DNA of 41,710 nucleotides, taken from the IMG/VR virus record IMGVR_UViG_3300003319_000206, positions 1 through 41,710 of that record; one strand, 5' to 3'. This DNA comes from a virus. The notes under the pieces are model-generated. The model did not search any database and had not been told where the DNA came from. It was given only the letters and a program-made list of their open reading frames with translations. Below, piece by piece: positions 1 to 41,710 of the stretch. Made by a program: the position numbers and the translations under genes. The stretch's first letter is position 1. Each line of letters starts with the position of its first letter.

Positions 1-1256
1 AGGTCCATCTGCTTGGCCAGCGCCGCCATGCCGCTGCCGAACGCCTGAGCCGTCTGGCTCGCCTCTTTCTTATCTTCGGGCGGCTTGGTGTCGAAGACGA
101 GTTTCCAGGTGTACGCCTCGGTTCCGCCGGTCAGATCGGGGTTGTCGTCTTCCCAGGACTCGCCGAAGTTCGCGCGCGCCCACACGGCGCTGACGTTCTC
201 GAAGCCGGCCGAGATGATTCGCGCGTCGGCTTCCGCGAGCAGGCGCGTGATGCCCGTCGCCTCCTTGGTGGCGGCAAGGCTCCCGCTGCTGACCCGCTGA
301 CTCAGGTTGTGGCCGAGCAGGATGATTGCCACGCGATCGTCATAGCGCTGGAGCTGTGAACTGAAGGTCTGGTAACCCTGGGCATCCGCCTGCACATAGG
401 TCAGGTCGTATCCGTAGCCCTTCTCGTCCTGGGGACACATCGCCGTGTCCGCGGCGCGCATCTGCCGCACCTTGTCGTAGCCGTCGAGCGCCTCTTTCGA
501 CTCGCGCATGAGGCGCGGCGTCTTCCACTTCTTGATCGGGCGACCGAATCCGTCGTTCAGCGCCAGCCACCCGTCGTCGCCGGTCATCAGCCCGAACCAG
601 ACGTAGGCGAGCTCGCGAATCGCACCTTTGAGCCATGGCCGCGTGCCGCCTTTCGAAAAGATGACCCACTCCCGACCGTCGTTCTCAATGCGGCAGATCC
701 CGCCGTCCTGAGTGGTCCCCTGGAACGCCCACCAATCCCAGCGCCACATGAGCGAAGAGTGCGTCCAGGGCTTGAGCCGCATCTGCCTCTGACCGTTCTG
801 GAAGGTCCAGTGGACCGAGCAGACCGAAAAGCCGAACATGATCATGCGCTCGTCGATCTCGCCACGATCCTCGTCGGACATGACTTGCTGCCAGTCCTTT
901 TTCAGGATCTCCGTGAACGCGTGGAACTCCTCGGGCGCTTCCTTGGGCACGACGAGATCCCAAGGAAACTCACGGAGCAGCGACACACGGGTGTTGAGCG
1001 CCGAGGCGATGAGCCCCTCTTTCCGCATCGCGTGATAGAGGAGTTCGGACTCACTAAAGATACCCTGATCATGTTGGTCGACCGCGAACATGATGCGGTC
1101 CGGCGTCCAGCCGGAAAACGTCAATAGCGGGTAGATCTCGCGCTTTGGAACGAAGTCGCCGCCCTGTAGCTCGGGGCGATGTGGGCCCAGCGCGGGGGCT
1201 GGCTTGGTGGTGGGAGCAGAACGAAAAAGAGAGAGGAGACGGCTGCCAAGGCTCAT
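1..1256 (-). CDS. Phage portal protein, Mu gp29-like (DUF935), 3' end cut by window
   Basis: Reading leftward from an ATG at 1256, the frame stays open to the window edge for about 418 residues, so the C-terminus is missing. The protein would form the dodecameric portal at the head vertex through which DNA is packaged. The recognisable DUF935 features are the early segment LINTRVSLLREFPWDLV-like region (about residue 95-115), the W-rich stretch around SLMWRWDWWAF, and later the region ILLGHNLSQRVSSGSLAATK (about residue 330). An in-frame TAG at 1314-1316 and no other ATG between fix the start at 1256; a weak CGGAG lies upstream. It is transcribed away from the other head genes, unlike in Mu. 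The family call is from memory of sequence patterns, not a search. Confidence 0.82.
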   Translation of the reverse strand, partial: MSLGSRLLSLFRSAPTTKPAPALGPHRPELQGGDFVPKREIYPLLTFSGWTPDRIMFAVDQHDQGIFSESELLYHAMRKEGLIASALNTRVSLLREFPWDLVVPKEAPEEFHAFTEILKKDWQQVMSDEDRGEIDERMIMFGFSVCSVHWTFQNGQRQMRLKPWTHSSLMWRWDWWAFQGTTQDGGICRIENDGREWVIFSKGGTRPWLKGAIRELAYVWFGLMTGDDGWLALNDGFGRPIKKWKTPRLMRESKEALDGYDKVRQMRAADTAMCPQDEKGYGYDLTYVQADAQGYQTFSSQLQRYDDRVAIILLGHNLSQRVSSGSLAATKEATGITRLLAEADARIISAGFENVSAVWARANFGESWEDDNPDLTGGTEAYTWKLVFDTKPPEDKKEASQTAQAFGSGMAALAKQMD

Positions 1257-1313
1257 CCCGTCAGATGAGCACTCCGACGGTGAGGCAGATGAAAGGTGTA
1301 GATAAAATGCAGA

Positions 1314-1544
1314 CTAGTTCGCGTGGCAGTGGCGATGTCTACGGCGTCCTCTGCGGTCACGCGGTGTCGGCGGAAAGCGCACGCCTTCGGAGCGACAGAA
1401 GTCGGATATCAATTGCCGCACGACCGCTTGACCGGACATGGGGTTCGGCTGCCTATCCTGAAAACTGTTCAGCGCGAGTTCCCAGGCTTCATTTTGTCCG
1501 TCGGTGATGTCAGCCACGATGCGGTGTGCTTTTTTGTCGTTCAT
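1314..1544 (-). CDS. Small protein of unknown function upstream of portal
   Basis: A 76-codon ORF lies between the divergent promoter island and the portal gene, in the same frame as the portal and ended by TAG at 1314-1316. The first 60 residues look like a folded acidic/helical protein with a segment (SGQAVVRQLISDFCRSEG, about 37-54) reminiscent of ribbon-helix-helix or small regulatory proteins. The C-terminal 15 residues are almost all Arg and His and look less natural. No strong ribosome site is seen; the ATG lies only about five bases after the predicted transcription start of the promoter at 1556-1584, so translation could be near-leaderless. I do not recognise a family. Confidence 0.4.
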   Translation of the reverse strand: MNDKKAHRIVADITDGQNEAWELALNSFQDRQPNPMSGQAVVRQLISDFCRSEGVRFPPTPRDRRGRRRHRHCHAN

Positions 1545-1555
1545 TTGGTTAATCT

Positions 1556-1584
1556 TTTATACATCTTTGCCAATCTATTAGCAA
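1556..1584 (-). promoter_or_regulatory. Sigma70-like promoter for the leftward portal unit
   Basis: On the minus strand TTGCTA (1584-1579) and TATAAA (1561-1556) are separated by exactly 17 bases. The hexamers match the sigma70 consensus at 4/6 and 5/6 positions and sit in a short AT-rich island inside GC-rich DNA, between divergent genes. It would drive the small ORF at 1544 and the portal gene. Confidence 0.5.
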
Positions 1585-1604
1585 GACCGCGCAAGCCTTG
1601 AGGC

Positions 1605-2840
1605 GTGCGGATTGACCAGGGGGATGCAGTCGGCGGGGGAATTCTGGCGCTTTTGCGCGCCGGAGCCGCCTTCGCGCCACCCATTCCCATGCCAAAGATC
1701 GGCGAGCCTCCCCCGCGGGAGTTTCGCCTCTTTCGCATTGGGACGAACCCCACCACGAAGGGCCCGCTGAATCTCACGCGGGCCGGCGCGCGTAGAGTCG
1801 TCGACGTCTACGAAGCCAAGGGGCACACCCTCTGCTTCGATCTCTGCCACAGCACGTTTGATAAGGACGTGCCTCCCGAAAATAAGTTCGCGGTTGGGCA
1901 CTTCCGACTCGCCCTTCGTGACGACGGCATCTACGCGGTCGACATCCAGTGGGTCGAACCGTGGGGAGCCGAGATCAGCGCCGGTAAGTGGCCCTTCGTC
2001 TCGCCGGCGGTCCTGCATGACCGTGCCGGCAACATCCTCCAAATCAAGAACGCTGCCCTGGTGACGGATCCCGCCACCTTCGGCGCGCAGCCCACCATCC
2101 TTTCTGCCCTTTCAGGGGAACACATGAATTCCGATCCGAAGAAGCGGGCCATGGTCGACACCTATCAGGCCGGCGAAGCCTACATGCGCGGACTCCAGAC
2201 CATCGCCGAGATGGATGGTCCCGAGCGTGAGGTTGCACAGAAGAACCTGGCCGACTTCGCGCCTCTCATGGACCGCATGAAGGGCTGCATGGGGACTGAT
2301 CTCGAGGCGATGCGCACCGAGATGGCCGCCGCCCAGGTGCTGTCCGCACGCAAGGAGTCCGTCTTTGCCGCGCTGTCTGAAGCGTACGGCGAGACCGACC
2401 CCGTCGCGCTCAAGGACAAGATCATCGAGGACCGCCTGACCCTGCTCGATGCGCAGGAGACTCAGCAGACCGCCGACCAGAAGGAGCGTGAGACGCTGCT
2501 GGCTGACAAGCGGATCCCGCCGGCCAAACTCGGGGCCCTTCGGCTTCTCTCCACCGAGAAGCTTCGCGAGCAGATCAAGAAACTCGATGCTTCGCCGCAG
2601 CTGCCATCGGAGCCCTCGCGCGAGACGAAGCCGAAGGATCCCACCTCGAAAGAGGTCATGACGCTCTCGGATGCCCCGTCAAGCCCCGAGCCGAAACCCG
2701 CGGTCGTGACGCTGTCCGACCAGGACCGCCATGTACTCCGGCACCTGCCACCGGGCGTCACGATGACCGAAGCCGAGTTCTTGGCCAGCAAGCGCGAGCT
2801 CGCCGAGGCCAAGCACACCAACCTCTTCATGGCCCGCTAG
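1605..2840 (+). CDS. Head maturation protease/scaffold, Mu gpI-like
   Basis: The 411-residue product has an N-terminal half typical of Mu-like gpI (phage I-like protein), the prohead protease, and a C-terminal half that is charged, helical and low-complexity as expected of the internal scaffold. The protease-domain signature includes the segments RLFRIGTNPTTKGPLNLT (about 39-57), HTLCFDLCHST, WVEPWGAEISAGKWPFVSPA and the family-typical IKNAALVTDPA. From about residue 165 onward helices dominate, with a Pro/Ser/Lys linker near 335-365. In Mu, a shorter product from the same region (gpZ) is the scaffold; an internal ATG at 2124 (protein from MNSDPKKRA) could give such a product here. The predicted start is GTG at 1605 with a modest GAGG site; the true start could lie slightly downstream. 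Confidence 0.8.
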   Translation: MRIDQGDAVGGGILALLRAGAAFAPPIPMPKIGEPPPREFRLFRIGTNPTTKGPLNLTRAGARRVVDVYEAKGHTLCFDLCHSTFDKDVPPENKFAVGHFRLALRDDGIYAVDIQWVEPWGAEISAGKWPFVSPAVLHDRAGNILQIKNAALVTDPATFGAQPTILSALSGEHMNSDPKKRAMVDTYQAGEAYMRGLQTIAEMDGPEREVAQKNLADFAPLMDRMKGCMGTDLEAMRTEMAAAQVLSARKESVFAALSEAYGETDPVALKDKIIEDRLTLLDAQETQQTADQKERETLLADKRIPPAKLGALRLLSTEKLREQIKKLDASPQLPSEPSRETKPKDPTSKEVMTLSDAPSSPEPKPAVVTLSDQDRHVLRHLPPGVTMTEAEFLASKRELAEAKHTNLFMAR

Positions 2841-2851
2841 GAGCGCTGCCC

Positions 2852-3304
2852 ATGGCCGTCACGTACGAAGTACAAACCCCCGAAGGACTCCAGGGCCGGC
2901 TTGGCTCTGCGGAGCATCACCTGCAACTCGCCGATAGCGTCGTCTGGAAGGGCACGATCGCGATGCAGGTCGCCGGCAAGTTCCGTGCGGCTGCCGGCGG
3001 TGTCAACGGCTCAACGCTGCTTGGCGTCTCCGAGAAGACCTATACCACGGCGCTCGGAGTCGACCGGCCCTACGCGATCGATGACCCCGCGGTGTTCACG
3101 CGTGGCGTCTTCGGGTTCCCTGGCTTCCCGGGCGATCTGCCGACCGACGCCGACATCGGCAAGGACGTCTACATCGCCGACAACTATTCGATCAAGAAGA
3201 CCATGGCCACCGATGACCTGGCCGTGAAGTTGGTCGCCATCGCACCGCCGAGCATCAATTCCACCGCCGTCTCATCGCGGCTCTATTTCGTCGAGATCAA
3301 GTAA
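2852..3304 (+). CDS. Probable head decoration protein
   Basis: This 150-residue, beta-rich, Gly-rich protein lies between the protease/scaffold and the major capsid, the usual place for a capsid decoration or stabilising protein. A good GGAG ribosome site precedes the ATG. The sequence (for example AADSVVWKG-type beta strands, a VNGSTLLGVSEKTY segment and a terminal LYFVEIK) suggests a compact beta-barrel with a D-I-G-K-D-V-Y-I-A-D turn typical of phage decoration proteins of the DUF2190-like type. The assignment rests on position and general character rather than on a diagnostic motif. Confidence 0.55.
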   Translation: MAVTYEVQTPEGLQGRLGSAEHHLQLADSVVWKGTIAMQVAGKFRAAAGGVNGSTLLGVSEKTYTTALGVDRPYAIDDPAVFTRGVFGFPGFPGDLPTDADIGKDVYIADNYSIKKTMATDDLAVKLVAIAPPSINSTAVSSRLYFVEIK

Positions 3305-3319
3305 GGGAGCGCGAAGACA

Positions 3320-4369
3320 ATGACCCTCGGAGCAGGATTCGTTACCCCCCCGACGCCGACCCCCTCGGATGTCAACGCGCTCTTCACGTCCGTCAATGCC
3401 GCGATGCTGCGGATGCAGTCGGACAACAGTCTGATTTACCCGAAGCTTGCCGCGATCCTCGACGGCTCGAGCGGCGTGGTGCAGCCGAACGAACAGGGCA
3501 CCGGCTCCGGCGACCCGAATGCTGGCGAGACCGTGCTCTTTCCGTTCTCGCCGGTGACGAACCCGCCCAAGGTCTGGTCATTCGGCACCGACCGCAAGAG
3601 CGTTCCAGCCGTCGTCGCGTGGTGCAAGGTCACGCGTCGCCGCTACGCGCCCGACCTCGAAGAGATCTACTACGACACGCTGAGCCAGGACCGCTATGCG
3701 ATCCTCGCGAACAAGCTTCCGGCCATCATGGACCGCGCGCCTCGCCTCTGGGATTACCTCGTCGCGCAGATGCTGGCCGACAATCCCATTCTGGCTCAGG
3801 ACAATCAGCCGCTGTTCGGGACGCACTTCTACAACCCGAACAAACCGTCGCTGGGCCAGACGTCGAACGACATCCCGATCGCTGGCATCGATCCGCCCGA
3901 GATGGCGAAGGTGCTCCGCGCGCTCGGCAGCGTTCGTGGCTACGACGGCCAAATCCTCAACTCTGGCGCAAACACCAAGATCGTTATCGTGGTGCCGAAC
4001 GAGGAGCGCGAGCGCGAGATGGCGCAGGTCTTCAATGCGCAGACCTACGCGCAGCAGATGGGCGCCAACGCCGCCGCCACGCCACAGAACACGCTGGTTG
4101 GCAAGGCCACGATCCTCCTCTTCAAGGACCTGCAAAACAACCCGGCGGATCCCGATGGCAAGATCGGCTACGCCTTCAGTCTGCCGGACAGCGTCAACCG
4201 CTCGATCATCATCTCGGCGAAGCGTCAGCCGCTGGCGGCGTACGAGGGTCTGAACCCGAACGACCGCAGCCGCATCGACACCGGCGGCATCCGCTATGGC
4301 TGGGACGCGTTCGGCGGTGTTGGCCCTGGTCTGTGGCAGAACGCCGTCCGCTTCACGATCACGCCGTAA
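3320..4369 (+). CDS. Major capsid protein, Mu gpT-like
   Basis: The 349-residue product matches the character and usual length of Mu-like major head subunit gpT. Recognisable elements are the N-terminal LFTSVNAAMLRM helix (about 24-35), the FGTDRKSVPAVVAWCKVTRRRY and EEIYYDTLSQDRYA segment (about 93-130), DNQPLFGTHFYNP (about 167-179) and the C-terminal IDTGGIRYGWDAFGGVGPGLWQ region. It forms the icosahedral shell after processing by the upstream protease. A GGGAG ribosome site supports the ATG start. Its neighbours (protease, decoration, tail genes) agree with a Mu-like head module. Confidence 0.85.
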   Translation: MTLGAGFVTPPTPTPSDVNALFTSVNAAMLRMQSDNSLIYPKLAAILDGSSGVVQPNEQGTGSGDPNAGETVLFPFSPVTNPPKVWSFGTDRKSVPAVVAWCKVTRRRYAPDLEEIYYDTLSQDRYAILANKLPAIMDRAPRLWDYLVAQMLADNPILAQDNQPLFGTHFYNPNKPSLGQTSNDIPIAGIDPPEMAKVLRALGSVRGYDGQILNSGANTKIVIVVPNEEREREMAQVFNAQTYAQQMGANAAATPQNTLVGKATILLFKDLQNNPADPDGKIGYAFSLPDSVNRSIIISAKRQPLAAYEGLNPNDRSRIDTGGIRYGWDAFGGVGPGLWQNAVRFTITP

Positions 4370-4379
4370 GGAGTGCACC

Positions 4380-4739
4380 GTGGCCGTGGTTGGCATTGTC
4401 TTTGTCGACGACCTTCCTTCTGATGGCAGCCCGCCATCGGCTGTGAATGACGTCGTGGACGCTGCGCTGTTCACGAAGCGCAACGGCTACAACGCCGTCG
4501 ACTTGGCAATCAATACCGCCGCTGACCATCCCTTCGCCATTTATCGGTACAACCGCGACTTTGAAGGGTGGCGGATCGAGGGGCCGCGTGGCACCACGCC
4601 GACGAAGTTCGGCCCATCCACCGCCAATGACATCCCGATCCGGATCTCGGTTCCGCTCATCCAGGAATACCTGTGCGTCGTGACCTTCGATGAAAACATC
4701 GGCGAGAGCATGGCGAGCCTCTCCGAGGCTAATCGCTGA
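4380..4739 (+). CDS. Head-tail region protein, Mu gp35 position
   Basis: A GTG start at 4380 is supported by an AAGGAG site seven bases upstream, immediately after the capsid stop codon. The 119-residue product is acidic and contains no motif I can name. It lies directly after the major capsid, where Mu has gp35, and its stop overlaps the next start in a TGATG, implying translational coupling. A head-completion or minor head role is likely from position only. Confidence 0.6.
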   Translation: MAVVGIVFVDDLPSDGSPPSAVNDVVDAALFTKRNGYNAVDLAINTAADHPFAIYRYNRDFEGWRIEGPRGTTPTKFGPSTANDIPIRISVPLIQEYLCVVTFDENIGESMASLSEANR

Positions 4740-5470
4740 TGGCGCAGCCGTTTCTCACGCCGACGAAGGTGCTATATCTGGCGCCGCTCGGTGCGATTCC
4801 CCGCGCTGAGATTCCGGGTCCGCAGGGCTGCGGAACGATCGGCGCGGTGACGCACTCCGGAATGTCCACCGGCATGATTCAGGTTGGGGGCTGCCCGGTC
4901 GACGTTGAGCAAGTGATCTTGCGCGTCAAGACCGGTGGTGACTTGGGCGTGGCGGAGCTCGAGATCAGCACCGACAACGGCATGAACTTTGGTGATGCGC
5001 TCCTGATGGAAGCCAATGCCTACGCGCAGGATCCCCTGCTGTCGCGATGGACGAATGAGATTGGCGGTACGGGAATCGTCATCGTGGCGACAAACGGAGT
5101 CGGTACGCCAAACAGCTTCATCGCTGGCGACACCTGGACATTCACCACCACGGCGTCGCCCCTCATCCTGCAGCACATCGCATCCGCTGAAGCGATCTGG
5201 CTCAAGTGGGCGATGAACACGGGTCAGAAGATCGACTTCATCGACGCCGGAGACCAGCAGTTTATCGCCGAGATCGTGCGCGTGAAGCTCGTCGCCGGTC
5301 GCGGCAAGGTCGAGCCCGATTGGTGGACCCTCTATCACGAGGCAATGAAGCATTTTAAGTGCGAGAGCACGGGCGACATCCGGCTGAACAGCACGCCGGA
5401 CCCTGATGCCTTCGTCTTTCCGGACCGCGAGCGTACCCGCCCGCCGTTCAGCAGCTACTGGAGACACTGA
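4739..5470 (+). CDS. Head-tail connector with inserted beta domain, Mu gp36 position
   Basis: The 243-residue product seems to have two parts. The C-terminal part (about 145-243) resembles a DUF1320/gp36-type connector by position and by its helical ASAEAIWLKWAMNTGQKIDF segment. Residues about 52-141 form a beta domain with the pattern VKTGGDLG...AELEIS...GTGIVIV...AGDTWTFTTTA. The same pattern occurs inside the tail sheath of this phage (about residues 295-376 there). Such beta inserts are often surface-exposed. The start is coupled to the previous stop by TGATG. The gp36 assignment is tentative. Confidence 0.55.
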   Translation: MAQPFLTPTKVLYLAPLGAIPRAEIPGPQGCGTIGAVTHSGMSTGMIQVGGCPVDVEQVILRVKTGGDLGVAELEISTDNGMNFGDALLMEANAYAQDPLLSRWTNEIGGTGIVIVATNGVGTPNSFIAGDTWTFTTTASPLILQHIASAEAIWLKWAMNTGQKIDFIDAGDQQFIAEIVRVKLVAGRGKVEPDWWTLYHEAMKHFKCESTGDIRLNSTPDPDAFVFPDRERTRPPFSSYWRH

Positions 5471-5473
5471 CCG

Positions 5474-5884
5474 ATGGCGCACCAACTGACCGCTCTGACG
5501 CTGAACGTCCCGACGACGATTCATGTTTTTCCGCTGCGTCCGTTTGGCACCACCCAACACTACGCGGCGGGCTACGTGAAGATCAAAGCGATCCTGCCGG
5601 CGGGGTCGACCGACAACAAGGTCACCTGCAAACTGATCAATGTTCCGGATGGCGAAGCAGATCCGCTGCCGGTGAACATTCCGCCCTTCAACCTGCCTCT
5701 GGCGGGAGCGATCAATGACACGTTCGAACTCTCGACGAAAGTCGACGAGAACAACGAGATTGAGATCGGCCAACTGTTCGCCCAGGGTTTCCGTCGCGAT
5801 GTTCATGGCCATCCAGTAGGCACGCATCTCGTTGTGTTGGTCCAGGATGCGCAGAGCGCCTTTCTGCAGATCACCGTGGACTGA
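5474..5884 (+). CDS. Structural protein of unknown function
   Basis: A 136-residue beta-rich protein located in the neck gene cluster, three bases after the preceding stop. It has alternating hydrophobic strands (YVKIKAILP, VTCKLINVP, HLVVLVQDAQSAFLQITVD) and no membrane segment or catalytic motif. Placement between connector and virion-morphogenesis genes suggests a minor head, neck or tail role. I do not recognise its family. Confidence 0.6.
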   Translation: MAHQLTALTLNVPTTIHVFPLRPFGTTQHYAAGYVKIKAILPAGSTDNKVTCKLINVPDGEADPLPVNIPPFNLPLAGAINDTFELSTKVDENNEIEIGQLFAQGFRRDVHGHPVGTHLVVLVQDAQSAFLQITVD

Positions 5885-5885
5885 G

Positions 5886-6311
5886 ATGCCCCACGGCTCC
5901 GACATGACCAGGATGCGCCAAGATCTCGCGACCGCACAGCGGCGCGTGATGGGGGCGGCTGCGCGCGCGGCACAAGGATCGCTGCGTGCTGCGGTGGATT
6001 CTGGTTATTCGGAGCGCGTCGATGTCAAAGGCGCGGCATACCTGCGACCGAAAGACGGCCATCTGCCGCCCATGGAGCGCACAGGGACACTGCGCCGGGC
6101 CTATCGCTATCTGATTTCCGAGGGCGCTGGTCGGTGGTTCGTTCGCATCGTTGAGCGCACGAAATACGGGGAATACCTGCGCGACGGCACTGCGAAGATG
6201 GCGCCGCGGCAGCACATCCCGAAGCCGCAGGAGTCTTTGCCGCAGAGGTGGCAGCGCCTCATGGAGGCGGCGATTCAAGGGGCGGTGCAACGACTCGGGG
6301 GCGCGCGATGA
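5886..6311 (+). CDS. Virion morphogenesis / tail completion protein, gpG/HK97 gp10-like
   Basis: The ATG at 5886, just after the previous stop, gives a 141-residue basic protein. The C-terminal half has the pattern of the Mu gpG / HK97 gp10 group: a strand pair, then TKYGEYLRDGTAKMAPRQHI (about 96-115) followed by an amphipathic C-terminal helix. Members join the tail to the connector or complete the tail end. The stop overlaps the next start in ATGA. The longer upstream frame is ignored because it overlaps the previous gene without a ribosome site. Confidence 0.65.
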   Translation: MPHGSDMTRMRQDLATAQRRVMGAAARAAQGSLRAAVDSGYSERVDVKGAAYLRPKDGHLPPMERTGTLRRAYRYLISEGAGRWFVRIVERTKYGEYLRDGTAKMAPRQHIPKPQESLPQRWQRLMEAAIQGAVQRLGGAR

Positions 6312-6862
6312 GCCTCAACCGTCCGTCGTTTCCGCACTCGGTCGTTGAACTCCTGCGACCGATCAACGCGGAACTTCTCGCGCGTCTGAACTCCGATGCG
6401 CAGCCCGCTGGCCTCTGGCGTATCGGCGAATCGCAGTTTCAGCTTAGCCGACCTGGCGCGTTGCAGGTCATCTGGTCGATGGTCGGCGGTCCCATCAGCC
6501 GCGCTGCGCAGTATCATGGTCCTGACGAGCCGGCGAAGGTTGTTGGGCTGCGTCGATGCACTCTGCGCGCCGAGATTCGAACGCTTGACGCACGAACGCA
6601 GGGCTTTACGGACAGCGACATCATGCTGGCTGAAGAGGTTCTGCGCGCGCTGATCCTCGTCTGGGACCATCAGCGGCCAGCTGACTACGACACCCCGGAG
6701 TCTCCCGACCAGGAAGAGATCTGGGACGGCTTCAATGAGGAGCCCGGTCAGCGGCAGATCCTCCTCCGCTACCAAGTGACCCCGCAGCTCGAGGTGCATG
6801 ACGACCCATGGCAGTTCAAGACGATCGAAGAGCTCGAGGCCCACGGAGAGATCAGCCAATGA
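6308..6862 (+). CDS. Neck/tail terminator candidate, Mu gp37 position
   Basis: The ATG at 6308 overlaps the preceding stop (ATGA). The 184-residue product is acidic with a central beta region (RCTLRAEIRTLDARTQGF) and a helix with repeated Leu (LAEEVLRALILVWDHQ), a pattern common in tail terminator or tail-to-head joining proteins. It lies two genes upstream of the sheath, where Mu has gp37. No diagnostic motif allows a firm call. Its stop overlaps the following start by four bases. Confidence 0.5.
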   Translation: MSLNRPSFPHSVVELLRPINAELLARLNSDAQPAGLWRIGESQFQLSRPGALQVIWSMVGGPISRAAQYHGPDEPAKVVGLRRCTLRAEIRTLDARTQGFTDSDIMLAEEVLRALILVWDHQRPADYDTPESPDQEEIWDGFNEEPGQRQILLRYQVTPQLEVHDDPWQFKTIEELEAHGEISQ

Positions 6863-7245
6863 GCGCCGCCATCGAAACCACTGACAGCGCGCCGAGTGCG
6901 GAACCTGCGCCGCTACCCGAGCAGCCGAAGCCCGCTCCGGAGCCGGGCGCTCCGCCTGCGCCAATGCCTTCGCCCGAGCAACCTGTGTTGCGCATCGACC
7001 TGGGCGCGCTTCACGGCCAGCGCATCAAACTGGTCGATCGGCCGCGCTTCGCCTTCGAACTCGCCAAGTCCAAGGCGCCCGAACCGGGCAGCCTGTATCA
7101 CTGGGGTGTCGCCAAGGATGCGCCGGCGTGGCTGGTCAAGGCAATGGCCGTGGGCGAGCCCGTGAACAAGGTCTGGACCGAGGCGGAGTTCGACGCCACG
7201 GCCGCAAAGATCGCCGGCCTGCCGCTTGGCCGAAAGGGGGCCTAG
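6859..7245 (+). CDS. Small protein before tail sheath, Mu gp38 position
   Basis: The 128-residue product begins with a Pro/Ala/Glu-rich disordered stretch of about 40 residues and then a compact domain (VLRIDLGALHGQRIKLVD and YHWGVAKDAPAWLVKAMAVG). In Mu-like phages a small DUF2635 protein (gp38) sits exactly here, but the residues do not allow a firm match and this one is longer. Start is set by the ATGA overlap with the previous gene; the sheath gene begins three bases after its stop. Confidence 0.55.
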   Translation: MSAAIETTDSAPSAEPAPLPEQPKPAPEPGAPPAPMPSPEQPVLRIDLGALHGQRIKLVDRPRFAFELAKSKAPEPGSLYHWGVAKDAPAWLVKAMAVGEPVNKVWTEAEFDATAAKIAGLPLGRKGA

Positions 7246-7248
7246 CTC

Positions 7249-9267
7249 ATGCCCGCTGTACCTTCGTCAAATCTTACGGCGGTCAATAACCTCGCCGGCA
7301 ACTTCCCGGTCGATCCGAGCCGCAGCGGTCTTGTGATCGGCCCCACGGTCGCCGGCACGCCGAACCTGATTATCCTCGACGACTCGATCAATACCGTCGT
7401 CTCGGAGTTCGAGAGCGGGCCAGGTGCTGACGAGGCCGCGACCGCGCTGGCTGAGCCGAATCACGGCACCATCTATCAGATCAAGACGGCCACGTCGACC
7501 GTTGGTGTCGCTGGAACGGTCACCAAGACGCCCGGCGCTACCGTGGGCGATCCCGTCAATGACTTCGGCGCGGTGACCATTCCCGGCGTGGACTTCAACG
7601 GCAACGTTTACGCCACCGCCACCGCCGAGAACGCCGAACTCGAAGTCGTCACCGGCATGGCCGCCGGCGCGGTCAAGGTCGGCAACAAGGTCACCGTCAC
7701 GGTCACCGCCGCGACGACCGGAACGCAGCTTCGCAACCTGATCAACGGCGTGGTCGGCACGAACTGGGCCGCCGTCGTCTTTGGCACCGGTGCCAGCGTT
7801 TGCGGTCAGACGCTCGCGACCTACAGCGAAGCCGCCGGCCGCATCGTCTTCCAGGCGCTGAAGACTGGCATGTCGGTGCGCACGACGATTCCGGGTCCTT
7901 CCGTGGCGACCCCGACCGTTGCGCTGACCGGCGGAAACATCGTCGACATCACGCAGTCGACGAACGCTGATGGCGAGCCGATCGGAACCGCCATCGCCAT
8001 CCAGTCGCTACTGATCGGGCTCGCGAACTCGAACCCTGGCAAGTTCAAGAGCACCCTAGCTGGCAGCGGCGCGGGCCTGCTCGGCGCCAAGGCTCTGACC
8101 GTGCTGCCGTTCGGGTCGACGGGAACCATGACGGTCTCGGGCGATCCGAACGACGGATACGACGTCACGGTGCGCATCAAGACCGGCGGCGCGCTCGGGA
8201 CTGCAGTCTTCGAGATCGCCCTGGGCAGCGCGAACGGAGTGCCGATCTACAGCGGCGCTTCCTACCTGATTCCGGTGAGCGGCGTGGTCGCGATTCCTGG
8301 CACAGGCCTGACCTTGACGTTCGTCGGTCCGTTCGATGCCGGCGACCTGTTCACGTTCCTGTGCACGCCGCCGCTGTCGACCCTCGCGGATGTCAGCGCA
8401 GCGATAACCTACTTCCTCGCGCGCCCCGAACAGGCGAGCCTGATCACGATCGCCGGAGAGATTCCGCTTCTGTCCCTGCCAGCGTGGATCGTCGCGCTCG
8501 ACGTGCTGGCAGATTCGCTCGAGGCGGCAAAAAAGTACGTTCGCATCCTGCTTGAGTACGAAGGGCCAGCACCTGGGCAGTCCAATGTCGTTTGGGCGAC
8601 CAGCGTAGCCACGACCCTCGCTGGTCTGTCAAGCGCACGCATCTCGCTGTTCGGTGGCGAAGGAAACGGCGTCTCTGCACTGCCGATCCCGCAGGCGTCG
8701 CGCTTCGAGACCGTCAATGGCAATCGCTGGATGTTCGCGCGCGCACTGGCGCTGTCGGCTGGCGTCGATGTCGGGGACCAGACGCTGAGCGGCGGAATGA
8801 GCGGCGTGCTTGAGGGCTTGCAGGTCGATGCGGCGGCAGCGCTTGCCAATGCACGCTCGAGCTACTTCTACCTGTTGCCTGGAATCACGGGCGTGCAGGC
8901 GGAATTCCTGCTCTTCGACTCGCCGACGGGTGATTTCACCTACGGCACGTACGGCCGGATTCTCGACAAGGCGATGTTTTATGGCTACATCGCGCAGACC
9001 CGCTACCTCAACGGCAAGTTCCGCCGCACGAAGCAGGGCACCATCGATCCGGGTGACGCGCGCGGCATCGCGCAAACCATCCGCCAGGCTGTCATCGACA
9101 ACGTCGTCAAGCCCGGCGATGCGGTGGACTGCCAAGTCGTCATCGACCTGACCAACACCGACAACCGCCTGATCGTCACCTACTACGTGCAGGTCCCCTT
9201 CTACGCGAAGCAGATCGACGGCAAGGCCGGCATCGTCAAAACCATCAGCTCGGTACAGGTGATTTAA
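7249..9267 (+). CDS. Contractile tail sheath protein, Mu gpL-like, with inserted domains
   Basis: The 672-residue product is longer than Mu gpL (about 495 residues). The start SSNLTAVNNLAGNFPVDPSR and the C-terminal third (from about residue 380: ALITYFLARPEQ-like region, GTYGRILDKAMFYGYIAQTR, YYVQVPFYAKQIDGKAGIVK) are typical of Mu-like sheath subunits. Two beta-rich inserts are apparent: residues about 75-235, rich in Thr/Val/Ala, and about 295-376, whose VRIKTGGALGTAVFEI...AGDLFTF pattern recurs in the connector at 4739-5470. Sheath inserts usually project from the tail surface. The gene ends one base before the tube gene, the normal sheath-tube pair. Confidence 0.85.
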   Translation: MPAVPSSNLTAVNNLAGNFPVDPSRSGLVIGPTVAGTPNLIILDDSINTVVSEFESGPGADEAATALAEPNHGTIYQIKTATSTVGVAGTVTKTPGATVGDPVNDFGAVTIPGVDFNGNVYATATAENAELEVVTGMAAGAVKVGNKVTVTVTAATTGTQLRNLINGVVGTNWAAVVFGTGASVCGQTLATYSEAAGRIVFQALKTGMSVRTTIPGPSVATPTVALTGGNIVDITQSTNADGEPIGTAIAIQSLLIGLANSNPGKFKSTLAGSGAGLLGAKALTVLPFGSTGTMTVSGDPNDGYDVTVRIKTGGALGTAVFEIALGSANGVPIYSGASYLIPVSGVVAIPGTGLTLTFVGPFDAGDLFTFLCTPPLSTLADVSAAITYFLARPEQASLITIAGEIPLLSLPAWIVALDVLADSLEAAKKYVRILLEYEGPAPGQSNVVWATSVATTLAGLSSARISLFGGEGNGVSALPIPQASRFETVNGNRWMFARALALSAGVDVGDQTLSGGMSGVLEGLQVDAAAALANARSSYFYLLPGITGVQAEFLLFDSPTGDFTYGTYGRILDKAMFYGYIAQTRYLNGKFRRTKQGTIDPGDARGIAQTIRQAVIDNVVKPGDAVDCQVVIDLTNTDNRLIVTYYVQVPFYAKQIDGKAGIVKTISSVQVI

Positions 9268-9717
9268 ATGGGTGTCATCGACGTCGGAACGCCCGGCTTC
9301 TCCATCGACATCACCTGCGCCGAGGTGAAGTTCAACGGGCAGACGCTCTCGACCGGAATCGAGAGCATGGAAATCAACATCAAGCAGGAAGAGGAGCGCA
9401 CTCACTTCCAGGGCGAGCAAGAGCCCGCAGAGCGTGCCGCCGGGCAGACCGATTACGAATGCAGTGGCGTCCTCGGGACTCGGCAGTTCTTCCTGTTCGT
9501 TGCCGCCGTAGCGGACGGTGACTTCCATGCGCTGAAAAACATGGAGTTCGAACTCACGCTTCTTGGGCGTCCAAAGAACGACACCAAGATCTACGAGTTC
9601 CAGATGCACAAATTCCGATTCCTGAACCACGGCTTCAACCTCGACAAGAGCCCGAGCAAGGACAAGTTCACCGGATCATGGCTTAAGTACGAGCAGAGCA
9701 TCGTCTCTGAATTCTGA
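9268..9717 (+). CDS. Tail tube protein, Mu gpM-like
   Basis: This 149-residue protein directly follows the sheath, as in all Mu-like phages. It has the expected beta-sandwich character (AEVKFNGQTLSTGIESMEIN, FELTLLGRPKND, FQMHKFRFLNHGFNLDKSPSK) and the usual length. It would polymerise into the inner tube through which DNA passes. It starts with ATG at 9268 immediately after the sheath TAA. A strong stem-loop follows its stop codon, before the tail chaperone gene. Confidence 0.8.
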   Translation: MGVIDVGTPGFSIDITCAEVKFNGQTLSTGIESMEINIKQEEERTHFQGEQEPAERAAGQTDYECSGVLGTRQFFLFVAAVADGDFHALKNMEFELTLLGRPKNDTKIYEFQMHKFRFLNHGFNLDKSPSKDKFTGSWLKYEQSIVSEF

Positions 9718-9721
9718 TACG

Positions 9722-9766
9722 TGACCCGGCCGCGCGTCCACCTCAGCCCTGGCGCGCGGCCGGTCA
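9722..9766 (+). terminator. Strong GC stem-loop after tail tube gene
   Basis: Arms 9722-9736 (TGACCCGGCCGCGCG) and 9753-9766 (CGCGCGGCCGGTCA) are complementary over 14 pairs with one bulged C, around a 16-base loop. No U-run follows, so it is more likely a processing or attenuation element, or a stabiliser of the abundant upstream sheath/tube mRNA, than a complete intrinsic terminator. Confidence 0.55.
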
Positions 9767-9794
9767 TCACGTCCCTGGGCTGAAGAGGGCTGAT

Positions 9795-10547
9795 ATGGCA
9801 CGAACGTATACCAACGAGCAGATTCAGGCATTCGAAGAGCACCACGGCGCGGGCATGGTCGTGGTGTTCACGGTCGGCGAAGATGAGTACGCCTTTCGCC
9901 GGCTGAGTGTGCTCGATGTTGATCTGGCACTCGCTGCGAAGACCGAGCAAAAGGTCAACTTCCATGAAGAGGCGGCGATTCGCTGTGTGCTGACCGCGGA
10001 CGCACCGCACGCCGGCAAGAGCGGAGAAGATTCGAAACTCGACAAGGACGCCCTTGCGGCGCTGGTCGCTGAGCGCACGCGCCTCGCGCTCGAGTGGAAA
10101 GACGCCGCGATGATGCGCGACATGATCGGGCAGGGGCTTGCGCAGGCATGTGGCTGGCACTGGAGCGCGAAACTGTCAACGCTCGGCGGTGGGCAGCATC
10201 AGATTACCGCGACCCTGGCGACGGACTATCAAGAGATGTACGGACTTGATGCCCCGCCCGTGGTCATCGAGGCCCGCGGCTGGACGGATCGTGAATACGA
10301 CGAGTACCGCAGCCTGACCGCACTCGGCGCCGATGGCGAGGCCGAGCGATACGCCTTCGGTCGGCTGATCACGAGCGCGAATAAGACCGAGGTCGAGCGA
10401 CTCTATCCGTACCTCCCGATCGCACTGGGCAAGTACCTGCAGGCGCTGGGCGTCACCAAGGCGGTGCGCCTAAAAAAGTCGCGGAGTGGGCAAGCGCCGC
10501 AGCCTGGGAATACTACGAGCACGGGAGGCGCGGCGATATCGCCGTAG
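9795..10547 (+). CDS. Tail assembly chaperone, short (zero-frame) product, Mu gp41-like
   Basis: The 250-residue zero-frame product lies between tube and tape measure, the position of the tail assembly chaperone (lambda gpG equivalent). It contains FTVGEDEYAFRRLSVLDVDL near the N-terminus and a helical C-terminal half. A GAGGGCTGAT ribosome site precedes the ATG. At codon 226-228 the mRNA carries the heptamer A AAA AAG, the site for the -1 frameshift that makes the longer product described in the next entry. The chaperone coats the tape measure during tail assembly and is not expected in the finished virion. Confidence 0.75.
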   Translation: MARTYTNEQIQAFEEHHGAGMVVVFTVGEDEYAFRRLSVLDVDLALAAKTEQKVNFHEEAAIRCVLTADAPHAGKSGEDSKLDKDALAALVAERTRLALEWKDAAMMRDMIGQGLAQACGWHWSAKLSTLGGGQHQITATLATDYQEMYGLDAPPVVIEARGWTDREYDEYRSLTALGADGEAERYAFGRLITSANKTEVERLYPYLPIALGKYLQALGVTKAVRLKKSRSGQAPQPGNTTSTGGAAISP

Positions 10548-10657
10548 TGGCTGCGATGCTGTGGGCCAAGGACCACAAGCCTCAGACGGACCTCGGGCAG
10601 GCCGGCTATCTATTCGACGCTGAATGGAAGCTGGCCGTGATGGGGCTGCGTCGATGA
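9795..10657 (+). CDS. Tail assembly chaperone, long product made by -1 frameshift
   Basis: Translation that slips back one base at the heptamer A AAA AAG (10472-10478; zero-frame codons CTA AAA AAG) continues in the -1 frame from GTC at 10478 to TGA at 10655-10657. This adds 59 residues, starting VAEWASAAAWEYYEHGRRGD and ending KLAVMGLRR, and gives a product of about 287 residues. The extension fills a stretch otherwise without a gene and its stop overlaps the tape measure start in ATGA. This is the gpG/gpGT arrangement found in most long-tailed phages, including Mu. GC-rich complementary GCGG/CCGC segments at 10481 and 10497 could form a stimulatory stem. Frameshift efficiency cannot be judged from sequence. 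Confidence 0.8.
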
Positions 10658-12639
10658 CCGAATACACGGTCGGGCTGAAGTATGTGGTCAACAGCCCCGT
10701 CGGCGATCCGGTCAAGTACGCCGATAAACTGGCCAATTCTCTCGATAAACTCGAGGCACGGTCTTCGCGGTCGCAGGGCATGGGTGCCCGACGCATCGCC
10801 GATGACTGGCAGAAGATGGCCGAGAAGGCGGACCGCGACCAGCACCGCCTGAACGCCCAAGCGATTCGGTCCGCGCAGCAGGCGGAGGCTGCCAAGCGAA
10901 ACGCCGCATTCCGACGTCTGCAGGAGCAGCAGCGCGAAGAGGAGCGATTCACCCGCTACCGCATCGCGCTCGATCGCCGGCTGGCGCGCGAGAAAGAACG
11001 CAGCGAACAGGAGCAGCTGCGCGCGACGCTTCGACGCATCCAAGCCGCACAGCGCGCGGAAGCGCAGGCGCAGCAGCGAAGTCAGGCGCGCGCAGGGGCG
11101 ATCGGTCGCGGCATAGGCAGCGGCGCTCAGAGCGTCGCGGGGTTCCTCGGTCGCGGTGTCACCGGCACAACCGCTGCGATGCTTGGCGCCGGCGGCTACG
11201 TCGGCATGGAGGGTCTCAAGACCGCGCAGTTCATCGAGTCCGCTCGCATGAAGCTGACGGCCCAACTTGGCGATCGCGACTCCGCCAATGCTGAGATCAA
11301 GGACGCGCTCCGGATTGCAGAGAAGACCATCTTTGACCCCAACGAGGTCATCGATGCGACGGCCAAACTCGCGATCAACTTCAAGGACGTCGCGACCCGC
11401 CGCTATATCCTGGGCGCGGTGTCCGACTTCGCCACCGCCACCGGCGAAGGAAACGAGGGCCTCAACCGATCGATCCGCGCCATCAATCAGATCGCCGGCA
11501 AGGGCAAGCTTCAGCAGGAAGAACTTACCGGACAGTTGGGCGAGCTCGGCCTCTCTGCGACGAAGGTCTATGCGAAGCTCGCGGTCTCGCTGGGCATCAA
11601 AGACAAGGACGAGCAGACGCAGCGTGACAAGGTTTTGAAGGCCATCACCGCTGGCAAGGTCGGCAGTAACATGGCCATTCAGGCGATCACCGACGTTATG
11701 CGCGACGACAAGCGCGCTGGGTCGACCGCCGTGGGCACTGCCGGCACGCTGAGTAGCCAGATCAGCAACATCCAAAAGGGGCTACTGACTCTGTTCGCGG
11801 TCGCGGACATCGAGCAGTGGCCCGCGATGGTCGCGCTCAAGGGTCTGCTGAGCGACATCGCTGGATTCTTCTCCGTTGATAGCGAGGCCGGCAAAGAATT
11901 CATGTCCTCGATGAAGACGGTAACTGGGCAGATGCTTGTTCCTCTCATTGAGAGCACACGGCGCGCGATAAACGGACTCACAGGTTCATTTGTGGAGTCT
12001 GCTCGCGAACTGCAATTATTCATGCGTGGTCTTTTGGTCATTGGGAAACTAATTTTCGAACTTGGCGTCGCCATCACCTATCCAGTTGTGAAGTTGATGG
12101 AACTCATCGGCTATCTCAGCGAGCTCCAAGGAGATTGGGATCTGCCCATCTTCGAATGGCCTGCGAAGATGAAGCAGTTGGGCGTCGATATGGTGAGTGG
12201 CTTCGCGGAAGGCATGTGGTCCGTCATGCGCGCGCCGGTTACGGCCGTGGAGTATCTGGCCGAGTCCACCATCAATGCAATTCGAGGAAAACTGCAATCG
12301 CGCTCTCCGAGCCGCGTCACGATGGCAATCGGCGCGGACACTGGTGAAGGCTTCGCGCTTGGCCTTCGTGGCAGCGCGGACCGGGTCTCACGCGCCGCCG
12401 AACTCCTGCCTGATGCCGCCGTCTCTGCGATGACGCCACGTGCCTACGCAAGCACAGGCGGCGGGATGAGCAACAGCAGCGGAAGTCGCCCGATGCTCAG
12501 CTTTCAATTCACGCTTCCGGTGACGACAGCGCAGGACCCAGCCGAACTCACGAGCGCAGCCATGCCGATGATCATGGCACGGCTCCATCCTGAGATGGAT
12601 CGCTACTTCGGCCGTCAACTCGCGCAGGGGACTGGCTGA
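10654..12639 (+). CDS. Tail tape measure protein
   Basis: The ATG at 10654 overlaps the frameshifted chaperone stop (ATGA) and gives 661 residues. Residues about 20-150 are a charged Ala/Arg/Glu/Gln coiled coil. Residues about 175-400 resemble the tape-measure N-terminal domain: FIESARMKLTAQLGDR, FDPNEVIDATAKLA, LNRSIRAINQIAGKGKLQQE and ELTGQLGELGLSA. Hydrophobic helices near 452-490 may enter the host membrane. The C-terminal region has LQSRSPSRVTMAIGADTGEG, also seen in many tape measures. The protein sets tail length and spans the tube lumen. A start 30 bases earlier is possible but would lie within the chaperone extension and lacks a ribosome site. Confidence 0.85.
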   Translation: MTEYTVGLKYVVNSPVGDPVKYADKLANSLDKLEARSSRSQGMGARRIADDWQKMAEKADRDQHRLNAQAIRSAQQAEAAKRNAAFRRLQEQQREEERFTRYRIALDRRLAREKERSEQEQLRATLRRIQAAQRAEAQAQQRSQARAGAIGRGIGSGAQSVAGFLGRGVTGTTAAMLGAGGYVGMEGLKTAQFIESARMKLTAQLGDRDSANAEIKDALRIAEKTIFDPNEVIDATAKLAINFKDVATRRYILGAVSDFATATGEGNEGLNRSIRAINQIAGKGKLQQEELTGQLGELGLSATKVYAKLAVSLGIKDKDEQTQRDKVLKAITAGKVGSNMAIQAITDVMRDDKRAGSTAVGTAGTLSSQISNIQKGLLTLFAVADIEQWPAMVALKGLLSDIAGFFSVDSEAGKEFMSSMKTVTGQMLVPLIESTRRAINGLTGSFVESARELQLFMRGLLVIGKLIFELGVAITYPVVKLMELIGYLSELQGDWDLPIFEWPAKMKQLGVDMVSGFAEGMWSVMRAPVTAVEYLAESTINAIRGKLQSRSPSRVTMAIGADTGEGFALGLRGSADRVSRAAELLPDAAVSAMTPRAYASTGGGMSNSSGSRPMLSFQFTLPVTTAQDPAELTSAAMPMIMARLHPEMDRYFGRQLAQGTG

Positions 12640-13376
12640 TGGCGACGCTCCCCATCAGCACGGCGGACCTTCCGCTGCCCGAAGAAGACCCGGTTGCCTG
12701 GGCGACCATCTACATCGCTGGACTCCCTTGCCCTGGTCAGTACCTCTGCGATCAGTCCGAAGGCGACCGCGAGCGCGACACCCAGCACAAGAAGAGCAAG
12801 GGCGGGAGCGCTGACATTCTCGTTGATCAAGGGCTTATGCCGAAGGTGGGCAAGATCAAGATCCGGACGATCAAGCCCGAGATCTACCGCGCCCTGTACG
12901 ACTTTTATCTGAAGTACATGGACCCCGAGCGCGCGCTGTCGCGGCTCAACATCGTCACGATCTCGCACCCGCAGATGTACAGCCGCGGGATCAAGATGGC
13001 CTACTTCAAGAAGGCGCCCATCCCAAAGCCAACGCGCGGCGGCGGAACGTGGCCTTTCATTTCTGAGTTCGACTTCAACGTCATCAATCCGAAGACGCAG
13101 ATCGGAGCGGCCGGCAAGTCGAGCAAGCCCAAGGCGCAATTCGGCATCAATCCGTATACCGAATACACGTTCAAGTCGGCTCAGGAGCGCGCAGCCATTA
13201 CTTCGATCTCTGCGGTCGCTGCCGAGCAGCGCGCGCAGTTGAAGACGAATCAGTCGCGGCCACCAAATCAGACGCCGATTCTATACACGCCCGCAGATGT
13301 CTCGAAGTTCGCGAATGCCGGCGATCCATCGGCGCGCTTCCTCTCTGACAGCCAAGCGAGGTTCGCTCCCCGATGA
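12639..13376 (+). CDS. Tail/baseplate protein at the Mu gpN position
   Basis: The 245-residue product follows the tape measure with a TGATG stop-start overlap. It has an N-terminal beta-rich domain that fits an inner baseplate or tail-tip protein (GLMPKVGKIKIRTIKPEIYR, DFYLKYMDPERALSRLNIV) and a flexible basic C-terminal tail after about residue 160. In Mu this position encodes gpN, the DNA circularisation/tail protein, but the sequence does not look like gpN. A role in linking tube to hub is inferred from position only. Confidence 0.55.
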   Translation: MATLPISTADLPLPEEDPVAWATIYIAGLPCPGQYLCDQSEGDRERDTQHKKSKGGSADILVDQGLMPKVGKIKIRTIKPEIYRALYDFYLKYMDPERALSRLNIVTISHPQMYSRGIKMAYFKKAPIPKPTRGGGTWPFISEFDFNVINPKTQIGAAGKSSKPKAQFGINPYTEYTFKSAQERAAITSISAVAAEQRAQLKTNQSRPPNQTPILYTPADVSKFANAGDPSARFLSDSQARFAPR

Positions 13377-14659
13377 GCGATATCACACTCAACGGGATCC
13401 CGGTCATTCGGGGCAACCTCAAAGAGCCGTATCAGGGCGCGTATACCGCCGAGGTCGACATCGAGGCGGATTTTGCGCCGAGCGGACCGCAGCAACTCGT
13501 GATTCTCGGCGAAACGTTCGCGATGTCTGTGGTGGCCGAGCCCGACGACCCCGATTTGAAACTATCCGGGGACTCTGGGGGTTTTCAGCGCTGTCTTCTT
13601 GTGGCCGGCGCTGGCGGGCTGCGCAATCCGATCGAGGCGGACGAGCGCGCACAAGGCGCCATCGTGGGCGATCTCCTGCAAGCACTGCTGCAGGGCACGG
13701 GCGAGGCCCTGGCCGATGACATCGATCCGCTGCTGCTTGGGCAAGGACTCGCGCAGTGGTCATGGGTCGCTGGCACGGTCGAGGACGCGCTGAGTGCCCT
13801 GTGTGCGTACCTTGGCGTCGTTTGGCGTGTTCGCGCAGACGGCAAAGTCTGGATCGGTACGCCCGTCGCAACACCGCGAACGCCGCCCGAGTATGTTATC
13901 ACCGACATCGCGCCGGAGACCGGACAGGCTTCTTGGTCGCTGAACGACGTTACCGCCAAGCCCGACGACCAGATTGAAGGCCTGACGCTCCGCGAACTCT
14001 TCTACTCATGGGAGGGGAACGAGTTCCGCGCGCTGGTCACCTACGCGCCGGGTCCGTTCAATGGCCTCTTCTTCCTCATGTCGAAGTGGCTGGCGCGGCT
14101 GAACATCGAGTACTTCCGTTTGGCGCCTGGTCGTGTCGCTGGACAGAACGGTCCGACGTGCCAGTTCCAGCCCGACAACACCCAAATCTCACCGCTACGC
14201 AAGACGGGGCTGCGATTCGGCCTGCCTGACTGCGACGTGCAGAATCTCATGGGCGGACGCGCCGTCGTCGGTTGGGAGGGCGCCTCTCCGATCGGGCCAA
14301 TCACGACGGGCTTCGCGCCGGGTCCACTGCCCACTGGGCAGATCGGGAAGTTGCGCCTGGGTCTTTCATCGGCAGGTCCGCCGGCGGGCACGCAGCCGAC
14401 CATCAAGGGCACGACGTTCAGGCTCTCACAGAGCACGCTCGATCTGTCGCTACAGATTCTATTTGCCAGCATTGGCGTGGCCTTGGAATCCGCCGCAGGA
14501 GAGGCAGGGGCCCCCTCTTTGGCCACTGCCGCGAAACTCTTCGACGGTACCCTTCTGCCGCTGCCGCCGACTGCGGGCGTGGTGCAGGCGATTTCGCGAT
14601 TTGAGAATGAGGCCAGCACGAACAGCAACTTCCTGACCACCATCGTCGAGGTCGGGTAA
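13373..14659 (+). CDS. Baseplate hub protein at the Mu gpP position
   Basis: The 428-residue product starts with an ATGA overlap and is rich in Gly, Pro and beta strands. Its N-terminal part (ITLNGIPVIRGNLKEPYQGA and TAEVDIEADFAPSG) suggests a hub-type OB/beta-roll domain; DALSALCAYLGVVWRVRADG (about 140-160) is like the hub-domain helix-strand unit of gpP/gp27-type proteins. The C-terminal half may carry the spike-related function because no separate gp45-like spike gene is seen between this gene and the gp46-like gene. The detailed domain assignment is inference. Confidence 0.55.
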   Translation: MSDITLNGIPVIRGNLKEPYQGAYTAEVDIEADFAPSGPQQLVILGETFAMSVVAEPDDPDLKLSGDSGGFQRCLLVAGAGGLRNPIEADERAQGAIVGDLLQALLQGTGEALADDIDPLLLGQGLAQWSWVAGTVEDALSALCAYLGVVWRVRADGKVWIGTPVATPRTPPEYVITDIAPETGQASWSLNDVTAKPDDQIEGLTLRELFYSWEGNEFRALVTYAPGPFNGLFFLMSKWLARLNIEYFRLAPGRVAGQNGPTCQFQPDNTQISPLRKTGLRFGLPDCDVQNLMGGRAVVGWEGASPIGPITTGFAPGPLPTGQIGKLRLGLSSAGPPAGTQPTIKGTTFRLSQSTLDLSLQILFASIGVALESAAGEAGAPSLATAAKLFDGTLLPLPPTAGVVQAISRFENEASTNSNFLTTIVEVG

Positions 14660-15099
14660 TGGAAGCCGTTGGCGCGATCGAGCGCGTCGATTACCAGCAC
14701 CTCGGCATCGATATTACCGTGCTGCCAGATCTCGACGAAAACGAAAAACTCGTCGAAGACCTGGACTGCTACGGTCAGGACCTCATCAACTCTTGGATGC
14801 AGCCGACCGGGATCGCGGACGGCACGCCAGAGGGTCAGCAGTGGGGTCAGGATCTCATGGCGAACCTGTCGCGCGGCTTCGATCTGAGCGCGCTCTTCGC
14901 CTTGAAAGTGGCGCTCGAAGTGCAGGCCGAACGCGATGACCGCTGCGAAAAGATGACTGTGACGTTGGTCGCGAATCCCGACGGAAGCCTGAGCGTGACG
15001 GGCATCTCGCAGACGACTATGGGCCCCTATCCGTACAGCTTCCGTGTATCGCCTGATAACGTCGGCGCGCTCTATGTCTCTGCGCTGGGGGCTGGCTGA
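14659..15099 (+). CDS. Baseplate wedge protein, Mu gp46-like
   Basis: A 146-residue acidic protein directly upstream of baseplate J, as gp46 is in Mu. The segment DYQHLGIDITVLPDLDENE, then a helix ending in INSWMQP, agrees with gp46/gp25-like wedge subunits that initiate the sheath. Its start is ATG at 14659, one base after the preceding TAA overlap region, and its stop overlaps the J start in TGATG. The call depends on gene order as well as on sequence character. Confidence 0.6.
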   Translation: MEAVGAIERVDYQHLGIDITVLPDLDENEKLVEDLDCYGQDLINSWMQPTGIADGTPEGQQWGQDLMANLSRGFDLSALFALKVALEVQAERDDRCEKMTVTLVANPDGSLSVTGISQTTMGPYPYSFRVSPDNVGALYVSALGAG

Positions 15100-16244
15100 T
15101 GGCCTTCACGCCGATCGATCTGTCGAAGCTCCTCCTGCCACGGTCCGCGCAGCAGATCGTCAATGACTTTTTCGACTTCCTGGCGAACCCGCCTGATCCG
15201 AATCTCGTCAGTGTCTCAACGGCAAACTGGCGCACCGGTGGACCCTATCGGACGCTCGTCTATCGCATCGCGCTCGAGGCGTCGCTGCTCTATCAGCAGA
15301 TCGCGGGGTTCGCGGGTTCTTCTTTCCTGCGCTACGCGATCGACGGCTGGATCGAATGGTTGGGCGAGGACTATTTCAACGAGCCTCGGCAGTCTGCTCA
15401 GTTCGCGCACGTCGGCCTGACGATCACGGTTCCGCTCGGTGCAGGTCCCTATGGTCCGCTCGAGGTTCGCGCGCAGACGGCGGACGGCAAGGTGTTCGTC
15501 TCGGACACGCTGGTCCCGATTCCGGCGGGCCCGGCGGTCGTTCCGTTTAACGCGACCGCAACGCTCGCAGGCGCCTCTTACAACGTCGGCGCTGGGCAGA
15601 TCAATCAGCTGGTCGTGCCGAAGATCCTGGGCTTGTCGGTCACTAACGCAGCCCAAGCCATCGATGGCTACGACAAAGAACCGCTCGACCGCTATCGACA
15701 GCGCCTGGCTGCGAAGTGGGGCGTACTATCGCGCGATACTGCAACGCAATCGGCCTACGTCTACTGGGCGCTGACCGCTTCGAAGGAAGTGCAGAAGGTT
15801 CGCGTCTACGCCGACAATCTGCTCGGCGTCTTCACAGACAACTATGTGACGGTAGTACTCGCTGGCAACGCGACGACCGTCAGCGCGCAAGCGGTGCTCG
15901 ACGTGACCAACTACATCACGCCGCTCCTGCCGCTCGATGTGAAACTGGCCGTGGTGTCGTGCGCAGTGAAGAGCGTCAACGTCACCGGCACTGCGAAAGT
16001 CTTCAGTCAGTACCTGTCTGGCGCGGCGGCGAAGATCTCGAACAGCCTACAGGCGCTGGGAATCCGCGTACCCATCGGCAGCTATGACGCGGGGCCAGTC
16101 CCGATCTCGGAGGTCACCGATGCGGTCATCTACGACAGCAACGAGGTCTATGACGCCCTGCTGACGAATCCTGTCGCTCCGATCGCACTCGCCTACAACG
16201 AGATTCTTGTGCCGACCAATGGCCTGACGGTGACGGGCGTGTAG
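15099..16244 (+). CDS. Baseplate J-like wedge protein, Mu gp47-like
   Basis: The 381-residue product has the order of segments typical of baseplate J proteins: an N-terminal helical part ending in FLRYAIDGWIEWLGEDYF, a beta domain beginning ARVGLTITV-like (about 107-200) with VSDTLVPIPAGPAVVPFNAT, the family-typical IDGYDKEPLDRYRQRLAAKW (about 188-207), and a C-terminal VVLAGNATTVSAQAVLDVTN/ISEVTDAVI region. It forms the baseplate wedge heterodimer that triggers sheath contraction. It is followed two bases later by the tail protein I-like gene. Confidence 0.85.
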   Translation: MAFTPIDLSKLLLPRSAQQIVNDFFDFLANPPDPNLVSVSTANWRTGGPYRTLVYRIALEASLLYQQIAGFAGSSFLRYAIDGWIEWLGEDYFNEPRQSAQFAHVGLTITVPLGAGPYGPLEVRAQTADGKVFVSDTLVPIPAGPAVVPFNATATLAGASYNVGAGQINQLVVPKILGLSVTNAAQAIDGYDKEPLDRYRQRLAAKWGVLSRDTATQSAYVYWALTASKEVQKVRVYADNLLGVFTDNYVTVVLAGNATTVSAQAVLDVTNYITPLLPLDVKLAVVSCAVKSVNVTGTAKVFSQYLSGAAAKISNSLQALGIRVPIGSYDAGPVPISEVTDAVIYDSNEVYDALLTNPVAPIALAYNEILVPTNGLTVTGV

Positions 16245-16245
16245 C

Positions 16246-17043
16246 ATGGCGACCTTTGCCGAAACCACGCGTCCGCGAAGCTTCAGCGATCTGCCGCTGA
16301 CGCCAGCCTATCCGCGATGGGCAAAACCAGTCCCGGCGACAGGACCGACGCTGCACCGCAAGACCTATACCTTCGTGCGCGCCATCATGGCCGCATGGGA
16401 TGGGGTCGCGCAGGCGGCTGCCTCGGCGGCTTACTGCCACGGCTCGCAGACCGCCCCCCCCGATGCGCTGGACGAACTAGGGAATACGTATGGCGGTCTT
16501 GCGCGCGCGCTCGTCGATGATGATGCGCGGTATCGCGCATATCTGCGTGCCCCACTCGATCGCTGGCATACCTTCGGAACGCGCCGTGGTCTGCTTGGCG
16601 AACTCCTGCACCTCGGCTATCCTAACGCCGAGATCGTCAGTTGGCGCGATCTGGTCGATGCCGGCGCCGGACCTCCTAATGTCGTCTTCGGGGGTCACGT
16701 CAACTTCTTCTTCGTGGCGCTCTACCAGCCGAATCCCTTCTCTTCCCTGCTGGCGCGCTGGAACGACGGCGTCAGTCGATGGGGCGATGGGGTGACGACC
16801 TGGGGCAGTGGCAATAACTCTGCCAATCGCATCGCTGAGATCACCCGCGTTATCGCAATGGTGAAGCCGGCACATACGAGTTGTCGGCATGTGGTTGCGT
16901 TCCTTGATAGCGCATCTGGCCTGAACGCACAAAAGCTTCCAATGGGAAATTACATCGTGTTTCCGCAGAACGAACCATGGGAGCGCATACGCCCGTCGTA
17001 CGCCTTTAACCCGTTCTACATACAAAGCCCGTTGGTGCCCTGA
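16246..17043 (+). CDS. Baseplate/tail protein I-like, Mu gp48-like
   Basis: This 265-residue protein follows baseplate J, where gp48 (tail protein I) connects the wedge to the tail fibres. It contains a helical N-terminal region with DALDELGNTYGGLARALVDD (about 72-91) and RYRAYLRAPLDRWHTFGTRR, the part shared by this family, which contacts the wedge. Next are a Trp-rich segment (WNDGVSRWGDGVTTWGSG, about 178-195) and a conserved VKPAHTSCRHV motif, like the KPAHT pattern common in tail protein I. The stop overlaps the next start in TGATG. Confidence 0.75.
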   Translation: MATFAETTRPRSFSDLPLTPAYPRWAKPVPATGPTLHRKTYTFVRAIMAAWDGVAQAAASAAYCHGSQTAPPDALDELGNTYGGLARALVDDDARYRAYLRAPLDRWHTFGTRRGLLGELLHLGYPNAEIVSWRDLVDAGAGPPNVVFGGHVNFFFVALYQPNPFSSLLARWNDGVSRWGDGVTTWGSGNNSANRIAEITRVIAMVKPAHTSCRHVVAFLDSASGLNAQKLPMGNYIVFPQNEPWERIRPSYAFNPFYIQSPLVP

Positions 17044-17948
17044 TGGCTAATACCGATCTACAACAGTGGAATGCGCCGCAGTACTGGCCAGAGGCGGCGG
17101 ATGTCGGAACCAACGCAGATCCCTATCTGATTCCAGTAGATGGCAAGTTCATTACCGCGGACAGCAACCTAAATAATCAGGCGCCTATCAACGTAAGTCA
17201 GCGAGTTGATAAGCAACTGTATATGGGCCTGCGCGCCGCAACTATTGGCGACTTCACCGGAGCCATCCGAAAGACGTTTAAGAGTATTCACGTCGATGCT
17301 TTAGCGGGCGTCACCAGCACAATTCCGGCTGGTACCATTCAGGCCTCTGGCGATATCACATCGACCGCCGGCAATGTCATCTCGACAGTCGGCGATCTGC
17401 TCGCGCCCGGCGGGAGTTGCACCGTCGACCAGAATGTCACCGCTGGGGCGGCCGTGGTTTCGGATGGCGGCTTGGTGATTTCGGGGAACGCTGTCGGTGA
17501 ACATGCCGAACTCACTGAGGCCCTACTTAAATACTTCAACACCGGCACTGGTAGCGGCGACGCGAACCCCCCACAGGGTACGGCCATTGCCAATCAGATG
17601 CGCGCGAAGAATATCCCGAAAACTTCGCTGTTCATCGACGTTGCGCCTGGAGTCGTGAACTCATTCGAGGGATTCGGAATTCAGTCGGTTGTCATCAATG
17701 CCGGCGATTCAAAGATCCTCGATATCACATTTGCGGCGGGCTTTGATAATGGCTCATATTCTCTTAAGTCCGGCGCGACCAGAGATGGAGCAGCGGCGGT
17801 ACTCGCATTGCCGTTCGAGCGTGTCGACATGAGAACGAACACCACCTGTTCTGTGCAGGTGTGGAGCATCGTCGCCGGGACCCCAGTAGACTTCGCTTTG
17901 ACTGGCGTCAAGTTTTCACTGGATATTGACGGACAACAGACCACCTAA
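17043..17948 (+). CDS. Tail fibre or fibre-connecting protein
   Basis: The 301-residue product is placed first after the baseplate. An N-terminal segment (about 1-75) with QRVDKQLYMGLRAATIGDF may attach to the baseplate. Residues about 85-160 hold repeated short strands (SGDITSTAGNVISTVGDLL, TAGAAVVSDGGLVISGNAV) typical of a trimeric beta-prism or beta-helix shaft. The C-terminus is a beta-rich tip. Base composition is less GC-rich than its neighbours, as is common for fibre genes exchanged between phages. No receptor-binding specificity can be read from the sequence. Confidence 0.65.
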   Translation: MANTDLQQWNAPQYWPEAADVGTNADPYLIPVDGKFITADSNLNNQAPINVSQRVDKQLYMGLRAATIGDFTGAIRKTFKSIHVDALAGVTSTIPAGTIQASGDITSTAGNVISTVGDLLAPGGSCTVDQNVTAGAAVVSDGGLVISGNAVGEHAELTEALLKYFNTGTGSGDANPPQGTAIANQMRAKNIPKTSLFIDVAPGVVNSFEGFGIQSVVINAGDSKILDITFAAGFDNGSYSLKSGATRDGAAAVLALPFERVDMRTNTTCSVQVWSIVAGTPVDFALTGVKFSLDIDGQQTT

Positions 17949-17958
17949 AGGGAACAAG

Positions 17959-18477
17959 ATGCGCGCTTACCTGATTATCGCCGCTTTGCTGATGTCGGCC
18001 TGCGGCGAACCCCCAGAGCCACTCATCCCGCCGCCGGCCCCTCCGAGCCCCTGCGCTGGTGCAGACCTGAGCGACTGGACGAAGCGCTTCTGGCGTGATG
18101 AACCACTTCAGGGTGACGTTGTCCTGCGCCCTGATTCCTGCGGTGGGAATACCGCAGCAGAGATGACGCTGACTGCGCCGCCGCTGGCGACGAAGGAGAT
18201 GTTTCTGTCGCATGCCCTGCGTGAGGGCATCATCGGCCAGAGCATCCAAGTCAGTGCGCGCTTTCGTCTACTCGAAGGGGCTGCGCAGTTCGGCGTCAGC
18301 ATCGATACTCGAGCAACGCAGATCGGACAGAAGGACGGCATCTATCAGGCCGTCTGGCCCGATGCCGACGTGCAGACAAAGGACGTGCGTCTGTGGCTCT
18401 ATGCCTACGGTGGTCAGACCTCGCGCGTGCTGGTCGATCAGGTGCAGGTGAGCGTGACGCCAGGGGGATCTCCATGA
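17959..18477 (+). CDS. Predicted lipoprotein
   Basis: From ATG at 17959, with an AAAGGGAA ribosome site, the 172-residue product begins with a short basic start, a hydrophobic core and LLMSAC, a plausible lipobox with Cys at about residue 15. A Pro-rich linker (EPLIPPPAPPSP) follows, as in many lipoproteins. The rest is beta-rich, with the look of a carbohydrate-binding-like or jelly-roll domain (IQVSARFRLLEGAAQFGVSI, VLVDQVQVSVTP). It would be anchored in a host membrane, which is unusual for a gene inside a fibre block. Function is unknown. Confidence 0.65.
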   Translation: MRAYLIIAALLMSACGEPPEPLIPPPAPPSPCAGADLSDWTKRFWRDEPLQGDVVLRPDSCGGNTAAEMTLTAPPLATKEMFLSHALREGIIGQSIQVSARFRLLEGAAQFGVSIDTRATQIGQKDGIYQAVWPDADVQTKDVRLWLYAYGGQTSRVLVDQVQVSVTPGGSP

Positions 18478-18905
18478 GCGGCGGCGGCGACCGATTCAAC
18501 TTCGAGAATCAGCCCGATGTTGGCGGCAGCGTCGCAATGCTCGAGGCGCGCGTTACCGCGCTTGAAGCGAACGATGTGATTCAGGACGCGCGGTTAGACG
18601 CGCTGGAGCTCGAAATGCCACGTCCGACCGCAACTGCGAACCCCGTGCCTGTCACGTTGCAGGCCGACACCGATACCCCTGTGCTCGCGGCCAACCCCAA
18701 CCGGGAAGGGCTCATCTTTCGAAACAAGAGTTCGACGATTCGCGCGGTGTTCGTGCTGGGCCCAACAGCAGATCCGAACACCGATACCGTCGAGCTGTTG
18801 CCAGAAGAGTCAAAGCAGATCGTGGCGACGCGCTGGCGGGGGCCGGTGACCGGGTACGGAATCGGCGGTACGGCTGACGTCGTTGCGACGGAGTTTACGC
18901 CATGA
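18474..18905 (+). CDS. Small coiled-coil fibre-associated protein
   Basis: The ATG at 18474 overlaps the lipoprotein stop (ATGA). The 143-residue product has a heptad-rich coiled coil (about 20-48: MLEARVTALEANDVIQDARL and DALELEM) followed by a beta domain with ANPNREGLIFRNKSSTIRA, a pattern frequent in phage tail-fibre accessory proteins. There is no signal peptide. The coiled coil suggests trimerisation. It is coupled to the next gene by another ATGA. Confidence 0.6.
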   Translation: MSGGGDRFNFENQPDVGGSVAMLEARVTALEANDVIQDARLDALELEMPRPTATANPVPVTLQADTDTPVLAANPNREGLIFRNKSSTIRAVFVLGPTADPNTDTVELLPEESKQIVATRWRGPVTGYGIGGTADVVATEFTP

Positions 18906-20356
18906 ACAAGCGAGTCATTTCTCTTCTGTTTGCGGTCGGCATCGTCGCGCCGGCACACGCCCAAGTCACCAAGGTCTGGGATGGCACGCGGACGGCCACA
19001 GTTTCGGCGCCGAATGCCGGACTTCCCGCTTCCGCGTCAGGCCTTGGGGTCACGCTCAGTCCGAACAGCGCGAATCCGACCGGGGCTGCGACTGCCACGA
19101 ACCAGACGTCTGGCAACGCGAGCCTGACCAGCATCGATGGGAAGACTCCGGCCCTGGTCGGCGGTCGAGTCCCGGTTGATGGCTCTGGGGTGACGCAGCC
19201 TGTCAGCGGTCCGCTCACCGACACCCAGCTTCGCGCGAGTCCGGTCCCTGTCAGCGCGGCAATCAGCGGCGGGACCTCAACCGCGAACCAAGGCACGCCG
19301 AATAGCGCCGCGAACGCATGGCCGTTTTATCCGACGGTTGGCGGCGTGGCAATCGATCCACGGGTGCGCACCTGGGTCCTCTCGTCGGCAACTGACTCTG
19401 TCGACGTAAACGACCGCGCCGGTCGGCTGCTCGGCATCACGTACGGCTCGCAGGGGCAGCAGCTTCAGCAGTCCGCAACGAATTTCAATCTCTTCGCGGA
19501 ACTTCGGACGGGCGGGACGGCCTACGATGCGCGGCAGATTCGGCCGCTGACTGCAGTGGATGTCGTAACGGCGCAGGCCGCAAGTAGCACCATTATCGAC
19601 GATACCGGAACGCCGTTGGCCGGAAATGCGACATTCACAGGCGCCTGCTTCGATACGCGGTTGGGCGCGGATATCACGCTGGGCATTTCCGCGGATCAGG
19701 CATCTGCGACCAATGGCCTCACGGTGCGATGGAGCCGTGTAAGTGACTGCTCAGTCATTGCGGACACCGATCAGTACTCGATACCTGCCGGCAACGGCCA
19801 GCAATACAGTTTTGGTCCGAAGTTCACCTACGCCCAATTTGCCTATCAAAACGGCGCCACGCCTCAGACCGTGTTCGCTTTCACGACGATCCGCCGAACG
19901 ACTCACGTTCGAGGTTCAACGCATCGTGGCGGCGATTCGGTCGACCTCCGCGAGCAAGACACCGAACTCGTCACGTCGATTCCCAAGGGCATCGATCCCA
20001 ATGGCATCTCGCGGCAACTGGCGGTCGATACCTCAGCGAATCTCAAGGTCACGACGAATCCGGGCACGACGGCCACGACGACAGCGGTTGCTCTTACCAC
20101 CACAGGTTCGTCGGTCGTCGCCACGAATACGGCACGCAAGGCGCTCAAGATCTACGACCGCAGCAGCAGCCCCATCGTCTGGTGCGTCTACTTCAACGCG
20201 ACGAACGTCACGAGCGAGGCGACGGCGAGCTTTGCGATCACCCCCGGGCAGACCTTCGAGATGCCATGGCAACCAAACGGCGTCGAGTACACCGGGCAGA
20301 TCAACTGCGCCGCTTCGACGGGGACGGCGAACGTGCAAGTAACTGAGGTGCAGTGA
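18902..20356 (+). CDS. Secreted fibre-like protein with signal peptide
   Basis: The 484-residue product starts with a convincing Sec signal peptide (basic start, hydrophobic core, cleavage near AHA-Q at about residue 20). The mature part begins with a Thr/Ser/Gly/Asn-rich region containing TNQTSGNASLTSIDGKTP and SGPLTDTQLRASPVPVS, a pattern I know from many phage structural and tail-tip proteins. From about 135 on it is beta-rich. A signal peptide on such a protein is atypical, because virion proteins assemble in the cytoplasm. Either the N-terminus acts as a membrane or assembly anchor, or the protein is exported. Confidence 0.65.
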   Translation: MNKRVISLLFAVGIVAPAHAQVTKVWDGTRTATVSAPNAGLPASASGLGVTLSPNSANPTGAATATNQTSGNASLTSIDGKTPALVGGRVPVDGSGVTQPVSGPLTDTQLRASPVPVSAAISGGTSTANQGTPNSAANAWPFYPTVGGVAIDPRVRTWVLSSATDSVDVNDRAGRLLGITYGSQGQQLQQSATNFNLFAELRTGGTAYDARQIRPLTAVDVVTAQAASSTIIDDTGTPLAGNATFTGACFDTRLGADITLGISADQASATNGLTVRWSRVSDCSVIADTDQYSIPAGNGQQYSFGPKFTYAQFAYQNGATPQTVFAFTTIRRTTHVRGSTHRGGDSVDLREQDTELVTSIPKGIDPNGISRQLAVDTSANLKVTTNPGTTATTTAVALTTTGSSVVATNTARKALKIYDRSSSPIVWCVYFNATNVTSEATASFAITPGQTFEMPWQPNGVEYTGQINCAASTGTANVQVTEVQ

Positions 20357-21153
20357 TGGCGCGCTTAATCAGAGTGGCCCGTGTGCTCTTCCTCCTCGCG
20401 CTCTTTGCGCTGACCGGGGCGCCGTTCTCGTTCCCGCGCGATACGACTCGTACCGTCACGGGAATCACGACGCTTTTGGCCTCCGATCGGTATGTGCGCG
20501 CCAACCCAAGCGGCGGCCTTGGGATCACCCTGACCCTGCCGACGACGCCGGCCGATGGCACGCCTATCACGATCACCCGCGTGAGTGCCAACCTCGATAA
20601 CGTCGCCATCGCGGGCGGCGGCGCCACGATCATCGACGGAACCACGACGACCATCTACCTGGGTGGCCTCGGCTCGTCGGCGCAACTGCAGTATGTCGCA
20701 GCGTCGAATCGCTGGGACGTACTCAACTTGCAGCGACAACTCGTCGTGTTCCGGATCACGTCGATGAACAACGGCGAGTACCTGCAGAACCCGACGGTGC
20801 TGGTGGTCGGAAATGTGACCTGGACCGGCGGCGCGATTAACTCCGGCCAGACACAAATGCTCTTCGGGCGCGGCGGCACATTCGTCACCGGGAGCATGAC
20901 CTGCCGGACGCGCGTGAACGTCGCCGCGAACCGCACGGTGGTGGCTCGGCTTGCTGCTGAGGGCTTTGGCAGCGCGGCGAACCTGACGAACTCCCTGTCG
21001 ATGACGATCGCTAGTGGAAACGCTCTCGGGACCGGGGTCGCCCAAAACGTCCTCGCGGCTCCGCTTACCGGCACACAGGGTACACTCGTTGCCTTCGCTG
21101 GCACGGCGCTCCCTGAAGCCATGGACTGCCAACTTGAGACCTTCACGCTATGA
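20356..21153 (+). CDS. Secreted beta-rich protein with signal peptide
   Basis: I prefer ATG at 20356, which overlaps the previous stop (TGATG), over the GTG three bases earlier. The 265-residue product has an Arg-containing start and a hydrophobic core (RVLFLLALFALTGAPFS), a good Sec signal. The mature region has repeated Thr/Gly strands (GGLGITLTLPTTPADGTPIT, AIAGGGATIIDGTTTTIYLG) that resemble phage fibre shafts or head domains. Its stop overlaps the next start in ATGA. Function is unknown; it belongs to the exported block. Confidence 0.6.
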   Translation: MARLIRVARVLFLLALFALTGAPFSFPRDTTRTVTGITTLLASDRYVRANPSGGLGITLTLPTTPADGTPITITRVSANLDNVAIAGGGATIIDGTTTTIYLGGLGSSAQLQYVAASNRWDVLNLQRQLVVFRITSMNNGEYLQNPTVLVVGNVTWTGGAINSGQTQMLFGRGGTFVTGSMTCRTRVNVAANRTVVARLAAEGFGSAANLTNSLSMTIASGNALGTGVAQNVLAAPLTGTQGTLVAFAGTALPEAMDCQLETFTL

Positions 21154-21767
21154 CGCGACTGCCCCTGCTCATCGCGCTCCTCGCGGCCTGCGGCCCGCCT
21201 CATTCCGCTGAGCCATACCGCGCCCCACTGGATGGCGACAGGCCGATCGAGCTCCGGCTGACCGAGAAGGCGCGGGCCTTCGCTGCGCAGGGTGGGAAGC
21301 CGGACGGCGCGCGGCTGCGGATGATCGAGCGGGTGTTGCCGCGACTTGAGCTGATCTGGAATCCGGACGCCGCGGGACCAGCGCAGGTGGTGCTGATTGA
21401 CTTCGATGAGGACGTCGACGGTCCGTGCGCCACGAACAACTGGGCTCTTTGGAGTCCACACGACCGGCCGGCGATCTGGCTCTATAAGTCTTGGATCCAC
21501 TGCTTGATCGAAGGCGATTCCACACTATACGGCGAGCAGGGATGCTTCCTGCACCTCCTGCACGAGCTCGGGCATAACCTGGGCTCGCGCGCGCACGCCG
21601 CGCAACACGACCGCGCGCGCCACGATAGCGGATCGGTGATGTGCGGGTGGGCGTCAGACTGCGTTGACCATCGCCTAGCTGACTTCACCGATGAGGATCG
21701 ATACGGCGACGGCCTCGAGTTCCGTGGCATCTGCGGCGATGGCGGACATGGAGGGCCCTGCTCATGA
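21150..21767 (+). CDS. Lipoprotein with metzincin-like zinc protease motif
   Basis: The 205-residue product starts with a signal and a near-perfect lipobox LAAC (residues 11-14, Cys14), so it should be a surface or periplasmic lipoprotein. HELGHNLG (138-145) supplies the HExxHxxG zinc-protease signature; His149 follows, and SVM (162-164) looks like the Met-turn of metzincins. The third ligand is one residue later than in the canonical HExxHxxGxxH, where position 148 is Ala. Eight Cys in the mature part suggest disulphides in the periplasm. Possible roles are cleavage of host surface proteins or superinfection control; all of this is inference. It is coupled to neighbours by ATGA overlaps. Confidence 0.7.
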   Translation: MTRLPLLIALLAACGPPHSAEPYRAPLDGDRPIELRLTEKARAFAAQGGKPDGARLRMIERVLPRLELIWNPDAAGPAQVVLIDFDEDVDGPCATNNWALWSPHDRPAIWLYKSWIHCLIEGDSTLYGEQGCFLHLLHELGHNLGSRAHAAQHDRARHDSGSVMCGWASDCVDHRLADFTDEDRYGDGLEFRGICGDGGHGGPCS

Positions 21768-22276
21768 ACGAGAACCCGAACCTGAAGCTTCTCGTCGAGG
21801 GCCTGGGCTACCTGTCTGTGATCGTGACGTCGCTCGTCGCGTGGTACGGCATGCGGGCGCGGGCGCGGCAGAACGAGCAGGCCATCGCGCGGGGCATCGA
21901 TCCAAAGAGCCTGCCTGACATCAACCCGCGGCCGTTGCTGCTCTTGATAGCCGGAGGCGCGCTGCTGGCCTATCTCTTCGCAAGGCATCCTGAAATGGCG
22001 CAGCGTGTCCTTCCGGTGGCCGACTCCGCCGAGCTCGCCTCTGCGATGCCCAGCCCGTCCGCCGCATCCTGCACAAGCGCTGCGGACTGCGCGAGGGGCT
22101 GTCAGTGCACCGGAGGTCAGTGCACGCCCTGCTCGGCCGCGAAACCGAAGCCACAGCCAGTACAAAAGACCAAGCCACGGTATCAGCCCCAGGTCGCGAC
22201 GCTTGGCGATTGGCTGGCGCTGCCTCAGATGTACGTGCCGGTGCAGGCGATCTACGAGCGGCCGGCGGAGCGGTAG
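21764..22276 (+). CDS. Two-TM membrane protein with Cys cluster; possible holin-like
   Basis: The 170-residue protein begins with ATGA overlap. Two hydrophobic segments lie at about 10-30 and 57-73, separated by a basic loop. Between 103 and 123 there are six Cys spaced C-x6-C-x3-C-x-C-x4-C-x2-C, similar to small secreted Cys motifs frequent in myxobacterial exported proteins, followed by a Lys/Pro/Gln-rich tail. As the last gene of the rightward operon it could be a holin or spanin-like factor, but no endolysin is next to it and nothing proves this. It ends 12 bases from a convergent gene. Confidence 0.55.
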   Translation: MNENPNLKLLVEGLGYLSVIVTSLVAWYGMRARARQNEQAIARGIDPKSLPDINPRPLLLLIAGGALLAYLFARHPEMAQRVLPVADSAELASAMPSPSAASCTSAADCARGCQCTGGQCTPCSAAKPKPQPVQKTKPRYQPQVATLGDWLALPQMYVPVQAIYERPAER

Positions 22277-22288
22277 AGCACGTTGGCG

Positions 22289-22552
22289 CTACGACCTCGG
22301 ATCGAAGGTGGCCTCGCCGTCCTCCGGATGCTTCATGACGTGCGCAGCCAGAGCATCCTGGATTCCACCCGTCGAGCGCTTCAGATACCCCACCATGTTT
22401 AGCTGGATCCACTCCTCGGCGATGGGGCAGTGAAACGCCAAATGCTTCCAGATGGGCCGCGGGTCGTCGGTGAATTTGACACGCTCCCCGCAGTGATTGC
22501 AGGTCCATGTCGCCAAAGAACGGTCAATTCGCTTGAGTGGCTGCCGTGCCAT
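22289..22552 (-). CDS. Small zinc-finger-like protein, end of early operon
   Basis: The 87-residue product has CNHC (18-21) followed by HLAFHC (37-42), a possible zinc site of the C2-H/C type, and a basic N-terminus. A GAGAGGGAC ribosome site precedes ATG at 22552. It is the last gene of the leftward operon and runs tail to tail against the virion operon with only 12 bases between, so no room remains for a normal terminator. Function unknown. Confidence 0.65.
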   Translation of the reverse strand: MARQPLKRIDRSLATWTCNHCGERVKFTDDPRPIWKHLAFHCPIAEEWIQLNMVGYLKRSTGGIQDALAAHVMKHPEDGEATFDPRS

Positions 22553-22579
22553 GTCCCTCTCGACTTTGTAGCGACCTCA

Positions 22580-22693
22580 TCAGCGATTCCGATTGATCCG
22601 CCGCCCACGTTCGTGATGATCCCCGCAGGAGGTCGCCATGTACGCGTCGCTGTAGTCGATGGCGCGGCGGGTCGATGGCTCGCCGCGTCTCAT
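22580..22693 (-). CDS. Micro-ORF, 37 residues, coupled to upstream gene
   Basis: The ATG at 22693 overlaps the stop of the 64-residue gene (ATGA) and is preceded by GGGAGG. The frame runs 37 codons to TGA at 22580-22582 and fills exactly the space before the next gene. The product is basic and hydrophilic with no motif. The tight coupling and the good ribosome site are the only arguments for it being real. Confidence 0.45.
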   Translation of the reverse strand: MRRGEPSTRRAIDYSDAYMATSCGDHHERGRRINRNR

Positions 22694-22884
22694 CCTCCCT
22701 CATGCCGGTGCGCCCGCTCCCCGAGCCGTTGCAGCGCCGAGTCTCGCTGCTGTCGCGCGACGGCGAGTTCTTCGCGCACGCTCAGCAGTTCGTGTTCCTT
22801 CGCCGCGAGGATCAGCGCGATCTCCTTGACAAGCCGGTCCTCGGTTTTCTTCGCCTGCTCTGGCGTGCGGGGGTCGGGCTTCAT
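22690..22884 (-). CDS. Small coiled-coil protein
   Basis: From ATG at 22884, overlapping the previous stop (ATGA), a 64-residue highly charged protein is read, with a continuous helix (TEDRLVKEIALILAAKEHEL onward) showing heptad hydrophobics. No known family. The longer frame continuing upstream is a shadow of the 161-residue gene. Confidence 0.6.
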   Translation of the reverse strand: MKPDPRTPEQAKKTEDRLVKEIALILAAKEHELLSVREELAVARQQRDSALQRLGERAHRHEGG

Positions 22885-23366
22885 GGCGTGGTGAACGTCG
22901 GGCCGGTGGGCGGATTCTTCAGCGCCTCGAATGCCGCGCGTAGCCGCTTTTCTTCGACCTCGGCTTGTCGTCGCTGAAGGTCGCCCTGCATGCGCGCGAA
23001 CAGTTTGAGGCATTCCGCCCGCTGCCGCTGCATCTCCTCGTTGTGCCACCGCGCAGCGAGCCGCATTTTGCGCCGGCGGCGTCGACCGGGCTGGCCCCAC
23101 TTCGGTCCTTTGTGTTTGCCCCGGCCGAACGATGGATGCCGCTGCGCCTCCCACCACGTCTTGATTGCTGGGATGCCATAGTTCTCGATGAACTGCTGCG
23201 CATCTGCTCGCACCCTCTGGCGGTGAAACTCCACGTGAGCCACGGCAGACACCCAAGACCCAGCGCGCAACTGCCCGACATCCTCTGGCTTGAGCGTGCC
23301 TTGTACCAAAACCTTCGTGATTTGCTCGTCGATCCACCGCCCCAGTTGGTTGTGCAGAATCGCCAT
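22881..23366 (-). CDS. Basic helical protein of unknown function
   Basis: Start at ATG 23366, overlapping the previous stop in TGATG (a GTG one codon earlier is also possible). The 161-residue product has an N-terminal segment LGRWIDEQITKVLVQGTLKP, a very basic middle (RRRRRKMRLAARW, about 95-107) and a charged C-terminal coiled coil. The basic patch suggests nucleic-acid contact. I do not recognise a family. Confidence 0.6.
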   Translation of the reverse strand: MAILHNQLGRWIDEQITKVLVQGTLKPEDVGQLRAGSWVSAVAHVEFHRQRVRADAQQFIENYGIPAIKTWWEAQRHPSFGRGKHKGPKWGQPGRRRRRKMRLAARWHNEEMQRQRAECLKLFARMQGDLQRRQAEVEEKRLRAAFEALKNPPTGPTFTTP

Positions 23367-24463
23367 CACTCCCCCGCCTTCTGCGGCTTGGCGGCGCTAT
23401 CCGGCACTCCGACGGTCACGCGGACGCAATCAACCTCCCCGTCGCCCCAGTCGAGGCGCTTGGTGTACGGCGCAATGGACAGGATCGTGACGTCCTCGCC
23501 CTCCCGCGGCGCCAGCGCGCCGTGCTTCTTGAGTGCGGCCTCAGCCCTCTTTGACCACTCGTCGGCCAGCTCAACGCGATTCCCGTGCTCGAGCCACGCA
23601 AACGGAGCGGCTTCACGGATGACATCTGCCAGTGCTGCCTTGTCGCGCTCGGCCGCAGCGAGTTGCTCTCTGGTCTGTCCGTGCATCTTGAGCGCCTCGC
23701 GTTCGCCATGAGCCAGCGCATCCCGGTTCTTGCGCAAGAAGTCGATGTCCTTCTCGAGTGCCATCTTCTCGCCGAGCATCCGATCCGCCTCGACCCGCGT
23801 CTTGTCCGTGGCCGCGCGACAGGTGGTGAGTTGGCGCTCGAGCCCCTGGACGCGATGCGACGCCTGACACGCAAGGCACAGACGGTCGTGACTGCATTCC
23901 AGCGTGCCCTCGTGCATGCGTGCGACGAGGCACTGAACCGGCGCGTCGTTGGCGATGTCCGATAGCGCCTGCTTGGCTTTGTCTGCGTCCTTGCGTAGTT
24001 GCTCAATCTCCGCCTCCTGCGCGCGCACGACCTCAAGCAGGGTGGCGCGGTTGCGGTGGCACTCGTTCGCTTCTGAGCCGCTGAGCCCCTGTTCATAGGT
24101 GGCATCGACTCGCGCATGCTCTGCCGCAATCTCCCGCACCTTCTCCGGCGTCGCGGCCTTGATTCGGGCCAGTTCCGTGCGCAGAGCATCGCGCTCCTCG
24201 ACGCAATCAACGAACATCTGCGCTTTCTCCAGGGCCACATCAAGCCGCTGGCCGCGCGCTGCCTTCAGTTCGTCCAACTCCGCCAGCGCCTTCTCGAGAT
24301 CGGCGGCAATAGCGTTGCAGTGCTCTGCTAAGCACCGAAACAGCGGGCGACTCGCGCTGAACCATTCGTGTTCCGTCATCTCTCCAATGGCACAGTCAGC
24401 ATCCAGCGAAAGGGCTCTTGCGACATCGCCTTTGATTGCCTTGATCTTCGCCGCATCGGTCAT
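23366..24463 (-). CDS. Long coiled-coil protein with central Cys pair
   Basis: The ATG at 24463 follows an AAGGA site; the longer frame upstream lacks one. The 365-residue product is mostly coiled coil (about 50-190 and 215-290; segments such as LEKALAELDELKAARGQ and REQLAAAERDKAALADVIRE), broken by a short segment with CSHDRLCLAC (about 191-200) that might bind zinc. The C-terminal 60 residues are beta-rich. Many siphoviruses and myoviruses carry similar long coiled-coil early proteins without known function. Confidence 0.65.
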   Translation of the reverse strand: MTDAAKIKAIKGDVARALSLDADCAIGEMTEHEWFSASRPLFRCLAEHCNAIAADLEKALAELDELKAARGQRLDVALEKAQMFVDCVEERDALRTELARIKAATPEKVREIAAEHARVDATYEQGLSGSEANECHRNRATLLEVVRAQEAEIEQLRKDADKAKQALSDIANDAPVQCLVARMHEGTLECSHDRLCLACQASHRVQGLERQLTTCRAATDKTRVEADRMLGEKMALEKDIDFLRKNRDALAHGEREALKMHGQTREQLAAAERDKAALADVIREAAPFAWLEHGNRVELADEWSKRAEAALKKHGALAPREGEDVTILSIAPYTKRLDWGDGEVDCVRVTVGVPDSAAKPQKAGE

Positions 24464-24473
24464 CGTCGTGTCC

Positions 24474-24710
24474 TTAGAAAAGTCCGCCGTAGTTCGTGAT
24501 GAAACGCGCGCACTCGATGACGGTTTCGAGTTTCTCATTTCGTGGCACTGAAGCCTTCACGAGTCCGGGCACGTCGATAATCTCGACATCCTTGGGCTGC
24601 GGCTTGGGTGGCGCTGGCGGCTCGCGCAGCTTCCGCTCGTAGGCCGCCTGCGCTTCGATGGCCTTCATGCGCCGCCTCAGTCGTTTCCGCTGCTTCTTGT
24701 CTTCGCTCAT
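24474..24710 (-). CDS. Small charged protein of unknown function
   Basis: The start at ATG 24710 is chosen because GGAGGAG stands just upstream and the ATG overlaps the stop of the 39-residue ORF (ATGA); a start nine codons earlier is possible but has no site. The 78-residue product has a very basic N-terminal helix (KKQRKRLRRRMKAIEAQ), a Pro-rich linker (PPAPPKPQPKD) and a C-terminal helix. Function unknown. Confidence 0.6.
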   Translation of the reverse strand: MSEDKKQRKRLRRRMKAIEAQAAYERKLREPPAPPKPQPKDVEIIDVPGLVKASVPRNEKLETVIECARFITNYGGLF

Positions 24711-24826
24711 CCTCTCCTCCAACTCTGCTCTTTCCATCTCTGCACGCGCTTTCCGCTGCGGCGGTGTGGCAGGGGCTCTGATTCTGCGTACTGAATGCGC
24801 GGCGCGATGAACCCGCGAATCCGCAT
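24707..24826 (-). CDS. Micro-ORF, 39 residues
   Basis: An ATG at 24826, four bases after the preceding stop, opens a 39-codon frame ending in TGA that overlaps the next ATG (ATGA). The product is basic and Arg-rich with Trp residues near its end. It lies exactly in the gap between two likely genes and is not long enough to judge by composition. Support is positional only. Confidence 0.4.
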   Translation of the reverse strand: MRIRGFIAPRIQYAESEPLPHRRSGKRVQRWKEQSWRRG

Positions 24827-24830
24827 CGGC

Positions 24831-25019
24831 TCAGCAAGCGGAATCGACGCTGTAAGGCACGAGCGGCCCGCTGGTCGGCAGCGCCAGGTTCATCGTCCAC
24901 AGGCCGCGACGACGCAAGGGCTCGCGGTCTTGTGTGGCCAGGGCTGCAACCGTGCGCCCCTCGATGCACCGCTCTCCTCGGGTTCCGAACCACGGCCGGG
25001 CGCGCGATCGGGTGCTCAT
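24831..25019 (-). CDS. Small protein of unknown function
   Basis: ATG at 25019 overlaps the stop of the zinc-ribbon gene (ATGA). The 62-residue product has a basic N-terminus and a hydrophobic C-terminal part (TMNLALPTSGPLVPYSVDSA) ending in Cys. No known motif. Frames that extend further upstream are shadows of the Cys-rich gene at 25016-25216. Confidence 0.5.
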   Translation of the reverse strand: MSTRSRARPWFGTRGERCIEGRTVAALATQDREPLRRRGLWTMNLALPTSGPLVPYSVDSAC

Positions 25020-25216
25020 CGCTTTACCGCACCCGGCAGGTAGTGGAACCTCGCGCGACATGCCGAATCGCAGAAGGCAGCACGGGCGCTGCGCTTCAGT
25101 CGTCGATGCGTGGTGCATCGCCCGGCTTTGCAGTCCGCGCACCAGTCGATAGGATCAAGCTCGGCTCCGCACTGGCCGCACCGTCGGTCATCGGCTACAT
25201 AGGGCCGCTTGCCCAC
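25016..25216 (-). CDS. Zinc-ribbon protein
   Basis: GTG start at 25216 with a GGAAGGAG site eight bases upstream. The 66-residue product has seven Cys (13, 16, 26, 29, 34, 49, 53), including CGQC and CADC pairs, and a terminal FCDSACRARFHYL that resembles the FCSxxCR zinc-binding motif of small phage and YacG-like proteins. It most likely binds zinc and perhaps nucleic acid or a host enzyme. The target is unknown. Confidence 0.65.
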   Translation of the reverse strand: MGKRPYVADDRRCGQCGAELDPIDWCADCKAGRCTTHRRLKRSARAAFCDSACRARFHYLPGAVKR

Positions 25217-25219
25217 GCC

Positions 25220-25651
25220 CTACTCCTTCCGCTCGGGGGCCAGGGTCGAGACTTTGTAACTGGCGAGGAGCACGCGACAGATCGCATCGGGGAGGTTGGC
25301 CGAGTCAACGCCACAGACCGTCTGAACATCGCCAGCCGATCCGATGGTGGTCAGCGAGCATGTTACTGCGGCTGCGTCCTTTTTCGTAAAGAACCGGCGT
25401 CCGGTTTGGATCAGGAAGGACTTCATTCCTTCGCAGCAGTCGGAGACTACGTGATGCCTTCCTTCTCGACGGTAATAGGCAGTCGCGCGGTCGCCGCTGT
25501 CCAGGTAAAGCGCCACGCTGTACCACTCCCCATCGGTCAGCCGGTGCCAACATCCGCCCTCGAAGTAGAGCACCCGACCGACCGGGGCCTTGTTCATCTT
25601 GGCGGCCCCTGCTCTAGCGAGCGCCCCGTTCAAATACGTCTCGATATCCAT
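25220..25651 (-). CDS. Protein of unknown function
   Basis: ATG at 25651 with a GGAGGACGAGG site; the 28 residues before it in frame have no site. The 143-residue product has a compact mixed structure with HRLTDGEWYSVALYLDSGDR and a basic YYRREGRHHVVSDCC segment. No family is recognised. The stop is followed three bases later by the GTG of the zinc-ribbon gene. Confidence 0.6.
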   Translation of the reverse strand: MDIETYLNGALARAGAAKMNKAPVGRVLYFEGGCWHRLTDGEWYSVALYLDSGDRATAYYRREGRHHVVSDCCEGMKSFLIQTGRRFFTKKDAAAVTCSLTTIGSAGDVQTVCGVDSANLPDAICRVLLASYKVSTLAPERKE

Positions 25652-25664
25652 CCTCGTCCTCCGG

Positions 25665-26273
25665 CTAGGCGGCTTTCGTGGTGAGTCGTGCGATCCATTC
25701 AGCAGTGGCCAGGAACATCTCTTCGCCGCGCTCATCGTCGAAGTACCACCAGCCGCCGCACTTCTCGTGTAGGTCGCGTAGTCGCCCGATCTCTTCGTGC
25801 GTGACCTCGCCCATTCCGAAGTGCCGAGAGTCGCCCTGCAGCATGCCCCAGAGCGTGCGCTCGAGTCCCGTCAACCACCCAGCGCAGTAATAGTCCTCGC
25901 TGATGCCGCTCATCAGGTCGCGCAGTGCTAGCGCACAAGCTCGGTCGAGCGACTTGGCCAGCGCCTTATCAAGCACCGCATTGGTCACTTGCTGCTTCTC
26001 TGCGAACTCTGCCTGATTGGCTGCGCGCTCGGCCTCTTCGGCAGGCTCGCACTTCTTGCAGACGAAACTGATACCCCGTGTGTTGATCTGCTTTCCGCAA
26101 CGCCTGCACTTGCAGCAGTCGTCGGCCTCTTCGCGGTAACTGTCAGCGAAAGATCGGACGTCGGCGCGGGTGTGCCGCACCATCTTGTGCGACCCAGCGC
26201 GGACTCGATTGCAGACGCCGCACGCATAAGCGAACACGGTGCCATCGGGCGCTGCCAGTGGAATCGCCTTCAT
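25665..26273 (-). CDS. Double zinc-ribbon protein
   Basis: The 202-residue product has CGVC (18-21) near the N-terminus, then CCKCRRC (53-59) and CKKC (72-75), which form at least one zinc ribbon. A helical C-terminal half contains CAGWLTGLERTLWGML and an acidic end. A GAGGAGAGAGC site precedes ATG at 26273. Upstream of that site lies one copy of an 18-bp direct repeat that also occurs before the methylase gene. Function unknown; nucleic-acid binding is possible. Confidence 0.65.
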   Translation of the reverse strand: MKAIPLAAPDGTVFAYACGVCNRVRAGSHKMVRHTRADVRSFADSYREEADDCCKCRRCGKQINTRGISFVCKKCEPAEEAERAANQAEFAEKQQVTNAVLDKALAKSLDRACALALRDLMSGISEDYYCAGWLTGLERTLWGMLQGDSRHFGMGEVTHEEIGRLRDLHEKCGGWWYFDDERGEEMFLATAEWIARLTTKAA

Positions 26274-26291
26274 GCTCTCTCCTCATGAGCC

Positions 26292-26309
26292 CGCTTCGAC
26301 GGCGGACTC
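26292..26309. repeat. 18-bp direct repeat, downstream copy
   Basis: The sequence CGCTTCGACGGCGGACTC on the plus strand is identical to the copy at 27049-27066. This copy stands three bases after the methylase stop codon and just upstream of the ribosome site of the zinc-ribbon gene at 25665-26273. Confidence 0.8.
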
Positions 26310-26312
26310 TTT

Positions 26313-27038
26313 TTATGCTGCGAGCGTCAGCTCGAGCTGTTTCGGTTCTCGACGAATCCAGACAACTTCCTCTGACCATGCCGTTGCGTGGTTCGCCTTG
26401 ATGCGACGGAAGGGGACGAACGGCATCCAGTCGGCTCCGGCTTGCTCGCAGACGATGACAAGCCCACGACGGCGCTGCGACCATCGACCAATCTGCTGAT
26501 AGTCGAGCCCCTTATGTCCGCCGCGATAGCGCCGGCCGCACGTTCCTGCGTATGGCGGATCGATGAACCACGTCGCGCAATGGTCGCCACTATCAAAGCA
26601 AGAGCCCTCGACGATGCGCCAGTGACGGATCCGTTCGACCTGCGCCGCGATCCTTTGCCGAATGGCCTCGCCCCAAAATTGATCGGGATACAGGCCGGTG
26701 CGACACCATGCCGATGGCGAGTCCTTCGGCGTCGCGCTTCCCTTGTTCAGCCAAAACCCGACCAACCAGCGCGCTTCCTGAGGTAGGGCGGAAAGCTCGT
26801 CGATGTGCTTGCGCACGTCCGGGATCGCCAAAACCTCGCCAGGCTTCACGCGGATCAGGTACTGCCACACGTCCACGATCACCGGGTCGCGGTCGATGAG
26901 CAGCACCCGCCGATCGGCGTAGCGGGTCGCATAGCCCGCGCTGCCGGCGAAAGGCTCGATAATAAAATCGTGCTCTGGTGCCGGGTAGCTAGGCACCGTA
27001 CGCCATTTCGATCCGAAGAATGGGAAGAACGGTTTCAT
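26313..27038 (-). CDS. DNA adenine N6-methyltransferase, Dam/D12 class
   Basis: The 241-residue product has the class motifs in order: FFGSKWR near the N-terminus, FIIEPFAGSAGYA (25-37, AdoMet binding, FxGxG-like), LLIDRDP and the catalytic DPPY (160-163). The enzyme would transfer a methyl group to adenine N6 in a short DNA target, protecting phage DNA from host restriction or changing gene control; the target is not readable. ATG at 27038 with an AGAGAAAGAG site is chosen over an ATG 21 codons earlier. The gene is bracketed by 18-bp direct repeats, suggesting that it came in as a cassette. Confidence 0.85.
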   Translation of the reverse strand: MKPFFPFFGSKWRTVPSYPAPEHDFIIEPFAGSAGYATRYADRRVLLIDRDPVIVDVWQYLIRVKPGEVLAIPDVRKHIDELSALPQEARWLVGFWLNKGSATPKDSPSAWCRTGLYPDQFWGEAIRQRIAAQVERIRHWRIVEGSCFDSGDHCATWFIDPPYAGTCGRRYRGGHKGLDYQQIGRWSQRRRGLVIVCEQAGADWMPFVPFRRIKANHATAWSEEVVWIRREPKQLELTLAA

Positions 27039-27048
27039 CTCTTTCTCT

Positions 27049-27066
27049 CGCTTCGACGGCGGACTC
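27049..27066. repeat. 18-bp direct repeat, upstream copy
   Basis: Identical to 26292-26309 and placed just upstream of the methylase ribosome site. The two copies bracket the methylase coding sequence, with a repeat unit of 757 bp. Confidence 0.8.
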
Positions 27067-27077
27067 GGCGGTGGTTG

Positions 27078-27117
27078 TGTCCCCAGGCTCGGCGACGGCA
27101 CGGACGCCTTGGGGACA
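27078..27117 (-). terminator. Stem-loop downstream of integrase remnant
   Basis: On the minus strand TGTCCCCAAGGC (27117-27106) pairs with GCCTGGGGACA (27088-27078), with one bulged base, around a 17-base loop. It lies between the integrase remnant and the methylase. No T-run follows, so termination is uncertain; it may be a remnant of an att or terminator region of the former integrase gene. Confidence 0.45.
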
Positions 27118-27133
27118 TTACATCAGACGGAGT

Positions 27134-27154
27134 CCCAGTTCATGGAGAACTGGG
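27134..27154. repeat. Perfect small inverted repeat
   Basis: CCCAGTTC and GAACTGGG form a perfect 8-bp palindromic stem around five bases, about 75 bases after the integrase remnant stop. It could be a protein-binding site or a short mRNA hairpin. Confidence 0.5.
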
Positions 27155-27229
27155 CTTGATTCTGTTTCCTTGCTTTTTCCCGTCGAGAGTCCATGGCGGG
27201 CTCAGCAGCGGGGACACGCCGGGGACACG

Positions 27230-27511
27230 CTACTTCCTGCCGCCGACCAGCACTCCGAGTCGGTGCTTTTGCTTCGCTGATTCGATGGCCTCGGCCTTGG
27301 CGTAGTGCGCCGCCGTAACCTCGAACGAGGCATGGCCGAGCGCGGCCGCAACGGCATGCGTGAGGGCCCCTGAATCGACTGCGATTGTCGCCCACTGTCC
27401 GCGCAGCGAGTGCATGCAGATCGGCGCCACGCCCGCCGCCTTGCAGTACTTCTCGATCTGATGCCCAGCCCATCGCCTGCTCGGCCGCTCCCCATCTGCC
27501 ATGCGTCTCAC
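27230..27511 (-). pseudogene. C-terminal remnant of a tyrosine integrase
   Basis: About 93 codons encode the C-terminal catalytic part of a tyrosine recombinase: MHSLRG (His34, Arg37), GHASFEV (His60) and AAHYAKAE with the nucleophile Tyr70. The N-terminal DNA-binding domain and the first catalytic Arg are absent, and two stops (TGATGA) close the frame just upstream. A second frame with a good ribosome site (27659 leftward, starting MSEPSFMSKSQVEKRRRWKE) overlaps it out of frame. It is therefore a broken gene and no complete integrase is in this window. The phage lineage was once temperate or exchanged DNA with an integrative element. Confidence 0.7.
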
Positions 27512-27519
27512 TGCGCGTC

Positions 27520-27659
27520 GCCGTCCAGACTCCGGCGACCTGAGTGGCTGTCATCATCGGCCGGATGACGCGCGGGCGCTTGTGCATTGCCGCGTAGTAT
27601 TCTTTCCAGCGCCGACGTTTCTCGACCTGGGACTTCGACATGAAGGATGGCTCGCTCAT
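27520..27659 (-). CDS. Possible truncated small basic protein before integrase remnant
   Basis: ATG at 27659 has an excellent GGAGAGAGC site. The first 45 residues (with EKRRRWKEYYAAM and KRPRVIRPMMTATQVAG) look like a natural basic protein. The frame then continues to 27123 out of phase across the integrase remnant, giving Arg/Gly-rich sequence that looks non-coding. The end given here is approximate and marks the part that looks genuine. It may be a gene fused or truncated by the event that broke the integrase. Confidence 0.35.
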
Positions 27660-27699
27660 GCTCTCTCCTGTCCTCCCGTTGCCGGGACGACGATGGGAT

Positions 27700-28785
27700 T
27701 TAGGCGGCGTCTTCTGCGCGCACTTCTCGCAGGTGGTGTTCGGTGTTTTCTTCTACGGCACCGGCTGCGGCTAGTCGCGTCATCAGGACGTTCAGGCCAG
27801 CCTTCCCGAGAAGTTTCTTAAGTGACGCCTTGTTAACGGAGCAGGCCTCATCGGTCTTGTCTCCGAGGGCCTCGCGCAACACGGGAAGTCCGACCTTGCC
27901 ATCAATCCGCGTCTTGTCGACATCGACGATCGCGAGCTGCTTGCCGTTCGGCAGCGGGATGGGCGCGACCGCAGCGCAGCGCTTCAACTCAGCACGCAGC
28001 CGCTTCATGGCATCCTCGGCGCGCCCCAGGAAAGCCCAGGCGCCAGCCGGATCGGCGGCGACCATCTCGGCGATCCGCTCCTCTTCGCTGAGCGCCTCGG
28101 CTATGCGGCGCACCATGGCAGTGGTGGCCGGGCAGGCAGGCGCAGCAGCGCAGTTCGTGCAGTGCTCACCCGGGAAGACGTCGGGCAACTCCTGCTCTTT
28201 GGCCTGCTCATAACGCTCGTAAATTCTGGCGATGCGCTCATGCGCCGCAGCCAAGTCGAGCGCGCCCAGCTCTACTGAATCAGGACGCAGCCGCTCGCCA
28301 TCGACTCGAAGATGCCCCACGGTCACGCGCATCCAGTCGAATGTGCGCGCCGCGTATAGCCCGAGCGCCAACAACTGCAGCGAGTCGGCGGCGCGTCCCG
28401 GTCGACCGGTCTTGTAGTCCCAGACCGATTGATCATGCACGGACAGAACGTCGGCCGTGCCGCATGCGACCCCGGGGATTTGTGGATAGTCGCGCCGATC
28501 GATCCGAATCGTCCATCCCCTGCGCTCTGCCAAGTCATAGCAGAGGGGCTCTTCGCGCAGCCCTCGCGGCAGAGCGGCCGGGTCAAGCTCTGAGCAGAGC
28601 TCGCGGAAGTCCTCCGACAGTTGCGCCAGCGCCGCTTCTTTGCCGACGCGCGGCGCGAGCTCGAGATAGCGATGCACCGCTGAGCCCTTCGCCTGTACAT
28701 CGCTCGTCTCGCGAACCTGTGGCAGGACGTGCGAGGCGGGACACTTCTCGGCCAACCAGAGGGACGATGCGGTGGGGCGCGGCAT
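27700..28785 (-). CDS. RecB/Cas4-like PD-(D/E)xK exonuclease with Fe-S cluster Cys
   Basis: The 361-residue product shows GTADVLSV (Asp112), VWDYKTG (Asp123, Lys125) and QLLALGLY (Gln137 to Tyr144), the PD-(D/E)xK nuclease core and the RecB-type QxxxY-like motif. Cys15 together with C209-x2-C212-x5-C218 matches the four-Cys iron-sulphur site of AddB and Cas4 nucleases. It would degrade one strand at double-strand ends to provide ssDNA for the adjacent RecT annealase. A C-terminal extension of about 140 residues follows. It starts three bases after the recT stop. Phage pairs of this type replace RecE. Confidence 0.82.
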   Translation of the reverse strand: MPRPTASSLWLAEKCPASHVLPQVRETSDVQAKGSAVHRYLELAPRVGKEAALAQLSEDFRELCSELDPAALPRGLREEPLCYDLAERRGWTIRIDRRDYPQIPGVACGTADVLSVHDQSVWDYKTGRPGRAADSLQLLALGLYAARTFDWMRVTVGHLRVDGERLRPDSVELGALDLAAAHERIARIYERYEQAKEQELPDVFPGEHCTNCAAAPACPATTAMVRRIAEALSEEERIAEMVAADPAGAWAFLGRAEDAMKRLRAELKRCAAVAPIPLPNGKQLAIVDVDKTRIDGKVGLPVLREALGDKTDEACSVNKASLKKLLGKAGLNVLMTRLAAAGAVEENTEHHLREVRAEDAA

Positions 28786-28787
28786 GG

Positions 28788-29816
28788 CTAGGATTTCTTT
28801 CCGCGCAGGCGATCTGAGTTGGCGATGTAGGCGCGATTCAGATCCTGAGTGCGCATCTCAGACGGGATCTTGCTGGCCACCTCATCAAGTGCGCTCAGGG
28901 TGTCGCACTCGGCGAAGGCGGCGACGATGCGGCCAATCTCATCATCGCTGACCGGCGGCAGCGCTCCCAGATCAGAGCCGTCCAGGGTTCCGGTCAATGG
29001 GCCCTCGTAAGGCGCGCCATCGATGCTGACCAGATCAGACACGCTGGCCTGCTCTCGGGAGTCCATATCATCGAGTTCGATCGCTCGCTCCAGCCGCTCG
29101 TCATTGCCCTTGGGAACGAGTTTCAGGGCGTGGCGGATGGCAGTTTTTTTCCACATCTCCGCCTCATGCAGAACCCAGGGCGAGTCTTTGCGTGGCTTGC
29201 CATCGCGATCAAGATAGGACTTGCTGACCGCCCGCCGCGCCAGCACTTCGGTCTTGTCGAGCACCTCGCCAAACACCAGACCATGCGGCGTCTTGTTTAG
29301 GCAGTAGGCATAGACAAGCGCGCCGCGCTGCGGGCCGCGTCGATGGAACTTGACCGGCGGAAAACCGGCCAAGTCATAGTCAAACGCGTCGCCCTCATAG
29401 ACGGCGTGCGCCTGGGAGACGATACCCGCTGCGTCGTGGGCCAGTTTGACGAAGCCCTGATATCCGATGATGAGCTGCGCCTCGACGACCTTCGGCCACG
29501 GATCGCCGCGTCGGGCAGGCGGCTTGCTGTTCGCGAACGGGACGAGCCACGCATGGCCGAGTGCGGTGTTCGGAGCCAACCCGATCTGCGCAGCCAAGCA
29601 GAGCGAGGAGAGGACGCTCTGTGGCGTGCACTTCGCAAGATAATCGTTCTGGGTGCATGCCTGCAGGAAGATGCGGATCAACTGATCCGCGTTCCTGTTC
29701 ATGCTGGCTGCCATCTGTTTCTGTAGCCATCCCTGGAAAGCCGGCTTCATGAGCTCGACCTTCAGGATGTCAACGGGCCGCGCATCTTTCTTCTCGATTG
29801 CCGTGTTCGTTCCCAT
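28788..29816 (-). CDS. recT: RecT-family single-strand annealing protein
   Basis: The 342-residue product has the RecT core in order: FQGWLQKQM (about 28-36), LAAQIGLAPNTALGHAWLVP (about 73-92), IGYQGFVKLAHDAAGIV, KFHRRGPQRGALVYAY, and MWKKTAIRHALKLVPKG (about 222-238). It anneals complementary ssDNA during recombination and replication repair. A GGGAGG site precedes ATG at 29816. The nuclease partner is encoded immediately downstream. About 90 C-terminal residues are acidic and less conserved in character. Confidence 0.88.
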   Translation of the reverse strand: MGTNTAIEKKDARPVDILKVELMKPAFQGWLQKQMAASMNRNADQLIRIFLQACTQNDYLAKCTPQSVLSSLCLAAQIGLAPNTALGHAWLVPFANSKPPARRGDPWPKVVEAQLIIGYQGFVKLAHDAAGIVSQAHAVYEGDAFDYDLAGFPPVKFHRRGPQRGALVYAYCLNKTPHGLVFGEVLDKTEVLARRAVSKSYLDRDGKPRKDSPWVLHEAEMWKKTAIRHALKLVPKGNDERLERAIELDDMDSREQASVSDLVSIDGAPYEGPLTGTLDGSDLGALPPVSDDEIGRIVAAFAECDTLSALDEVASKIPSEMRTQDLNRAYIANSDRLRGKKS

Positions 29817-29840
29817 GAATCCTCCCTTGTCCGCTTGGGG

Positions 29841-30119
29841 TTATTCGTCTTCGCCCTGGACCAGCTCTTCGATGTCCTCAGCCGTCGGCACCTGCCAGTT
29901 CAGGATCTTTCCGCTCTCCAGATCGATCGTGAGCTCGACGTAATCGCCATGGTGATTGCCAGGCATGAAATCGGGCACTTGGCCGTCGTAGTCATCGCCG
30001 ATCTGCTTGCCATCCTGGTCGTGCACTGATGCACCAAAACTGTCACAGCACTTCGCCGTGATTCGGATCGTCTTAGCCTCAACCTCGACGCGCTTCTGAA
30101 GCCCCATCTTGATTCCCAT
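29841..30119 (-). CDS. Small acidic protein upstream of recT
   Basis: ATG at 30119 with an AAGGAGAAG site; the longer frame upstream runs through the tRNA-like region and starts with TTG, so it is rejected. The 92-residue product has beta strands (RVEVEAKTIRITAKCCDSFG, DYVELTIDLESGKILNWQVP) and an acidic end. It resembles many small phage early proteins, but I cannot name a family. Confidence 0.65.
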   Translation of the reverse strand: MGIKMGLQKRVEVEAKTIRITAKCCDSFGASVHDQDGKQIGDDYDGQVPDFMPGNHHGDYVELTIDLESGKILNWQVPTAEDIEELVQGEDE

Positions 30120-30216
30120 TGTTCTTCTCCTTCTCTTGAAAGGCAGAGGCGCCCGGCTCCAAGTCCGAGTCCGCGCGACACGATTGCAAAACGCGCGGCG
30201 CAGAATTGCCGCCTCT

Positions 30217-30313
30217 TGGTCAGAGCGGGGGGATTCGAACCCACCACGCACAGGGTCATCGGCCGTGCTGACCGCGCCGACAACGCTTGCGAAGCCCGGT
30301 CCTTCGCTCTGAC
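30217..30313 (-). other. tRNA-like element with T-arm, acceptor stem and encoded CCA
   Basis: Reading the minus strand, GTGGG-TTCGAAT-CCCCC forms a T-arm with one mismatch, then CGCTCTG, A and CCA end the element at 30217. CAGAGCG at 30311-30305 pairs perfectly with CGCTCTG (the stem extends to nine pairs). The interior (about 77 bases) has a GGTCA/TGACC hairpin but no normal D-arm and no seven-base anticodon loop. It may be a degenerate tRNA, part of a longer interrupted tRNA, or a tRNA-derived att core. It is not a normal tRNA gene. Confidence 0.45.
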
Positions 30314-30340
30314 GCACCGGCAAACATCCCGCCCCGGTGC
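30314..30340. repeat. Perfect 7-bp inverted repeat
   Basis: GCACCGG (30314-30320) and CCGGTGC (30334-30340) flank 13 bases and directly abut the tRNA-like element. They could form a hairpin in the early mRNA or separate two tRNA-like segments. Confidence 0.5.
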
Positions 30341-30375
30341 TGGCTGAGGTACTCCTACCGCTGAGCTACGCCCCA
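30341..30375 (-). other. tRNA 5'-half-like segment with canonical D-arm
   Basis: On the minus strand, TGGGGCG at 30375-30369 is followed by TA and GCTC-AGCGGTAG-GAGT, a textbook tRNA start: acceptor strand, U8, A9 and D-arm. No T-arm follows within a normal distance. TGGGGCG can also pair, with wobbles, with the CGCTCTG acceptor strand of the neighbouring element about 145 bases away, which would suit an interrupted or decayed tRNA. Confidence 0.35.
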
Positions 30376-30505
30376 GGTGCGGCTACTTGACCAGGACCAG
30401 CGCCGACAGAAACGGGGTGTACTTCTTCGGCTTGTTGGGCTGGCCGGTGCGCCGGTTCACGCTGGTCACGGTCACGTCGGCCTGCTTCGAAGCGTGCTTA
30501 TCCGC

Positions 30506-30533
30506 TTGACACCCAAGAAATCGTGACTATGCT
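30506..30533 (+). promoter_or_regulatory. Promoter of the IS, overlapping its left end
   Basis: TTGACA (30506-30511) begins inside the left inverted repeat and TATGCT (30528-30533) lies 16 bases further. A perfect inverted repeat ACCCAAG/CTTGGGT (30511-30517 and 30532-30538) straddles the spacer and the -10, and could be an operator or mRNA hairpin that limits transposase expression. Confidence 0.45.
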
Positions 30534-30556
30534 TGGGTTCAAAGGAGATTGAAGCC

Positions 30557-30742
30557 ATGAGCCGAGTAGCCATCGCCGTCCCGAAAAGCTGGGAGTTGTT
30601 TTGTCCGAAGTGCGACGAGATTCTAGCCAGTCCGTCAGGAAGCCACTTCTGGCTGTCCGAGGACTTCCAGCGCGTAAACCATATGCGCTGCGAGTGTGGC
30701 GAAGGTGTCAAGGTGCCAGCGCGGCTCAAGGTGCAATCATGA
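30557..30742 (+). CDS. IS passenger protein 1, zinc-ribbon-like
   Basis: ATG at 30557 follows AAAGGAG. The 61-residue product has FCPKCDE (CPKC, about 18-21) and MRCECGEG (CEC, about 45-47), spaced as in a small zinc ribbon, with a basic C-terminus. Its stop overlaps the second passenger start in ATGA. It lies between the left end of the IS and the transposase. I know no transposition function for it. Confidence 0.65.
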   Translation: MSRVAIAVPKSWELFCPKCDEILASPSGSHFWLSEDFQRVNHMRCECGEGVKVPARLKVQS

Positions 30743-30945
30743 GCCATAAGATCGAGTGCGAAAATTGCCAAGGTCGCGGCGAAACCGAGGCTGAGCATGT
30801 TGAGCAGTGTGAGGTAGGCACCGAAGGTGGCTGCGAAATTTGCATCCGCAACGACGAGGGATGCCCGGAATGTCGCGGCTATGGCGAAGTCGATTGCGAC
30901 GTTGATGATTGCGGCGAGTGCGGAGAAGAGGAGGAGGCTGCATAG
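30739..30945 (+). CDS. IS passenger protein 2, DnaJ-type Cys-rich
   Basis: The 68-residue acidic product has CENCQGRGE (CxxCxGxG, about 7-14) and CPECRGYGE (about 42-49) plus further Cys pairs, the pattern of DnaJ-type zinc fingers. It starts with an ATGA overlap and ends immediately before the transposase ATG, so all three genes are probably translated together. Function unknown; it could be a chaperone-like or DNA-binding helper. Confidence 0.65.
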   Translation: MSHKIECENCQGRGETEAEHVEQCEVGTEGGCEICIRNDEGCPECRGYGEVDCDVDDCGECGEEEEAA

Positions 30946-31947
30946 ATGTCCGTCGCTGACAAGTTCCCCGACTCGCTGCCAGCATTCCAGCGCATGTTTC
31001 CCGACGACGCTGCATGTGCGCGCTACCTTGAAGCGATCCGATGGCGCAGTGGGTTTGCATGCCCGCGCTGCGCAGACCAGGCGGAGCCGTTTCGCTTCGC
31101 CGCGCGCCCCGGTGTGCTTCGGTGCCGAACCTGCAAGCGTGATATATCGTTGACGGCTGGCACCGTCATGGAACGCACGCATACGCCGCTCTCGATTTGG
31201 TTCTGGGCAGCGTTCCTGTCTTCGTCGCTGACTCCAGGTATATCCGCTGTACAGCTTCAGCGGCAACTCGGTCTGACGCGCTACGAGACGGCCTTCCAGA
31301 TCCTCCATAAGCTCCGCGCTGGGATGACTCGGACAAGCGGGCGCATCGGCGCCGGTACGCATGTCGAGGTCGATGAAACCTGGGTCGGTGGAGTCACGCG
31401 CGGCAAGGGCCGCGGGGTCCATGATCAGGCTTGTGTCATCGGTGCCGTCGAGGTAAAGCAGCGCGCCAAGAAAGAGCCCCAACGCAAAGAACGGCGCGGT
31501 GGACGCATCGCCGGCCGGCTTCGGCTGGCTGTGGTCCCCGACCGCAGCGCAAAGGCGCTGTGCGGATTCGTAGAGGAGGCGGTAGACCCTGCAACGGACA
31601 TGATAGTCACCGACGGCTGGCAGGGCTATGCGCCGCTTGCCGAGAAAGGCTACCAGCATCTTTCCGTCGCTGAGCGCGGAGATCCGAACGTGGCGGAAGA
31701 CTACTTGCCGATCATCCACCTCGTTTTCTCGAATCTCAAGTCCTGGCTCAATGGCACGCACCACGGGGTTAGCGCTGCGCACCTGCAAGCCTACTTGAAC
31801 GAGTTCACGTTTCGGTTTAACCGACGGTTCTACCCATTCAACGCCTTCAGATCGCTGCTCGGCTTGGCTGTCGAAAGTGAGGCACCGACCTACGATGAAC
31901 TTTATGACGGTGACTGGCAACATCCCGGCCTCAAGTCTGGGAATTAA
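30946..31947 (+). CDS. IS1595-family (ISXO2-like) transposase
   Basis: The 333-residue product has the N-terminal zinc ribbon typical of this family (FACPRCAD about 37-44, LRCRTCKRDISLTAGTVME about 58-76), a helical linker (TPLSIWFWAAFLSSS), and the ISXO2-like catalytic domain with VEVDETWVGG (first catalytic Asp), VTDGWQGYAPL (second Asp) and the C-terminal HLQAYLNEFTFRFNRR helix carrying the acidic/Asn residue region. It catalyses cut-and-paste or copy-paste movement. Length is normal and no damage is seen, so it may be active. Confidence 0.9.
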   Translation: MSVADKFPDSLPAFQRMFPDDAACARYLEAIRWRSGFACPRCADQAEPFRFAARPGVLRCRTCKRDISLTAGTVMERTHTPLSIWFWAAFLSSSLTPGISAVQLQRQLGLTRYETAFQILHKLRAGMTRTSGRIGAGTHVEVDETWVGGVTRGKGRGVHDQACVIGAVEVKQRAKKEPQRKERRGGRIAGRLRLAVVPDRSAKALCGFVEEAVDPATDMIVTDGWQGYAPLAEKGYQHLSVAERGDPNVAEDYLPIIHLVFSNLKSWLNGTHHGVSAAHLQAYLNEFTFRFNRRFYPFNAFRSLLGLAVESEAPTYDELYDGDWQHPGLKSGN

Positions 31948-32133
31948 GCGGATAAGCACGCTTCGAAGAACCCCAAATCCTGGTAATGACTCCCTCGTGT
32001 TCCTTGCTGTAGCCCTGCGCCTGCCCGGTCCACTTCACGCGGTCACCGACCTTGAACGCCGTGGCCGAAACAGCCTGCCTGTCCTTCGCGCTTCCCATGT
32101 CTTTACTCCTTCTCTCGCCGCCCACGCGGCTTG

Positions 32134-32226
32134 TTATCTCAGCAGCCAGATCAGCACGTGTCCGGCCGCGATGATTCCCGCTGCGACCTCGAGCCACTTC
32201 GAACGGGCGAAGGCTCGAGGCGTCAC
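32134..32226 (-). CDS. Micro-ORF encoding a 30-residue single-TM peptide
   Basis: GTG at 32226 overlaps the stop of the preceding gene (GTGA). The 30-residue product has a basic N-terminus (Arg, Arg, Lys) and then a single hydrophobic helix (VAAGIIAAGHVLIWLL) with Arg at the end. It fills the space before the interrupted gene. Small TM peptides in phage early regions often affect host membrane proteins, but no specific function can be assigned. Confidence 0.5.
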   Translation of the reverse strand: MTPRAFARSKWLEVAAGIIAAGHVLIWLLR

Positions 32227-32546
32227 GCTGCCTGCCTTTCCATCTGGCGCTCTAGTTCTTCGTTCTGCTCCTTGGCCTCTTCGAGATTGGCCTCGGTTTC
32301 AGCGCCCCACTCGCGCAGCTTCTCATTCGCCTTACGAACGTCCTCGAGCGCTCCATGGTGAGCTTCAGAGAGGCCGTCTATGTGCTTCTTGGCAGCCGAC
32401 TCCAAATCTCGGCTCTCTTCATCGTCTCCCCAATCAATGGACTCCAGAAAATCAATCGCATCCTGAATGGCCTTCTGCGCCCTGTTGATAGTCGGACAGG
32501 TATCAGTTACAGGGGCCATCTGATAATGGCGACTGCGCGGTCTCAT
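32223..32546 (-). CDS. Acidic coiled-coil protein
   Basis: ATG at 32546 overlaps the previous stop (ATGA) and follows GAGGTGG. The 107-residue product is strongly acidic, with IQDAIDFLESIDWGDDEESR (about 28-47) and a long C-terminal heptad helix (KANEKLREWGAETEANLEEA). No family recognised. An acidic DNA-mimic type of role is conceivable but not shown. Confidence 0.6.
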   Translation of the reverse strand: MRPRSRHYQMAPVTDTCPTINRAQKAIQDAIDFLESIDWGDDEESRDLESAAKKHIDGLSEAHHGALEDVRKANEKLREWGAETEANLEEAKEQNEELERQMERQAA

Positions 32547-32767
32547 TTTCCACCTCTCGGCACAACCCGCACGTTGCGCTTGAAACTGTCCCGCTTACAC
32601 AGACTCTCCAGCGCCTCCGCCTGCTCCGCGCTGTACGCCTGAAAACTGCCCACCTCGACGCACGGATGCCCGAGCAGATCCCAAGAGTCGTAGTCATAAA
32701 AGACGTCGTGCGTGATGACCGACCGTGTCTGCTCCTCGTACGCCGGTACCGCGCGCTCGGCCCTCAT
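32543..32767 (-). CDS. Small protein of unknown function
   Basis: A 74-residue product with start coupled to the preceding stop (ATGA at 32767-32764). It includes EEQTRSVITHDVFYDYDSWD and ends in a basic segment (KRDSFKRNVRVVPRGGK). It looks like a compact alpha/beta protein. No motif recognised. Confidence 0.6.
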   Translation of the reverse strand: MRAERAVPAYEEQTRSVITHDVFYDYDSWDLLGHPCVEVGSFQAYSAEQAEALESLCKRDSFKRNVRVVPRGGK

Positions 32768-33027
32768 GGCTGGACCGCCCCTGCAATGCCGAGCATTTCG
32801 CGCAGCTCGTTCTGTAGCTCTTTGCGCCCCTCTTCTCGTCCGCGGTCAAGTCCATCTCGCCAGACGAGCACGACAGCCGTTAGCTGCTTGTCGGTATAGC
32901 CGTGGTCGTGCAGTTTGAACTGGAACTCGCCAAAATTGCAGACCTCGGTGTACTCGAACCCATGCGGCGCCGTTTTTTCATCGGCCGTATACACCTCGCC
33001 CGTGATGCCGCGAATGGACCGCCTCAC
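32764..33027 (-). CDS. Small protein of unknown function
   Basis: I choose GTG at 33027 because it overlaps the previous stop (GTGA); a GTG six codons earlier is possible. The 87-residue product has FGEFQFKLHDHGYTDKQLTA and an amphipathic C-terminal helix rich in Glu and Arg (GREEGRKELQNELREML). Function unknown. Confidence 0.55.
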   Translation of the reverse strand: MRRSIRGITGEVYTADEKTAPHGFEYTEVCNFGEFQFKLHDHGYTDKQLTAVVLVWRDGLDRGREEGRKELQNELREMLGIAGAVQP

Positions 33028-33356
33028 GACCGCACCCCCAGACACTCGGCGCGCAGCTTCTGGCCGATCACGTAAAGAGCATCGTTTGTGGGCGTCTCCC
33101 TCCAGCCCTCGAAGCCGGCCTCGATCGAGTACGCATCATCTTTGGAAAGCCCGATAATCCCCGCTGCCTTTTCTCGGTAATCAGGAATGAACTCCGTCCA
33201 TGGGCCACAGATCGCTCCCAGCAGACAGGTTTCTTTGTAGCCGGGCATCATGAGCAATGGACCGTTCGGCCCCACTCTGACGCCCAAGGCAGTCGCCTTG
33301 GCGATGCGCTCCCGACACACCCGCTCGACGCGCTCGAGTTCATCCTGGCTCAGCAT
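33024..33356 (-). CDS. Protein of unknown function
   Basis: ATG at 33356 overlaps the end of the previous gene by seven bases. The 110-residue product starts with a helix (SQDELERVERVCRERIAKA), then VRVGPNGPLLMMPGYKETCL and a mixed region ending in YVIGQKLRAECLGVRS. The longer frame upstream is a shadow of the zinc-ribbon gene. No family recognised, although similar proteins are common in phage early regions. Confidence 0.6.
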   Translation of the reverse strand: MLSQDELERVERVCRERIAKATALGVRVGPNGPLLMMPGYKETCLLGAICGPWTEFIPDYREKAAGIIGLSKDDAYSIEAGFEGWRETPTNDALYVIGQKLRAECLGVRS

Positions 33357-33613
33357 GACGACACCGCCGTTGTCATCGCAGCCCGAATCTGCGGGCAGTC
33401 CGTCGCCTCGAACACGTTCGCGACCGCGCACTTCAGGCACAGCCCTCGCTCCACCTTCTGCACCAAGTCCTGAATCTGCACCTGCGCCACGATTACGCCC
33501 ACCTGAGTTCCGCCGTCGCTCACGTGCTTGCGGCCCTCCTCGAGCGCCGCGTTGACCACGGACGACAAGCCAGACATGCTCCACTTCTTGCCGCAGACGC
33601 ACTTGGTTCCCAT
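33350..33613 (-). CDS. Zinc-ribbon-like protein, first gene after internal promoter
   Basis: ATG at 33613 with AAGGAG six bases upstream. The 87-residue product has KCVCGKKW at its N-terminus and CLKC (about 59-62), possibly sharing one zinc ion, with a helix and the strand VGVIVAQVQIQDLVQKVE between. It is the first gene downstream of the promoter at 33777-33805, with an untranslated leader of about 155 bases. Confidence 0.6.
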   Translation of the reverse strand: MGTKCVCGKKWSMSGLSSVVNAALEEGRKHVSDGGTQVGVIVAQVQIQDLVQKVERGLCLKCAVANVFEATDCPQIRAAMTTAVSSC

Positions 33614-33824
33614 GACCACTCCTTAAGCCGCCATCTTGGCCGGTATCGTGATCCGCACATCGCCATTGCTGCTTGCTTCCACGTAGGGGCGTTCGCGTGG
33701 CGGGTGCGGGGTGTTACTTGGTGGCTGCGATTACTGGTCGCGTTTCGCAGCCGGGTTCTCATCGCGACCTAATGAGGTTCTACGATGGGCAGATTTCAGT
33801 GTCAACTAAGTTTTATAAATAATT
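33614..33824. other. Intergenic region of the early operon
   Basis: This 211-base gap holds the promoter at 33777-33805, an AT-rich upstream stretch and a leader of about 155 bases. A short frame ending in TAA (33631) with natural-looking C-terminal residues (NGDVRITIPAKMAA) opens only from a GTG and has no ribosome site, so I do not call it. Nothing else is supported. Confidence 0.5.
33777..33805 (-). promoter_or_regulatory. Sigma70-like promoter inside the early operon
   Basis: On the minus strand a perfect TTGACA (33805-33800) and TAGAAC (33782-33777, 4/6) stand 17 bases apart. An AT-rich stretch just upstream (33806-33835) could act as an UP element. It lies in the only sizeable gap (33614-33824) of this part of the operon, downstream of the HTH gene, and would drive all genes to 22289. 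Confidence 0.6.
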
Positions 33825-34256
33825 TCACTTCTTCAATTTGTCGTCGCGCAGTGGCTTGATGATCTTGTCGATGGCCTGCCGGTTCTTGTGTCCGATTCGC
33901 CGCTGAATCTCGGCAACCGACATCCCTTCGGCATAGAGCGCGATGACCAGCGCATGGTCAATGACCGGTGGCCTGCCGGCGCGCTTCGATATGTCCAGCG
34001 CCGACGCAAAGTGATACATCGAGGCCAAGTGAGGAGTCAGGCCGTTCGCCGCTGCAACGTCGGCCATCGTGACTTCGCCGGACTCGAGCCCCTGTCGATT
34101 CGCCTCAAGCGCAGCACGCATTTTCGCGCGGATGTCGGGCGGGATGGCCACAGTGCTACCCTGCCGCCGCCGCTTGGGTTGCGTCTTGACTCGCGATCGA
34201 CATCCTGCGTTTTTGCGACGGGCCGTGGTCATTTGTCTAGATCTTTCGTCTGACAT
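33825..34256 (-). CDS. HTH DNA-binding protein
   Basis: ATG at 34256 overlaps the previous stop in TGATG. The 143-residue product has a Lys/Arg-rich N-terminus (about 10-35), a helical middle (VTMADVAAANGLTPHLASMY, a first possible HTH at about 72-91) and a resolvase-type HTH (GRPPVIDHALVIALYAEGMS, then VAEIQRRIGHKN, about 100-131). It could be a regulator or a small terminase-like protein. It is encoded just upstream of the promoter at 33777-33805, so control of that promoter is a reasonable guess. Confidence 0.65.
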   Translation of the reverse strand: MSDERSRQMTTARRKNAGCRSRVKTQPKRRRQGSTVAIPPDIRAKMRAALEANRQGLESGEVTMADVAAANGLTPHLASMYHFASALDISKRAGRPPVIDHALVIALYAEGMSVAEIQRRIGHKNRQAIDKIIKPLRDDKLKK

Positions 34257-34507
34257 CAGTTGGGGGCCGAGGCTACGGGCGCGGGCCGGCAGCGGTCGCA
34301 GTGGCATTCCAGCAACAGTCGCGACATCGGCCAGGGCTGCGCGAGGTGGAACCACTTGAGTGCTTCCTCGGTGACATCGGCCTTGATCTCGACACCAAGC
34401 CAGCCACAGGACCACGCACGCGGGGTGCAGAGCAAGAACCCGCGCCAGGATGAATCCGTGTGCCACTTCGCACGCAGCCCGACTTCGGGCAGGTTGTCAA
34501 GCAGCAT
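34256..34507 (-). CDS. Small Cys-containing protein
   Basis: ATG at 34507 with AGGAGG seven bases upstream. The 83-residue product has LLCTPRAWSCGWLGVEIKAD and a C-terminal CHCDRC (about 69-74), a possible zinc knuckle. Its stop overlaps the HTH gene start in TGATG, suggesting coupled production. Function unknown. Confidence 0.6.
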   Translation of the reverse strand: MLLDNLPEVGLRAKWHTDSSWRGFLLCTPRAWSCGWLGVEIKADVTEEALKWFHLAQPWPMSRLLLECHCDRCRPAPVASAPN

Positions 34508-35051
34508 TTGTGGACCTCCTGGCGGGCAGCAAACCGGAGCCATCACAGAGGTCATCCAGAGTCAGGCTCTGATATCTCTTGGGAGTTCCGGACGGTGCCA
34601 GCGCGGCGATTCTTCCGTCGTCGAGCGTCTTCGTCAACGGCCAGCACTTGAGGCAGTTTGGGCAGGGCCTCAACTTCTCGCCGATGCGGTACTTGGCGCG
34701 CTCATCTCGATAGAGCGCCGTCAGTGTCCGACTGTGCTTTAGGCACCCCGTCATGTGACGGCGCTCGGCTTGAGGAGATTCGCTCGTCGATGGATCGTAT
34801 CCAAGCCAGTCAAGGCAGTGAGGCACGAAGACAGCCCAGAGTGCCGCCCGCTTCCGCGCGCCCATCGTCATCCCGACGAGACTTCGCGGCGTCCAGGGCT
34901 TCGTGGGGAGCGGACCCGGTCCCGTCTTGTCTCCGCGTCGCCCTCGGCAGTCGGAGCTGCGCAGAATCTTCCCGAGAACGACCACACCATGCATTCTCTT
35001 ACGCCTGTGCTTGGCGTGCTTCCTCCACCGCCGCCGTCCGTTTGGACTCAT
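34497..35051 (-). CDS. Basic protein with CPNC zinc-binding-like motif
   Basis: ATG at 35051 overlaps the previous stop (ATGA). The 184-residue product has a very basic N-terminal 40 residues (RRRWRKHAKHRRKRMHG) and LRPCPNCLKCWPL (about 126-138), a CxxCxxC motif. The character is that of a nucleic-acid-binding accessory protein. No family recognised. Confidence 0.55.
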   Translation of the reverse strand: MSPNGRRRWRKHAKHRRKRMHGVVVLGKILRSSDCRGRRGDKTGPGPLPTKPWTPRSLVGMTMGARKRAALWAVFVPHCLDWLGYDPSTSESPQAERRHMTGCLKHSRTLTALYRDERAKYRIGEKLRPCPNCLKCWPLTKTLDDGRIAALAPSGTPKRYQSLTLDDLCDGSGLLPARRSTNAA

Positions 35052-35359
35052 GACCTCGCTCCCTGCTCGGCTTTCTGTGCCGCCTCATCCCAGGGCGCAG
35101 GCCGCGAGCAGACCTCGACCATCTTCGCTGCAGCCGCTCGTTCGGCCGGGCTCGAGCGCTTCTCTTTGTCCGGCTGCTGGAAACCCTCGAGTGACCTCGC
35201 CAGCGCTTGCTCTGGCGTCAGCGACAGATCGACCCAGTGCGGCGCTTGATTCTCGCAGGCATACTCGAACGCCGCGACCTTGCCGTCAGCCAGGAGTTGA
35301 TAGGCGAGCGCGGACACGGCGCGGTGCATGCGGTTCTGGGCTGCCGTCGTCTGGCTCAT
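35048..35359 (-). CDS. Small helical protein of unknown function
   Basis: ATG at 35359, overlapping the lipoprotein stop (ATGA), with a GAGGAAG site. The 103-residue product is mainly helical (QNRMHRAVSALAYQLLADGK, SSPAERAAAAKMVEVC). No known motif. The upstream extension of the frame lies over the preceding gene and is not used. Confidence 0.6.
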   Translation of the reverse strand: MSQTTAAQNRMHRAVSALAYQLLADGKVAAFEYACENQAPHWVDLSLTPEQALARSLEGFQQPDKEKRSSPAERAAAAKMVEVCSRPAPWDEAAQKAEQGARS

Positions 35360-35628
35360 GGCTTCCTCAGAAAGGACTTGGCGACGCAGTGACCCGTGAT
35401 GTCGACGGAGCCACCGTTGTGCTCCCAGATGCGCCACATGCCCGTGTCGCTAAGCACCATCGCTCTGTCCGCGTCGTTCGTGCGATAGATCTCCGTGGAT
35501 CCCGAGTGGCAGACGACCTCAATGCGAACGCCGTTCTCGCACCCCGCGAGCGCCCCGACGAACATCGCGAGCAGCCAGCCGAGGAGCACGACCAGCAGCG
35601 CGCGGGAAGAGAGTGACTTGCCAGTCAT
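35356..35628 (-). CDS. Small predicted lipoprotein of the early operon
   Basis: ATG at 35628, overlapping the preceding stop (ATGA), gives 90 residues. A basic start and long hydrophobic core (RALLVVLLGWLLAMFVGALA) end in the lipobox LAGC (Cys at about 30). The mature part of 60 residues has two further Cys and beta strands. Early expressed phage lipoproteins are known in superinfection exclusion (for example T5 Llp and TP-J34 Ltp), which is a plausible role here but unproven. Confidence 0.65.
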   Translation of the reverse strand: MTGKSLSSRALLVVLLGWLLAMFVGALAGCENGVRIEVVCHSGSTEIYRTNDADRAMVLSDTGMWRIWEHNGGSVDITGHCVAKSFLRKP

Positions 35629-36020
35629 AGCCGCTTCCATTCTGCCGCCACGATGGCTGGCTGTTTCCATTCTACGATCGACCCGTCGCCGGAGATCTTC
35701 AGGATGATGTAGTCTCCGTACCCGTTATCACCGACGCACAGGAACGCGTTCGGGACGTAATGCCCGGTCCACTTCGCAGACTTCTTACCGGAGGCGTCGC
35801 CGAGCCAGTATTCGCCGTCGTCGCAGACCTTGTAGTGGATGTCAGCCGTCATGCCCTGCGGCCAGTCGACGACCTTGCCGGTGCGCAGTTCGATGATGGG
35901 GTGCCAGTAGTCGCCGCGTCGGAACGGAATCAGCGTGCCGTCAGTGTCTTCTTTGCCGTTGACCGTGGCGTCTTCCCAATAGCGGACGCCGGCCTCGACG
36001 ATAATGTGCGTTCTGGTCAT
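35625..36020 (-). CDS. Beta-rich protein of unknown function
   Basis: ATG at 36020 with a GGGAGGGAGA site. The 131-residue product has many Trp and Tyr and alternating strands (TRTHIIVEAGVRYWEDATVN, YWHPIIELRTGKVVDWPQG, DYIILKISGDGSIVEWKQP). Its DGSIVEW/TGKVVDW repeats resemble the LESGKILNWQ segment of the 92-residue protein at 29841-30119, so the two may be paralogues. Function unknown. Confidence 0.65.
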   Translation of the reverse strand: MTRTHIIVEAGVRYWEDATVNGKEDTDGTLIPFRRGDYWHPIIELRTGKVVDWPQGMTADIHYKVCDDGEYWLGDASGKKSAKWTGHYVPNAFLCVGDNGYGDYIILKISGDGSIVEWKQPAIVAAEWKRL

Positions 36021-36022
36021 GG

Positions 36023-36103
36023 TTATCTCCCTCCCCCACTGCAAGCGATGGCGCCGACGAGGATCGCGGAGTAGACGGTGGTCAGGATGTAGGTGAGGAT
36101 CAC
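36023..36103 (-). CDS. Micro-ORF encoding a 26-residue lipoprotein-like peptide
   Basis: GTG at 36103 overlaps the preceding stop (GTGA) and the frame ends in TAA at 36023-36025, which lies inside the next ribosome site. The peptide is hydrophobic (ILTYILTTVYSAILVGAI) followed by ACSGGGR, reminiscent of a minimal lipobox as in entericidin or Rz1-type peptides, though the motif is imperfect. No basic N-terminus is present. Its reality depends on the coupling signal and on the fact that it fills the gap. Confidence 0.45.
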   Translation of the reverse strand: MILTYILTTVYSAILVGAIACSGGGR

Positions 36104-36807
36104 AGCGCCACCTTGCGGAACGGGATGAACAGCCAGGGGCCAGCCGGGAACCCGCCGCGGACTTCGCTGTCGAGCGCGTCGAGGACTTCATCAAGGCGCA
36201 CCGTTGCGAGCGCGGGCCGGGTGACATCCTGTCCGGTCAGCTTTCCGATCTGTTCGTCGGTGATATCCGAGAGCTCGACCATGGCCGGCTGCCCGAGAAG
36301 GAGCCGCGCCCGCCGCACGTCCGCCCGCGGTTCGTCGCCGTGGTTCCATCCCTCGATCGCGAGCACCTCTTGGCCGTCTTTGAGCTCGTCCATGCCCTCG
36401 CGCGGGACTCCGAGAAACGCCGTGGCTCCGCGCTCGAGGGCGTCGAACTCGCTCTTGGTGGGGCCGATGATTCGGGTTTTGTCGGTGTCCTCCTGCTCCG
36501 GCGCGCGCGGTCGAAAGCGCCCCTGTGCCAGACTGACCGCTTCTTCGGAGTTCAGCCGCATCCAGTCGGTGTCCGCGACAAAGGACCACTCTTCCGGATC
36601 CGAGTTGTCGAAGTGGCCGTAAAGCAGCCAGAGTCCGCATGCCTCGGGTAGTTCCTTGGTATCACAGAAGTCCGTGAACTCCGTCGATGTACAGCCGATG
36701 CGGTCTTGAATCTCGCTGTCGGTTCCGCCGGCCGCGACGATCGGATTGTCCATGCCGGAGATGAATCCCGACGCGACGACCAGCCAGACACTAAACTTGT
36801 TTTGCAT
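36100..36807 (-). CDS. Protein of unknown function
   Basis: I choose ATG at 36807, preceded by GGAGGAG, over an in-frame GTG at 36912 whose 35 codons look non-coding. The 235-residue acidic product has FTDFCDTKELPEACGLWLLY (about 45-64), WSFVADTDWMRLNSEEAVSL, and a C-terminal region with ELSDITDEQIGKLTGQDV. It lies between the DUF2303 gene and the lipoprotein genes. No family recognised. Confidence 0.6.
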   Translation of the reverse strand: MQNKFSVWLVVASGFISGMDNPIVAAGGTDSEIQDRIGCTSTEFTDFCDTKELPEACGLWLLYGHFDNSDPEEWSFVADTDWMRLNSEEAVSLAQGRFRPRAPEQEDTDKTRIIGPTKSEFDALERGATAFLGVPREGMDELKDGQEVLAIEGWNHGDEPRADVRRARLLLGQPAMVELSDITDEQIGKLTGQDVTRPALATVRLDEVLDALDSEVRGGFPAGPWLFIPFRKVAL

Positions 36808-36911
36808 TGCTCTCGTTCTCCTCCGCGTCGCATTGACGCTCTCGTACCGTCTCCAGTGGCCCCACGCATCCGGAACGCTGCCGGCGAGCCAGATGCGCAG
36901 GGCGGGGGTCA

Positions 36912-37787
36912 CTACTCGGGACGCCCGTTCATGACCGGCAGCTGCGTCGCATCGCGCACGCGCATCAGCATCTCTTCCATGGCCTGCCGCTGCAGCGCTT
37001 CGGCGCCGGGGACGATCCAGCCGAACGTGAACTTGCCGTCCTTGCGCATGCGGAACTTGCAGACGATGCGGGTCTTCGGTCCGCCCGTGAAGATCGGGAT
37101 CTCGATATCGAACTCCTTCGGGATCTTCGTCTCGCCGGTGGTCTTCTGCTCCTGCTTGGCGACGAGGTGGTACTCGCCGGTCGTGCGATTGATCGACGAC
37201 TCGAGAACGTCATCTGTCGTGACCTTGAGCGTCAGCGCCATCGTGCGCAGGTCCGCCACGCTCGGGACGTTGCGGTCGGCCGTTGGCCCGGCGATGTCGC
37301 GCTCGTGCTCTTCGAGGAAGTCGGCAAAGTCGGACTGGCTCTTCATCTTGCCCTGGCCGCCCACCCAGATCTTCCACTCATCGGATAGATCAGGGGCGAA
37401 GTGCGCGCGGTGCTGAGCCCAGCGGGCATGCCGATCGCGATCCAGTTCGTCGGCCGGCACATCCGACATCTTCTGGTGATAGTCATACACGGCAGTCAGG
37501 CTGGTCTTGTCGCCGAAGATGACCGACTCGCTGTCCTTGAAGCGCAGGACGTGCGCGATGAAGCCGGCCTCATTGCCAAGCACCGCCATTCCCTGCAGCC
37601 GGCGCGGCTGGTCTGCGCGCTTGTCCTGCTCGGCCAGAAGCTTCTCGTGAACCTGAACCGCGCCGCCCGGCTGGATCGTGTACGGGATGCCGTTGAAGTC
37701 CTGCAGTTTCTGCAGCGTGGCGGTGGCGATCTCTTTGCCCGCATCGATCGCGGCCTGGGTGTTGTTCTCTTGCGTCATGGTGGTCAT
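36912..37787 (-). CDS. DUF2303 (YfdQ-like) phage protein
   Basis: The 291-residue product matches the DUF2303 family in length and in its characteristic segments: GNEAGFIAHVLRFKDSESVI with FGDKTSLTAVYDYHQ (about 72-105, the typical SVIFAD-type strand and YDYH), WKIWVGGQGKMKSQSDFADF (about 138-157), and the C-terminal strands IEIPIFTGGPKTRIVCKFRM. Members occur in many phage early regions near recombination genes; their function is unknown. The ribosome site is AAGGAG before ATG 37787. Confidence 0.75.
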   Translation of the reverse strand: MTTMTQENNTQAAIDAGKEIATATLQKLQDFNGIPYTIQPGGAVQVHEKLLAEQDKRADQPRRLQGMAVLGNEAGFIAHVLRFKDSESVIFGDKTSLTAVYDYHQKMSDVPADELDRDRHARWAQHRAHFAPDLSDEWKIWVGGQGKMKSQSDFADFLEEHERDIAGPTADRNVPSVADLRTMALTLKVTTDDVLESSINRTTGEYHLVAKQEQKTTGETKIPKEFDIEIPIFTGGPKTRIVCKFRMRKDGKFTFGWIVPGAEALQRQAMEEMLMRVRDATQLPVMNGRPE

Positions 37788-37793
37788 GGCTCC

Positions 37794-38135
37794 TTAGTTC
37801 TTTCGGATGGCGGTGACGTTGCTGCTCTTGTCGAACAGCGGCTCTTGCTTCGGCGGGTTGTCGGAGATCTCGCCGGTCGCGTGGTCCATGTCGTCGTATT
37901 TGAAGAACGCGACGCGCTGACCCGGCGCCTTGCGGGGCACCTTCGTCTTGACCTCAGTGCTGATGAGCATCGAGTTGTCGCCGTTCTTCTTGAGTTTGAT
38001 CTTCAGGTTGATCTCGCCCTGAAGTCCGGTCTCCTCGGCGCCGCGCACGGCTTCGCGCACCTGGCGGTCGATGTTATTGAGCTCGTCGGCGTCTAGCCTT
38101 CCGAGAATGTTGCTGATGTCGCAGGGTTTCATCAT
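37794..38135 (-). CDS. Small protein next to DUF2303 gene
   Basis: The 113-residue product starts with ATGATG at 38135 after a GGGAG site. It has a helical N-terminus (ILGRLDADELNNIDRQVREA), a beta hairpin (GEINLKIKLKKNGDNSMLIS), and a C-terminal KQEPLFDKSSNVTAI segment. Gene pairs of DUF2303 with such a protein are common in phages, suggesting joint function. No catalytic motif is seen. Confidence 0.65.
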   Translation of the reverse strand: MMKPCDISNILGRLDADELNNIDRQVREAVRGAEETGLQGEINLKIKLKKNGDNSMLISTEVKTKVPRKAPGQRVAFFKYDDMDHATGEISDNPPKQEPLFDKSSNVTAIRKN

Positions 38136-38162
38136 TGTTCGTTCTCCCTTGTCCTCTCGCGT

Positions 38163-38504
38163 CTATCCGACGCGTCTCCATGATTCGTTGAGCGTGGTCG
38201 TGCGCATCTCGCGCAGCGTTCCTTTAAAGCCATAGCGGCCGTAGAAGTTCAGAGCCTGAGCCTCGACTGTCGCGCCGCTGTCGCTCACCCACTGAAGCCT
38301 GATCCTCGGCGCGTTCGTGCTCGTCTTCGTGTGACTCCGCTTCTCGTAGACCGCACCCCTCTCCGGCGGCGGGTCCTCGGGCGGCTTCAGGCTGTCGAGC
38401 CAGGCCAGAACGCGATCGGCCTGGGCTTCCAGTGCGCAACTTACCGCCGCGTGCTTTGCGCGATCGGCCACTGCCCTGATTTCTTCGATCGGTATCGGGC
38501 CCAT
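38163..38504 (-). CDS. Protein of unknown function
   Basis: ATG at 38504 directly follows the TAA of the preceding gene; GGAGG lies within that gene's end. The 113-residue product has an N-terminal helix (IEEIRAVADRAKHAAVSCAL), a Pro/Glu linker and a beta-rich C-terminus (RLQWVSDSGATVEAQALNFY). No family recognised. Confidence 0.6.
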   Translation of the reverse strand: MGPIPIEEIRAVADRAKHAAVSCALEAQADRVLAWLDSLKPPEDPPPERGAVYEKRSHTKTSTNAPRIRLQWVSDSGATVEAQALNFYGRYGFKGTLREMRTTTLNESWRRVG

Positions 38505-39140
38505 TTATGCAACCTCCATTCGTTGTGCGCTTCGGGCGATGCTCAGCAGAAGATCGCGGAAGGGAATCGGAGTAGCCGCGCGCTGGCGATGACTCAGGCG
38601 CTGGCAAATTACCGTCTTCGTGGCCCGGCGGCGCTCCTCTGCCGAGTGGTATCCGTCTTCCATTCTGATGCAGCCAGCGGCCTTGCCCCACTTCAGGGAC
38701 GGCAGCGAACGCATGCCCACGGCGTAGAGCCATGTCGCCTTGCGGGCTCGATGTCCGTAGTGGCCCTGTTCTACGCAGCACGTCCAGCCGATGCCATCTC
38801 CGGCCGCGACCCAACCGCCGGCCCGAGGCGGCGTTAGCAGGTCGAACGCGCGCCAAGCCGACGATGCTTCGGGATGCTCAAGAACTCCACCCCAACGGCG
38901 AACAGATGCGAGAGCCGCAGCGAAGCACCCGCCATCATCGCCCTTGCTGCGGCGCACGCGCGCCGATGGTCCGCCGCTCCAGTACCGCCCCCAGCGCTCA
39001 CAAGGCGAATGACAGACCACAGGATGCGGCCCCTGATAGAGCCGTGCATCGCGAGATACGCCCCACACCTCAACGTCCGGCAGGCCGACGTAGGCCCCTC
39101 TTGGCCGCTCATCCACGAACAATGCGGCCACTGTCAGCAT
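38505..39140 (-). CDS. Conserved phage protein of unknown function
   Basis: The 211-residue product begins VAALFVDERPRGAYVGLPDV and has VVCHSPCERWGRYW (about 41-54), DDGGCFAAALASVRRWGGVL with EHPEAS (about 68-93), and VEQGHYGHRARKATWLYAVG (about 128-147). I know this pattern (HPPC-RWG, EHP and GHxAxKxTW) from many uncharacterised phage and prophage proteins; HPPCxxW and GHxAxKxTxL also recall C5-cytosine methyltransferase-like or base-modifying phage proteins. The activity is not established. Its start overlaps the end of the HNH gene. Confidence 0.65.
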   Translation of the reverse strand: MLTVAALFVDERPRGAYVGLPDVEVWGVSRDARLYQGPHPVVCHSPCERWGRYWSGGPSARVRRSKGDDGGCFAAALASVRRWGGVLEHPEASSAWRAFDLLTPPRAGGWVAAGDGIGWTCCVEQGHYGHRARKATWLYAVGMRSLPSLKWGKAAGCIRMEDGYHSAEERRRATKTVICQRLSHRQRAATPIPFRDLLLSIARSAQRMEVA

Positions 39141-39631
39141 GGCTGCCTCCGACGACCGACGCGTCCCGATCTATGGCGTCCACGCGCTACGCAGTCACGT
39201 ACGTTCTTGCCTTGGTCGCCGTCTTCTAGGTGATCAGCATTGACGCAGGTCGCGTTATCGCACAAATGCAGAGCCAGCGCTCTGGGCCATGTTCCGTGTC
39301 GGAGAAAGAAAGCATAGCGATGAGCCCGCACATGCGTTTGTTGGCCACCGTCATTGAGTTGGAACTTGCCGTACCCATCCTTATCGGTAGCGCCCATCCA
39401 CAGAAGGCAGCCCGTTGCATCGTCGCGGCGCGCTTTGGAAAAGAAACGCGCTGCCGGGTCCAGTGCTGGGCGCGGCTTGCGGGTCCTCTGCGGTGCGAGA
39501 GTGTCCAGGGCGGCCTGATAGACGCACTCCGCCTCTTGCCGCGTTGCAAAATATCCAAGCTCGATGCGCTGGCGGTTGATGCTAATTCGCGCCCGCCACT
39601 TGCCGTGGAGTCGATGAAAATCAACGCTCAT
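39134..39631 (-). CDS. HNH endonuclease with N-terminal AP2-like domain
   Basis: ATG at 39631 with AGGAGATGAG. The 165-residue product has an AP2-type DNA-binding segment (KWRARISINRQRIELGYFAT, about 11-30, then RQEAECVYQAAL) and an HNH domain with GCLLWMGATDKDGYGKF (74-90), AHRYAF (His104), LHLCDNATCVNADHLEDG (121-138) and the terminal NVRDC. This AP2-HNH combination is typical of freestanding phage homing endonucleases that nick or cut DNA and spread by recombination. Length and motifs are complete. Confidence 0.85.
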   Translation of the reverse strand: MSVDFHRLHGKWRARISINRQRIELGYFATRQEAECVYQAALDTLAPQRTRKPRPALDPAARFFSKARRDDATGCLLWMGATDKDGYGKFQLNDGGQQTHVRAHRYAFFLRHGTWPRALALHLCDNATCVNADHLEDGDQGKNVRDCVARGRHRSGRVGRRRQPC

Positions 39632-39669
39632 CTCATCTCCTTTTCTGCACATACAGCGCGGCGATCATG

Positions 39670-39918
39670 TCAATCCTCCATCCTCGGCGGCATGAACTCC
39701 GACATCAGCGGCTGCTCCTGTCCCGGAGGCGCGAAGCATCCGAGGAAGGCACGAAGGGACAGCGCGTGCGTACCGGCCGCGTTCGGTCGATGGCTGTACT
39801 CGATGCGGTTCCCCTCGCTCATCGTCACGTACGCGCGCTCCTGCCCCGCCGCCCAGATTTGCCGCACTCGCGTCCATGGCTTGCCCCCGACTTTGGGACG
39901 GAAGAGGGGCTTACTCAT
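39670..39918 (-). CDS. Small basic protein
   Basis: ATG at 39918 overlaps the previous stop (ATGA). The 82-residue product has PKVGGKPWTRVRQIWAAGQE and RIEYSHRPNAAGTHALSLRA, a small basic beta/alpha protein, and ends in PPRMED. No family recognised. Confidence 0.6.
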   Translation of the reverse strand: MSKPLFRPKVGGKPWTRVRQIWAAGQERAYVTMSEGNRIEYSHRPNAAGTHALSLRAFLGCFAPPGQEQPLMSEFMPPRMED

Positions 39919-40130
39919 CGCGAGCGCTCCCAAGTGACGACCTGATTTGCTCGCCGACCCGCGTTGCCATAGGACACACGTGTCTGCTTGAGCTCTCGTC
40001 GGGAATCGAGCGTCACATGGAAGTAGTGACCATTTCGAACGAAGGCGATGTACGGCTTGCCCATTGCGTCAACACCGGGCTCCTCGCGCCAGCCCATGAA
40101 GGCGAGCGTCTTGCGCGTGTCCTCATCCAT
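39915..40130 (-). CDS. Small protein of unknown function
   Basis: ATG at 40130 follows GGGAGGAAC and is preferred to the ATG at 40160, which overlaps the previous stop but gives ten very basic extra residues. The 71-residue product contains GKPYIAFVRNGHYFHVTLDS and ends in a basic segment. Function unknown. Confidence 0.55.
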   Translation of the reverse strand: MDEDTRKTLAFMGWREEPGVDAMGKPYIAFVRNGHYFHVTLDSRRELKQTRVSYGNAGRRANQVVTWERSR

Positions 40131-40156
40131 GGCGTTCCTCCCTCTCTGACGGCGTC

Positions 40157-40429
40157 TCAATCACGGCTGCTCCTATCGGCGTACGTCGTCGGGCGGTGGC
40201 CCCAGACTCTTGGGGCGTGCTCGCGCTGCAGTTCGCCCAGATACGAATCGAGCGCGTCCGACCGGGGCGGCAGTCCCGGACGCTTCACCGGCAGCAGACC
40301 GGGGTTACCCTTCGGCGCCTCGAGCGGATAGAACAGGTCGCAGCATCGTGGCTCCTCGTCGAATCCCATTGCCGACATCGGATGCACGCAGCCGCCGTGC
40401 CTGAGAGAGACGCAGCCAGCGCAGGTCAT
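40157..40429 (-). CDS. Small Cys-containing protein
   Basis: ATG at 40429 overlaps the previous stop (ATGA). The 90-residue product has CAGC (3-6), Cys14 and CC (29-30), similar to the CxxC-x(n)-C-x(n)-CxxF pattern of small phage proteins that may bind zinc, followed by a Pro-rich basic part. Function unknown. Confidence 0.6.
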   Translation of the reverse strand: MTCAGCVSLRHGGCVHPMSAMGFDEEPRCCDLFYPLEAPKGNPGLLPVKRPGLPPRSDALDSYLGELQREHAPRVWGHRPTTYADRSSRD

Positions 40430-41163
40430 TCGTCGTGCCCCGGCTGCAGCCGTGCTTCCTCTGCTCGCCAGTTGTGCTTTGGTTCCCGATCGCGCTGCGC
40501 TTGGCGGTCCATGGAGAGACGAGTCCCCAGCGTTGCCAAGAGGGCCGCCAAACGCCCTTTGCTTTCCTCGATCATGCTGGCATCGCTGCGCGGCGGCAGG
40601 GCCTTGCGCTGGCTGCCCTCTTCGTCAGAAATCGGAGCTGGCAAGCCAAGAAGTAAGCACCGCTTCTTTTCGCTGATCCGTCCGCGCTTGGCGGCGTCCG
40701 CAATGGCGGTCTCAAGCTGTGCTCGGTCCTTGCCTGGGCTGACAGTCCACGTGACGGGCGCACCCTTCGCTCGGTTCTCGAGGACGAGCCGCTGATAGGA
40801 CGCGCGAAACCCCATGCGTGCGCCCTGCTCGTCGACCCGCAAGAGCTCGCGTACAGACCCGAGAGCTTCCATGGCCTCCGTCGTCGTCACGATCGTCAGG
40901 TTCTCGTCCTTCGTGCCGACCTGCGCCCATGCTTCGTCCGCGCTCGGCCTGCCGTCGTCGATGCGCTCGATGATGTCGGCCAAGGTCAGGCGATGCTTGA
41001 CCTCTCTCCGGCATCGCGCAAGGCCGGCAAGCAGGGGTTCGTCGTCATAAACCGCGAGGTCCTGCTCCATCAGGTCGGCCGCGGCCTCTGAGAGTTTCAT
41101 GCCACAAACCTCGGAAGTCGCCATCAGCGCGACGTAGGCTTGCTTGCTGAGTTTCTTACTCAT
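40426..41163 (-). CDS. Protein next to replication gene, unknown function
   Basis: The 245-residue product starts with ATG 41163, overlapping the replication gene stop. The N-terminal 80 residues are helical (LSKQAYVALMATSEVCGMKL with TLADIIERIDDGRPSADEAW), a type common in phage replication regions and reminiscent of replication accessory or helicase-loader proteins. The rest is helical and charged with a disordered end. The exact role is unknown; position beside the replication protein suggests a part in DNA replication. Confidence 0.6.
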   Translation of the reverse strand: MSKKLSKQAYVALMATSEVCGMKLSEAAADLMEQDLAVYDDEPLLAGLARCRREVKHRLTLADIIERIDDGRPSADEAWAQVGTKDENLTIVTTTEAMEALGSVRELLRVDEQGARMGFRASYQRLVLENRAKGAPVTWTVSPGKDRAQLETAIADAAKRGRISEKKRCLLLGLPAPISDEEGSQRKALPPRSDASMIEESKGRLAALLATLGTRLSMDRQAQRDREPKHNWRAEEARLQPGHDE

Positions 41164-41710
41164 GGTCGATCACCCCATCGCGTTCCTCGCGCATGCGCTC
41201 GGCCAGTTTTCGCGCCCAGGGATTTGCTGCGGCCTGTTCAGTGCGTCGCGCTGTCTCTGCGTTGACGTGTTCGCCGCGCCGCCACTCTGCCGCGAGCTTT
41301 TCAGCATCCCGAAGCAACAAGCCGATCGGGTGCATCTGCTTCACGTAGAAGGCATCAGGGTTGGCGACATAGAACACCGCGATGAACGGCGCATCGGCAT
41401 GGGCTACACGCTCGAGGAACTGCGCGAGCTGGCCGCTGACCTTTCCATTTCGCACCGGCTCCGTTCCATAGCGGCGGTGAAAGGCTCGAGCGTACGCCTC
41501 CCAGACCGGGGTTGTTGGCGGCGCCAACTTGGTGCTTGCTCGCGTCTGCCTGGCCGGCTTTCGCTTGGGCTCATCAGGCAGGAGGGCGACCTGTTCGGGA
41601 GCGCGGGCGGTCGAAGACCCCTGCGCAAGATCAGAAGCCTCCGTTTTCTCGCTTCGGTTCGAGTCTAAGTCAGCCGCATCGGCAAGGTCTTCTCTTCTCT
41701 TCTCTTCTCT
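41156..41710 (-). CDS. Phage replication protein, C-terminal part (5' end outside window)
   Basis: The frame is open from the window edge and 184 residues are visible. After a charged, disordered linker it contains VWEAYARAFHRRYGTEPVRN, KVSGQLAQFLERV, FIAVFYVANPDAFYVKQMHP and IGLLLRDAEKLAAEWRRG. I know this C-terminal pattern (Y-RYG-P-RN-K-N-QL and FYV-MHP-G-LL-DAE-L) from phage replication initiator or primosomal proteins. The N-terminal winged-helix domain should lie to the right of the window. The frame begins in a pentamer repeat at the window edge. Confidence 0.7.
   Translation of the reverse strand, partial: REEKRREDLADAADLDSNRSEKTEASDLAQGSSTARAPEQVALLPDEPKRKPARQTRASTKLAPPTTPVWEAYARAFHRRYGTEPVRNGKVSGQLAQFLERVAHADAPFIAVFYVANPDAFYVKQMHPIGLLLRDAEKLAAEWRRGEHVNAETARRTEQAAANPWARKLAERMREERDGVIDHE
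41689..41710. repeat. TTCTC pentamer tandem repeat at window end
   Basis: The unit TTCTC (or its rotations) is repeated about four times up to the last base. On the minus strand it encodes Glu/Lys/Arg-rich linker sequence in the replication protein frame, so it may simply be a flexible linker repeat. Confidence 0.6.

Follow-up and report, generated by a model that had tools for sequence, protein, structure and literature searches.

Here, we describe six genes of a soil-type tailed phage that close the 3' end of its virion operon and encode a run of envelope-addressed products. Presence of an exported block after the fibre gene is confirmed, and such a run, including two lipoproteins and two proteins with fibre pieces, makes it probable that the phage acts on the host surface from inside, by attack or masking, late in infection. 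As an explanation of the whole block we tentatively favour a late, accessory module that acts on the envelope and combines help in lysis with masking or cleavage of the receptor. The densely packed plus-strand genes fill positions 17959-22276 of the window (the whole stretch of 41,710 nucleotides analysed), 3' of the fibre gene 17043-17948, and are named below by their start positions.

17043..17948, plus strand: fibre-like tail protein, 301 aa, no signal; the last gene of clear virion type upstream of the block.
17959..18477, plus strand: lipoprotein, 172 aa, lipobox LMSAC with C15, called from sequence and rule.
18474..18905, plus strand: 143-aa protein with a heptad-like N-terminus and no signal; ATGA overlap with 17959.
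18902..20356, plus strand: Sec-signal repeat protein, 484 aa, predicted cleavage between A20 and Q21.
20356..21153, plus strand: 265-aa protein with a hydrophobic N-terminus and a fibre-type beta module, from sequence and profile matches.
21150..21767, plus strand: zinc-motif lipoprotein, 205 aa, lipobox LAAC with C14, Gly at +2.
21764..22276, plus strand: two-TM protein, 170 aa, TM segments starting at residues 7 and 55.

Upstream of the fibre-like gene, whose product has no family match of its own, lie a baseplate J gene (PF04865, phrog_6) and a P2 gpI-like gene. The genes and starts given in a preliminary description of this DNA were borne out by the sequence. Its claim that the block is linked to the fibre operon by ATGA overlaps holds for four junctions (starts 18474, 18902, 21150, and 21764), but not at 20356, where the overlap is TGATG, nor between the fibre gene and 17959, which are separated by a 10-nt gap with a Shine-Dalgarno-like AAGGGA stretch. 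GC3 pattern and codon usage of the block match those of real genes of the same phage, and promoters and terminators showed no excess over chance level. The operon position suggests late expression.

Export signals were called by a simple home-made rule-based predictor plus inspection by eye, not by SignalP. Clear signals, with n/h/c regions or a lipobox, are present in three of the six genes (17959, 18902, and 21150), while 20356 is ambiguous and 18474 has none. Of the four signal-bearing genes counted earlier, three are thus clear and one is ambiguous, the hydrophobic N-terminus of 20356 lacking a clean cleavage site; the two TM segments reported for the last gene stand. The same predictor made no convincing LP/SP calls in the rest of the window. 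Applied to 57 loci whose baseplates are related, it called LP/SP in 4.4% of 1,321 genes, and none of the 275 six-gene same-strand windows in these loci reached three signals, unlike the block. The series of exported products is genuine and, for this lineage of tails, out of the ordinary.

The first gene of the block invites comparison with superinfection exclusion. Its signal, MRAYLIIAALLMSAC followed by GEPP, gives a lipoprotein call; Met at -3 of the lipobox fits a broad rule and falls outside the strict pattern [LVI][ASTVI][GAS]C, and Gly at +2 corresponds to outer-membrane sorting under the E. coli +2 rule. A Pro-rich linker is followed by about 130 aa that appear beta-sandwich-like. Genes for the receptor-blocking lipoproteins Cor and Llp directly follow those for tail fibres or receptor-binding proteins (PMC13164509, PMC9586334), such genes adjoin tail-fibre genes (PMC13164509, PMC9586334, PMC4936722), and exclusion lipoproteins within structural clusters are known from experiment (PMC11893012). 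Gene 17959 shares this placement, starting 10 nt downstream of the fibre gene. The cor/llp cassettes of T1, HK022, N15, ES18, phi80, and T5 resemble the block in carrying exported genes directly 3' of tail fibre or receptor-binding genes, and in combining an outer-membrane lipoprotein with membrane proteins (PMC13164509, PMC9586334). The block could accordingly be a cassette for exclusion or receptor masking, in which the fibre-adjacent lipoprotein, together with the exported proteins that bear fibre modules, occupies or jams the receptor, infected or lysed cells stop binding phage, and the peptidase is secondary; fibre modules on exported proteins would suit binding of the same surface. However, 17959 had no match in Pfam, PHROGs, INPHARED or PDB, and a tblastn search of 50,697 INPHARED phage records, Cor/Llp-encoding phages included, returned nothing at E<=0.1. 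The block proteins are also larger (172 aa for 17959, as compared to about 61 residues for Llp in its mature model), and fibre modules and a zinc-motif lipoprotein are absent from cor/llp cassettes as described. Exclusion also leaves the zinc-motif protein unexplained. We regard exclusion or receptor masking as the role of the block as possible but rather doubtful.

Two block proteins share modules with phage fibres, as the preliminary description had suggested. Protein 18902 begins with a textbook Sec signal with an AXA cleavage site (MNKRVISLLFAVGIVAPAHA followed by Q) and continues into a phage repeat of the form TNQTSGN..VDGSGVTQPVSG..TDTQLRASPVPVS. This VDGSGVTQPVSG / LRASPVPVS repeat occurs in at least 305 IMG/VR loci. 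The majority of the repeat proteins lack a signal, and 18902 belongs to a minority with a Sec signal, which was seen in about 9 of 77 such phage proteins. Its C-terminal domain matches phrog_28493 (E=2e-4), and the C-terminal domain of 18474 looks like it, by resemblance only. In 20356, the N-terminus MARLIRVARVLFLLALFALTGAPFSFPRD has a charged N-region and a strong hydrophobic core that no good cleavage site follows, and may thus be a signal or an anchor; the N-terminal domain matches a fibre-cluster protein of another locus (L192, E=3e-6), and there is a weak match to the tail fibre family phrog_972 (E=0.01). The INPHARED tblastn search gave one weak partial match for 18902 and none for the five other block proteins. 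Peptide patterns found no close homologues of 21150, 18902 or 20356 in IMG/VR, and phmmer searches of PDB with 17959, 18474, 18902, 20356, and 21150 had no match.

These modules and the position in the virion operon, together with the absence of a signal from most relatives of the 18902 repeat, are what one would expect if the products were virion components with incidental hydrophobic or signal-like N-termini, or were exported and joined to particles after lysis. Yet the lipoboxes and the AXA cleavage site count as specific signals, the same repeat follows independent and mutually dissimilar Sec signals in about nine other phages, and tail assembly is cytoplasmic, all of which make a virion role improbable.

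No homologues of the block proteins as wholes were detected, which leaves no conservation or covariation to draw on. We rejected the view that the block is part of the tail lineage, as it is absent from nine related prophage stretches; its absence from related (baseplate J) prophages in Myxococcota points to an accessory module. Two further sequences (L002/L007) were set aside as relatives, as they represent the same phage (99.99% identity) and stop at 18679. The early genes have matches in phages of Pseudomonas and Caulobacter, and the IS is similar to the alphaproteobacterial ISAcr1, so that a Gram-negative host of the Pseudomonadota is likely but unproven. That the block merely gathers unrelated moron genes with separate roles (surface proteins of the lysogenic-conversion type) would agree with the missing homologues, with the lack of conservation in related prophages, and with the end of a tail operon as a known insertion point, but the ATGA overlaps at four junctions and the TGATG overlap at the fifth, which leave zero intergenic space, speak against it, as do the lack of an extra promoter above chance, codon usage like that of the remaining operon, and similar exported runs elsewhere, and we consider it improbable as well.

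The most specific lead to a function is protease action, suggested by a metzincin-like zinc motif in 21150 that was absent from the preliminary description. This protein has a strict lipobox (MTRLPLLIALLAAC followed by GPP) and a metzincin-type zinc helix, HELGHNLGSRAH, which reads H138-E-L-G-H142-N-L-G and contains the first two zinc ligands and the catalytic Glu. It departs from the metzincin motif HExxHxxGxxH/D in having Ala at +10 and His at +11; His is found at +10 in 75 of 82 phage HExGHNxG proteins. The third ligand is likely His149, one residue beyond canonical spacing, and this shift makes activity uncertain. By eye, and without a supporting alignment, S-V-M164, 26 residues past H138, is a possible Met-turn. 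We found no Pfam or PDB match for 21150, and its match to a metzincin profile is restricted to the zinc motif and does not constitute independent evidence, since the profile set was chosen on that motif. AlphaFold (AF2) predictions for 21150, by itself or together with 12 distant phage metzincins, were of low confidence (mean pLDDT of 33 and 46). Searches of 284 genomes from the phylum of a Deltaproteobacteria MAG (that of L072, taken as Myxococcota) and of 398 genomes from the phylum of Aeromonas yielded nothing usable for 21150. A single match (L156, E=1e-4) lacked the motif and was discarded as spurious. In Listeria, a phage-derived secreted metzincin and a lipoprotein sensitise cells to phage lysis (PMC8235301). 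This Mtz-Tim pair resembles the block in combining an exported HExxHxxG protein (with a Met-turn, a possible feature of 21150) and an exported lipoprotein, but its protease is a Sec/SPI substrate, the TIMP-like partner is the lipoprotein, and the genes are under a cI-cro-like switch in a Gram-positive host (PMC8235301). In the block it is the protease-like protein that carries the lipobox, lies in the virion operon, and has a shifted third His.

A link of the block to lysis rests on analogues, as no endolysin or holin family was recognised anywhere in the contig. Protein 21764, for which no homologue was found, has a basic loop between its TM segments, and its Cys-rich C-terminal tail is predicted to be periplasmic. 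Holins are small proteins of one to four TM segments in a lysis cassette with an endolysin; 21764 has two TM segments, in a contig where neither family was recognised. Phage spanins (Rz/Rz1, u-spanin) resemble the block in that a late operon closes with an outer-membrane lipoprotein bearing a Pro-rich stretch and an inner-membrane protein close to it (PMC6139136); 17959 differs in its large, apparently folded domain. No block protein had a PHROG spanin match, and no i-spanin with a single N-terminal TM and a periplasmic coiled coil was found beside the lipoprotein, the sole TM protein being 21764. Phage lipoprotein genes are described as rare, and about 13% of genomes in one spanin survey had no recognisable spanin, leaving their passage of the outer membrane open (PMC6139136).

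The preliminary description had proposed that the block could be a late-expressed system at the host envelope, for surface remodelling, receptor cleavage, superinfection block or help in lysis; the exported series and the fibre modules lend this partial support, and action on the host envelope is the natural reading. Under the envelope-acting module that we favour, 17959 and 21150 would probably be carried to the outer membrane as lipoproteins, Sec would export 18902, 20356 would be exported or membrane-anchored, and 21764 would reside in the inner membrane with its Cys-rich tail in the periplasm. The zinc-peptidase-like 21150 might clip envelope or receptor proteins near lysis, while the fibre-module proteins and the fibre-adjacent 17959 might bind structures recognised by the tail. 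The most likely joint role would be to weaken the envelope from inside and to prevent progeny from adhering to it.

Exported fibre-module proteins and exported metzincins recur in unrelated phages, sometimes by lysis genes, a recurrence missing from the preliminary description. Locus L129 encodes two Sec-signal proteins, the first with the 18902 repeat, followed by TM and lipoprotein genes, a spanin weakly resembling Rz, and an endolysin of the M15/VanY type. An astacin-type lipoprotein gene adjoins TM genes in L158, where an Rz-like gene and one for an Amidase_3 endolysin lie nearby; in L161 an M11 protease is accompanied by a TM gene, with a cell-wall hydrolase farther along; and in L162, L218, and L238 exported metzincins lie within runs of exported genes. 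Exported metzincins of IMG/VR phage contigs (L158 astacin, L160 M54, L161/L162 M11, L198, L218, and L238) resemble the block in having HE-x-G-H-N-x-G beside virion, TM or lysis genes; their match to 21150 is confined to the zinc helix, and unlike 21150 they have canonical His spacing. In a small sample of loci picked by motif from an incomplete scan, 19 distinct exported metzincins had a same-strand neighbour close by, and 9 of these adjoin another signal or TM gene (base rate 9.5% per gene); for many of the exported phage metzincins, no neighbour is exported.

A rather speculative and on balance unlikely reading is that unrelated tailed phages repeatedly added Sec signals to their own fibre modules and paired the exported proteins with an envelope-tethered metallopeptidase, as a dedicated module for receptor destruction or masking and for release. 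Such a module would be comparable in function to the receptor-destroying enzyme of a virus, and might offer phages that lack recognisable spanins a way through the outer membrane. With its pair of lipoproteins, its zinc-motif protein, and its exported fibre modules, the block provides named candidates that might disrupt the envelope, destroy the receptor or exclude phages beyond coliphage models. That exported metzincins and exported fibre-repeat proteins recur in IMG/VR suggests a wider class that is annotated as 'hypothetical' or 'tail fibre'.

The six + strand genes 3′ of the fibre gene (17043-17948), named here by their start coordinates, end at 22276. The preliminary description linked them by ATGA overlaps to the fibre operon, which applies to four junctions within the block; one further junction is a TGATG overlap, and the first gene, 17959, is separated from the fibre gene by a gap of 10 nt with an AAGGGA stretch. 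Signals were claimed for four genes, and three bear this out: 17959 (lipobox LMSAC, C15), 21150 (lipobox LAAC, C14) and 18902 (clean Sec signal, ending AHA↓Q), whereas the strongly hydrophobic N-terminus of 20356 lacks a good cleavage site. In 18474 a signal is absent, and 21764 has the two transmembrane (TM) segments described, with a Cys-rich tail whose periplasmic side is predicted from charge. In E. coli, Gly after the lipobox Cys favours the outer membrane, and because Gly directly follows Cys in 17959 and 21150, this location is favoured for both. Such a series is indeed unusual: a rule-based predictor, cruder than SignalP, called lipoprotein or Sec signals in 4.4% (false positives included) of 1,321 genes in baseplate J-related loci, and at least three signals in 0 of 275 six-gene same-strand windows there. 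The same block, sought beside homologues, was not found in nine stretches around baseplate J homologues (phylum of the Deltaproteobacteria MAG containing locus L072, taken as Myxococcota). As these tail-lineage stretches lack it, the block is an accessory module.

The fibre-like features noted in two exported proteins were recovered. The 18902 repeat, TNQTSGN...VDGSGVTQPVSG...TDTQLRASPVPVS, is present in at least 305 IMG/VR loci, and the 20356 beta module matches a fibre-cluster protein of locus L192 (E = 3e-6) and, weakly, tail-fibre phrog_972. Protein 21150 carries a metzincin-type zinc helix (H138-E-L-G-H142-N-L-G), with His149 and S-V-M164 downstream. Its third His lies one residue past the canonical place, which is kept in 75 of 82 phage proteins with this helix among the matches listed, and we therefore call it metzincin-like rather than a metzincin. 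Profile comparison gave no match outside the zinc motif, and two AlphaFold predictions no usable fold. In 17959, a Pro-rich linker precedes ~130 residues for which searches of Pfam, PHROGs, INPHARED and PDB returned no match.

Exported fibre-repeat genes are not unique to this phage. Of the ORFs with the 18902 repeat, 77 have a complete start; in this small, motif-selected sample, a script flagged 10 Sec signals and 2 TM proteins, about nine Sec signals being genuine by eye (loci L103, L125, L128, L129, L130, L148, L151, L153 and L155). Their signal sequences are unrelated to one another, which points to repeated acquisition. L130 encodes a tandem pair of Sec-signal proteins: VDGSGVTQPVSG repeats occur in the first, and the second has a fibre-type C-terminus. 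In L129, genes for two Sec-signal proteins, the first with the repeat, form one row with TM genes (one of them weakly Rz-like), lipoprotein genes and the gene of an M15/VanY endolysin. Inside this cluster, L129:8354-9085 encodes a 243-aa protein without signal, with a zinc-like motif (ACHELAEMMIDPG) and no family match.

A HExGHNxG motif scan of phage proteins found an N-terminal signal or TM segment in 55 of 73 untruncated matches among those listed. Several neighbour lysis-type genes: an astacin lipoprotein near Amidase_3 and Rz-like genes (L158), an M11 metzincin near a cell-wall hydrolase (L161) and an M54 metzincin adjoining small TM genes, near lysis-type genes (L160). Those of L162, L218 and L238 sit in runs of exported genes. 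At L218:8102-9764, three successive genes encode Sec-signal proteins, with a metzincin in the middle, and adjoin phage virion-type genes. The 8.2-kb contig L192, possibly a haloarchaeal virus, combines fibre-module genes with a terminase-like gene, a TM gene and a metzincin whose export signal is twin-arginine-like (SRRSYLQ); it may thus show a like neighbourhood in another domain. In this small, motif-selected sample, 19 distinct exported metzincins among the matches listed have a near neighbour on the same strand; for 9 of them a signal or TM gene is adjacent, compared with a rate of 9.5% per gene in the rest of these loci.

The 41.7-kb IMG/VR virus contig otherwise encodes:
3-1256, - strand: Mu-type portal gene (PF06074, E=2e-27)
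1605, + strand: Mu-like protease (PF10123), start of the + strand virion genes
after 1605, + strand: major head protein, sheath, tape measure, baseplate J (PF04865), P2 gpI-like gene, fibre-like gene
from 22289, - strand: early genes, among them RecT, PD-(D/E)XK nuclease and DUF2303
26313-27101, - strand: weak D12-type DNA adenine methyltransferase match (phrog_56, E=6e-7, short N-terminal part only)
30946-31947, + strand: IS1595-family (ISXO2-like) transposase (PF12762, E=1e-32)
38505-39140, - strand: phrog_12600 member (E=4e-57)

The contig is incomplete, as its left end cuts the portal gene; either an inversion or a join made in assembly would account for the divergent orientation of portal and protease genes. 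Among the contig proteins scanned, none was recognised as an endolysin, holin, integrase or large terminase. The resemblance of early genes to Pseudomonas and Caulobacter phage genes makes a Gram-negative host likely. The transposase sits inside the - strand early region; among plasmid relatives, ISAcr1 of Acidiphilium comes closest to it (69% DNA identity), and no terminal inverted repeats of at least 14 nt were found at 30946-31947. Relatives of the 38505-39140 protein, some only ~36% identical and some annotated as DNA methyltransferase, occur in Pseudomonas, Caulobacter and Rhodobacter phages and a tortoise microvirus.

Exported genes adjoining fibre genes are an already known kind: Cor and Llp are lipoproteins whose genes lie beside receptor-binding genes and which can block the receptor (PMC9586334, PMC13164509), and within structural clusters, too, exclusion lipoproteins occur (PMC11893012). 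That the block is purely such an exclusion cassette is rather unlikely. In Listeria, the phage-derived secreted metzincin and lipoprotein of the Mtz-Tim pair can make cells more sensitive to lysis by phage (PMC8235301). A new variant here is the joining of exported genes beside the fibre with fibre modules and a zinc-motif lipoprotein, and no publication on this combination was found in the open-access literature searched. That the products are virion proteins, or that the genes are unrelated morons, is in each case improbable.

From the layout of the block and by analogy with these systems, we tentatively favour a combined envelope module. It would be made late in infection and act on the envelope through products located in the periplasm and in both membranes. 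Weakening the envelope and keeping progeny from binding it are compatible roles, and both would aid release.
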